Shown here in pieces: positions 1-39,022 of a DNA stretch of 39,022 bases. Source of the DNA: a virus; IMG/VR virus record IMGVR_UViG_3300011113_000463, positions 1-39,022 of that record, one strand, 5' to 3'. The notes under the pieces are model-generated. The model was not told where the DNA came from. It worked only from the letters and a program-made list of their open reading frames with translations, and did no database searches. The first letter of the stretch is position 1; each line of letters opens with the position of its first letter. A program made the position numbers and the translations under genes.

Positions 1-1
1 T

Positions 2-541
2 AGAAAGGCCGCTATAAATTACCTACATAGTCGGGGAATTTCCGATTTAATGATTGAAAAATATCAAATTGGTTTTTGAGATCAAGGAGGTCATGCCGGT
101 AGAATTGTAATTCCATCATTCAATAGTAAAGGAGAATTAAATTATTATGTGGCAAGAAGTTGGTATCCATTTACAAAGGCAAAATACAAGAATCCAGAAG
201 CAGAAAAAGAAAAAATAATATTTTGGGAAAGTTTAATTGACTGGAACCAAGATATTCATTTGGTAGAAGGAGTTTTTGATGGTTTATTTTTAAATAACTC
301 AATACCGATGTTAGGAAAACATATGTCCGAACTTTTATTTGAAACAATCTACAAAAATGCCAAAAAAGATGTTATTATTTGTTTGGACGGAGACGCTTTT
401 AAAGACGGAGTAAAACTATATCATGAACTAAATGGTGGTGAACTATGGGGTAAAATTAAAATAGTTAAATTACCAACAGATAAAGATGTTTGTGATTTAA
501 AAGGTGACATCGAACCATATTACATAACAATTAAAGACTAA
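2..541 (+). CDS. DnaG-type primase, C-terminal part, interrupted by in-frame TGA
   Basis: The gene enters from the left edge. Its frame is open from base 2 to the TAA at 539-541, except for a TGA at 77-79. Before the TGA it reads YLHSRGISDLMIEKYQIGF; after it, GRIVIPSFNSKGELNYYVAR. Both are typical of the linker leading into the TOPRIM domain of phage DnaG-like primases. TOPRIM motifs follow: VEGVFDGLF (the acidic VEG motif) and LDGDAFKDG (the DxD motif). These bind catalytic metal in primer synthesis. The frame is the same on both sides of the TGA, so this is a single-codon change, not a frameshift. A GTG at 149 could start a shorter product, but that would cut into the domain. It abuts the nuclease gene at 541. 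Identification as a TOPRIM primase is fairly sure; whether the gene is intact is not. Confidence 0.7.
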
Positions 542-1404
542 TGGAATTACAAAAAATAGCACAAGAAATTAGAGAAATTATATCTCAAAAACAAAAAGAT
601 TTTCAATTAACATTTGAGGAAGAAAGTCATAAATACACAATGTTAGATGTTGATGGGAATTTAAGAAGTGATTTTCCATCAGTATCTAAAGTTATGAAAT
701 TGTTTTATGAGGAATTTCCAACCGAACAAGCGGCTTTTAACAAAGCTGGATGGGATTTAGATGAAGCAAAAAGACTTATGGAAGAGTGGGCTGAAGCGGG
801 TAGAAAATCAACTAACCTAGGATCTCGTTGTCACTTTTTTTTAGAAGAACACACATTAAAAGAGTTTGGTGTTAAAAAAGAAGTTCGTCAACCATTATTT
901 GAATGCGATGCTGAACAGATTGTAAAAAGTGACACAATGATTGTTACAGGAAAAAGGTATATTGATTTAATAAAAGATCGAGGGTGTGTATTAATTGATA
1001 CCGAGATGGTTTTAGGTCATCCGGAACTTGGATATACCGGTCAACCAGATAAAGTTTGGTTAGTTTTAGGAACAAATGGTAAGTTAGGTATTTTGATAAC
1101 AGACTGGAAAACTAACAAACCAAAAAACTTTGCGGTTACAAAATATACCAAGAATATGAAAAAACCATTTGAAGATTTACCAGATAATGCTTTAGGTCAC
1201 TATCAAACTCAATTACCGTTTTATGGTAAGTTGTTATTAAAAATGTTAGAAGGTACCAAGTATGAGGGAACACCACTTTTGGGTTGTATTGTGGTTTTAT
1301 TAACTGAAGAAAGAGAGTTTCACGAATACCGAGTTTCAAAGAAAACAATGAACACAATACTCGAAATGGACATGAAAGAATATTTGACTAAAATTAAAAA
1401 ATAA
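541..1404 (+). CDS. PD-(D/E)XK (RecB/YqaJ-like) phage nuclease
   Basis: A 287-residue protein with the order of motifs of a RecB-family exonuclease. There is a glycine/histidine patch around GSRCH (94-98), a glutamate near 155, GQPD at 167-170, the core DWK at 188-190 and QLPFY (a QxxxY motif) near 224-228. Family members degrade or resect DNA ends and in phages serve recombination and replication. Its start overlaps the last base of the primase stop, so the two are co-transcribed and probably translationally coupled. The SbcD and SbcC genes downstream fit a recombination module. Substrate polarity cannot be told from sequence; a Cas4-like role is not supported because no four-cysteine iron-sulfur pattern is present. 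Confidence 0.7.
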   Translation: MELQKIAQEIREIISQKQKDFQLTFEEESHKYTMLDVDGNLRSDFPSVSKVMKLFYEEFPTEQAAFNKAGWDLDEAKRLMEEWAEAGRKSTNLGSRCHFFLEEHTLKEFGVKKEVRQPLFECDAEQIVKSDTMIVTGKRYIDLIKDRGCVLIDTEMVLGHPELGYTGQPDKVWLVLGTNGKLGILITDWKTNKPKNFAVTKYTKNMKKPFEDLPDNALGHYQTQLPFYGKLLLKMLEGTKYEGTPLLGCIVVLLTEEREFHEYRVSKKTMNTILEMDMKEYLTKIKK

Positions 1405-1427
1405 ACTATATTATAAATAAAAAAATT

Positions 1428-1646
1428 ATGAGCGACGAAATTATAAAACCAAGAATCGACTTACGACAACAAGAAACATTAAAATGTGAAAAGTGTGAGT
1501 CAAAGTTCTTCAAAGAAGTAACTATGTTAAAAAAAGTTCCAAAACTATTAACCGGAAGTCACGAAGACACAATCGTACCGTTCCCAACTTATATGTGTAA
1601 CGAGTGTGGTCATGTTAATAAGGACTTTGAATTATTTGTTGATTAA
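1428..1646 (+). CDS. small zinc-ribbon protein
   Basis: A 72-residue protein with two CxxC knuckles, CEKC at 20-23 and CNEC at 57-60, spaced as in a zinc ribbon. The second is followed by GH. The stretch between them is mostly polar and contains VPFPTYMC. Small zinc ribbons of this sort are common in phages and usually bind nucleic acid or a polymerase subunit, but no specific function can be assigned. It follows the nuclease after 23 bases and precedes a 48-residue gene by 2 bases, so it is an internal operon gene. Confidence 0.6.
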   Translation: MSDEIIKPRIDLRQQETLKCEKCESKFFKEVTMLKKVPKLLTGSHEDTIVPFPTYMCNECGHVNKDFELFVD

Positions 1647-1648
1647 TC

Positions 1649-1795
1649 ATGGAATTAGGAAAAATGACAATTAGTGAGGCATATCCTCATTTGAAAACTG
1701 TGGCTCTTGCATATGGTTTAAAATTAAACAGAGCAAAAGAATTTAAATTTGCGAAAATTGTATTAGCAAACCTTTATTGTAGAGAATTATGTTAA
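1649..1795 (+). CDS. small hypothetical protein (48 aa)
   Basis: A short open frame, MELGKMTISEAYPHLKTVAL at its start, that fits exactly between its neighbours: 2 bases after the zinc-ribbon stop and overlapping the next start (ATG 1789) by 7 bases. The protein is probably alpha-helical, basic and has two cysteines near the end (YCRELC). The tight fit and lysine-rich, phage-like composition support it as a real gene. I do not recognise the family. Confidence 0.5.
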   Translation: MELGKMTISEAYPHLKTVALAYGLKLNRAKEFKFAKIVLANLYCRELC

Positions 1796-2046
1796 GTTAT
1801 AAAGAATTTTATTTTTGGTTAGAAGGGTACCTACATGGTAAACTTGAAAACAAACACATAGACATTACACCTATTGTCGAAAAAATGGGTCAGGTTGGAG
1901 AAATAGAAAAGTTTGGAATTGCAGAACCTTATAGAGCACCAATTCCAATAAATCCTTTTCCGGTTAATCCTAGTCCTAGTGATGATCCTTTTTATAAACC
2001 CTATGAGGAAATATATTGTGGAGATAAAACACAATTAAATGATTAA
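1789..2046 (+). CDS. hypothetical protein (85 aa)
   Basis: The N-terminal 40 residues (MLSYKEFYFWLEGYLHGKLE at the start) look helical and aromatic-rich. The second half is proline-rich (PIPINPFPVNPSPSDDPFYK) and likely disordered. N-terminal FxxWLEGYL-type helices occur in many small phage proteins of unknown role. It overlaps the preceding small gene by 7 bases. The start at 1789 is the only ATG that preserves the helix. No function is assigned. Confidence 0.5.
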   Translation: MLSYKEFYFWLEGYLHGKLENKHIDITPIVEKMGQVGEIEKFGIAEPYRAPIPINPFPVNPSPSDDPFYKPYEEIYCGDKTQLND

Positions 2047-2060
2047 AAAAAATTAAAATT

Positions 2061-2237
2061 ATGAAAAGATACCCCGCATTATTAGTAAAATGGTTAGCCA
2101 ATAAATGTGGTTATAAAATCGGAATGATTAAAATTGGAAATGGTGAAACAATAGTTGAAGGAGATAAAGAAGTTTTAAGATACTTTGATATTTCTGGATA
2201 TGTTTTTAAAAAAGAACCAATAAATAGAGTCAAATGA
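2061..2237 (+). CDS. small hypothetical protein (58 aa)
   Basis: The frame starts MKRYPALLVKWLANKCGYKI and ends with a TGA that overlaps the ATG of sbcD in an ATGA junction (2234-2237), a typical coupling arrangement. A-rich sequence (AAAAAAAATTAAAATT) lies just before the start, as for many genes here. The protein is basic with a helical N-terminus. I do not recognise the family, but the operon fit and the overlap support a real gene. Confidence 0.5.
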   Translation: MKRYPALLVKWLANKCGYKIGMIKIGNGETIVEGDKEVLRYFDISGYVFKKEPINRVK

Positions 2238-3013
2238 TTAAAAAACTAATACATTTTTCTGATTTACATATTCGACTATTCAAGGATCACGATCTTTATA
2301 AGTCAATATTGGAAACCGCCATCAATCAGTGGAGAGAGTTAGAACCTGATCGTATTGTGTTTACAGGAGATTTGGTACACTCTAAAAACCAAATGACACC
2401 TGAACTTATTGAGATGGTTAGATGGGTCCTAACAGAATGTTCTTTTATTTGTAAAACAATTATTATACCTGGTAACCACGACTTCTTGGTAAATAACACT
2501 GAAAGATTGGACGCACTATCACCAATTATAAATTCCTTAAATAGTAAAAATATTGTTTATTATAAAGACAGAGGAGTTTATGAAGATGAGAATATTAGTT
2601 GGTGTGTATACTCACAATATCAAGGAAACATTCCACCGGATATTACAGAATCAAAAGGTAAGAGAATCGGTTTATTTCATGGGCCAATACAGGGTATGAA
2701 AACAGACCTCGGATTCGATTTTGGTGAAGAGGCATATGATGTAGAAAAATTTGATGGTCTCGAAACTGTCTTATGTGGTGATATCCACAAACGACAAGAA
2801 TTCAAATTCAAAACTGGTAAAGGTTATATGATTGGTTCACCGATTCAGCAGAATATTGGGGAAAGTATTAAACATCATGGATACGGAATTTATGACGTTG
2901 AAACAAAAAAATACTCATATGTTGATTTAGAAAATCCAAAACCATTTTTAAAGTTTTCAATCAAGTCATTTGATGACATAACAGAAGCAAAAGAAAAACT
3001 TTTAAATCTATAA
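2234..3013 (+). CDS. sbcD: SbcD/T4 gp47-like recombination nuclease subunit
   Basis: A 259-residue calcineurin-like phosphoesterase. The metal-binding motifs appear in order: DLH (10-12), GDLVHSKN (45-52), GNHD (80-83), then LFHGPI and CGDIHKR near the C-terminus. This is the Mre11/SbcD layout, shortened as in T4 gp47. With the SbcC/gp46 ATPase encoded at 4340-6712 it would form a nuclease that resects double-strand ends for recombination-dependent replication. Three small genes separate the two subunits, which is looser than the usual adjacency. Start overlaps the preceding stop by four bases. Confidence in the family is high. Confidence 0.88.
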   Translation: MIKKLIHFSDLHIRLFKDHDLYKSILETAINQWRELEPDRIVFTGDLVHSKNQMTPELIEMVRWVLTECSFICKTIIIPGNHDFLVNNTERLDALSPIINSLNSKNIVYYKDRGVYEDENISWCVYSQYQGNIPPDITESKGKRIGLFHGPIQGMKTDLGFDFGEEAYDVEKFDGLETVLCGDIHKRQEFKFKTGKGYMIGSPIQQNIGESIKHHGYGIYDVETKKYSYVDLENPKPFLKFSIKSFDDITEAKEKLLNL

Positions 3014-3019
3014 TACTTA

Positions 3020-3646
3020 ATGTATTCAATTGATATCAAAAATAACAAGGAGATTTATGATTACTGTATGCACAACGGCATTACGGACATAAATAAATTT
3101 GTTCAAGATTGTTTCAAACAAGGATATGATATAAAAAAGTATGGACTTTTGGGGGAAACACTTAATGAGGGTGAAAAAGACTTAAAAACGAGCGGAGTTC
3201 AGGAAAAATGGGTGGAAAAGGAGGTAATTGTTGAAAAACGAGTGGAAATTCCTATTGAAGTAATAAAAGAGGTGGAGAAAATTGTTGAGGTCATTAAAGA
3301 AGTTGAAAAGATTGTTGAAGTTCCAGTAGAAAAAGTTGTCACAAAAATTGAATATATAAGTGATAAAAGCAGTGAAAACGAACTTGGCGAAAAAATTGCC
3401 AAGTTGGAAGAGGAAATGTCTAAAAAGGATGAAGAACTAGCTGAATTTAGACGAAGTTTAGACATTTCTAAACAAAACGACAAGACCAAACTTCTACAAG
3501 AAACACTCCAGAAGTTAAGAAAAGAAATTTCAGAGAAAAATGAAAAAATAGAAAATTTAGAAAAAATAAACCAAGAACTCCAAAATACAAAACAACCATT
3601 AAAAGGGTTTTTTATGAAGGGTTCAAATATAAATGATACATTATGA
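3020..3646 (+). CDS. coiled-coil protein with VEKIVEVIKE repeats
   Basis: A 208-residue, highly charged protein. Residues 1-60 look like a small globular domain (IYDYCMHNGITDINKFVQDC). Residues 65-115 are an imperfect repeat built from the units VIKEVEKIVE and VPVEKVV. Residues 120-195 form a long heptad-like coiled coil. Such EVxKxVEKIVEVPVEK tracts are frequent in phage proteins of unknown function and may be extended linkers. It sits between sbcD and a membrane-protein gene, whose ATG overlaps its TGA stop. It may be a structural or scaffold factor for the recombination complex, but that is inference from position only. Confidence 0.55.
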   Translation: MYSIDIKNNKEIYDYCMHNGITDINKFVQDCFKQGYDIKKYGLLGETLNEGEKDLKTSGVQEKWVEKEVIVEKRVEIPIEVIKEVEKIVEVIKEVEKIVEVPVEKVVTKIEYISDKSSENELGEKIAKLEEEMSKKDEELAEFRRSLDISKQNDKTKLLQETLQKLRKEISEKNEKIENLEKINQELQNTKQPLKGFFMKGSNINDTL

Positions 3647-4035
3647 TACAACTTTTAATTTTTATGATCGTGGCATATGGAATGACCACAATTTTAGTTT
3701 ACGGATCAATTTTTAATGAAGCAAGAAATTGGATTCATAATTGGGGAAATAGTTATTACGCACCCTTCCCTAGTGTTGGAAAATTTTTATCGGCTCTTAT
3801 TTCTTGTATGTTATGTACGGGAACATGGGTAGGTTTCTTCTTATCTGTGGTAATGTTTTCACCAGTTTCGGAATTTATTGGACTTAATAAATATTTTTCT
3901 GTATTCTTTGACGGGATGTTATCCGCTGGTTCGGTATGGGCAATAAATTCAATAATAGAATGGTTTGAAGAAAATCGTCCAGCAAAACAAGAGTTTTTCA
4001 TTCCAGAAGACGAAGAACAAATTTTAAATGATTAA
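3643..4035 (+). CDS. inner-membrane protein, resembles DUF1360
   Basis: A 130-residue protein with about three hydrophobic segments (roughly 1-22, 45-68 and 78-103). A CMLCTGTWVGFF motif lies in the second; a cysteine pair followed by a tryptophan at a membrane segment is typical of DUF1360-type proteins. The C-terminal 25 residues are acidic and cytoplasmic in appearance. ATGA overlap with the coiled-coil gene indicates coupling. The function of the family is unknown; a role at the host membrane during infection is possible. Confidence 0.5.
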   Translation: MIQLLIFMIVAYGMTTILVYGSIFNEARNWIHNWGNSYYAPFPSVGKFLSALISCMLCTGTWVGFFLSVVMFSPVSEFIGLNKYFSVFFDGMLSAGSVWAINSIIEWFEENRPAKQEFFIPEDEEQILND

Positions 4036-4045
4036 AAATTAAATT

Positions 4046-4336
4046 ATGGGTAAAGCAGCAAAAAAACACAGAGAAAAGGTCGCAAAAAGAAACCGAAGAG
4101 TAAATCAAGAAAAATATGCCATGAATAACGCATTGAATCGAGTAATGAAACAAATGGCGGAAATGAGAAACAAAGAAGAAATGGAAAATAACATGAATGT
4201 TAGTGTTGGAGGACAGCAAGTTCCCTTCAGTGTTGTTGATGAAAACGACTTTGATTCAATTGTAGACTTCAAAGAAGAAAATCAACAAATGTTTATAATT
4301 GATGACGGGTCTGAAACAACAGATGAACAAAAATAA
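4046..4336 (+). CDS. hypothetical protein, basic N-terminus and acidic C-terminus
   Basis: A 96-residue protein. The first 35 residues are strongly basic (GKAAKKHREKVAKRNRRVNQ), methionine-rich helix follows, and the last 35 residues are acidic. The split charge suggests nucleic-acid contact at one end, but there is no recognised domain. It lies immediately before sbcC (3 bases) in the same operon. Confidence 0.45.
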   Translation: MGKAAKKHREKVAKRNRRVNQEKYAMNNALNRVMKQMAEMRNKEEMENNMNVSVGGQQVPFSVVDENDFDSIVDFKEENQQMFIIDDGSETTDEQK

Positions 4337-4339
4337 TGA

Positions 4340-6712
4340 ATGGACCTATTCAACCCACCGAAGTTATTTAATTACAATATTATGATAAAAGATTTGGATT
4401 TTTCAAAATTCGAAAATCCTACCATACAAGTTGTTTGGGAGGATCTTCCTGAAAACTTTACACAAGACAAGATAAAAAGTGTTAAACATTACTTTTCAAA
4501 AAAGTATAATACCACCAACGTCAATGTACTTACAAAAGCCAAAAATGTTCAAACCGAAGATATGCAATCGGTGGACGTTTCAGTAAACATTTCTGACGTA
4601 AATTATCAGTTAGATCTTCTCAAGAACTTTTTAACCATAAAAGGATATGAATCCAAAGTTGATGAGGTATTACAAATCAACAGAATGGTTGAAAATAAAA
4701 TGTCTGGAGACGAAGAAACACAAACTCAATTCAAAAAGTGGTATATTAGAAACATTGAGTTCTCAAATTTTTTATCATATGGTGAAAATCAAAAGTTAGA
4801 TTTTGATAAGTTAAATGGTATTGTGGTGGTAGAATCAGATCCACCTAACTTTGGTGGTAAGACCGTATTGACGGTGGACCTTTTAATGTTCTTGTTCTTC
4901 AACGAAACGACCAAGACAACAAAGGCTGAAGAAATATTCAATAGATTTTCAAACAAAGATAAAGTTCATGTCAAAGGTGAAATCACAATTGATGGTGAAG
5001 AATATGTGATTGTTAGAAATATTGAAAGAAAAATGTCCAAGAAAGGAGATTGGAATGTCAAAACCGAATTGGACTTTTTTAAAAAGTTAGCTGACGGAAG
5101 TTTGCAGAATTTTACCGGAGAACAAAGAAGAGAAACCGAAGTGTTTATTAAGACCTCAATTGGAACCAAAGAAGATTTTTTAATGACAATTCTAACAACA
5201 GGATCAAACCTTGAAGAATTGTTGGAGTCAAAACCAACTGCTCGTGGACAGGTATTATCAAGATTCATGGGCCTTGAGTTCTTGAAAAAAAAAGAAGAGG
5301 TTGCAAAAGAAATATATGGGGAGTTTTCAAAACAAAAGATATCAAATTTGTATTCATCTGAACAATTAAAAGATGAAAATCAAAATCACGAACAATCAAT
5401 TTCGGATTTAAATAATCAAATTGAAGAACAAACCAAAGAACTTAAAAATGTTGAAGAAGCCATCACGAAAGGTAAGTCTTATCGAGATGACATGTTGAAA
5501 AAGAAACATTCCAACATTGATCAAGAAATTAGTAGATTAAATCCAGACAAATTTCAAGAAGAAATCAACACGATTGATTTTGAAAAGAAAGGGTACATTT
5601 CTAAAATCAACGAACTTAAAGTTGTTGAACCAAGTGAGTATTATCATGAGGATAAACACGATGAGGTTAAAGAACAATACAACGAGGTTTATAAAGAAGT
5701 GGTTCAGATTGATACTGAAATTTCATCAATCAACAAATTGAAGTCTGAAGTAGAGGGTGGAATCAAGTGTGAACACTGCGGAATTGAGTTAATGAATGCA
5801 GCAATTACAAATGCCAAAATTGCAGAACTTGATGGACTTATCGTGCATAAAACCACAAAAACGACACTTATGCAGGATTTATCACGCAAAGAACAAAGTT
5901 TTGTGCAGTTAAAGAAGGAGTTTGATGAATATGAAAAAAACAAACTTGTTAAAGAAAAGTATGAGATCTCTGTTGAAAGTTGTGATTTGAAAATCGGTAC
6001 GTTAAAAGACAAACTTAAAAGGTGGGAAGAAATCCAAGATAAGATTCAAGAAAACCAAAAAATTGATGGACAACTAATCAAAGCCGATTTAAGACTTGAA
6101 GAACTTGAAAGAGAAAAAACAAGAGTTAGTTCATCAATAACAACAAGTCATTCATCTATAACTTCCATAAATGAAAAAATTGAGAACAACAAAAAGTTGA
6201 TAGTAAGAATCCAAGAGGAGGAGGAAAAAGAAAAAATCTATAAGATATATCTGGAAGCTTTCGGTAAAAATGGTGTTACCAAAATCATAATGAAAACCAT
6301 GATGCCACTAATCAATTCAGAACTTCAAAGACTTATGGAAGACTCGTGTTATTTCAGATTGGAAGTAAGAATATCAGATAAAAATGAAGTTGAATTTGTT
6401 ATGATCGACAATGGTACTGGAATTGACAAGTTAATGACATCAGGATCCGGATATGAGAAAACAATCGCGTCATTGGCACTTCGTTCAGTATTAACTAAAA
6501 TATGTACTTTACCAAAACCAAATTTGGTAGTCATGGACGAGGTATTTGGTAAGATATCAAATGAGAATTTAGAAATGGTTTCAGAATTTTTTGTTAAACT
6601 TAAAGATTATTTTGAAAAGGTATTTGTTATTTCTCACAATCCACTCATAAATAACTGGTCTGACAATATAGTTAAGATCAAAAAAGAAAATAATGTTTCA
6701 AAAGTTTTGTGA
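4340..6712 (+). CDS. sbcC: SbcC/Rad50/T4 gp46-like ATPase with N-terminal extension
   Basis: A 790-residue SMC-type ATPase. The ATPase core starts near residue 132 (WYIRNIEFSNFLSYGE). The Walker A region is SDPPNFGGKT (166-175), followed by a long coiled coil, a zinc hook CEHC at 477-480, a second coiled coil, the ABC signature TSGSGYEKT near 700-708 and Walker B LVVMDE ending at 734, then VISHN. It pairs with SbcD to process DNA ends. Two oddities: the P-loop lacks its usual first glycine, and about 130 residues precede the core, with an internal ATG at codon 121 (base 4700). The extension has no motif I recognise. The stop is a TGA. Confidence 0.88.
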   Translation: MDLFNPPKLFNYNIMIKDLDFSKFENPTIQVVWEDLPENFTQDKIKSVKHYFSKKYNTTNVNVLTKAKNVQTEDMQSVDVSVNISDVNYQLDLLKNFLTIKGYESKVDEVLQINRMVENKMSGDEETQTQFKKWYIRNIEFSNFLSYGENQKLDFDKLNGIVVVESDPPNFGGKTVLTVDLLMFLFFNETTKTTKAEEIFNRFSNKDKVHVKGEITIDGEEYVIVRNIERKMSKKGDWNVKTELDFFKKLADGSLQNFTGEQRRETEVFIKTSIGTKEDFLMTILTTGSNLEELLESKPTARGQVLSRFMGLEFLKKKEEVAKEIYGEFSKQKISNLYSSEQLKDENQNHEQSISDLNNQIEEQTKELKNVEEAITKGKSYRDDMLKKKHSNIDQEISRLNPDKFQEEINTIDFEKKGYISKINELKVVEPSEYYHEDKHDEVKEQYNEVYKEVVQIDTEISSINKLKSEVEGGIKCEHCGIELMNAAITNAKIAELDGLIVHKTTKTTLMQDLSRKEQSFVQLKKEFDEYEKNKLVKEKYEISVESCDLKIGTLKDKLKRWEEIQDKIQENQKIDGQLIKADLRLEELEREKTRVSSSITTSHSSITSINEKIENNKKLIVRIQEEEEKEKIYKIYLEAFGKNGVTKIIMKTMMPLINSELQRLMEDSCYFRLEVRISDKNEVEFVMIDNGTGIDKLMTSGSGYEKTIASLALRSVLTKICTLPKPNLVVMDEVFGKISNENLEMVSEFFVKLKDYFEKVFVISHNPLINNWSDNIVKIKKENNVSKVL

Positions 6713-6725
6713 TTTAACTCAAATT

Positions 6726-6732
6726 TATTTAT
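6726..6732 (+). promoter_or_regulatory. TATTTAT motif, candidate phage promoter
   Basis: TATTTAT lies 10 bases before the methyltransferase ATG, in the 30-base gap after sbcC. It is one of about a dozen copies placed just before genes that open transcription units in this window. Confidence 0.35.
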
Positions 6733-6742
6733 AATTATTAAT

Positions 6743-7612
6743 ATGATACAATTTAACACATTATATAACGAAAATTGTTTAGACACCATGTCTAAAATTA
6801 AAGATGGTATTATTGATTTAACCTTAACATCTCCACCATACGATGATTTGAGAACTTATAATACACATCTTAACGGTATTAAAACGGAGTACAATGGATA
6901 TTCATTCCCATTTGAAGATATCGCTAAAGAGTTATTTAGAATAACAAAAAAAGGTGGTGTTTTGGTTTGGGTGGTTGGTGATGCAACAAATAAAGGAAGT
7001 GAAACAGGTACTTCTTTCAGACAGGCATTATTTTTTAAAGAGTGTGGATTTGATCTATATGATACTATGATTTATCAAAAAACAGGTACACCATTTCCAC
7101 AAAAAACCAGATATAACCAAACATTTGAGTACATGTTTGTTTTTTCTAAAGGAAAACCAAATACTTTTAACCCAATAATGAAAAAAAATGTTACCGCTGG
7201 TGCTGTTAGAAACTCAAGAAAATTTAGAAATGTGGATGGTGAGATGATACCCGGATTTAATGGAAAACCTGTTAATGAATATGGTATTGAAAATAATATT
7301 TGGTTAATTAAAAATGGTATGAATAAATCAACTAAAGATTTGGTTGCATTTGAACATCCTGCAATATTTCCTGAAGAGTTGGCGGCAAAACATATAATTA
7401 CTTGGACTAAAAATGGGGATGTTGTATATGATCCATTTATGGGTTCAGGTACAACGGCAAAATTATCAATACAATTAGGTAGAAATTGGTTAGGATCTGA
7501 ATTAGATGAAACATATTCAGTAATTTGTAATAAAAGAATTGAGAATATTACATATGATGATACAATTTTTAATGAATATATTACTAAAGAAACATTAAAA
7601 AATAAAAAATAA
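6743..7612 (+). CDS. DNA methyltransferase, beta class (N4-cytosine or N6-adenine)
   Basis: A 289-residue methyltransferase. The catalytic motif TSPPY is at 29-33 and the SAM-binding motif DPFMGSGTT at 230-238. Catalytic motif before SAM motif is the beta-class order. An SPPY form is most often seen in N4-cytosine enzymes, but N6-adenine methylation cannot be excluded. The target-recognition region lies between (about 70-190). It is followed after 49 bases by a gene that looks like a type II restriction endonuclease, suggesting a self-contained R-M pair or its remnant. It is richer in AT codons than sbcC, which may point to separate acquisition. Confidence 0.8.
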   Translation: MIQFNTLYNENCLDTMSKIKDGIIDLTLTSPPYDDLRTYNTHLNGIKTEYNGYSFPFEDIAKELFRITKKGGVLVWVVGDATNKGSETGTSFRQALFFKECGFDLYDTMIYQKTGTPFPQKTRYNQTFEYMFVFSKGKPNTFNPIMKKNVTAGAVRNSRKFRNVDGEMIPGFNGKPVNEYGIENNIWLIKNGMNKSTKDLVAFEHPAIFPEELAAKHIITWTKNGDVVYDPFMGSGTTAKLSIQLGRNWLGSELDETYSVICNKRIENITYDDTIFNEYITKETLKNKK

Positions 7613-7613
7613 T

Positions 7614-7645
7614 TTTGTTTTAATAATTTTAATTACATATCTTTG
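7614..7645 (+). promoter_or_regulatory. Bacteroidetes-type promoter for the endonuclease gene
   Basis: TTTG at 7614-7617, a 20-base spacer and TATCTTTG at 7638-7645. This matches the known Bacteroidetes primary-sigma consensus TTTG / TAnnTTTG. The ATG follows 16 bases later. The endonuclease would thus be transcribed separately from the methyltransferase by host-type polymerase. Confidence 0.7.
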
Positions 7646-7661
7646 TATAAAAGATATATAT

Positions 7662-8465
7662 ATGGAAAAAATTAATGAAACTTTTTACGAATACTACTTA
7701 AGTCAAAATAGAATTAAAGATATTGAAAATCAAAAAAATTGTGTATTGGCGGCAATTTCAATAAAATCATACATTGAAGGTAAAACTAAATCTGTCCCGA
7801 AAATCCATAAATGGTTGTTAGAAAAATTAGAAAAAAATATTCACCAAGAATATAGAGGTCAATTAGTTAAAAAAAATGTTTTAGGTATTATTAATGAAAT
7901 TATTGATGATAATAATTCCAGTTCTAAAATATATTGGTCCAAAAGTCCAAGAAAACAAAAAATAGAAGAATTACAAAGAAATTTTATTTTTTTAAATCAT
8001 AATATTGAAATATTGGCAGGTAAAAAGTCTGGAATTTGTGCTAGTGGAACTAATTCTTACCGATTCATGTATGATACTTTTGAGTTTAAAAAAGGTATTA
8101 ACAAAAAAGAAGGATTAACTACAAAAAGTATGGATGGTATTATTAATCTAAATGGGGCAAAAATAGGTTCAAAATGTTGGGTTTTCCAAAAAGTAACAAC
8201 TGATGATGGTGGTAGCACTAATTCTGTTGAAGAAGAGGTTATTAAAACAATTAATGTTGCGAATAAACACGTATTTAAATTTAAAAGTGAAGATGTTTTT
8301 ATTTTTTTATTGGACGGACCTTATTGGGGAAGAAAACAATCAAAAAAAGATGACAAAACAAGATTTGATAAAATTTACAAAATGGCATCACCAAATATTA
8401 TTATTTGTGATTCAAATACAATTAAAATTGAGTTAGAAAAAAGAAATTTAATTTTTGAAAATTAA
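7662..8465 (+). CDS. probable type II restriction endonuclease
   Basis: A 267-residue protein next to a DNA methyltransferase. The segment from SMDG (157-160) through CWVFQKVTTDDGGSTNS (172-188) to LLDGPYWGRK (216-225) resembles the core of type II endonucleases. In that core an acidic residue and a K on a central strand precede a G-rich, N/S-containing turn. D158 and K177 are candidate catalytic residues, with Q176 where E or D is more usual, so the active site is a variant PD-(D/E)XK or degenerate. It has its own Bacteroidetes-type promoter. Function is inferred from partner and motif; it could also be inactive. Confidence 0.55.
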   Translation: MEKINETFYEYYLSQNRIKDIENQKNCVLAAISIKSYIEGKTKSVPKIHKWLLEKLEKNIHQEYRGQLVKKNVLGIINEIIDDNNSSSKIYWSKSPRKQKIEELQRNFIFLNHNIEILAGKKSGICASGTNSYRFMYDTFEFKKGINKKEGLTTKSMDGIINLNGAKIGSKCWVFQKVTTDDGGSTNSVEEEVIKTINVANKHVFKFKSEDVFIFLLDGPYWGRKQSKKDDKTRFDKIYKMASPNIIICDSNTIKIELEKRNLIFEN

Positions 8466-8486
8466 AACTAATTAGACTTTTATTCT

Positions 8487-8494
8487 TATCTTTG
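8487..8494 (+). promoter_or_regulatory. TATCTTTG, probable -7 element
   Basis: The octamer matches TAnnTTTG and lies 21 bases before the ATG at 8516. No TTTG is seen at the correct distance upstream, so this is a weaker match than the other promoters of this type. Confidence 0.45.
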
Positions 8495-8515
8495 TCAAAC
8501 AATTAAAAAACACAT

Positions 8516-9040
8516 ATGAATTACTTACTTTTTGTTTACTACAACGACACGGTCGAAAACCCAGAAATGACAACAAATGAAATCGGAGCACAACTTTCCA
8601 ATCAAATTTCTTCAAAAGAAGTAAAATTTATGTATGGTGACCGACACGGCATTTTTCACTTTGCTAGTGATTTACCAATTGATGAAATGGGTGGATGGGT
8701 TGACATCATAGTTGACGACCTTAAATGTTTTGAGTATTTTTTAATGCCAAAACCAAAAAACACAGCATCAAATTTCAATCAAGACAACCTTGATTATCTT
8801 TTATCGTTAAGAAAAACCAAAAGAAAAAAATCAACACCAAAACCCCCCCGTAGATTTAGTTTTAATGATGAAGATATAAAACCATTTGAAGAACTACGAG
8901 ATTTGTTTAAGTCGTTTAAAAAACCGGAAGTTTGTACTCTATCACTTGATGAACTACTTGACAAAATATCAGAATCTGGAATGGAATCACTAACAGATTT
9001 AGAAAGACAAAAATTAGACGAATACTCAAAACTTAACTAA
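8516..9040 (+). CDS. hypothetical protein, DUF6576-like C-terminus
   Basis: A 174-residue protein. Residues 1-75 look like an alpha/beta domain (MNYLLFVYYNDTVE at the start). A basic, proline-rich linker follows (KRKKSTPKPPRR). The C-terminal 35 residues (LDELLDKISESGMESLTDLE) match the short 'LDxLLDKISExGxxSLTxxE' segment found at the end of many Bacteroidetes proteins. It lies five bases before the sigma-factor gene, so both probably share the TATCTTTG promoter. Function unknown; co-expression with a sigma factor suggests a regulatory role. Confidence 0.5.
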   Translation: MNYLLFVYYNDTVENPEMTTNEIGAQLSNQISSKEVKFMYGDRHGIFHFASDLPIDEMGGWVDIIVDDLKCFEYFLMPKPKNTASNFNQDNLDYLLSLRKTKRKKSTPKPPRRFSFNDEDIKPFEELRDLFKSFKKPEVCTLSLDELLDKISESGMESLTDLERQKLDEYSKLN

Positions 9041-9045
9041 AATAT

Positions 9046-9846
9046 ATGAAAGACAAAAATTCAGGAGCACCTATCAACCAAGAAGAAATTTCTCACTACC
9101 TTAAAGACATAAGAAAAATTAAAGTAATGACCGCTGAACGTGAGCGTGAACTTGCTTTAAGAATGAAATCAGACACCACACCACTTTCTGAACGAAGACG
9201 AATTGAACAAGAACTTATTGAAGGAAACCTTCGTTTTGTTATTACGGTGGCAAAACAATACCAAAATCAAGGGTTGGATCTATCGGACTTAATTGCTGAA
9301 GGAAATCTTGGTCTTATGAAAGCAATTAAAAACTTTGACTGGAACAAAGACCTTCGATTTATCAGTTACGCCGTATGGTGGGTGAAACAATCCATTATTC
9401 AGTCTTTAAATGACAATTCAAGAACAATTCGACTCCCGGTCAATGTTGTTCAAGATCTGCAAAAAGCAAAAAAAGATCTTGAACAAAATGGTACAAAACT
9501 TGAAGATAAGTTTGCAACACTTCCAACGACAATGGATCTTGATATGAACATTAACGAAGACGGAGATACTCTTGTTGATATGATCGAAAACAAGGACGCT
9601 CAATCGCCAGATCATATGTTTGACACCAAAGACATTCTTAAAGACAAAATGATGACTTTGCTTAATGTTTTGGATGATCGAGAAAAACTAATTATTGGTG
9701 ATTACTTTGGTCTAACCGGTACACCACGTACTTTAGAAGATATCGGATCAGACTTTGGTCTAACAAAAGAACGAGTTCGTCAGATCAAAGAAAAAGCACT
9801 TCGAAGACTACGAAATGATTCTTCAGAATTGTTCGACTATCTATAA
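9046..9846 (+). CDS. phage-encoded primary-like sigma-70 factor with reduced region 3
   Basis: A 266-residue sigma factor. A region 1.2-like stretch is at about 14-50. Region 2 (about 60-130) includes LIAEGNLGLMKAIKNFDW and YAVWWVKQSI, matching group 1/2 sigma factors. Region 4 (about 205-258) includes the helix-turn-helix LTKERVRQIKEKALRRLR. Between them region 3 is compressed: after the region 2 end there are only about 70 residues with a DTLVDMIE segment (region 3.2-like). It would redirect host core RNA polymerase, perhaps to TATTTAT promoters, by inference only. The gene is followed directly by a structured RNA and a strong terminator. Confidence 0.85.
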   Translation: MKDKNSGAPINQEEISHYLKDIRKIKVMTAERERELALRMKSDTTPLSERRRIEQELIEGNLRFVITVAKQYQNQGLDLSDLIAEGNLGLMKAIKNFDWNKDLRFISYAVWWVKQSIIQSLNDNSRTIRLPVNVVQDLQKAKKDLEQNGTKLEDKFATLPTTMDLDMNINEDGDTLVDMIENKDAQSPDHMFDTKDILKDKMMTLLNVLDDREKLIIGDYFGLTGTPRTLEDIGSDFGLTKERVRQIKEKALRRLRNDSSELFDYL

Positions 9847-9985
9847 AAAGGGTTGAACCGAGATTACCCTTACAACTCGGCAGAAGGTGCCTGAAGCCAC
9901 CAAGGTGCAAATCCTCAATCTTGTCTATATGATTAAGATGAAACTACACTCCCCCACAGGTACCAGTGGGGGTTTTATTTTTTTT
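9847..9985 (+). ncRNA. structured 3' RNA element with H-type pseudoknot
   Basis: Non-coding bases directly after the sigma stop codon. AAGGGT (9848-9853) can pair with ACCCTT (9866-9871). CCGAG (9858-9862), inside that loop, can pair with CTCGG (9876-9880), giving an H-type pseudoknot. Next is a GGTG/CACC hairpin with a TGAA loop (about 9886-9902), then ATCTT/AAGAT (9918-9939), then the terminator. No promoter of known type is seen, so it is probably the 3' end of the sigma mRNA. It could protect that mRNA from exonucleases or be processed to a small RNA. A tRNA fold was tested by eye and fails. Confidence 0.45.
9951..9985 (+). terminator. strong intrinsic terminator after sigma operon
   Basis: CCCCCAC (9951-9957) pairs perfectly with GTGGGGG (9966-9972) around an 8-base loop, followed by TTTTATTTTTTTT. 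It is the strongest terminator in the window. Confidence 0.9.
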
Positions 9986-10006
9986 TAATTATTTTTTAAA
10001 AAAGTT

Positions 10007-10037
10007 TTTGGTAGTATAAAAAAATGTATTATCTTTG
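10007..10037 (+). promoter_or_regulatory. Bacteroidetes-type promoter of the small RNA gene
   Basis: TTTG at 10007-10010, a 19-base spacer and TATCTTTG at 10030-10037. It stands between the sigma terminator and a short terminated transcript with no open frame of its own. Confidence 0.75.
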
Positions 10038-10040
10038 TAT

Positions 10041-10190
10041 CACAAACGACGAGAGATATCATCAAGTTTGTCGGGAAGCTTACTCCTGGGGTCGTAAGTC
10101 GTCGAAACACCGCGGTTAGTGTGTTGGGTTTAAATTCCTCGAGTCGTACCGAAAAACTTAAAGGGTGGGAATTATTCTCACCCTTTTTGT
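10041..10190 (+). ncRNA. independent small RNA gene (about 145 nt), unknown class
   Basis: The unit has its own promoter and intrinsic terminator and no convincing reading frame. A closing stem pairs ACGACGAG (10046-10053) with CTC (10138-10140) plus GTCGT (10143-10147), leaving a GA bulge, so about 100 bases fold inside. Internal hairpins are CGGGA/TCCTG around a 7-base loop (about 10070-10087) and AACAC/GTGTT (about 10104-10125). A T-arm-like GGGTTTAAATTCC precedes the 3' strand, but a D arm and U33 are missing, so it is not a normal tRNA. It is GC-richer than its surroundings, as expected for a structured RNA. Possible roles are a regulator of host or phage transcripts or a tRNA mimic. Confidence 0.6.
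10161..10188 (+). terminator. intrinsic terminator of the small RNA
   Basis: AAGGGTGGGA (10161-10170) pairs with TTCTCACCCTT (10176-10185, one G-U pair) around a 5-base loop, followed by TTTTT. It ends 14 bases before the next gene. Confidence 0.85.
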
Positions 10191-10201
10191 ATTTATATGA
10201 T

Positions 10202-10738
10202 ATGAGATTATTATCAACCCTTAAAGATGTCATAATTATTGAGACAAAAAAAGGTCAAGACGGAGTTACCATTTTTTCCAAATTGGTTGATAATAGATTA
10301 ATCGAACTAAAATCCACATATCATCAAAGAAGAGAAAGATTTGGAGTTGAAACCTATGACGAAATAGTTGACAAATACCAAGACTATTTGGCATTTAGAA
10401 GATCAAAGTTTCAACAACCACCAAGACTTGCGGTCCCAGATTCAATGATTAAAGAATTTTTTTCTAAAAATGTTGATCGAATATATAATGTGTTTAATGA
10501 AGAAAATCCTGAAAACGGAAAATTAATTTTTGTTCACAAAAGATTTGACAATGAAGATGATAAGTTTTTTGATTATATTGAGGTACTACTTAAAAAAGAA
10601 GGAAATTTCTTTTATATCATAACTTCCGCATTTTCTTCTGACGGAAAGTTTCTAAAAACAAAGGATGCTGAAAAAAGATCCAAAAAAGTCACATTAGAAC
10701 AAAAAACACACAATTTGATTAAAGTAATTTATATCTAG
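10202..10738 (+). CDS. hypothetical protein (178 aa), possible head-targeted N-terminus
   Basis: The start at 10202 is chosen because the frame upstream of it runs through the terminator and small RNA. The protein begins MRLLSTLKDVIIIETKKG, similar in style to MRLLKVLSE at 20903. The rest is an alpha/beta protein with FSKLVDNRLIELKSTYHQRR and YIITSAFSSDGKFLKTKD, a pattern I associate with phage proteins of unknown function. The IIE triplet (12-14) could be a prohead-protease site, though it is weaker than in its possible relatives. No catalytic motif is recognised. Confidence 0.5.
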   Translation: MRLLSTLKDVIIIETKKGQDGVTIFSKLVDNRLIELKSTYHQRRERFGVETYDEIVDKYQDYLAFRRSKFQQPPRLAVPDSMIKEFFSKNVDRIYNVFNEENPENGKLIFVHKRFDNEDDKFFDYIEVLLKKEGNFFYIITSAFSSDGKFLKTKDAEKRSKKVTLEQKTHNLIKVIYI

Positions 10739-10796
10739 ATCACAACCGATTTAATCTGTGTAAGGTTTATATTTTGAATAAGTTAGGTTATTTTAA

Positions 10797-10803
10797 TATT
10801 TAT
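10797..10803 (+). promoter_or_regulatory. TATTTAT motif, candidate phage promoter
   Basis: TATTTAT lies 16 bases before the ATG at 10820, in an 81-base intergenic gap before the membrane-protein and lysis gene group. Confidence 0.35.
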
Positions 10804-10819
10804 CTAAAAAACAACATTT

Positions 10820-12157
10820 ATGAATTCAAAATATCTACCGTGGTTTTTATTATTTTGTGCTCTTGGACTTTCTATAACTGCGGCTTATTATTCCGTAATT
10901 GGTTTATCAATAATATTTGCAGCAGTTGCGATCCCGGTTATTATCATGGGATCATTTTTGGAGTTATCTAAAATTGCAATTGCAACTTACCTTCACGACA
11001 AATGGAAAGAAACATATGGTATATTAAAAATATATTTAACCCTTGCATTGATTACCCTTTCGGTTCTAACTTCAATTGGTATTTATGGTCTTTTATCAAC
11101 CGGTTTTCAAAAAAATATTGCAGGTCTTGAAATCAATAATAAAAAGATTGAAAATATTGAGGTCAAAAAGAAAAGATTCAACGAGATCAAAGGAGAATAT
11201 CAGAAAGAAAAAGAACTACTTGATAAAGACATAACTAACTTAAGAAATGCTTTATCAAATAATACAACAACTCAATACGTAGATAGAAAGTCTGGTCAAG
11301 TCATTAATAAAGCAAACGGTGCAAATAGAAAGGCATTTGAAAGTCAATTAAAAATCGCTCAAACTAATCGGGATACATTATCTAGAAAAATTGAAGGATT
11401 TAATGATAGTATAACAAGACTTGATTTGCAAATTTTAGATTTAACATCTTTGGAAATACAATCTGGAGAACTTGGTGCAATTAAATATTTAAGTGAAATC
11501 ACCGGATGGGATGTTAAAAAAACCGCAAATTTTTTCATCTTAACATTAATATTTGTATTTGATCCATTGGCAATTGCTTTGGTTATTGCAACAAACCAAG
11601 CCTTTAAGAATTATAGAAAGGAAGAAGAATATGAATACCCAGTAAATACCACATATTATCCCGTAGATACCCCAGAAACAAAGGAAAATATTTATGAAGA
11701 CCAAGAAGAAGATTTAATTGTTGAAGAAGAAGAATTGGAAGATCATTTAGATGAAAACGAAAGAGTGTGGCAAAAATATGAAAAGATGAGAAATCCAGTC
11801 CTGGAAAAATATGGACTTTTAGAGGATTTACCTTTTGATATTCAGTTATCACTTGAAAATGAAAATATTGATGACTACCAAGTCAACCAATTAAATGAAA
11901 ATAATAATGAGGAGATTATGGAACCAAAAAACGAAAAAGAGGTTAAGATTCAATCTGAAGAATTAGTAGAAGACGCTGTTGACACAATTGTCGTAGAAAA
12001 GGATGAAATGTTTGATGATGTTGATTACTGGACAATTAACGATGAGGTAAAAGAGGAAAACCAACAACCAGAAGTTGTTGTTGAAGAAAACGAAACACCA
12101 AATCCTACACAACTAAAAACTAATGTTCGAAGATTAATTTACTCTAAAAATGCTTGA
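10820..12157 (+). CDS. large membrane protein with central coiled coil, DUF4407-like layout
   Basis: A 445-residue protein. Three hydrophobic segments lie at about 7-24, 27-48 and 69-94, then a long coiled coil (about 100-225, with KEKELLDKDITNLRNAL), then a fourth membrane segment ANFFILTLIFVFDPLAIALV (about 235-258). The last 180 residues are very acidic and probably cytoplasmic. The arrangement, including the FDPLAIAL helix, resembles DUF4407 membrane proteins. It heads the block that contains the amidase and spanin-like genes and overlaps the amidase start by 8 bases, so a part in lysis or membrane remodelling is plausible but unproven. The stop is TGA. Confidence 0.55.
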   Translation: MNSKYLPWFLLFCALGLSITAAYYSVIGLSIIFAAVAIPVIIMGSFLELSKIAIATYLHDKWKETYGILKIYLTLALITLSVLTSIGIYGLLSTGFQKNIAGLEINNKKIENIEVKKKRFNEIKGEYQKEKELLDKDITNLRNALSNNTTTQYVDRKSGQVINKANGANRKAFESQLKIAQTNRDTLSRKIEGFNDSITRLDLQILDLTSLEIQSGELGAIKYLSEITGWDVKKTANFFILTLIFVFDPLAIALVIATNQAFKNYRKEEEYEYPVNTTYYPVDTPETKENIYEDQEEDLIVEEEELEDHLDENERVWQKYEKMRNPVLEKYGLLEDLPFDIQLSLENENIDDYQVNQLNENNNEEIMEPKNEKEVKIQSEELVEDAVDTIVVEKDEMFDDVDYWTINDEVKEENQQPEVVVEENETPNPTQLKTNVRRLIYSKNA

Positions 12158-12743
12158 TGTTTTAGACAAACAAATAACAAATGATTTTAGTAAGTCAAAA
12201 ACTAAAACGCAAATAATTTTGACTCACACTGGTAGAAATGCCGCAAGTTATTTGAATGGTTTAAAATATAGACATAACAAAAAATATAATAGACTTCCAC
12301 ATTACATTATAACAAAAGAAGGTCTTATTTTACAGACCATGGAAGACCTTAAATATAACAAATACTTCAACGATCCTGTATTTGATAAACAATCAATTAT
12401 AGTTTCATTAGAAAATCTTGGATGGTTAGAAAAACAACCATTAAAAAATTATCACATAAACTGGTTTGGAAGTATTTATAAGGGTAAAGTGTTTGATAAA
12501 AAGTGGAGAGATTATTTTTTTTGGGAACCATACACAAAAAAACAAATTGAAAATACCGCAAAATTGTGTTTAAGTATTTGTGATAAATACAAAATTGAAC
12601 CAATTTGTGTCGGACACAATACAAAAACAAACCGGATCGAGACATTCAATGGAATATTGTCAAGATCTAACATGGATGAAGATGCAACAGACTTAAGTCC
12701 AGCATTTGATTTTGAATATTTTATAAAAAAATTAGAAATATGA
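12150..12743 (+). CDS. N-acetylmuramoyl-L-alanine amidase (Amidase_2), endolysin
   Basis: A 197-residue protein of the PGRP/T7-lysozyme fold. LTHTG (25-29) provides the first zinc histidine (H26). PHYIITKEGLILQTME (50-65) is the typical second strand pair, SIIVSLENLGWL (82-93) the core strand, VGHN (154-157) the second histidine (H156), and ATDLSPAFDF (179-188) contains D181 in the place of the third ligand. It would cut the bond between MurNAc and L-Ala in peptidoglycan. No signal peptide is present, so export through a holin or pinholin is expected. It overlaps its neighbours on both sides by a few bases. Confidence 0.8.
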   Translation: MLDVLDKQITNDFSKSKTKTQIILTHTGRNAASYLNGLKYRHNKKYNRLPHYIITKEGLILQTMEDLKYNKYFNDPVFDKQSIIVSLENLGWLEKQPLKNYHINWFGSIYKGKVFDKKWRDYFFWEPYTKKQIENTAKLCLSICDKYKIEPICVGHNTKTNRIETFNGILSRSNMDEDATDLSPAFDFEYFIKKLEI

Positions 12744-13375
12744 CAAACTACGACGATATAAAGAAAATGTTGAAAACCACAAGAACAATTCTTGAGGGAA
12801 AAAAAGGTTTAATGGAATCAATCGAGATTAAAAACAAATATGGGTTATTAACTGAACAACCAGAAACTAATGGAAAAGTTGAAACTCCAGACAATATATT
12901 CGATAGAGATAATCCTATGAAAAGCATTCAAAAAAATATTGAATACGAAACTGCTGACAAAAAAGAAGAAACAACCCCAGAAGAACAAAAAACTGAAAAG
13001 AAAAAAGGATATAGAATATCTGGTGGAATTTTATTTATTCACGGTTCTGACGCAAAAGATTTACAACTTACAACAGAAGATAAAACCGCATTTCAAGAGA
13101 GTATGGACGAATTTGTTTCTGAAGTTTCTGAAATAGTTGATTTCAATAAATTAAACCTTTATCCAAATAACGTAGAGTGGTCGGGAAAAATTACTGAATA
13201 TGATGTTGAATTTTTCTTTTCAATCGGAGAAAACAATGGAGTTTATATAAATGGAACAATGATGCAGATTGACGAAGAGTTTTTAGAACTTTTAGATAAA
13301 TTAAAAAAATATTACGAAAAATTTAAATCAAAATGGTCGAAAATAATATCGATAAGAAAGAAAACCAAGGAATAA
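12740..13375 (+). CDS. hypothetical acidic/charged protein (211 aa) with LxE-rich N-terminus
   Basis: The N-terminus MTNYDDIKKMLKTTRTILEG is followed by LMES and LLTEQ, giving three L/I-x-E triplets within 40 residues, like the candidate capsid-targeted proteins elsewhere in the window. Residues 45-95 are charged and disordered. The C-terminal 110 residues form an alpha/beta domain (GYRISGGILFIHG, VEFFFSIGENNGVYINGTMM). The start overlaps the amidase stop (ATGA) and the end overlaps the next gene by 43 bases. No known family is recognised. Confidence 0.45.
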   Translation: MTNYDDIKKMLKTTRTILEGKKGLMESIEIKNKYGLLTEQPETNGKVETPDNIFDRDNPMKSIQKNIEYETADKKEETTPEEQKTEKKKGYRISGGILFIHGSDAKDLQLTTEDKTAFQESMDEFVSEVSEIVDFNKLNLYPNNVEWSGKITEYDVEFFFSIGENNGVYINGTMMQIDEEFLELLDKLKKYYEKFKSKWSKIISIRKKTKE

Positions 13376-13728
13376 TTAAAACATTTCTTGCTAATCATTA
13401 TAGAGATATAATCCTAATATTTTTAGGATTATTACTCGTTTATTTACTAATTAGAACATTCACACCCGCACCAGACAAATCTGACTTATTGAAATACAAA
13501 TTAGAACAATTAGATAAAAAAATCGATGAAACAAAAAAACAACAACTAAAGTTAGATTCAAATATTGTTAGATATAAAAAAGATATTGAAAAAATAGATA
13601 AAACAATAGAGTATATTAGAAATCAAAAAACGACAATAAATAACTACTATACAATAAAAGAAAAGGAAATAAACGGATATAGCTACCAACAAATTGATAG
13701 CTCATTTAAAAAAAGATACGGATATTAA
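13333..13728 (+). CDS. single-span membrane protein with periplasmic coiled coil, spanin-like
   Basis: A 131-residue protein. A basic N-terminus is followed by one membrane segment DIILIFLGLLLVYLLIRTF (about 26-44) and a coiled coil (about 55-110). This is the layout of an inner-membrane spanin (Rz-type): N-in anchor, periplasmic coiled coil. Position two genes after the endolysin supports a lysis role. The start lies inside the preceding gene by 43 bases, a feature also common in lysis cassettes. No sequence match to a known spanin is claimed. Confidence 0.5.
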   Translation: MVENNIDKKENQGIIKTFLANHYRDIILIFLGLLLVYLLIRTFTPAPDKSDLLKYKLEQLDKKIDETKKQQLKLDSNIVRYKKDIEKIDKTIEYIRNQKTTINNYYTIKEKEINGYSYQQIDSSFKKRYGY

Positions 13729-13730
13729 AA

Positions 13731-14144
13731 ATGAAAAATGTATTATTAATAGTTTTTTTGGTAATTTCTTTTGTTGGATTTAGTCAAACTAAAATCACAG
13801 AAGACACAAATTTTGTTTGTCTTCCAAAAAATATTGCAAAAAAAGTTTTGTCCGATCTTAATGAATTAGATAGGGTAAAAAAACAATTATTTTTATTTGA
13901 AAAAGAAACTTATCAACTCGAACTTAAAATAAATAAACAGGACTCAACAATTATGGATTTAACAAAAAAGGATGAAAATAATAAAATTATAATATCAAGT
14001 GTTGAGGAAAAATATAAATTAGTTGAAGAAGATAACAAAGATTTAAGAAAAGAAATTAAAAGATTAAACACAAGAAATACAATTGTTGAAATTGTGTCTG
14101 GAGCAATTTTAACCGCGATAACTTTTATTCAAATTTATAAATAA
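13731..14144 (+). CDS. exported coiled-coil protein with C-terminal membrane segment
   Basis: A 137-residue protein. The N-terminus MKNVLLIVFLVISFVGFSQ is a signal peptide of Bacteroidetes style (ends SFS/GFSQ). A coiled coil covers about 40-112 and a C-terminal hydrophobic segment (VEIVSGAILTAITFIQIY) about 118-135. There is no lipobox cysteine, so it is not a classical Rz1 lipoprotein. Together with the preceding gene it could form a two-component spanin-like bridge. It is 2 bases downstream of it and overlaps the next ATG. Confidence 0.45.
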   Translation: MKNVLLIVFLVISFVGFSQTKITEDTNFVCLPKNIAKKVLSDLNELDRVKKQLFLFEKETYQLELKINKQDSTIMDLTKKDENNKIIISSVEEKYKLVEEDNKDLRKEIKRLNTRNTIVEIVSGAILTAITFIQIYK

Positions 14145-14392
14145 TGGCACTCAATCAATCAGAAAAAAAAGAAATTGAAACTTTGGTAAGAAAAGAAATT
14201 AAAGATTTCTTGTCTACTAATACTGCCAAACAATTTGAAGATAAGCTGGTTGAAAGAATTTCTAGTGAAATGAAAAGAGGGGGTAAATTAGACGGTCAAT
14301 TAAAAGACTTGATAATAAAATCTTTTAGAGAGTTCTATACTATTATGTATCAACAAAGAAGTTTCTGGGAGTCTAAATTCAAAGGAATGTGA
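14144..14392 (+). CDS. small conserved-looking helical protein (82 aa)
   Basis: A wholly helical, charged protein: MALNQSEKKEIETLVRKEIK at the start and YTIMYQQRSFWESKF near the end. It has the look of small phage proteins found beside head or portal genes, but I cannot name a family. It overlaps the preceding stop by one base and its TGA overlaps the next ATG. An internal-head or chaperone role would be a guess. Confidence 0.5.
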   Translation: MALNQSEKKEIETLVRKEIKDFLSTNTAKQFEDKLVERISSEMKRGGKLDGQLKDLIIKSFREFYTIMYQQRSFWESKFKGM

Positions 14393-15222
14393 TGAATATT
14401 ATAGATAACTTTAAAACAGAATTAAATAAAGCTATGATGAACTCTGGAGTTCTGGGGCAACAAGCAAATAATGCTAAAAAACCAATTGAGAGTAAAATAG
14501 CAGAATTTACCGAAGAAAAAGATGCTGAAAAAATAACAGAATACCCAAAGTATGTAGACTACCTTGAAAAAACATCTGATTTAGTTAAAGTTGCTAAAAT
14601 TATATTCAGCAAGACTAAAAGTGTGAAAACAAAAAGAAATGAAGTAAAAAAATTTTTAAAGGATCCGGAAGATATTGATGAATTTTTTAAATCAATTTTA
14701 TCCACCAAAACAAAAAAAGAACCAAAAGAAGCAATGGCAACCGGAGGTGCTTATGCCGCAATGGACGTTCCATTATTTTCGAAACCGTCAAAAAATAATG
14801 AAATAAAAACAGTTAAAGAAAGTCAAGACGAAGAATATTGCGATCAATGTAATAAAATAATGTCCAAATGTGTTTGTGATAATATAAAAAAGGTAGAAAC
14901 AAAAGAAGCCACTACATCAGCTTCAATTGGGCCATACGACGCTAATAGCTTTCAAAATATTAAAATGAAAGGAAATACCACCGAAGGTAAAGGTAGATCT
15001 TGGAAAAAAACACAAATTCCAGGTGGAAGTTTTGTACAAGTTAAAGAAAAATGTAAAAAATTTCCATACTGTAATCAAGGTGATATCAAAGCTCTTAAAA
15101 TATTTAAAGAAGAGGTAGTTAATAAAACTATTGAAAAAATGTGTGAAAAATACAACCTCAATGAAGATGAAATAAGAGAAATAATTTTGAAGGAATTCAA
15201 ATATCAAAGTATTTATAAATAA
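14392..15222 (+). CDS. putative virion/internal protein with duplicated KEAT...G-Y motif
   Basis: The ATG at 14392 overlaps the preceding TGA and is preferred over the GTG at 14389. Residues 1-105 are helical. Two related motifs follow: KEAMATGGAYAAMDVPLF (about 112-129) and KEATTSASIGPYDANSF (about 171-187), of the KEATxxxxGxYDxxxF type that recurs in structural proteins of marine phages. Between them is a cysteine cluster CDQCNKIMSKCVC that may bind zinc. The C-terminus (WKKTQIPGGSFVQVKEKC) has two more cysteines. A link to the prohead or virion is inferred from motif style and from the neighbouring gene. Confidence 0.5.
   Translation: MNIIDNFKTELNKAMMNSGVLGQQANNAKKPIESKIAEFTEEKDAEKITEYPKYVDYLEKTSDLVKVAKIIFSKTKSVKTKRNEVKKFLKDPEDIDEFFKSILSTKTKKEPKEAMATGGAYAAMDVPLFSKPSKNNEIKTVKESQDEEYCDQCNKIMSKCVCDNIKKVETKEATTSASIGPYDANSFQNIKMKGNTTEGKGRSWKKTQIPGGSFVQVKEKCKKFPYCNQGDIKALKIFKEEVVNKTIEKMCEKYNLNEDEIREIILKEFKYQSIYK
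15210..15216 (+). promoter_or_regulatory. TATTTAT motif, candidate phage promoter
   Basis: TATTTAT, here within TATTTATAAATA, overlaps the end of the preceding gene and lies 19 bases before the ATG at 15236. T4 late promoters have TATAAATA at the same position relative to the start site, and that octamer is present here at 15214-15221. Confidence 0.35.
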
Positions 15223-15235
15223 AAAAAAAATAAAG

Positions 15236-16426
15236 ATGAAAAGATCAAAAGAATATTTAAAAAGTTTTGTAGATAGAATTATCATGGAAACTTTAAGTGA
15301 AAAGGCCGATAAGGTTATGGGTAAACTTAAAAATGCACCATCATCATTTGATTATGTTGAGGGTATTGACCTTGAGTTGGATGAAGCAACAATCGAAGAT
15401 GAAAAAGGAAATGTAATTAAAAATTTAAACCCTGCGGTAACTAAAGAAAGTGAATGTAATGAGTGCGGTACCATGTATGAAATTGAATTAGAGGAAGGTG
15501 AAACATGTGAGTGTGGAGGATCTATCTATGAGGGTGAATGTATGGAATGTGGAATGAAATCTATGGGTGGTGAAGAAATTTTAGAGTTTGGTTCAGGTAA
15601 ATCAGATTTTACTGCCGGCATGTTCGAAGAAGATTATGATTTGGAAGGAGGTGAAACGGAAGAAGGTAATGCATTTACTGGGATGTTGAAAAAAACACCA
15701 AAAGGAGGTTCTTTTAAATTAGGTGGTAAAGAATATAAAGATAGATCTTCATTAGAAGAAACATTATATAGATTAGTTGATGGTGATGAAAGTGCTTTAT
15801 TTACTGAAAGTGAAATTATTGACATTATTGAAAATATTGTTCTTGAAGAAAAGAAAAAAGAATCAAACATCACAAAAGGTGTAACACCAAAAGGATTGGA
15901 AACATATAATAAAGCTCACAAAGGTTCAGGTAAAGAAAACAAAGAATACCTTGAGTCTGTGGTTAAAAAAATGACCGACTATATTAAAGATGGATCAAAA
16001 CAAAAAAAATACGAAAGCAACCCAAAACATTTCCCTAAAGGCAATGGAGAGTTAGGTGAAATGGAAAAAATGGCTTACGAAATTGATGATAAAGGTAAAG
16101 ATTTTAATTTTGAAGTTTCTGGTTTAAATATTCCGGATTATGATGAAAACAAACCAAAAAAAGAAACTATTGAAAGACAAATTAAAGGAAGTTCTACCAA
16201 CGGTAATGATCCAAGTTATGCAAATGCGGTTGATACAGGTGTTAACGATAAATTTGCCGAATATTTCGAAAATGATCAATTGGCAAAATGGAAAGATGAA
16301 TCGTATAAAAGATATCCTTCACCTGTTTATGAAGAAGAACCTACTGGTGGAAAAAAGAAGGCAAAATTGAAAGAAGAGTTTGATAGAATGAAAAACCTTA
16401 TTTCATATGATAGAAAAACTCAATAA
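15236..16426 (+). CDS. putative head-associated zinc-finger protein (396 aa)
   Basis: The N-terminus MKRSKEYLKSFVDRIIMETL is followed by SEK, giving LSE at 20-22 and IME at 16-18, possible prohead-protease sites. A cysteine-rich zone (CNEC 74-77, CEC 91-93, CMEC 102-105) should bind zinc. Residues 200-360 contain VTPKGLETYNKAHKG and NPKHFPKGNG, which look like one folded domain. The protein ends KLKEEFDRMKNLISYDRKTQ; its EExxRxKxLI core matches INEEVKRIKTLMG at the start of the SGNH protein (32146). That shared peptide suggests a common targeting or packing signal. It ends at a strong terminator. Confidence 0.5.
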   Translation: MKRSKEYLKSFVDRIIMETLSEKADKVMGKLKNAPSSFDYVEGIDLELDEATIEDEKGNVIKNLNPAVTKESECNECGTMYEIELEEGETCECGGSIYEGECMECGMKSMGGEEILEFGSGKSDFTAGMFEEDYDLEGGETEEGNAFTGMLKKTPKGGSFKLGGKEYKDRSSLEETLYRLVDGDESALFTESEIIDIIENIVLEEKKKESNITKGVTPKGLETYNKAHKGSGKENKEYLESVVKKMTDYIKDGSKQKKYESNPKHFPKGNGELGEMEKMAYEIDDKGKDFNFEVSGLNIPDYDENKPKKETIERQIKGSSTNGNDPSYANAVDTGVNDKFAEYFENDQLAKWKDESYKRYPSPVYEEEPTGGKKKAKLKEEFDRMKNLISYDRKTQ

Positions 16427-16452
16427 TTTACTATAAAATAAACTATCATATT

Positions 16453-16488
16453 ATTCTCCATAGGTACTATACTTATGGAGAATTTTTT
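16453..16488 (+). terminator. intrinsic terminator whose 3' arm contains the next start codon
   Basis: ATTCTCCATA (16453-16462) pairs perfectly with TATGGAGAAT (16474-16483) around an 11-base loop and runs into TTTTT. The ATG at 16475-16477 of the next gene is inside the 3' arm. Confidence 0.8.
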
Positions 16489-16948
16489 TAACTACATAAC
16501 CAAACCAGTGGATAATGAGGAGGTAGACATATTTTTTAGGTCAAATAATATTATATTTGAAAAAATGGATTTGTATTTTGATTTTACATATTCACTAGCA
16601 AAAATAATTTATGACACTTATCTTGGCGGTATACAAGAAGACCAAGAAAGTAAAATAGAAATGACACAAGAAGACAACGACAACCACTTCAACTGGTGTT
16701 GGAAAGAAAACATTAGAAATTTTGAAAAAGAAAACATACTTATAGGTTTTGATGGAGAACATCATAAATACTTTAAAGAGTTCTTCAACGAAATTTTTTA
16801 CAATCACAAAGACGATAAAGTCAAAAAATCAATATCAGATTTTTTTGTTGATATGTTCGATAGAAAAAAACCATTCACAAAATCGGACCTAGATGTTATA
16901 TTAGCAATATATCGAGCCCTTGATTCAAATACGGTATCAATGGCTTGA
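16475..16948 (+). CDS. hypothetical protein (157 aa)
   Basis: An acidic, aromatic-rich helical protein beginning MENFFNYITKPVDNEEVDIF with SLAKIIYDTYLGG in the middle. The first residues look integral to the fold, so the ATG at 16475 is kept even though it lies in a terminator arm. Any transcript reading through the terminator would have this start codon buried in a 10-base-pair stem. I do not recognise a function. The gene ends with TGA. Confidence 0.55.
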   Translation: MENFFNYITKPVDNEEVDIFFRSNNIIFEKMDLYFDFTYSLAKIIYDTYLGGIQEDQESKIEMTQEDNDNHFNWCWKENIRNFEKENILIGFDGEHHKYFKEFFNEIFYNHKDDKVKKSISDFFVDMFDRKKPFTKSDLDVILAIYRALDSNTVSMA

Positions 16949-17003
16949 CATTATAAATGATATTATTATCTTATAATAAAAATAAACCACAAGAAAAAAA
17001 AAG

Positions 17004-17180
17004 ATGGAAGAGACAACAATTCAAAAAATTAACGCTCTAGTACAGACATTAAATGTTGACGTTGAAAAATTTACTAATGGTAATAACGCCGCTGGTACAA
17101 GAGCAAGAAAATCATCACAAGAACTTCGAGATTTGTTAAAAACACTACGAGGAGAAATCCTTGAAGCTAGAAAAAAATAA
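17004..17180 (+). CDS. histone H1-like (Hc1-type) small basic protein
   Basis: A 58-residue protein: METT-type start, then KFTNGNNAAGTRARKSSQEL and LLKTLRGEILEARKK. The pattern KFxxGNxAAGTRxRKxxQELxxLxKxLRxEI matches the short histone H1-like proteins found in many Bacteroidetes, which bind DNA and help compact the nucleoid. In a phage it could condense phage DNA in the head or alter host chromatin. Start at ATG 17004; the stop is directly followed by the next ATG. The open frame is short but the motif is distinctive. Confidence 0.65.
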   Translation: MEETTIQKINALVQTLNVDVEKFTNGNNAAGTRARKSSQELRDLLKTLRGEILEARKK

Positions 17181-17181
17181 T

Positions 17182-17364
17182 ATGTACAAAGTAGAAACTA
17201 TTTTTTTGTTTTTATTTATTTTTTCCATTCTCGGTGTTTTGAGAATTATTTTAAAATTTATAGTTTCCCTAGTTAAAGAGAATGACACTAGGTTATATTC
17301 CACTGGGGAAACTGTATTATTTGGTTTTTTTCTTTCTTATGTATTAACTTATTTATTAACTTAA
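17182..17364 (+). CDS. small two-span membrane protein (60 aa)
   Basis: Two hydrophobic segments (FLFLFIFSILGVLRIILKFI, about 7-26, and VLFGFFLSYVLTYLL, about 43-58) are separated by a short charged loop. Start at ATG 17182, one base after the H1-like stop, is preferred over an upstream TTG. A holin-like role is possible given two membrane spans and small size, but it lies far from the amidase. The next gene follows in three bases. Confidence 0.5.
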   Translation: MYKVETIFLFLFIFSILGVLRIILKFIVSLVKENDTRLYSTGETVLFGFFLSYVLTYLLT

Positions 17365-17367
17365 AAT

Positions 17368-17799
17368 ATGAATTTTTATAAAGACATACAAAAAATATTT
17401 CCATATCTTAAATCAGTTAGGAAATTAAAAACTTATTTATCTTTTGATGTTGAGTTTTCAGACAAATGGAAAATACCAAAAAAATTTATTAATACAGATA
17501 AAACAGTAGAATTGGAAAAAGTAAATCCAGGTACTAAATTGATTTCTTTTGTTTCCGATTTTAACGAAGAAGAAATAAACCAAACAATATCAAATTTAAA
17601 TTCTATAATTGACTTTAATCGAGAACTTGAAGAAAAAGAAGTTCTTTTTGTTAACAAAGTAGAAGAATTAAAAAGAATATTTGAAAAACAAAATCTAGGT
17701 AAGTTACAAAACCTAAAATTTGATTTAAACGATTTAAACTTGAATTTGAGTGATGAAGAACAAACAGACACAAATACAGTGGCTCCAGAACGAGATTAA
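17368..17799 (+). CDS. hypothetical protein (143 aa)
   Basis: Begins MNFYKDIQKIFPYLKSVRKL and has a mixed alpha/beta N-terminal part with KWKIPKKFI and a strand LISFVSDF, then a helical C-terminal half (NQTISNLNSIIDFNRELEEK) and an acidic tail. It is part of a run of four overlapping small genes (17182-18222). The family is not recognised; the run has the look of a conserved phage accessory operon. Confidence 0.5.
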   Translation: MNFYKDIQKIFPYLKSVRKLKTYLSFDVEFSDKWKIPKKFINTDKTVELEKVNPGTKLISFVSDFNEEEINQTISNLNSIIDFNRELEEKEVLFVNKVEELKRIFEKQNLGKLQNLKFDLNDLNLNLSDEEQTDTNTVAPERD

Positions 17800-17938
17800 A
17801 AAAGATCAAGAAGAACTGGAAAAAGAAAAGTTAGACTTTGTAAACGAACTAAAAAAAATGAAAAAACAGGATATTATACCTAAACCACAAAAAGAATCAA
17901 CATGGCAGAAAATCAAGAAAATTTTGAAGACTTTTTAA
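17753..17938 (+). CDS. small coiled-coil protein (61 aa)
   Basis: Starts at ATG 17753, inside the previous gene in another frame (47-base overlap), and ends 37 bases into the next gene. Highly charged helix (EIKKDQEELEKEKLDFVNEL) and a basic C-terminus STWQKIKKILKTF that looks amphipathic. The nested arrangement on both sides suggests translational coupling. Function unknown. Confidence 0.4.
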   Translation: MKNKQTQIQWLQNEIKKDQEELEKEKLDFVNELKKMKKQDIIPKPQKESTWQKIKKILKTF

Positions 17939-18222
17939 GTAATTTGGCATTTGCTGTTGATAATGTTGAAAAACTGGTCCCAAGAAGTAAAACTGTTATT
18001 ATTTACGAAATTAATTCTTATGATTTTGAAAGTATAAGAAAAAACTTTAAAAACATAAAAATTGATGAAAATCAAATCAAACTAGATATTTCAGGGACTG
18101 AAGTAATTTTTATTTTGGAAAATTCATACACAGAAAAACCTGAAGTTAAAGAAGTTACTGTGGAAAAAACAAACATTTTTAAAAAATTAAAAAACGCATT
18201 ATTTTTTAAAATAAGTAGTTGA
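17902..18222 (+). CDS. hypothetical protein (106 aa)
   Basis: Begins MAENQENFEDFLSNLAFAVD, followed by an alternating strand pattern (KTVIIYEINSYDFESIRKNF, EVIFILENSY) and a basic amphipathic tail IFKKLKNALFFKISS. The end of the previous coiled-coil protein (KIKKILKTF) has a similar basic tail. It converges on and overlaps the minus-strand gene at 18199-18834 by 24 bases. Confidence 0.45.
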   Translation: MAENQENFEDFLSNLAFAVDNVEKLVPRSKTVIIYEINSYDFESIRKNFKNIKIDENQIKLDISGTEVIFILENSYTEKPEVKEVTVEKTNIFKKLKNALFFKISS

Positions 18223-18834
18223 TTTTCTATATAAAATAGAAGAATCAAATCCTTTCTCTTTAAGTAGATTATACAAATATTTTTTTTGTGGTTTAGAGGT
18301 ATCAAACACAATCAAAGACTGGGATAAGTTATTTTCAAACATATAATCCTGTAAAACATTCAAAAATCTGGCACAATCCAAATCACTTTTTAAAGAAAAC
18401 AAATAAAAAAGTTCATCATCTTGCACAATAATTTTATTATTAAGTTTTGATATTAACCTTATTTTGTTTTTTGGAAGATAGGACTTAATGAACTTTTCAA
18501 ATGAAATCTTTTCATTATTTTGAATATCATATATAAATTCCTCAACAAAATAGTTTGAAACAGAAATTAATTTATATTCCGGATCATCCAGATCTACCTT
18601 AACTTGTCTTCCCAAAGAATCTTTAATAAAATAAGAATCAAAATTAATTGAGTCTTTTTCCATTAAACCCAACTCAAAAAAACAATCTTTTCCGTTTTCT
18701 ACTTCTTTGTTAAAAACAATAGTATTTTCCTTAATCATTTTATCATAAAACTTCTTGGCGTTTTCAAAAGTTTTGAATTTCTTGATTATTTTTTTCCTTT
18801 CCTTATTTTTAAACAGAACAATTAGATATTTCAT
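18199..18834 (-). CDS. hypothetical protein (211 aa)
   Basis: Begins MKYLIVLFKNKERKKIIKKF and contains FELGLMEKD, DSLGRQVKVDLDDPEYKLI and ISKLNNKIIVQDDELFYLF. The composition is lysine-rich with many beta strands. It stands alone on the minus strand between plus-strand units, with a divergent A/T-rich gap to dnaJ. I know proteins of this general appearance from Bacteroidetes phages but no function. Convergent overlap with the plus-strand gene at 18222 means their transcripts can pair at the 3' ends. Confidence 0.55.
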   Translation of the reverse strand: MKYLIVLFKNKERKKIIKKFKTFENAKKFYDKMIKENTIVFNKEVENGKDCFFELGLMEKDSINFDSYFIKDSLGRQVKVDLDDPEYKLISVSNYFVEEFIYDIQNNEKISFEKFIKSYLPKNKIRLISKLNNKIIVQDDELFYLFSLKSDLDCARFLNVLQDYMFENNLSQSLIVFDTSKPQKKYLYNLLKEKGFDSSILYRKSTTYFKK

Positions 18835-18876
18835 AAAAAAATCTTTATATTATATAATACCAAAAAAAATTAAAAA

Positions 18877-19806
18877 ATGAATGTTGAAGATTATTACCAA
18901 ACATTAGGAGTTTCGGAGACCGCAACACAAGAAGAAATTAAAAAAGCGTACAGGGATTTGGCAAAAGAAAATCATCCGGACAGAGGTGGTGATGAGGAAA
19001 AATTTAAAAAAATATCTGAAGCTTATGAAACACTTGGTGATGATCAAAAAAGACAAAATTATGACATGTCAAAAAATAACCCATTTTCAAACATGGGGGG
19101 TGGTTTTGACGGATTCCATGAAGCATTCAATTCATTTTTTAATCAAAAAAGACAACAACCAAGAGCTCATACATCCAATTTAACAATCAACATTGGAGCC
19201 ATTGAATCTTATATTGCAAATCCAAAAACAATAACATATAAAAGAAAGAAAAAGTGTGAAACTTGTGATGGTGGTGGTGGAGATAAAAGAATCTGTAATA
19301 ATTGTCAAGGACACGGGGTTGTTGTAAGACAAATGGGCAGTGGAATGTTCATTCAGATGGTTCAAATGACATGTGATGTTTGTCAAGGTCAGGGAAAGGT
19401 TTTAGTCAATCCTTGTTTTGTTTGTTATGGTCATGGAAATCAAGATGAAATAAAAACGTTAGATGTTAATTTACCACATGGAGTTGATGACGGTCAATTT
19501 TTTAGATTAACCGGAATGGGTGATTTTAAAAATGGTATTTATGGGGATCTTATGTTAAGAATAATTGTTGAACCAGAAAATAACTTTGAAAAGTTTGAAA
19601 ATAGTTTAATATATAATGCTTATTTAAACATAGATCAATTTTTGAGTGGAACTTTTGATGTTCCGCATCCAGATGGCACGTTAAGCGTCAAGCTACCTAA
19701 AAAGGTTGATACCTCCAAACCATTAAGAGTAAAATCAAAAGGATATAAGACAAATAGTGTTGGTGATTTAATTATTCACCAGTATTTGAAATATGACAGA
19801 GATTAG
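18877..19806 (+). CDS. dnaJ: DnaJ-type co-chaperone
   Basis: A 309-residue DnaJ. The J domain (1-70) has the HPD motif at 33-35. The zinc-finger region has four cysteine repeats: [25 protein letters not shown] and CFVCYGHG. The C-terminal substrate-binding domains follow ([20 protein letters not shown]). The G/F linker is short and the total is somewhat shorter than cellular DnaJ (about 370). It would recruit host DnaK, probably to fold phage structural proteins. Its stop overlaps by three bases a small minus-strand gene. Confidence 0.9.
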
Positions 19807-19964
19807 AATAATGAAATAATATCCATAATTAATCTTACTGTACCATACATAGAAAGTACGAATAAAATTGAACCAGAAATTATAAAAAAATTATGAGTTC
19901 TAAGCACTCTTTTGTTTGTTTTACACGCTTGACACCCTACTTTAGTTGCTTTTTGTTCTTTCAT
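19803..19964 (-). CDS. small CxxC membrane protein (53 aa)
   Basis: On the minus strand, [20 protein letters not shown] followed by a hydrophobic segment ([20 protein letters not shown]) of about 20 residues. A CxxC pair on the cytoplasmic side of a single membrane span suggests zinc or redox binding. It fills the gap between dnaJ and dam and is transcribed against them. The 60-base gap to dam is a divergent control region. Confidence 0.45.
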
Positions 19965-20023
19965 ACCTATAATTTAATTATCAACTACTTGAAAATAAAT
20001 AATAAAAAACTTATAATTTAACC

Positions 20024-20863
20024 ATGGTTTCATATATTGGCGGTAAAAGTAAAATAGGAAAGTGGATCGTCCCTTTCTATGACAAAAACATGGAGGTTTA
20101 CGTAGAACCTTTCGGTGGAATGTTTTGGTGTTTTTTTAACATGGATTTAAAACAATTCCCAAATCTTAAACAGGTCGTTTATAACGATTTTAACCCTTTG
20201 AATTACAATTTATTCAAGTGTGTTCAAAATCCGACTGAACTACTTCGAGCAATCAATAGTATTGATTGTCAAACACAGGGGGTTGATGATACACCAGGAC
20301 TATTTAAAGAACAGTTTGTAAGCTTTCAGGCTGAAATATTTAACGAAGGTTTTAGCGTAAATGCTTATGATTATGAAGTGGCGGCAAAATATGTTTATAT
20401 TTTGACACAAGTTTTTAGTGGATCAAAACCGGAAACATCAAACTTTATTGACCTTAAAGGAAAATACAAATCAAAATATCTTACCTTTAGAGATAAGTTA
20501 TCTAAACCAGACTGGGTTGATCACTTTTTAAAAATTACTGATGTTGAAAATATGGATTTTGACGGGTTAATTCAAAAATACGATTCACCATCAACGTACA
20601 TTTATTTAGATCCGCCATACTACACCACAGAAGATTATTATTCAAATCACGATTTTGATAGACGAGATCACGAAAGATTGGCAAACATTCTACAAAACGT
20701 AAGAGGTAAATTTTCCTTATCCTATTATGACTTTGAATTATTACATCAATGGTTTCCAGAAGATCAGTACACTTGGGTTCGAAAAAAGTTTGCAAAGGCA
20801 TCTGCGGCAAGGAAAGGTGAAAAGCAAAGTATGGGTGAAGAACTACTTATAATGAATTATTAA
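20024..20863 (+). CDS. dam: Dam-type DNA adenine methyltransferase (D12 class)
   Basis: A 279-residue alpha-class adenine-N6 methyltransferase. SYIGGKSK (3-10) is the N-terminal SAM-binding motif, VEPFGG (27-32) motif I and DPPYY (196-200) the catalytic motif, followed by FSLSYYDFE. Family members methylate adenine in short sites such as GATC; target not provable here. It could protect phage DNA from host restriction or mark strands for repair. Together with the enzyme at 6743 the phage carries two unrelated DNA methyltransferases. Confidence 0.88.
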   Translation: MVSYIGGKSKIGKWIVPFYDKNMEVYVEPFGGMFWCFFNMDLKQFPNLKQVVYNDFNPLNYNLFKCVQNPTELLRAINSIDCQTQGVDDTPGLFKEQFVSFQAEIFNEGFSVNAYDYEVAAKYVYILTQVFSGSKPETSNFIDLKGKYKSKYLTFRDKLSKPDWVDHFLKITDVENMDFDGLIQKYDSPSTYIYLDPPYYTTEDYYSNHDFDRRDHERLANILQNVRGKFSLSYYDFELLHQWFPEDQYTWVRKKFAKASAARKGEKQSMGEELLIMNY

Positions 20864-20881
20864 CATTTTTAATTAGACTAA

Positions 20882-20888
20882 TATTTAT
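20882..20888 (+). promoter_or_regulatory. TATTTAT motif, candidate phage promoter
   Basis: TATTTAT lies 14 bases before the ATG at 20903 in the gap after dam. Confidence 0.35.
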
Positions 20889-20902
20889 TAAATAAAAATA
20901 CT

Positions 20903-22837
20903 ATGCGCTTATTAAAAGTTTTATCAGAAACCCTCGACAAGAACATCCAAACAAAAATGATTCTTCGAGAATATCCCGAATCAACAATTAAAAGGTTAGT
21001 CCTTAAGTTTAGTGGAAGTACTGAAGACACTGAAGATCAAATTAGACAAACCATTTCTGATTTTGAAAGATTTAAAAGTGCGTTTGAAAATGAAGATAAA
21101 GACATTTTTAAACATTCTTACGAAAAAATTAAAGATTTAATTAAAGACAAACAAACAAAACAAGAGTCCAAAAAAAATCTTGATAGTATGGTCCAGGACT
21201 ATATTCAAAAATATAAGGGAGCGGATTTACAACTTGTAAAATTTAATATCAAAAAATATTATGAGATTAGAACAATGCTTCCTAAACTCAAGGAATATAA
21301 AAAAGATGTAAATGATTATATTCCATCTGAACTAAATGCATTAACTGCAAGATTTTTTGAAAAGTTTAACAATCAAGGTGTGAATGAACTTGTCGCTGCA
21401 ATCGCTCAAAAATTTCACGAGGAAAAACCACAAGAAGATGTGATGGCGGCAATTCTTCCAAGAGCAAAAAGGTTTGTTAAGTTTTTCAACATGATACCAT
21501 TAAATTCAAAATTATGTAAGTTTTTAAATTGGCAAGAATTTGAAAATCTTGTTGATGGATACACACCTATGGATGAATCAGAATATAGTGTTCCAGAAAT
21601 TGATTTGGGTGATGTTGATATTGCTTATGAAGATGATAATGTATTAATATTTGCACCAGATCAAAAACATAAGTGTATTAATATTAGAAAAAAATTCGCA
21701 CCAGACAGAAGATGGTGTACATCATGGGAAGGATCTTCAAACTACTATTACAATTATAGATTGGATAAAAACCTTACGTTGTATTATGTCATCAACAAAG
21801 ATTTACCATCATCAGATTTAAATTATGCTTCGGTAATCCTTGTTGATAAGTATGGAGGTATGAGACTTGCCGATGGATCAAATTCCGGAAGATATTCAGG
21901 ATCAAGTGAAATTCCTTGGAAAGAAATTTTAGGAAAAATTCCAGTATTAAAAGGTAAAGAAGGATATTTCGTTCCGAAACCATATAGTAATGAGGAACAA
22001 GAAAAGTTAAGTAAATATAAATATTATAATCTAACAACAACCGATCCTATTGCAGAACTTGGAAGTGAAGATGAGGTTGAACTTTGGATGGAATTAAGAG
22101 GTCCAGACTTTTCAAGAATGAATAACGGAGCTGAAATATTTGCTAATTTACCAGAAGAACTTCAAAAGAAATATATTGGTACCGGAAACTCACTTAATGG
22201 TCAAATGGTTAGATCTTTGAGTCCAAGTGCTCTTACATACTACATTTCCAAGAAGAAAGAAAAGTTACTTCAGAAATCTTTAAAAGATCTTGATGAGAAT
22301 GACATTGAAGTGATTCTAACAAAAGAAATGAGACCTTACTTAAAAAGTTTAAGAGAAAAGTTTGCAAAAGAATTAACAGATTCATGGGACCCATCATTTG
22401 TATCGATATCATACCCTGATGACAAATCCGCTAAGTTTGCTAGAATGTTTGGTCTTAACACATTATTTAATACAATACCAGAAAATACAGAGTTTTTACA
22501 AATTGAAAACAGATCTAATACTTCAGTTATTTTAACAATTCCAGATGAACTTGGAAGATTTCAAGATCTTAACACACTAATTTGTGATAATATAATTAGA
22601 GAAGTTCCAGAAAGTATTGGTGATTGTAGAAGATTAACATTCTTGAATTTGACTAACAACAAAGAATTAACTACTTTACCTGAAAGTCTTGCAAATTGTA
22701 CCTGTTTAGATTTTGTTTCGGTATTAGGTTCATCAATAGATTCAGAATCATTACCGGCAAAAATAAAACAATACATGGACGTTTCAGAGGACATCTGGGA
22801 AGTAAATTTCCCACCGGAGATGAGAGGTGATTGTTAA
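20903..22837 (+). CDS. large protein with WCTS domain and C-terminal leucine-rich repeats
   Basis: A 644-residue protein in three parts. The N-terminus MRLLKVLSETL carries LSE at 7-9, a possible prohead-protease site. A helical region runs to about 200. A central domain (about 240-345) contains CINIRKKFAPDRRWCTSWEG, YYYNYR and LTLYYVINK, a WCT-aromatic pattern I associate with phage virion proteins of unknown activity. The C-terminal 110 residues show leucine-rich repeats (IPDELGRFQDLNTLICDN, VPESIGDCRRLTFLNLTNN, LPESLANCTCLDFVSVLG), which usually bind proteins. The combination suggests a virion-carried effector or adhesion protein; this is inference. Confidence 0.55.
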   Translation: MRLLKVLSETLDKNIQTKMILREYPESTIKRLVLKFSGSTEDTEDQIRQTISDFERFKSAFENEDKDIFKHSYEKIKDLIKDKQTKQESKKNLDSMVQDYIQKYKGADLQLVKFNIKKYYEIRTMLPKLKEYKKDVNDYIPSELNALTARFFEKFNNQGVNELVAAIAQKFHEEKPQEDVMAAILPRAKRFVKFFNMIPLNSKLCKFLNWQEFENLVDGYTPMDESEYSVPEIDLGDVDIAYEDDNVLIFAPDQKHKCINIRKKFAPDRRWCTSWEGSSNYYYNYRLDKNLTLYYVINKDLPSSDLNYASVILVDKYGGMRLADGSNSGRYSGSSEIPWKEILGKIPVLKGKEGYFVPKPYSNEEQEKLSKYKYYNLTTTDPIAELGSEDEVELWMELRGPDFSRMNNGAEIFANLPEELQKKYIGTGNSLNGQMVRSLSPSALTYYISKKKEKLLQKSLKDLDENDIEVILTKEMRPYLKSLREKFAKELTDSWDPSFVSISYPDDKSAKFARMFGLNTLFNTIPENTEFLQIENRSNTSVILTIPDELGRFQDLNTLICDNIIREVPESIGDCRRLTFLNLTNNKELTTLPESLANCTCLDFVSVLGSSIDSESLPAKIKQYMDVSEDIWEVNFPPEMRGDC

Positions 22838-22855
22838 TTTAAAAAAAATAGTTTA

Positions 22856-23152
22856 ATGAAAAATGTTGATATAGAAATTTACATTTCTAATCTTATAAAA
22901 TTTTTTGAAAGCAACCCAAATGACTTAATGGTTTTGGTTGGTACTTCCCAAAAAGAAGAGTTTTATAAAAAGTTAAGAGAAGTGAGTGAGGATAATTTTA
23001 GAAATAATCAAGATTATATTTTAACTAAACAACAAATGGTGGACATAATCATAGATCTAAAAGTTCCGGAACTTAAAAACATGGAAGACCCCAAAGAAAT
23101 TGTTGAAAGACACATTCAAAAAACAAAATGGGGTGATATAATTCTTAATTAA
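22856..23152 (+). CDS. hypothetical protein (98 aa)
   Basis: A helical, acidic protein: YISNLIKFFESNPNDLMVLV near the start, then KEEFYKKLREVSEDNF and LTKQQMVDIIIDL. The motif FFxxNPNDLxxLxG...KEEFYxKLxE looks like a conserved small phage protein, but the role is unknown. It is 18 bases behind the LRR gene and is closed by a double hairpin, so the pair forms one transcription unit. Confidence 0.5.
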   Translation: MKNVDIEIYISNLIKFFESNPNDLMVLVGTSQKEEFYKKLREVSEDNFRNNQDYILTKQQMVDIIIDLKVPELKNMEDPKEIVERHIQKTKWGDIILN

Positions 23153-23170
23153 TTGTCAGAATACAATTAA
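23149..23170 (+). other. hairpin with TCAGAATA loop at gene end
   Basis: TTAATTG (23149-23155) pairs with CAATTAA (23164-23170) around the loop TCAGAATA. The stop codon TAA (23150-23152) is in the 5' arm. The next hairpin has exactly the same loop. Confidence 0.5.
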
Positions 23171-23173
23171 TTC

Positions 23174-23203
23174 AACCACAGTCAGAATACTGTGGTTTTT
23201 TTT
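23174..23203 (+). terminator. intrinsic terminator with TCAGAATA loop
   Basis: AACCACAG (23174-23181) pairs with CTGTGGTT (23190-23197) around the loop TCAGAATA, followed by a run of T. It ends the LRR-gene transcript. Confidence 0.85.
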
Positions 23204-23234
23204 GTTCTTATATTGTGATAAACGAAAAATAAAA

Positions 23235-23321
23235 ATGAAAAAGATTGAAATTATTATTAATGAAATATTTTTAATAAAGAGATCTTCAATTATTACAATA
23301 AACTACTTTTCCATTTTTTAA
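23235..23321 (+). pseudogene. possible 5' remnant of a gene cut by the homing-endonuclease insertion
   Basis: A plus-strand start with an A-rich leader reads MKKIEIIINEIFLIKR, then runs into the end of the minus-strand GIY-YIG gene and stops after 28 residues. The first 15 residues look like the beginning of a normal phage protein. It may be the remains of a gene disrupted by insertion of the endonuclease, or a chance frame. Confidence 0.2.
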
Positions 23322-24068
23322 ATATCTATAAATAGTTGTGTGTGATATTTTCATATCTTCCATACATTCTTTTATTGATGTGTAAGTATTACCGGTATTA
23401 ACATCCATAACTTTTTTTGCGTTTGGACTTTTACCCCCTTTGTTATCTCTTAATAGGGCCGATTGTCTTATTTTTTCGACCACATCAGGATTTTTAGTTG
23501 GATTATTAGTAAGATTTCGTAATCTTAAATCCTCCCTAGGTTTATTTTTTCTCGGGTGAATATTGTCACCATTTGACCACATTTCTTTCAAAGAATCACT
23601 AACTTTTTTTTTAGTTTTAGGATTTTTCATTGGATTTTTTTCTTTCATTCGTTTACTTGACTTTATTTTATTTTTAATTTGTTTTTGTGGGTTGGATTCA
23701 GAACTCATACGTTTTTTTTGTGTTAGTCTTACATTATCTGAAACTATAATATTTTTACTACCTTCACCACCATCTGTAAAATTAACTAAAGTCCCTTCGT
23801 TCAAATTTTTTCTACCGTATTTTTTAATATAGAATATTTCTAAATTGATTGAATCGGACCATGTCAAATGATCTTCAATGATTTCAACAGACCATTTAGT
23901 TTTTTCTGTAATTCTTAACCAATGTATGTTGTGTATATGTTTTACATATGCTCTACTATAGGTGTTAGTATCACAGTTTCCACTTGCTTTCTTACTGACG
24001 GTTCCCCTCCCGACATAAAAAACTTCATTATTATCTAACCTTCTGTGTAAATAAACATAACATCTCAT
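23286..24068 (-). CDS. GIY-YIG homing endonuclease
   Basis: The start at 24068 (MRCYVYLHRRL) is preferred over one 12 codons upstream because it begins just before the catalytic domain. YVYLHRRL...FYVGRG is the GIY-YIG signature (strand pair with V-Y-L and Y-V-G). Two NUMOD3-like DNA-binding helices follow, NPMKNPKTKKKVSDSLKEMW and NPTKNPDVVEKIRQSAL, then a C-terminal NUMOD1-like helix-turn-helix (YTSIKECMEDMKISHTTIYR). Such free-standing enzymes (T4 Seg family) cut related phage genomes and spread themselves. It is opposite in strand to its neighbours. Confidence 0.85.
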   Translation of the reverse strand: MRCYVYLHRRLDNNEVFYVGRGTVSKKASGNCDTNTYSRAYVKHIHNIHWLRITEKTKWSVEIIEDHLTWSDSINLEIFYIKKYGRKNLNEGTLVNFTDGGEGSKNIIVSDNVRLTQKKRMSSESNPQKQIKNKIKSSKRMKEKNPMKNPKTKKKVSDSLKEMWSNGDNIHPRKNKPREDLRLRNLTNNPTKNPDVVEKIRQSALLRDNKGGKSPNAKKVMDVNTGNTYTSIKECMEDMKISHTTIYRYLKNGKVVYCNN

Positions 24069-24072
24069 ATAT

Positions 24073-24079
24073 ATAAATA
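24073..24079 (-). promoter_or_regulatory. TATTTAT motif on the minus strand, candidate phage promoter
   Basis: ATAAATA on the plus strand (TATTTAT on the minus strand) ends 4 bases before the homing-endonuclease ATG at 24068. The surrounding TATATATA makes a chance match likelier here. Confidence 0.25.
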
Positions 24080-24128
24080 TATGGAATTGACATAAACACC
24101 CCATATATTTAATTTTTTTTTCAAAATA

Positions 24129-24159
24129 TTTGGTTTTTAATTAATATTAACTATCTTTG
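24129..24159 (+). promoter_or_regulatory. Bacteroidetes-type promoter for the DUF932 gene
   Basis: TTTG at 24129-24132, a 19-base spacer and TATCTTTG at 24152-24159, 23 bases before the ATG at 24183. It has the same spacing and -7 octamer as the promoter of the small RNA at 10007-10037. Confidence 0.75.
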
Positions 24160-24182
24160 TGTCATTATTAAAAACAAAATAT

Positions 24183-24938
24183 ATGATATACACACCAGAA
24201 TTAATCAAATCAATCGCTCCGGCGGTATTCGCCACATCAGCATCTCCAAAAATGACAAGCAAATATGAGTTTGTACCAACAATTGAAGTAATGGAGATGT
24301 TTGATCGTGAAGGTTGGCAACTTTCATCAGTAAAACAAGCAGGCCGTGGAATTCATTCTGTTCACGAGTTGAAATACCGAAACGGACAACTCCCTAAAGT
24401 CGGTGACACGTTGGTTGAAGCAATCATCCGTAACTCTCATAACGGATCTGCAAAATTTTCTATGACTGCTGGATTATTCAGGCTTTGTTGCTCCAACGGA
24501 CTTACGGTGCCAACCGCAGTTGCTGAGAGATTTTCAATTCGGCATAATAACTTTTCGTTAGATGATGTTAAAGAACTTGCCGATAGTTTTTCTAAAAAAT
24601 TACCAAAAATTGAAATGTCGGTTGGTAGCATGATGGCTCGTGAACTAACCACAGATGAAAAAATTGATTTTGTTCGTAAGTCCGCAGAAATCCGGTTTGG
24701 TATGGACAAAACCCTAAATGACCTGGAGATCTTGAACCTTCTTACCCCAAATCGAAAAGAAGATGAAAATGATGACATGTGGAGTGTGTTTAATGTGGTT
24801 CAAGAAAAATATGTACGTGGTGGAGTTTCGGTATCAAACAACCGTGGACGAGTTACTAAAATGAGAAAGATTGATAACATTTTGGTTCAAAACAACATCA
24901 ATACAAAACTTTGGCAGTTAGCGGAATCAATCGTTTAA
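24183..24938 (+). CDS. DUF932 family phage protein
   Basis: A 251-residue protein matching the DUF932 layout: an N-terminal part with VMEMFDREGWQLSSV, then LVEAIIRNSHNGSAKFSMTA and GLFRLCCSNGL, the hallmark 'NSHdGs...f...RlvCsNGl' region, and a C-terminal NVVQEKYVRGG. Members occur in many phages and plasmids, often expressed early; function unknown though T4-like and plasmid members are near DNA-handling genes. The start at 24183 is set by the promoter; the frame upstream overlaps it. GC-rich codons here contrast with the endonuclease next door. It is a single-gene unit closed by a terminator. Confidence 0.8.
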   Translation: MIYTPELIKSIAPAVFATSASPKMTSKYEFVPTIEVMEMFDREGWQLSSVKQAGRGIHSVHELKYRNGQLPKVGDTLVEAIIRNSHNGSAKFSMTAGLFRLCCSNGLTVPTAVAERFSIRHNNFSLDDVKELADSFSKKLPKIEMSVGSMMARELTTDEKIDFVRKSAEIRFGMDKTLNDLEILNLLTPNRKEDENDDMWSVFNVVQEKYVRGGVSVSNNRGRVTKMRKIDNILVQNNINTKLWQLAESIV

Positions 24939-24942
24939 TAAT

Positions 24943-24971
24943 GAAGTGGTGACTTTTTCACCACTTCTTTT
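24943..24971 (+). terminator. intrinsic terminator after DUF932 gene
   Basis: GAAGTGGTGA (24943-24952) pairs perfectly with TCACCACTTC (24958-24967) around a 5-base loop, followed by TTTT. Confidence 0.85.
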
Positions 24972-24982
24972 ATAATTTGATC

Positions 24983-25321
24983 ATGAGCGATATCAATTAT
25001 TTTTCAAAAGAAGAAGAGTTTCTTAAATATCTTTACGACAGCACTCAAAGATTGTATTCAAAGGCAATTGTCAGTACTGCAATTAACATCACACCAGAGA
25101 TGTTGTTGGAGAAGAAAATGGACATTGAATTTTCTAAAACAATAGTTTGGCCTGAAGGTATAACTTACTTGGACATAATTGTGAAAACTAAATCAGATAT
25201 CTTCATATATTTATCAAAGAAGGAAATTTCAGAATTAAATTACCGGGTAAGTTTATATTATGAACCAAGTAAACATGATGAAATGTTATTTCTTGTCAAT
25301 AATTTAAAAAAAATAAAATAA
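24983..25321 (+). CDS. hypothetical protein (112 aa)
   Basis: Begins MSDINYFSKEEEFLKYLYDS at ATG 24983. It has helical ends and a central strand region (WPEGITYLDIIVKTKSDIFI). It precedes thioredoxin by one base, so they are co-transcribed. No redox motif or known domain is seen. Confidence 0.5.
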   Translation: MSDINYFSKEEEFLKYLYDSTQRLYSKAIVSTAINITPEMLLEKKMDIEFSKTIVWPEGITYLDIIVKTKSDIFIYLSKKEISELNYRVSLYYEPSKHDEMLFLVNNLKKIK

Positions 25322-25322
25322 A

Positions 25323-25637
25323 ATGGAAATTACAACAATCGAATTACAAGAAAAAATTAATAATGGTGAAAAACTAATTGTCGAGTTCTGGGCCGAGTGG
25401 TGTGGACCCTGTAGGATGATGAAACCATCTTTTGAAAAAGTATCTTCCGAGAATACTTCGGAAGTTCAAATGTATACAATGAACATAGACCAGAATCGAG
25501 AAGCAAGTGCGTCTTTAGGAATTAGAAGTATACCAACAATTAAAGTCTTCAACATGGGACAAGACGCAGGAACAATTGTTGGGGTTTTAAGTGAAAGTCA
25601 AATAAACAATTTATTAAAGGAGGTAATTAATGGATAA
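25323..25637 (+). CDS. trxA: thioredoxin
   Basis: A 104-residue thioredoxin. VEFWAEWCGPCRMMKP carries the active site WCGPC (26-30), and SIPTIKVF contains the cis-proline. A small hydrophobic C-terminal helix completes the fold. In phages it supplies reducing power, for instance to ribonucleotide reductase, or acts as a polymerase processivity factor as in T7. It overlaps the glutaredoxin gene by 8 bases. Confidence 0.92.
   Translation: MEITTIELQEKINNGEKLIVEFWAEWCGPCRMMKPSFEKVSSENTSEVQMYTMNIDQNREASASLGIRSIPTIKVFNMGQDAGTIVGVLSESQINNLLKEVING
25616..25624 (+). promoter_or_regulatory. strong Shine-Dalgarno sequence
   Basis: AAAGGAGGT lies 5 bases before the glutaredoxin ATG (25630), inside the thioredoxin gene. 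Such a full match to the anti-SD is rare in this window, where most starts have only A-rich leaders, and it fixes the glutaredoxin start. Confidence 0.7.
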
Positions 25638-25914
25638 GATTGCAGTTTTATTCACAATGAAAGGTTGTCCTTTCTGTGTGGAACTTAAAGAAATGTTAGA
25701 GAAGGAAGAGATTCCATATGTTGATCGAGATATTCATAAATACGAAGATGAATATGACTTATTTGTTGAAGTAACAAAAAACGAATATGTTCCGGCTTTT
25801 ATGTTGATCGAATCACCAGAAGAAGATCCCAAAACAGAATTGTTTGCTCCAGATCGAGACTTTCAAGATATTAACGAAGGTTTTGAAATTATAAAGAACT
25901 TCGTCCTTGGTTAA
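25630..25914 (+). CDS. glutaredoxin
   Basis: A 94-residue protein with LFTMKGCPFCVELKEML; the active-site pair is CPFC at 13-16. A VPAFML segment holds the cis-proline equivalent. It probably reduces ribonucleotide reductase or other phage enzymes with glutathione or thioredoxin. It is coupled to thioredoxin by overlap and a strong Shine-Dalgarno sequence. Its last codons (VLG-stop) form one arm and the loop of a hairpin shared with the converging gene. Confidence 0.88.
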   Translation: MDKIAVLFTMKGCPFCVELKEMLEKEEIPYVDRDIHKYEDEYDLFVEVTKNEYVPAFMLIESPEEDPKTELFAPDRDFQDINEGFEIIKNFVLG

Positions 25915-25923
25915 ACAAGGACG
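25902..25923. terminator. hairpin at convergent gene ends with both stop codons in the loop
   Basis: CGTCCTTG (25902-25909) pairs perfectly with CAAGGACG (25916-25923). The 6-base loop GTTAAA contains the TAA of glutaredoxin (25912-25914) and, on the other strand, the TAA of the converging gene (25911-25913). No long T-run follows on either side, so termination is uncertain. Confidence 0.55.
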
Positions 25924-26606
25924 ATATGTTCTAATTTATCTTGTACTAGATATGGTTTATTCTTGTCAGGAAACATTATATCTTGAAAAAGGTCATACCC
26001 ATCCAATTTAGACTCAAACTCTTTTAAATCAAAATCAAATACGTCTAATATTAAAGATTTGATTTTGTTTTTGTCTAATCTTGAATTTGATGAAACAATA
26101 ATTTTATAATCTTCATTTTTATCTTCCTCTTTTGTGAAATAAAAATTTACTTGATCTACACCTAATAAAGAGTACATGTGATTGAAAATGTAGTGTGAGT
26201 AGTATGTCATAAGTCTTCCACAATTTAAACTATAACCATAAGGAAACTCACTACTTAAACTCAAATCATAAAATGGTTCTTCTTCCTCAACAAAAACATC
26301 TTTATTGACCATAACTAAACCTTTTTCTAAATTTGGTACATTTTGTTCGTATTTGATTAAATCTATTGTTGAAAAGTTTAATATACCAACTTGACTTAAA
26401 ATGTCATCAAACCAGGTTGAAAATTCTGATTTCACTAATTGTAGGTCTAAAATTTCACTAGATGTTGTCATACCATGAACAACAACAAATGATCCGCAAT
26501 CTGTAACTTGGATTATAGAATTATCTTCTTTTTTGAATTTTGTTAAAATAAAGTCGGCAAATAAATTTACGACTCCTCTTCTTGAAACTTTATTTATTTT
26601 TCTCAT
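25911..26606 (-). CDS. hypothetical protein (231 aa), weak S-adenosylmethionine-synthetase-like pattern
   Basis: The protein has two stretches whose order of helices and strands recalls MetK. The first is FADFILTKFKKEDNSIIQVT followed by SFVVVHGMTTSSEILDLQLV, comparable to 'aiLexDPxaRVACEt...vlvxGEittxaxvDi'. The second is YYSHYIFNHMYSLLGVDQVN then DYKIIVSSNSRLDKNKIKSL, comparable to 'lAHxLxxxL...KtQVtv...ivvStQH'. Key MetK catalytic histidine and P-loop glycines are not evident, so it may be an inactive or remote relative. The match is by eye only. It converges on glutaredoxin. Confidence 0.4.
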   Translation of the reverse strand: MRKINKVSRRGVVNLFADFILTKFKKEDNSIIQVTDCGSFVVVHGMTTSSEILDLQLVKSEFSTWFDDILSQVGILNFSTIDLIKYEQNVPNLEKGLVMVNKDVFVEEEEPFYDLSLSSEFPYGYSLNCGRLMTYYSHYIFNHMYSLLGVDQVNFYFTKEEDKNEDYKIIVSSNSRLDKNKIKSLILDVFDFDLKEFESKLDGYDLFQDIMFPDKNKPYLVQDKLEHIVLV

Positions 26607-26656
26607 ATTTTTTGGTTTTTAAAATGTATATGAGAAATAAATGAAACTATAAATAG

Positions 26657-27784
26657 TTAGATGTAATTATAAAACAATTCGTTAATGTTTCTACTTGTTC
26701 TATCCCAGTCAGGATAGTCAGGAACTCTAAAATCAATACATTCAATTTCATCGTTATTTATCATAGAAGTCATTAACGAAATTAAACCACCAAAGTATTC
26801 TAAATGAGAATCACTATATCCACCTCCTTTATTATTTTCTAAAAACATATCAATTATGCTATGAAAATTCCTGATTTTAATGTAACTATCGTACCTAGTC
26901 ACTTTAGACCCATCAGTTCTAGTAAACTCTCTTGGAACCTCACTAATTCTTCCTTCAAAGTATTCCTCTAAACCACCATAAACAAGTTCATATAACTCAT
27001 CTTCATATGCACTATTTTCTGATTGCCAGTATAAACTTCTCAAGTTAGAACCCAACTCATCTAAATCATTTTTACATAACTCGTTAAACGCACTTTCATC
27101 ATCGACCAAACCATTTAAGTCTTCGGCTCTTATTCTAAAATAACCTTCAGTTCCTTGTTCTTCAGAAAGTTCAGAAAAAAAATCAGAATCATAATCTTCT
27201 AAAGATAATTCTACATCTCCGATTTCTTTGAAAATTATATCTTTAAGTGCTGTAATGTTTTTGTCATCCAGTTCATCAACAACTTGGTGTGGTTTTACGG
27301 TATTGTCATAATACCATTCATGTCCCAAACCATCTTCACTTAAAATAAGTTTTGCAAGACCTCTTGCACCTTCATCTCGTCTTCCACCACAAAATAAAAT
27401 CTCCAATTCTTCTCTATCTCTTAAATGAAGATAAAAACCATCAGGTCTTATATACACATCCGTAATGAGACTATTTGTAATAAAAACCATTGTGTCTTCA
27501 TAGTTGTTTTCTAAACCATAAAGTAAAAAGTAATTTCGAAATTCTTCTGGAATTTCATCGTAATCTTGTTCAAGAAAAAAATCAGTTTCAAATAAGTATT
27601 CAGCCACTTCATTAGTCAGATATCTATAACTTACGTTACTAAAATCTAATTCATTTAACCTACCTTTCTTATTGATATACTTGACAAAAGTCAATAAGTC
27701 ATTATTGAAAACACGAATTACCATTAGGTATTCTTCTTCAGTACCATTATTAAAAAGCTCAATATATTTGTCTATCACTGACAT
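26657..27784 (-). CDS. acidic hypothetical protein (375 aa)
   Basis: Start chosen at 27784 (MSVIDKYIELFNNGTEEEYL); the longer frame upstream would cross a terminator. The protein is very acidic with many aromatic residues, for example LELFCGGRRDEGA-like ILFCGGRRDEGARGLAKLIL in the middle and GYFRIRAEDLNGLVDD later. No domain is recognised. It resembles in composition the acidic protein at 28084. A TATTTAT motif lies 6 bases before the ATG. Confidence 0.5.
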   Translation of the reverse strand: MSVIDKYIELFNNGTEEEYLMVIRVFNNDLLTFVKYINKKGRLNELDFSNVSYRYLTNEVAEYLFETDFFLEQDYDEIPEEFRNYFLLYGLENNYEDTMVFITNSLITDVYIRPDGFYLHLRDREELEILFCGGRRDEGARGLAKLILSEDGLGHEWYYDNTVKPHQVVDELDDKNITALKDIIFKEIGDVELSLEDYDSDFFSELSEEQGTEGYFRIRAEDLNGLVDDESAFNELCKNDLDELGSNLRSLYWQSENSAYEDELYELVYGGLEEYFEGRISEVPREFTRTDGSKVTRYDSYIKIRNFHSIIDMFLENNKGGGYSDSHLEYFGGLISLMTSMINNDEIECIDFRVPDYPDWDRTSRNINELFYNYI

Positions 27785-27790
27785 ACTTTT

Positions 27791-27797
27791 ATAAATA
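27791..27797 (-). promoter_or_regulatory. TATTTAT motif on the minus strand, candidate phage promoter
   Basis: TATTTAT on the minus strand, exactly 6 bases before the ATG at 27784 and just after the terminator of the upstream minus-strand gene. Confidence 0.45.
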
Positions 27798-27829
27798 CAA
27801 AAAAAGGTGAAAAAAAACTTTCCACCTTT
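27796..27829 (-). terminator. intrinsic terminator of the small minus-strand gene
   Basis: On the minus strand AAAGGTG (27829-27823) pairs with CACCTTT (27809-27803) and is followed by TTTTTTTG. It separates the 49-residue gene from the acidic-protein gene. Confidence 0.7.
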
Positions 27830-27851
27830 AATTTCTTTTGGCCAAAGGAAA

Positions 27852-28001
27852 TTATTTTTTATTGTAATATTTTTCAATTACTTTTTTAACATTCTCTTGA
27901 ACGGTTCTGTTTGGAACTTGAGGTCTTTGAACTGATTCAGTTTTTGGAGCCTGTTGTTGAGTTTGTTGTTGATTTCCTTTGTTCTTGCATCCACAACCCA
28001 T
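27852..28001 (-). CDS. small cysteine/glutamine-rich protein (49 aa)
   Basis: Begins MGCGCKNKGNQQQTQQQAPK, then SVQRPQVPNRTVQENVKKVI and a basic end. The N-terminal GCGCKNK gives two closely spaced cysteines, a possible metal or lipid-type anchor, followed by a disordered Q-rich linker and a C-terminal helix (TVQENVKKVIEKYY). I have the impression that proteins of this plan recur beside phage structural genes but cannot name a family. Own terminator downstream supports a real gene. Confidence 0.55.
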   Translation of the reverse strand: MGCGCKNKGNQQQTQQQAPKTESVQRPQVPNRTVQENVKKVIEKYYNKK

Positions 28002-28069
28002 GTCTATTGTTTTTGTAAGTTTATTTAAACATAAATATCATAGACTAATTATATTTGTCAATATTATAG

Positions 28070-28076
28070 TATTTAT
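28070..28076 (+). promoter_or_regulatory. TATTTAT motif, candidate phage promoter
   Basis: TATTTAT lies 7 bases before the ATG at 28084. Confidence 0.4.
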
Positions 28077-28083
28077 TTTAAGT

Positions 28084-29556
28084 ATGAATAAGTTTAGAGA
28101 TTTTATAAAAGAAGCTGATGTTGAAAATGTGTATTTAACACCAGACGAATACATTGATATTTTAAAAAAGGTTAATTTTCAAGCTCACGCAATTCCAAAA
28201 TTGCCAAGATTTAAAGGAAAAAAAATTATTGTGAATGGAAATTTAGATCTTAGCAAAATCGCCAAAGGTAAACCTAATCTTGTTTCATTTGGACCAATCA
28301 AAATTTTAGGAGGATTAAACGTGACTGGGACTAACATTCAAACACTTGATGATGTTGAAGTCGAAGGTTATAAAAGTATTTGGAACACACCTTATGAACG
28401 TGTGGTAGAAAGAAGAAAACTACAGGCAAAATATTCAGAGCTAGAATCAAAAAGAGAAGATGATGAATGGAATATTAATGATACTGATGAAGAAGGAGAA
28501 ATGGCAAATGCGGTATATGAATTTGCGATTAATAATGGTGACATAATTGGTTTAGATTCAGAAGATATACAAACACTTAACGAACTTAAAACACGACTTT
28601 CAGAATTAGAAGAAGAAAGAGATAATACTGAAGATGATGAAAGAATTGAAGAATTAGATGAGTTAATCGAGGATTTGGAAAGTGAAATTGATGAGTTAAC
28701 TGACAATAAAGTTGACGTTTATGATTTTTATCCTACCGGTTCTCATTTCGATATGAACACATTTGAATGTTTATCCACAAGATATACATATGCTGTTGGA
28801 GATTATAGAGACGCTGACGATTCGCTTAGGCAATATGTTGAAGATATGGTAGATGATATGGATAATTACTTCTCACAAGATTTTTTAGAAAATTATATCA
28901 GCGGAGATGATGTTGCCGATGAATTTGAATATAGTGTTAGAGAAATGGTTGAAGAAAGTCCGGATGATTATGATATTTCAAGACAATTGAGTGATGAACA
29001 AGAAGAAGAAATTTGGTTACTTGAAATGGAAAAATGGGTCTATGAAAATGAAGGAATAAGAGCACCAATTCAACATCCAACCAGAGAAAAAGGAAATGTT
29101 TTTGATTTTGAAGATTCAGAAGGTAATAGATTTCAATATGTAAATACAAGTACAAATCCGAATACTTCAAATTGGGTTTTATACAAAGAAGGACAAGTTA
29201 TACCTCCTCATCAAATATACGATGATGAAGACATTGAAGAACATGATGATGATCGCGAGAGTAGAATATCGGATATTGAATATGAAATAGAAGAAATAAA
29301 AGATAATCCTGATGGTGATCCAGATCCGGATGAAATTGAAAATGAAGTGGAAGACCAACTTTCTGATATTAGAAGAAACCCATTGCGTTATTTAAAAGAT
29401 TATGGGTATGACAACTTTTCAAATTTTATCAATAAAGATGAATTAACCGATGATTTGATTAGTCAATACGATTATGGTGAAATAAATAGTTATGACGGAA
29501 CTTATGATATAATTGATATTAATGGAACCGATTACGTCGTAATGAGAATTGATTAA
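28084..29556 (+). CDS. acidic protein with N-terminal beta-repeat module (490 aa)
   Basis: The start at 28084 (MNKFRDFIKEADVENVYL) is preferred to upstream codons because it has the TATTTAT motif and a typical N-terminus with IKE at 8-10. Residues 30-90 form a repeat module: KKIIVNGNLDLSKIAKGKPN, then FGPIKILGGLNVTGTNIQTL, a short leucine-rich or beta-helix pattern that recurs in phage proteins. The remaining 400 residues are very acidic with coiled-coil segments (LSELEEERDNTEDDERIEEL) and aromatic patches. Similar composition to the gene at 26657. Possibly a head-internal or injected protein; function unknown. Confidence 0.5.
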   Translation: MNKFRDFIKEADVENVYLTPDEYIDILKKVNFQAHAIPKLPRFKGKKIIVNGNLDLSKIAKGKPNLVSFGPIKILGGLNVTGTNIQTLDDVEVEGYKSIWNTPYERVVERRKLQAKYSELESKREDDEWNINDTDEEGEMANAVYEFAINNGDIIGLDSEDIQTLNELKTRLSELEEERDNTEDDERIEELDELIEDLESEIDELTDNKVDVYDFYPTGSHFDMNTFECLSTRYTYAVGDYRDADDSLRQYVEDMVDDMDNYFSQDFLENYISGDDVADEFEYSVREMVEESPDDYDISRQLSDEQEEEIWLLEMEKWVYENEGIRAPIQHPTREKGNVFDFEDSEGNRFQYVNTSTNPNTSNWVLYKEGQVIPPHQIYDDEDIEEHDDDRESRISDIEYEIEEIKDNPDGDPDPDEIENEVEDQLSDIRRNPLRYLKDYGYDNFSNFINKDELTDDLISQYDYGEINSYDGTYDIIDINGTDYVVMRID

Positions 29557-29595
29557 TCTTTACACCCGTCAAAAAAATGGTTATATTTAAACCAA

Positions 29596-30360
29596 ATGGC
29601 GAGAAAGAAAAAAATAGAGTTTTTAATGAACACCGATTGGATGTTTGAAAAACCTATTGATCAAGAACACAAAGAATACAAACTACTTTCTTACTTTCAG
29701 AAAATGGGAGAAAAACTTGATAGACTTGAACTATATCCAAGTTTTATTGAATTATCATTGCATTTTGCAAATGTCCAAACACTTTATAGAAATAGAAAAT
29801 TATTGTACACAACCAAAAAATTCTCATCTGTTGATGATGAACTTTTGGTTAAAGATTTAAAAATGAAAGATATTCCAGAAATGACCGAAGAAGAAGGTAG
29901 AGAATTTTCAAAAATACTTTCATATACAACACCGAGAATTTTTGAATATTTTAATGTTGCAAAGTCAGTCTGGGAACTTGTTTTTGATAGTATATCCTTA
30001 AAGGTTAGAAAAAATTTAAAAAATGTAAGTCTGAATAAAGGATTTATACTTTTTACAATTAACGATCGTGTTTATTTGTGGGAATTTGAAAAAAAACCGG
30101 CAGCAAAAAACTCAATGGAAAGTAAAATCAATACAAATCAAATATATAACGGATCAAAAAAAGAATTTAAATTGGTTGACATAATCAAAACATCAAGCAC
30201 TTTTGATGATGACACAAAATCTAAATTACCGGTGTTCGAAATGATTTGTGAGGGAGATTTTCCAATAGAAGAAACACTCCTTCCATTGTTCAAAAGAAAA
30301 GTCATAAGTTATATTAATCAAAAATCTAATAAACAAACAATAAAAGAAATTAAAGAATAG
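29596..30360 (+). CDS. hypothetical protein (254 aa)
   Basis: Begins MARKKKIEFLMNTDWMFEKP, then EHKEYKLLSYFQKMGEKLD and LELYPSFIELSLHFANVQTL. The pattern 'NTDWxxxxPIDxExKxYxLLxYxQK' looks conserved among T4-type phages as a protein of unknown role near late genes. The remainder alternates helices and strands. It leads to the methyltransferase-DUF3310 gene after 7 bases. No catalytic motif is visible. Confidence 0.55.
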   Translation: MARKKKIEFLMNTDWMFEKPIDQEHKEYKLLSYFQKMGEKLDRLELYPSFIELSLHFANVQTLYRNRKLLYTTKKFSSVDDELLVKDLKMKDIPEMTEEEGREFSKILSYTTPRIFEYFNVAKSVWELVFDSISLKVRKNLKNVSLNKGFILFTINDRVYLWEFEKKPAAKNSMESKINTNQIYNGSKKEFKLVDIIKTSSTFDDDTKSKLPVFEMICEGDFPIEETLLPLFKRKVISYINQKSNKQTIKEIKE

Positions 30361-30367
30361 AATTATT

Positions 30368-31219
30368 ATGAAATTAATAGAAGGAATGGTGGAAAACTGC
30401 GGTGAAGGAAATATTAGCTGGTATCCAGAAAGACAGGAGGTTATATATGAAATTTCCCATTTTATTAAACCCAAAAACATTATTGAAGTAGGATTTAATG
30501 CCGGACATTCAGCAAAGTTAATTTGTGATGCTATATGTCAAAAGAAAAATGAAGATGAAGAGTATTTCAAACAACCGGTTGTATTTTTAGTTTTTGATAT
30601 TTGTAAATATGAATGTACATTAACTAATTTCAATGTGATGGCGGAATATTACAAAAAGTGGAACATATTCATGAATATGATTCCGGGAGATTCCAAAGAG
30701 ACAATTCCATTAACTTTGAAAAATTATATTGAAAACTTTGATTTAATTGAAATTGATGGATGTCATTTACAACATTGTGTTGAAGAAGACTTAAAAAATC
30801 TAATTGAACGAGTGGCACCAGAAGGTTACATATATCTAGATGATTATAACTCTACTAAAGACCCAACGCCAGGAGTTGATAATGTAATAAATAATACTAA
30901 CTGGGATAATTTTGAATACAGGTTCATTGATGGATGTTTCTGGGCAAAAAGAAAACCACTTAATATTTTAACTTTAGATGATATTCTTAAACCATTCGAA
31001 CAAGTTGATCATCCATTACATTATGGTGGTGAAAATAATATTTACGAAGCAATTAAAGTTATTGATGCTTGGGATCTTAATTTTTGTCTTGGAAACGCAG
31101 TAAAGTATATTTCTAGAGCCGGAAAGAAAAACCCAGAAAAAGAAATTGAAGACTTGAACAAAGCAATTTGGTATATCCAACACCACGTTGAAAAATTGAA
31201 AAATCAAGATTCAAAATAA
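30368..31219 (+). CDS. class I SAM-methyltransferase fused to DUF3310
   Basis: A 283-residue two-domain protein. Residues 1-205 look like a small-molecule or protein methyltransferase: NIIEVGFNAGHSAKLI (37-52) is motif I, LVFDICKYECT motif II, FDLIEIDGCH motif IV and PEGYIYLDDYN motif V, as in Methyltransf_24 enzymes. Residues 213-280 (VDHPLHYGG, AIKVIDAWDLNFCLGNAVKY, KEIEDLNKAIWYIQHH) are a DUF3310 domain, a phage family linked by name only to nucleotide kinases. The fusion is unusual. Its end overlaps the converging DUF192 gene by 16 bases. Confidence 0.7.
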   Translation: MKLIEGMVENCGEGNISWYPERQEVIYEISHFIKPKNIIEVGFNAGHSAKLICDAICQKKNEDEEYFKQPVVFLVFDICKYECTLTNFNVMAEYYKKWNIFMNMIPGDSKETIPLTLKNYIENFDLIEIDGCHLQHCVEEDLKNLIERVAPEGYIYLDDYNSTKDPTPGVDNVINNTNWDNFEYRFIDGCFWAKRKPLNILTLDDILKPFEQVDHPLHYGGENNIYEAIKVIDAWDLNFCLGNAVKYISRAGKKNPEKEIEDLNKAIWYIQHHVEKLKNQDSK

Positions 31220-31560
31220 ACCGCATCACCAACTTGAATGTCGTATTGATCACAGGTTCCAGAAGGAAGTTCTAAAACTAAATCTGCGTAACCGGTAAAT
31301 CTTGGGCATTTTGATTCATCAGACTCTTTACAAACTTTACATTCTTTATGTATTTTAGAAACCTTGTCGTTTGATATAAAAATAATATCCAGATCAATAA
31401 GACAATTTTTCATCCAAAAAGATTGATCACCCGGTTTTATAAAAAATAACATACCATCAAAACCATTGAATGTTTTCTTCATCATACCATTTGATATGTC
31501 TTTGTCGGTATATACACTTTTAACTTCAAATAAGTTATTATTAATTTTAATTTGGTCCAT
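31204..31560 (-). CDS. DUF192 family protein
   Basis: A 118-residue protein with the DUF192 pattern: NGMMKKTFNGFDGMLFFI, then SFWMKNCLIDLDIIFI, and a C-terminal ADLVLELPSGTC and VGDAVYF. It has an extra cysteine cluster (CKVCKESDESKC) that may bind metal. The cellular family is usually exported, but no signal peptide is present here. Function is unknown. It is divergent from the Nudix gene. Confidence 0.75.
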   Translation of the reverse strand: MDQIKINNNLFEVKSVYTDKDISNGMMKKTFNGFDGMLFFIKPGDQSFWMKNCLIDLDIIFISNDKVSKIHKECKVCKESDESKCPRFTGYADLVLELPSGTCDQYDIQVGDAVYFES

Positions 31561-31566
31561 ATTTAT
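31560..31566 (+). promoter_or_regulatory. TATTTAT motif, candidate phage promoter
   Basis: TATTTAT, within TATTTATAAATA, lies 13 bases before the Nudix ATG at 31580. TATAAATA is also the T4 late promoter core. Confidence 0.35.
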
Positions 31567-31579
31567 AAATACTGTGTTT

Positions 31580-32005
31580 ATGAAAGAATTTAAAAGATCT
31601 TCAGGGGTAATCTATAAAGTTAAAGATGAGGTCTTACTTTGCAAAAGAGCACCAAACAAATCCATGCCAAACATTTGGTCAATACCTTCAGGAAAAATAG
31701 AAGAAAATGAATCACCAAAAGAGGCGGCAATTAGAGAATTTAAAGAAGAAACTGACATTGATTTATCAAACGAATTAGATCTGGTGAGTTTTATAAATAG
31801 ATATAAAAAAGATCAGACAACAAAAAAAGGTCTTATGTATGTTTTTTTATATGAATCTAATAAAAAAATAAATCCAGACTTGGATGTGGCTCAAGACGGG
31901 TTTGAACATACAGAATGTTCATACTTTTCATTAAAAAACTTACCAATTAAAGAAAATAATCAACAATTATCAAAAATAATTGAAAAAATTTTACAAAAAG
32001 ACTAA
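31580..32005 (+). CDS. Nudix hydrolase
   Basis: A 141-residue protein; start at ATG 31580 fits the beginning of the domain (MKEFKRSSGVIYKVKDEVLL). The Nudix box GKIEENESPKEAAIREFKEE is followed by TDI, giving GX5EX7REXXEE with T in place of the last G. Nudix enzymes cut nucleoside diphosphate derivatives such as oxidised nucleotides, ADP-ribose or NAD. The substrate cannot be told. The gene ends at a strong terminator. Confidence 0.85.
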   Translation: MKEFKRSSGVIYKVKDEVLLCKRAPNKSMPNIWSIPSGKIEENESPKEAAIREFKEETDIDLSNELDLVSFINRYKKDQTTKKGLMYVFLYESNKKINPDLDVAQDGFEHTECSYFSLKNLPIKENNQQLSKIIEKILQKD

Positions 32006-32084
32006 ACTTTTTACAAATAACGTGTATTTATTATACACAAAACCTAAATCAACCTTCTTTCTAAAATATTTATGGTTTAGTACT

Positions 32085-32122
32085 AACCCACAAGATTTGT
32101 AATAAAATTCTGTGGGTTTTTT
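32085..32122 (+). terminator. intrinsic terminator after Nudix gene
   Basis: AACCCACA (32085-32092) pairs with TGTGGGTT (32111-32118) around an 18-base loop, followed by TTTT. Confidence 0.75.
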
Positions 32123-32132
32123 ATTTTTAATA

Positions 32133-32139
32133 TATTTAT
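32133..32139 (+). promoter_or_regulatory. TATTTAT motif, candidate phage promoter
   Basis: TATTTAT lies exactly 6 bases before the ATG at 32146, right after a terminator, so this ATG must be served by a promoter close by. Confidence 0.45.
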
Positions 32140-32145
32140 TAGAAT

Positions 32146-33114
32146 ATGAGTCTACATAGTAAAAAAATTATCAACGAGGAAGTCAAAAGAATTAAAACTT
32201 TGATGGGAATTTTATCAGAAGATATTTTTGATTTTTTGAAAGACATTGGTTTTGAAACTGAAGATGAAGGTGAAAAAGAAGATGATAGTGAAGGTAAGAA
32301 TGATAGTAGTGTTATAAAAACAATACAAAAAATGATAGATGATAACGAGTCATTAGAAAGGCAATCAAAACCAATACCATACGATAGTAAAGTTGAAGTT
32401 TTACAAATTGCATTACAATTTCTTGGATTTTCATTACCTAAATGGGGTGTTGATGGAAAATTTGGCCCAGAAACTGAAAAGGCGGTCCAAGATTTCCAGG
32501 AAGATAATTCGATGGAAATAACAGGAATTGTAACCGGAGTTATTTTGAAAAAAATAATGGAAGAATTAATCAAAAAAGATTTTAAAGATGAGGACTTATC
32601 AGATATTGAAAAAGACAAAACAGAAACAATACCTGACGACGGAAGCACCGGAAGTAATATTGTAATAGGTGATTCTCAAACACCATATGTTGCAAATGGA
32701 AGTTCCAAGTTTGATTTAATATCAACAAAAGGATCCGAATCTTCTTTATGGTTAGGAGGTATGGGTTTAAGTTGGTTATTAAAAGCCGTTAAAAAACATC
32801 CTGGTTCTAAAAGTGTTAAAAACATTGCAATTTGTATAGGAACAAATGGTGGGTTTAATTCTAAAGATGACATATCAGGACTAGTATTAGAACTTAAAGA
32901 CAAATTTCCAAATGCCGATTTGTTTGCGATCCAGGGATCATGGGGATGGGGAGGAGTATCAAATGTTAAAGAAGACAAGGTTAGAAAATACTACAAAAGA
33001 TTCCAGGATCAAGGTGTTGAAGTAATAGAACCACCAATTGGTAAAATAGAACCTCACGGAAACAAACCAATTTATAAGACAATCGGAAAAAATCTTGACG
33101 AAAAAATAAAATAA
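32146..33114 (+). CDS. peptidoglycan-binding plus SGNH hydrolase protein, possible virion-carried enzyme
   Basis: A 322-residue protein. The N-terminus MSLHSKKIINEEVKRIKTLM continues GILSED, so INE (9-11) and LSE (23-25) are possible prohead-protease sites. Residues 80-140 are a PG_binding_1 domain (EVLQIALQFLGF, GVDGKFGPETEKAVQDFQ). After an acidic linker comes an SGNH domain with GDS (175-177), GTN (232-234) and a late histidine near 304. SGNH enzymes remove acetyl or other esters; combined with peptidoglycan binding, a cell-wall esterase is likely. The EExxRxKxLM core is shared with the C-terminus of the protein at 15236. It sits alone after a terminator. Confidence 0.65.
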   Translation: MSLHSKKIINEEVKRIKTLMGILSEDIFDFLKDIGFETEDEGEKEDDSEGKNDSSVIKTIQKMIDDNESLERQSKPIPYDSKVEVLQIALQFLGFSLPKWGVDGKFGPETEKAVQDFQEDNSMEITGIVTGVILKKIMEELIKKDFKDEDLSDIEKDKTETIPDDGSTGSNIVIGDSQTPYVANGSSKFDLISTKGSESSLWLGGMGLSWLLKAVKKHPGSKSVKNIAICIGTNGGFNSKDDISGLVLELKDKFPNADLFAIQGSWGWGGVSNVKEDKVRKYYKRFQDQGVEVIEPPIGKIEPHGNKPIYKTIGKNLDEKIK

Positions 33115-33128
33115 TTTTTTGAAAATTA

Positions 33129-33160
33129 TTTGTAATATCCATTTTTTATTTATACTTTTG
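33129..33160 (+). promoter_or_regulatory. Bacteroidetes-type promoter overlapped by a TATTTAT motif
   Basis: TTTG at 33129-33132, a 20-base spacer and TACTTTTG (TAnnTTTG) at 33153-33160, 5 bases before the ATG at 33166. A TATTTAT (33147-33153) overlaps it, so both host-type and phage-type recognition are possible. Confidence 0.6.
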
Positions 33161-33165
33161 TACTT

Positions 33166-33441
33166 ATGAATAAGAACGGATATAATATTAAAATTTCTAA
33201 CGAGAAACAAGGTTTAATACTTAATGAGACTTTTATGGACCCGATCCAGTTTAAATTATTTTTAAAAATGGTTCATGGGTGTGTAGAACTACAAAACAAT
33301 CTTTCTTTTTTTGATGGAGAAACTTTTTTCATTAACATTCCGTATAAAGTATTAAAAAAATGTGTGATTACCACACAGATCAAAGAAATTTCTATGGCCG
33401 AACAAGTAAAAACTAAAATTGAAGCATTAGTAACAAAATAA
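33166..33441 (+). CDS. hypothetical protein (91 aa)
   Basis: Begins MNKNGYNIKISNEKQGLILN, with CVELQNNLSFFDGETFFINI in the middle and a C-terminal helix. Looks like a small alpha/beta protein. It is one base ahead of the lipoprotein gene and shares its promoter, so the two may form an early, host-modifying pair. No family is recognised. Confidence 0.5.
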   Translation: MNKNGYNIKISNEKQGLILNETFMDPIQFKLFLKMVHGCVELQNNLSFFDGETFFINIPYKVLKKCVITTQIKEISMAEQVKTKIEALVTK

Positions 33442-33442
33442 T

Positions 33443-33868
33443 ATGAAAAAAATAGCACTTATTGCTCTTGTGGTTGGTTTATTTGCTTGTCACAAAGAAG
33501 ACATACAACCACCAGTTCACGGAACACCGATCAATAATAACCCAACACCAATCGATAGTTTATATTCGATAGCAGGTGAAACATGGGTCATTACTAAAGT
33601 TTTAAATACAAGTTTCAATGAAGAAACAAGAACCGACACATTAGTTTTTGTAAATTCAGGATATTATACTTTCAATGGTATTCAGTCAACCTATGGGTTT
33701 TACGCAACACCATATTCGTATAAGTTAAACTTGAATAATACACCCTGGGGTAATATTGGAGGAGACATGTATCCATATAATATCACACAAGGTGATTTGA
33801 CTAATTCACTTTTTACCAATACATTTACTAATGAATATGCGGTAAGAATCTGGATGAAACGATTATAG
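33443..33868 (+). CDS. phage-encoded lipoprotein
   Basis: A 141-residue protein with a lipoprotein signal peptide: MKKIALIALVVGLFACHKED, lipobox LFAC and cysteine at 16. A proline/asparagine-rich linker (PVHGTPINNNPTPID) is followed by a beta-rich domain ending VRIWMKRL. Bacteroidetes lipoproteins of this style are placed in the outer membrane. Transcribed from a host-type promoter, it could change the surface to block superinfection, by analogy with known phage lipoproteins; this is inference. Confidence 0.6.
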   Translation: MKKIALIALVVGLFACHKEDIQPPVHGTPINNNPTPIDSLYSIAGETWVITKVLNTSFNEETRTDTLVFVNSGYYTFNGIQSTYGFYATPYSYKLNLNNTPWGNIGGDMYPYNITQGDLTNSLFTNTFTNEYAVRIWMKRL

Positions 33869-33928
33869 TTTCCTTGTTTATAAAAATAAGGTGGTGGAGA
33901 ATGACACGTTCAGTGTCGACCAATTATA
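33869..33928 (+). other. intergenic segment with GACAC/GTGTC hairpin
   Basis: GACAC (33903-33907) pairs with GTGTC (33913-33917) around GTTCA, just before the terminator. Flanking TGGT and ACCA could extend it with an internal bulge. No known riboswitch or RNA family is recognised. Confidence 0.35.
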
Positions 33929-33955
33929 AGGGGGACTTTTAGTCCCTCTTTAATT
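33929..33955. terminator. terminator hairpin between converging lipoprotein and sigma-fusion genes
   Basis: AGGGGGACT (33929-33937) pairs with AGTCCCTCT (33941-33949, one G-U) around TTT. On the plus strand TTTAATTTTT follows. The minus-strand stop codon (33939-33941) of the sigma fusion falls in the loop. Confidence 0.75.
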
Positions 33956-34955
33956 TTTCCAAATAGTTTTTGATTTTTGCTTTTGCCTTAAACAAGTTTG
34001 ATTTTGAAGTTCCTTCTGATGTGCCAAGTTTGTTTGCAATTTCCTGATGACTCATATCGTCAAAATAATACATTCTAAATGTGTCCTGATATGCCGGTGA
34101 TAAAGTTGACATTGCATCTTGAATATCCTTTTCAGAATATCTTCCCATAAATAAATCATCATATTCTTCTTCTCCAGTATCAAGTCTTCCAAAATCATAC
34201 GAAGACCCTCTTGGTCTAATCTTTTCTTTTCTTAATTCATCCAAAATGTTGTTTCTAACAATAGTTGAGATCCAACCCGCCAAACTTTCGCCTCGATACA
34301 TATCTCTTTTCTGATACGCTTTCATAAATCCATTTTGACAAAAGTCTTGTGCTCTTTCTCTATCATTATTTGCATACTTCATACAAATAGATCTAAAAAC
34401 CTTTGGATATAATTCTGTGTATGCCGATGAAAAATCAAAATTTTCTTTAAGTCTTCTTTTTTTATTGGTTTCTGTTATTGATTTAACACCAGATTCTACT
34501 TTAAATTTCAAAATCAAAGATCTCATGGCTGATGCAAAATTTTTGACTATCGGAATTTTAGATAAAATTAGTTTATCAACAAGATCTAACGCTTTACCAA
34601 CCCATTTACCAGCAAACCTAAATAAAACGCCAAGAACTTTCATATTCGAAATACCAGCAATAATTTTACCACCAATCATCAAAGGTTTTGTGATTAAATC
34701 AGTTCCAGGAATTGCGGAAATCAAACTTAAAAGTGCAAAAACTTTTTTACCTTGTGAAAAAAATGAAATTGCATTCGCTATATCGGCAATACCCGTAGGG
34801 TCAAAAATACCTACAATTCCAAGAAGAGCATTAAACCAACTTTCTGTTAAAGGTTCTAATTTTTTTCCTGCATAACTTTCAATAATCATATTCATACCTT
34901 CAGTATTTAATGACATCAAAGTTTTGTATTGAGATTCAGAAATTACAATTTTCAT
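33939..34955 (-). CDS. ECF-type sigma factor fused to targeting peptide and hydrophobic domain
   Basis: A 338-residue protein in three parts. (1) MKIVISESQYKTLMSLNTEG: ISE at 5-7, also found in the adjacent HExxH gene. (2) Residues 40-150 are hydrophobic and glycine-rich: LLGIVGIFDPTGIADIANAI, FALLSLISAIPGTDLITKPL, similar in texture to the pre-toxin channel-like segments of polymorphic toxins. (3) Residues 175-335 are an ECF sigma factor: region 2 (YTELYPKVFRSICMKYANND, FCQNGFMKAYQK, WISTIVRNNILDELRKEK) and region 4 (LSPAYQDTFRMYYFDDMSHQ, EIANKLGTSEGTSKSNLFKA). Sites ITE (160-162) and LKE (169-171) sit just before the sigma part. Interpretation as a packaged, cleaved sigma factor is inference. 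Confidence 0.75.
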   Translation of the reverse strand: MKIVISESQYKTLMSLNTEGMNMIIESYAGKKLEPLTESWFNALLGIVGIFDPTGIADIANAISFFSQGKKVFALLSLISAIPGTDLITKPLMIGGKIIAGISNMKVLGVLFRFAGKWVGKALDLVDKLILSKIPIVKNFASAMRSLILKFKVESGVKSITETNKKRRLKENFDFSSAYTELYPKVFRSICMKYANNDRERAQDFCQNGFMKAYQKRDMYRGESLAGWISTIVRNNILDELRKEKIRPRGSSYDFGRLDTGEEEYDDLFMGRYSEKDIQDAMSTLSPAYQDTFRMYYFDDMSHQEIANKLGTSEGTSKSNLFKAKAKIKNYLEKLKRD

Positions 34956-34970
34956 ATATTTTATATTTTA

Positions 34971-34977
34971 ATAAATA
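34971..34977 (-). promoter_or_regulatory. TATTTAT motif on the minus strand, candidate phage promoter
   Basis: TATTTAT on the minus strand, 15 bases before the ATG at 34955. Paired with an opposite-strand copy at 35028-35034 in the same 85-base divergent gap. Confidence 0.4.
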
Positions 34978-35027
34978 TTATGATATGTTGATTTATACTA
35001 TGTTTTTTCTAAATTGAAAGTAAAAGA

Positions 35028-35034
35028 TATTTAT
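35028..35034 (+). promoter_or_regulatory. TATTTAT motif, candidate phage promoter
   Basis: TATTTAT lies exactly 6 bases before the ATG at 35041, in the divergent gap with the sigma-fusion gene. Confidence 0.45.
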
Positions 35035-35040
35035 TCTTAT

Positions 35041-36291
35041 ATGAAAATTATTATAACCGAGTCACAAGCACAATTACTCAAAGAAGCACTTGGAGTTCCA
35101 AACGACATTTTGGAAGGTGCTGAAAAACTATATCAAACAATTATTGATCACATAAGAACTATAGATCATAAAAGTAATGAATATAATTTTGATGGTAATT
35201 TGGATATTGAATTTGGTGGTAAAAAAAAGGTTCACGTAGATAACTATGAACTCACAATTAATACTGAAGAAATTGATGATTACGAAGGATCTGCGGATGT
35301 CATGTCTATGGGAGTTCAAACTTCGTTTATGTTTGATAGAAACATTCTTATGCAAAGAAGAGAAATTACAAGTGAATTAATCTTACATGTGACATTTGTT
35401 GTAGGACCAAACTGGGAACCTAAAGAGTTGATTGAAAAAATGGAATCAGATAAAGTTTATCAAACCGCATCTTTGGCTCACGAATTAAAACACAAGTATG
35501 ATAAACAAGTTAAAGAAATTGATTTAGTTGGTCCGTCAGCAGAATATCAAGCAACTCAACAAGTTAGTAAATTTGGTATTCCGGCAATTGATCATAAATT
35601 TTATAGATATGCTTATTTTATATCTATGAGTGAAAATTTGGTAAGAACAACTGAAGTTGCGTCTCAAATGAAATCTTTGGGCGTTACAAAAAAAGGATTT
35701 GAGGAGTTTATAAAAAACGAAAGAGTTTATAAAGAATTATTACAAATTAAAAACTATACATTTGAAAAATTCATTTCAGAAATAAAAGAAAGAATGGAAA
35801 GGGTGGACGCACTTTTGGATCATGTTGGTATTGATTATTCAGATATGACCGATGATGAAAAAATTGAAACGGTGTTAGAGATTGTATATCAAGATAGTGT
35901 GAATCATAAAATGAATATTTTTATGCAAATGACATCAGAAAATTCTGACATGTTAATTGATATGGCAAGTGCATTTGGTGCTATACCACCAATTTTAAAA
36001 ACAAAAGCAAAACAACTAGAAAAAACTAATGAGGTAAGACAAAAGTTTTTAAATTACGCAATTAAATATATAAACAACCCAGTTAAGTTTTTTGAAGATG
36101 AGATTGAAAATTTTAGTTATCTGGCAAACAAATTCTTAAAAAGAGTTATAAAACTTTACGCAATGGCTAAAGACGATGAAACACAAATAAACGAATCGAT
36201 TCAAAACTGGGACTTACATCAAAAATTAATGGAAAAAAAATATGGTAAAAGAAAAATTTCAACAACTTATAACTTTAAAAAAATTAAATAA
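35041..36291 (+). CDS. HExxH putative metalloprotease with head-targeting-like N-terminus
   Basis: The start at 35041 is chosen because it gives MKIIITESQAQLLKEALG, almost the same as the beginning of the sigma fusion (MKIVISESQYKTL). ITE is at 5-7. The motif AHELKH (146-151) is a HExxH zinc-binding site in a helix; a later glutamate (TTEVASQM) could be the third ligand. The C-terminal half is helical and acidic. Proteins of this kind may be zinc peptidases delivered with the DNA; no substrate is known. The 3' end overlaps the RlpA-like gene by 50 bases. Confidence 0.55.
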   Translation: MKIIITESQAQLLKEALGVPNDILEGAEKLYQTIIDHIRTIDHKSNEYNFDGNLDIEFGGKKKVHVDNYELTINTEEIDDYEGSADVMSMGVQTSFMFDRNILMQRREITSELILHVTFVVGPNWEPKELIEKMESDKVYQTASLAHELKHKYDKQVKEIDLVGPSAEYQATQQVSKFGIPAIDHKFYRYAYFISMSENLVRTTEVASQMKSLGVTKKGFEEFIKNERVYKELLQIKNYTFEKFISEIKERMERVDALLDHVGIDYSDMTDDEKIETVLEIVYQDSVNHKMNIFMQMTSENSDMLIDMASAFGAIPPILKTKAKQLEKTNEVRQKFLNYAIKYINNPVKFFEDEIENFSYLANKFLKRVIKLYAMAKDDETQINESIQNWDLHQKLMEKKYGKRKISTTYNFKKIK

Positions 36292-36664
36292 AACATTATT
36301 AATAATTCTTTCAACATTTTTATTGTCATTTATAAATTCTGATATACAAGAATACAAAGGTAAAGCAACTTATTACGGACAACATTGGACCGGAAGATTA
36401 ACAGCATCCGGTGAAAGATTCTACGCCGATAGTCTTACCGCAGCTCACAAAAATTTTAAATTCGGAACAATTCTAAAAGTTATAAACTTACAAAACGATT
36501 CTGTTTGTTTTGTTAAGGTAAATGACAGACTACCAAAGTCATCATCATTCATTATTGACTTAAGTTATGGAACCGCAAAACAACTTAATTTTATTAAAAG
36601 AGGTGTTATTCAAGTGGTACTTACACCTGTGGATACTGTAGATATAATCAAAGTCAAAAAATAA
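36242..36664 (+). CDS. RlpA-like double-psi beta-barrel protein
   Basis: A 140-residue protein. An N-terminal hydrophobic segment (LLIILSTFLLSFINS, about 19-33) acts as anchor or signal. Then GKATYYGQHWTGRLTASGER, LTAAHKNFKFGT and VKVNDRLP, the RlpA signature. E58, H69 and D95 match residues known to matter in the lytic transglycosylase RlpA. It should cut peptidoglycan glycan strands, perhaps those lacking stem peptides after the amidase has acted. Starts 50 bases inside the HExxH gene in another frame, implying co-expression. Confidence 0.75.
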   Translation: MVKEKFQQLITLKKLNKTLLIILSTFLLSFINSDIQEYKGKATYYGQHWTGRLTASGERFYADSLTAAHKNFKFGTILKVINLQNDSVCFVKVNDRLPKSSSFIIDLSYGTAKQLNFIKRGVIQVVLTPVDTVDIIKVKK

Positions 36665-36824
36665 TCGATAGATTGTATACTATGCTCAATCGGAAGTATT
36701 TAATATTTCTTTATTTAGCGTTTGTTTGTATTTATTAGTGAACTCGACCGGCCCATGGTAGATGGGGGTTTCCAATAGGATTCTTCAAGTGAGCGTTAAA
36801 TTTATTTAAACAAGTTTATACGCA
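36665..36824 (+). other. non-coding leader before the adhesin gene
   Basis: 160 bases without a gene. It contains a GATTG/CAATC hairpin (about 36671-36691), a TATTTAT motif at 36729-36735 and, after it, ACC-gg-CCCAT / ATGGG-g-GGT, a hairpin in the likely 5' leader (about 36747-36770), and TAAAC/GTTTA near the ATG. If TATTTAT is a promoter, the mRNA has a structured leader of about 85 bases, unlike the other TATTTAT genes. Confidence 0.4.
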
Positions 36825-38984
36825 ATGAAGAATTTACTATTATCAATTTTTGTTTTTTTTACAAGTTTTGTCATTTCACAATCTTGTACCCACACAATAA
36901 GATTAACAGATACTTTTGGTGATGGTTGGAATGGAGGTGCGGTTTCTGTATCTGTAAATGGAGTTGTTGTGTTATCTAATATAACATTTTCCACAGGACT
37001 TGGGCCCGTCAATTTTAACTTTACAGCAACATCAGGACAAACAATTAGAGTTTGGAGAACTTTAAGTGGTACATATCCTTCTGAAATGAGAGTTCAAATA
37101 GTCAATAATGTGGGAACTATTCTTTTAGCCACCATACAACCAACAACAGGAACCGCAACAACAGGTGGTTATACTTGTGTTGCTAGTTGTTCAGGAGGAG
37201 GAGGAGGTGGATGTTTTAATACATCTCCGTATGTGACTGTGGCGGCGCCAACTTCGCCAGGAGTCTTAACTATAAGTTCTTGTACTTATCAATCTGAATA
37301 TAATACAATTACAAGTGTAACTGCGGGAAATCAATACAGATCAACATATAATTTGGGAGGTTGGATTACTGTAAGACATACAACACCAAATGGAACTGTT
37401 GTTGCTTCAGGCACATCCCCACTAACATGGACGGCAACAATTTCGGGAACATATTACATACATTATAATACGAACTCTCTATGTGGAACCGCATCATCTT
37501 GTGGGACAACTACAATCGAGTGTTTAAGTTGTGTTGCACCACCGGCTCCTGCGAATGATTTAGTTTGTAACGCCACACCAATTGTCTGTGGTCAGATGAT
37601 ATCGGGAACCACAGTAAATGCAACTAACAGTGGAACGGGAGAAAATGGTATTTGTAGTGTTTCACAAACAATGCCAGGTGTTTGGTATAGAGTTACAGGT
37701 AATGGTCAAATAATGACCGCTCATTTATGTAATACCGTCTGGGATAGTAAAATATCTGTTTTTAGTGGAACAAGTTGTTCGGCATTAACTTGTGTAGGTG
37801 GGAATGATGATAACGGACCATTGTGTGTTGGAACTTCGGCATCATATCAATGGACATCGGTTGTTGGACTTAACTACTATATTCTTGTTCATGGTTTTAG
37901 TGTCAATAACTCGTTTCAATTAGGACTAACATGCACAACACCACCCCCACCCGATCCTACATCAATTACGGCAACATCAAATACTATATGTTCAGGTCAA
38001 TCAGTAACATTAACGGCAAACGGAGCAAGTGGAACCGTTTATTGGTTTACTGGAGGATGTGGTGTTGGTCAAATAGCAACAGGAAACTCAATAAGTGTAA
38101 CCCCATCGACAACCACAACATATTACGCAAGAAACTTTAATGGAGTTCAGTTTAGTAACAACTGTGTGTCCACAACCGTAACGGTGAATAACAATCCGGT
38201 CGTATCAACTTCCGCAAGTTTAAGCACAATTTGTCAGGGTTCATCAACACAACTAAATTCATCTGTTACGGGAGTGTCATCTCCAGGTTCTCTTTCAGTT
38301 ACAATAACAGGGGGATTATTAGATGAAACAAGTTGGACTCTAACAAATAATCTTGGAGTAATAATTGGTTCAGGAGGTCCTTATTTCACATCACCTAACG
38401 TCACAAATATTGGGTCTTCTGCTAATGGTCCTTATGTTTTTTATATTGAAACTATGGGAAGCTGGAATGATAATGTTCCAACCTTTACTATAACTTGTAA
38501 TGGGTCTACAATACTTACAGGATCAATTGGAGGGGGTTCACAAAATAACTATTGGGTGTCAAGTTGCACAACAGCTCCAGTTGTAAATTATATTTGGTCA
38601 CCATCAACAGGGTTGTCAAACCCAAATATACAAAATCCAATAGCAAACCCATCAACTACAACAACCTACACCGTTACCGCAACTTCTAATGGTTGTAGTG
38701 GAACTTCAAGTAGAACTATAACCGTAAATCCATTACCGACTGTAAGTGCAGGGTCTAATCAAACTGTTTGTTCAGGAACTCAAGTAACACTAAATGGTTC
38801 TGGAGCTTCAACATACTCTTGGAATAACAGTGTTACTAATGGAGTAGCTTTTACACCAACATCAACGCAAACCTATACGGTTACAGGCACAAACGCAAAT
38901 GGATGTTCTAATACCTCAAGCACTACCGTAACTGTTTTATCCAATCCTTTGGCAAACGCAGGAGGACCTAATAATGCAGTATAA
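36825..38984 (+). CDS. secreted Bacteroidetes-type adhesin with Ig-like repeats, interrupted by TAA
   Basis: A signal peptide (MKNLLLSIFVFFTSFVISQ) is followed by a LTDTFGDGWNGGAVSVSVNG domain, two cysteine-rich domains, and a NDLVCNATPIVCG...VWYRVTGNGQ...GNDDNGPLC region typical of secreted Bacteroidetes proteins. Then repeats built on 'NxTICSGQSVTLTANGA...TTTYxVTATxxGCSGTSS', as in SprB-like cell-surface proteins. The TAA at 38982-38984 ends the frame, but the same frame continues TCGINQVTLAAN to the window edge, in step with the repeat (compare NQTVCSGTQVTLNGS). It may be a receptor-binding or host-derived protein. Thr/Ser-rich and less AT-rich than the rest. Confidence 0.65.
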   Translation: MKNLLLSIFVFFTSFVISQSCTHTIRLTDTFGDGWNGGAVSVSVNGVVVLSNITFSTGLGPVNFNFTATSGQTIRVWRTLSGTYPSEMRVQIVNNVGTILLATIQPTTGTATTGGYTCVASCSGGGGGGCFNTSPYVTVAAPTSPGVLTISSCTYQSEYNTITSVTAGNQYRSTYNLGGWITVRHTTPNGTVVASGTSPLTWTATISGTYYIHYNTNSLCGTASSCGTTTIECLSCVAPPAPANDLVCNATPIVCGQMISGTTVNATNSGTGENGICSVSQTMPGVWYRVTGNGQIMTAHLCNTVWDSKISVFSGTSCSALTCVGGNDDNGPLCVGTSASYQWTSVVGLNYYILVHGFSVNNSFQLGLTCTTPPPPDPTSITATSNTICSGQSVTLTANGASGTVYWFTGGCGVGQIATGNSISVTPSTTTTYYARNFNGVQFSNNCVSTTVTVNNNPVVSTSASLSTICQGSSTQLNSSVTGVSSPGSLSVTITGGLLDETSWTLTNNLGVIIGSGGPYFTSPNVTNIGSSANGPYVFYIETMGSWNDNVPTFTITCNGSTILTGSIGGGSQNNYWVSSCTTAPVVNYIWSPSTGLSNPNIQNPIANPSTTTTYTVTATSNGCSGTSSRTITVNPLPTVSAGSNQTVCSGTQVTLNGSGASTYSWNNSVTNGVAFTPTSTQTYTVTGTNANGCSNTSSTTVTVLSNPLANAGGPNNAV

Positions 38985-39022
38985 ACTTGCGGTATAAATC
39001 AAGTAACTTTGGCGGCTAACAC

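Follow-up and report, generated by a model that had tools for sequence, protein, structure and literature searches.

A predicted head-delivered polyprotein joining a hydrophobic module to an ECF sigma factor in a large T4-type virus of Bacteroidota

We analyzed a 39,022-base virus fragment from IMG/VR (record IMGVR_UViG_3300011113_000463, positions 1 to 39,022), here called the window, in which one gene joins a head-targeting-like N-terminal peptide, a glycine-rich module, and an ECF sigma factor. The locus raises the question of when a sigma factor of this design would act: after being made in the infected cell, or from the first moment of infection, as cargo of the phage head. The fragment comes from a large T4-type virus of Bacteroidota. 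Of its 51 proteins, 42 are shared with the related contig G001 and likewise with G008 (about 65% identity), and 33 with G013 (about 51% identity); G013 lacks this sigma factor, as do most relatives. The group resembles aquatic jumbo phages of Bacteroidota that were reported in 2025 (PMC12619734). Jumbo phages of the T4 type as a rule encode sigma factors but no polymerase (PMC7824862), so borrowing the host polymerase is the expected strategy. Features of the locus are collected in Table 1; gene starts throughout are first-ATG guesses.

Table 1. Features of the fusion gene and its tagged neighbors in the window
Feature	Positions	Strand	Basis
Fusion gene: tag, hydrophobic module, and ECF sigma factor; 338 aa, ATG start	33939..34955	-	ORF list, Pfam, NCBIfam
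Head-targeting-like N-terminal peptide MKIVISE, residues 1-7, presumed cut after E7	34935..34955	-	Comparison with relatives and T4
L-T-E site, residues 36-38, before the hydrophobic module, conserved	34842..34850	-	P1 E in 29/29 distinct 370-aa relatives
Glycine-rich, moderately hydrophobic, all-helical module, residues 39-162	34470..34841	-	Homology to 370-aa phage family
Join site I-T-E, residues 160-162	34470..34478	-	Six-fusion comparison
Join site L-K-E, residues 169-171, just upstream of sigma region 2	34443..34451	-	Join comparison
Sigma region 2, residues 180-245	34221..34418	-	Pfam PF04542, 3.6e-12
Sigma region 4, residues 277-328	33972..34127	-	Pfam PF08281, 7.9e-15
TATTTAT, presumed late-promoter element, starting 22 nt before the fusion ATG	34971..34977	-	Upstream motif analysis
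HExxH (HELKH) protein, tag MKIIITE, TATTTAT at -13, predicted co-packaged	35041..36291	+	ORF list, motif analysis
Peptidoglycan-binding-domain protein, tag type IINEE, TATTTAT at -13, predicted co-packaged	32146..33114	+	Domain search, motif analysis

The HExxH gene is divergent from the fusion gene, and its product, which belongs to no assigned family, is a possible injected metalloprotease. The peptidoglycan-binding-domain protein has a second, unassigned domain after the first and is a possible injected or tail-delivered cell-wall factor. At 36825-38984, the window also encodes a protein of 719 aa that has Ig-like domains of the Bacteroidota CHU_C type behind a signal-like N-terminus and is unusual for a phage.

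The sigma factor, its N-terminal peptide, and its promoter

Residues 174 to 336 of the fusion are an ECF sigma factor, matching the NCBIfam ECF superfamily at 1.4e-27 and solved ECF sigma structures in a profile search at 2.5e-14. Regions 2 and 4 are present, with neither region 3 nor region 1.1, which is the arrangement of ECF (group IV) factors. The initial annotation had called both regions complete and had noted an ISE at residues 5 to 7, within a peptide shared with the HExxH neighbor; the Pfam matches (Table 1) and the comparison of the two N-termini (MKIVISE and MKIIITESQ) agree with it on both points. We considered a T4 gp55-type late sigma factor and rejected this identity, given that T4 gp55 gave no phmmer match at 1e-3 to the fusion or to any ORF and that a complete region 4 is present instead. 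A cellular source of this exact sigma factor was also set aside, as the nearest genome matches are Bacteroidota contigs merely 21 to 29% identical.

The N-terminal peptide has the form of a T4-type internal-protein propeptide, that is, about 7 to 20 residues ending in L/I-x-E. The same layout is found in the packaged proteins of the T4 record (MKTYQEFIAE in ipII/ipIII, MELITE in alt). In T4, the gp21 protease cleaves after L/I-X-E, targeting needs no more of IPIII than its first 10 residues, and fusions to targeting peptides get packaged and delivered (PMC9026906). Such tags appear to be a genome-wide feature of the relatives. The pattern [LI]xE lies within residues 3 to 13 in 23% of the proteins of G013 (352 ORFs) and 30% of those of G003 (207 ORFs), compared to 10 to 14% at other positions in the same two contigs; the excess is weak or nil in the smaller fusion-bearing contigs because they mainly cover the DNA-metabolism region. 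The tags are of several sequence types (MKIIITESQ, MKKVIRLTESDL, MNLQENIRRILREE, MKKLIKESG) and are carried by dozens of unrelated genes.

The best-surviving alternative to head delivery is an ordinary phage sigma factor on the model of phiEco32 gp36, active inside the infected cell during the middle or late phase, its peptide being a shared leader that affects stability or translation start and its fusion a neutral accident. Phage ECF sigma factors that work in the cell are known (SU10/phiEco32, PMC4281155), forms with the sigma factor and no module exist, and packaging of the fusion is itself predicted from sequence. Against this reading, the same peptide types recur on genes that have nothing to do with sigma factors, and the promoters and joins described below also count against it.

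The motif TATTTAT is the dominant upstream element of G003 and G013, and read in reverse complement it gives the core of the T4 TATAAATA late motif. It is enriched 9- to 14-fold within 60 nt upstream of genes and precedes eight of ten T4-late homologues (gp13, gp17 twice, gp18, gp21 twice, gp23, and gp25) and one of five early-gene homologues, making it an apparent late promoter. Tagged genes carry it more often than others do, both in G003 (19/32 versus 39/175, p 5.9e-5) and in G013 (29/50 versus 69/302, p 1.6e-6). In the window, copies lie before the fusion gene, at 35028-35034, and at 32133-32139, and the motif stands upstream of nearly every complete sigma-encoding relative. An exception is L306:3935-4489, a sigma relative on the 210-kb contig G025, whose tag, MEKLIKKILKEE, is of another type and which, within 60 nt of its assumed start, lacks TATTTAT; this relative counts against the head-delivery reading.

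TATTTAT was also considered as the ECF sigma factor's own target, but G013, which has no such sigma factor, shows equal enrichment, and the idea was rejected on that ground. A k-mer search of upstream regions found no promoter motif specific to the ECF sigma factor, yielding only TATTTAT, the host-type TTG-N17-21-TAnnTTTG, and terminator-like strings. The enrichment of host-type promoters fits a Bacteroidota host. With such promoters available, early genes may not need the ECF sigma factor, which weighs against the head-delivery reading.

The window encodes a second sigma factor, of RpoD type (9046-9846), that is 83% identical in G001 and 76% identical in G013. It has neither a tag nor TATTTAT; by these features, the RpoD-type protein resembles a factor that acts in the cell and the ECF sigma factor a packaged one, a contrast that argues against an ordinary in-cell role for the latter.

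Join sites, carriers, and the hydrophobic module

L/I-x-E triplets in the 338-aa fusion begin at residues 5, 24 (IIE, residues 24 to 26), 36, 160, and 169, and the sigma part holds a single internal one, LDE at 238. The sites at 160-162 (ITE) and 169-171 (LKE) had already been placed at the join to the sigma part, and comparison with other fusions bears this out: in each of the six module fusions compared, the region 2 anchor is preceded by sites at offsets -11 and -2, with L and I interchanging and the middle residue varying. Of 15 distinct sigma relatives, 14 have [LI]xE no more than 12 residues ahead of region 2. L/I-x-E is a short motif, and the background for this test was 12% of 12,743 windows from the same genomes; shuffles gave a mean of 3.8, and 0 of 20,000 reached the observed 14, a comparison in which the 15 relatives are homologous rather than independent, the separate origins of joins numbering about five or six. 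The one exception, L171, has LKES slightly farther upstream. Every complete sigma relative has a short N-terminus containing L/I-x-E, and non-tagged phage ECF sigma factors (crAss-like phages, Gilgamesh) have no [LI]xE near the N-terminus. The tag and the join sites persist in every relative, E never changing and P2 varying freely, which is a further point against a shared leader and an accidental fusion.

All three parts occur together in L001, L009, L011 (near copies L012-L014), L015 (L016, L017), and L043/L044, so that the full fusion is found again in several divergent lineages. Because of this recurrence and the offsets kept in six fusions, the arrangement is more than chance. The initial annotation had proposed a homologue search to see whether the three parts travel together. 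They recur as a unit, but they do not form an obligate three-part protein, as the halves also occur as separate genes. Tag and sigma factor are found without the module in L002/L003/L006, L004/L005/L007, L170, L171/L172, L283-L285, L286, and others; L006 is syntenic with L001, and the module is exactly what its gene is missing. At the same locus, L010 keeps tag and module and has lost the sigma factor, its C-terminus reading MKLNK before the stop. The three parts are therefore separable, and because each half retains the targeting peptide, their separate occurrence is no argument against packaging. The L001 join (KDSEMKLNESKLYKILTENVDFDK) resembles the start of a free-standing tagged sigma factor, which suggests that the fusion probably arose from the joining of two tagged genes.

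The same sigma factor also forms the C-terminus of a tagged DHH-family protein (L173-L175, L303-L305), with ITE, INE, or LKE at the join; it thus has two tagged carriers that are unrelated to each other, this DHH protein and the hydrophobic module. The DHH family comprises at least 556 loci. Its N-terminus, MKKLI-x-ESG, has E in 46/46 sequences and S in 44/46, I or L before, and a free x (K, T, N, S, V), which is what an L/I-x-E protease site would look like. Elsewhere, the C-terminal cargo of the DHH protein is a SET domain in L249:4001-6073 (Pfam 1.6e-9), a TseH-like type VI effector in L261/L262 (Pfam 2.9e-6), or, in G003 (L142:17392-19899), an unassigned domain, and the joins to these cargos (NNITE, EITE, TITES) each contain I-T-E. 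Since this carrier bears effector domains elsewhere, the sigma factor occupies an effector slot, which counts against an ordinary in-cell factor. With these observations added to those on tags and promoters, we regard the ordinary in-cell reading as unlikely. An ADP-ribosyltransferase behind the G003 DHH protein (residues about 540-690, LFRIIKADD ... NENEVTL, compare T4 Alt) was seen by eye only; no profile confirmed it, and we do not retain this assignment.

A search with the core of the hydrophobic module found at least 138 loci. Its usual owner is a phage protein of about 370 aa with a tag at the start (LTESEL and similar; for example, L106:3345-4466), and by homology the module is borrowed from this widespread protein. 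In the 370-aa family, a second site stands directly before the module (LIKES-KWYNTLGDIVGIFDPTG), with E in 29 of 29 distinct sequences, I, L, or V always at P3, and a free middle residue. The fusion has an equivalent site, LTE at 36-38 followed by SWFNALLGIVGIFDPTG, which, like the IIE at 24 to 26, was overlooked in the initial annotation; its position, directly N-terminal to the hydrophobic domain, is conserved. In G013, the 370-aa gene sits among homologues of window genes 29596-32005, the neighborhood of the fusion. With sites on both flanks, the module is predicted to be cut away from the sigma factor.

The stretch described earlier as glycine-rich, hydrophobic, and pre-toxin-like, a helical domain at residues about 39 to 155, is indeed glycine-rich, but it is only moderately hydrophobic. 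Its best 19-residue Kyte-Doolittle mean is 1.42 (1.11 in L001, 1.1 to 1.6 across the fusions), and none of the fusions compared on this scale has a clear transmembrane segment in the module. The pre-toxin label found no support: neither the module nor the 370-aa family has a PHROG match or a credible Pfam match, and up to E 5 neither of them hit any pre-toxin model of Pfam. No relatives of the 370-aa family were found among 50,697 GenBank phage records, and Foldseek with its predicted structure gave no match in the PDB (best E 2.7). On these grounds, we rejected the module as a pre-toxin or pore-former. Structure prediction, also suggested at the outset, did not identify the module; AlphaFold gave a mean pLDDT of 55.6 (low) for the fusion and 68.0 (moderate) for the 370-aa protein.

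These properties bear on the earlier proposal that the hydrophobic domain takes the injected sigma factor across the host inner membrane. The module is glycine-rich and hydrophobic, and it accompanies the sigma factor in several lineages. However, the sigma factor occurs without it at the same locus (L002, L003, L006), the module occurs without the sigma factor (L010), a clear transmembrane segment is lacking, and the predicted cutting sites would release the module on both sides. T4 internal proteins, moreover, lack such a domain and are still delivered through the tail (PMC9026906). We consider membrane passage by means of the module very improbable.

Proposed delivery route and known systems

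Delivery from the head would depend on a T4-type prohead protease and capsid. No protease or capsid gene lies within the 39-kb window fragment, and both are attributed to the virus from its relatives. Three contigs, G003 (154 kb), G006 (95 kb), and G025 (210 kb), each encode an S77 (gp21-type) prohead protease together with a sigma relative. The four contigs of 317 to 322 kb with the 370-aa family also encode the protease, and it is present in G013. The major head protein homologue gp23 is present in G003 and G006 and, by phmmer, in G013; the gp23 homologues have SHLINE/ATS at the site of T4 SFLTE/AEI. Together with the tags, the joins, the late-type promoter, and the swapping of effectors, this protease gives good comparative support to the earlier prediction of head targeting and cleavage.

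From these comparisons, we infer a route that begins with late expression of the fusion. The N-terminal targeting peptide would draw the protein into the prohead core, where a gp21-type protease would remove the propeptide by cutting after E7 or E38 and would part the ECF sigma factor from the hydrophobic module by cutting after E162 and/or E171. The freed sigma factor (about residues 172-338) would remain in the head beside the DNA, be injected with it, and bind host core RNA polymerase ahead of any phage gene expression; such early capture of the host enzyme is plausible. The module would be a separate cargo rather than a translocation domain of the sigma factor. We judge it likely, by a clear but not commanding measure, that the fusion is a cleavable polyprotein delivered from the head, with the sigma factor as its second cargo. 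A last alternative, in which the sigma fold was taken over for holding or organizing packaged DNA rather than for starting transcription, draws on the abundance of T4 internal proteins mixed with DNA (PMC9958956, PMC3012670) and on DNA binding by sigma factors, but the DNA-contacting and polymerase-contacting regions are both complete, as in working ECF sigma factors, and the sigma factor is absent from most relatives and so is not a core head component, which leaves this reading the least credible of all.

The head-delivery reading can be extended to the group as a whole. Widespread uncultured T4-type phages of Bacteroidota may deliver effectors as head polyproteins, in which tagged DHH or 370-aa helical carriers bear swappable second cargos joined through gp21-type sites, one such cargo being an ECF sigma factor that would reprogram host RNA polymerase from the first moment; we hold the case for and against this wider proposal to be evenly balanced. 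If an injected sigma factor is real, it would be a third route to control of transcription before gene expression, beside injected polymerases and polymerase modifiers such as T4 Alt. The carrier-cargo joins predict exact cut positions, and the combination of tag and late promoter could be used to catalog candidate injected effectors, in the hundreds, from phages without a cultured representative in the searched collections.

In the open-licence literature, we found no clear case of a head-packaged or injected sigma factor, in keeping with the initial annotation, which knew of no described injected ECF sigma factor. The closest finding is one ECF sigma peptide from a particle preparation of SU10, in which replication enzymes were also present (PMC4281155); this looks like carry-over. 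The ECF sigma factors of phiEco32 (gp36) and SU10 are, like the present one, phage-encoded and use host RNA polymerase, but they are made in the infected cell, and no head tag or cleavage sites have been reported for them.

The closest parallel is with the T4 internal proteins IPI, IPII, and IPIII and with Alt. Both systems have a short N-terminal peptide ending in L/I-x-E, a late-type promoter (presumed for the fusion), and an S77 prohead protease with gp23 (here in relatives of the window), and in both the cargo is aimed, or would be aimed, at host defense or, as with Alt, at host RNA polymerase. In contrast to T4, the cargo here is a complete ECF sigma factor, two cargos share a chain with internal L/I-x-E joins, and the tags are far more numerous and of several sequence types. 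The virion RNA polymerases of N4 and of phiKZ-type phages (vRNAP) are similar in that phage transcription would begin immediately with the help of a component carried in the virion; here, the specificity factor alone is proposed to be injected, without any polymerase subunit, and the host core polymerase would do the work. Finally, the polyvalent proteins of phages and conjugative elements, as cited in PMC7824862, are likewise multi-domain proteins with effector parts that are injected with phage DNA, whereas the fusion described here has two domains and a T4-type head tag and is apparently meant to be separated by the head protease.
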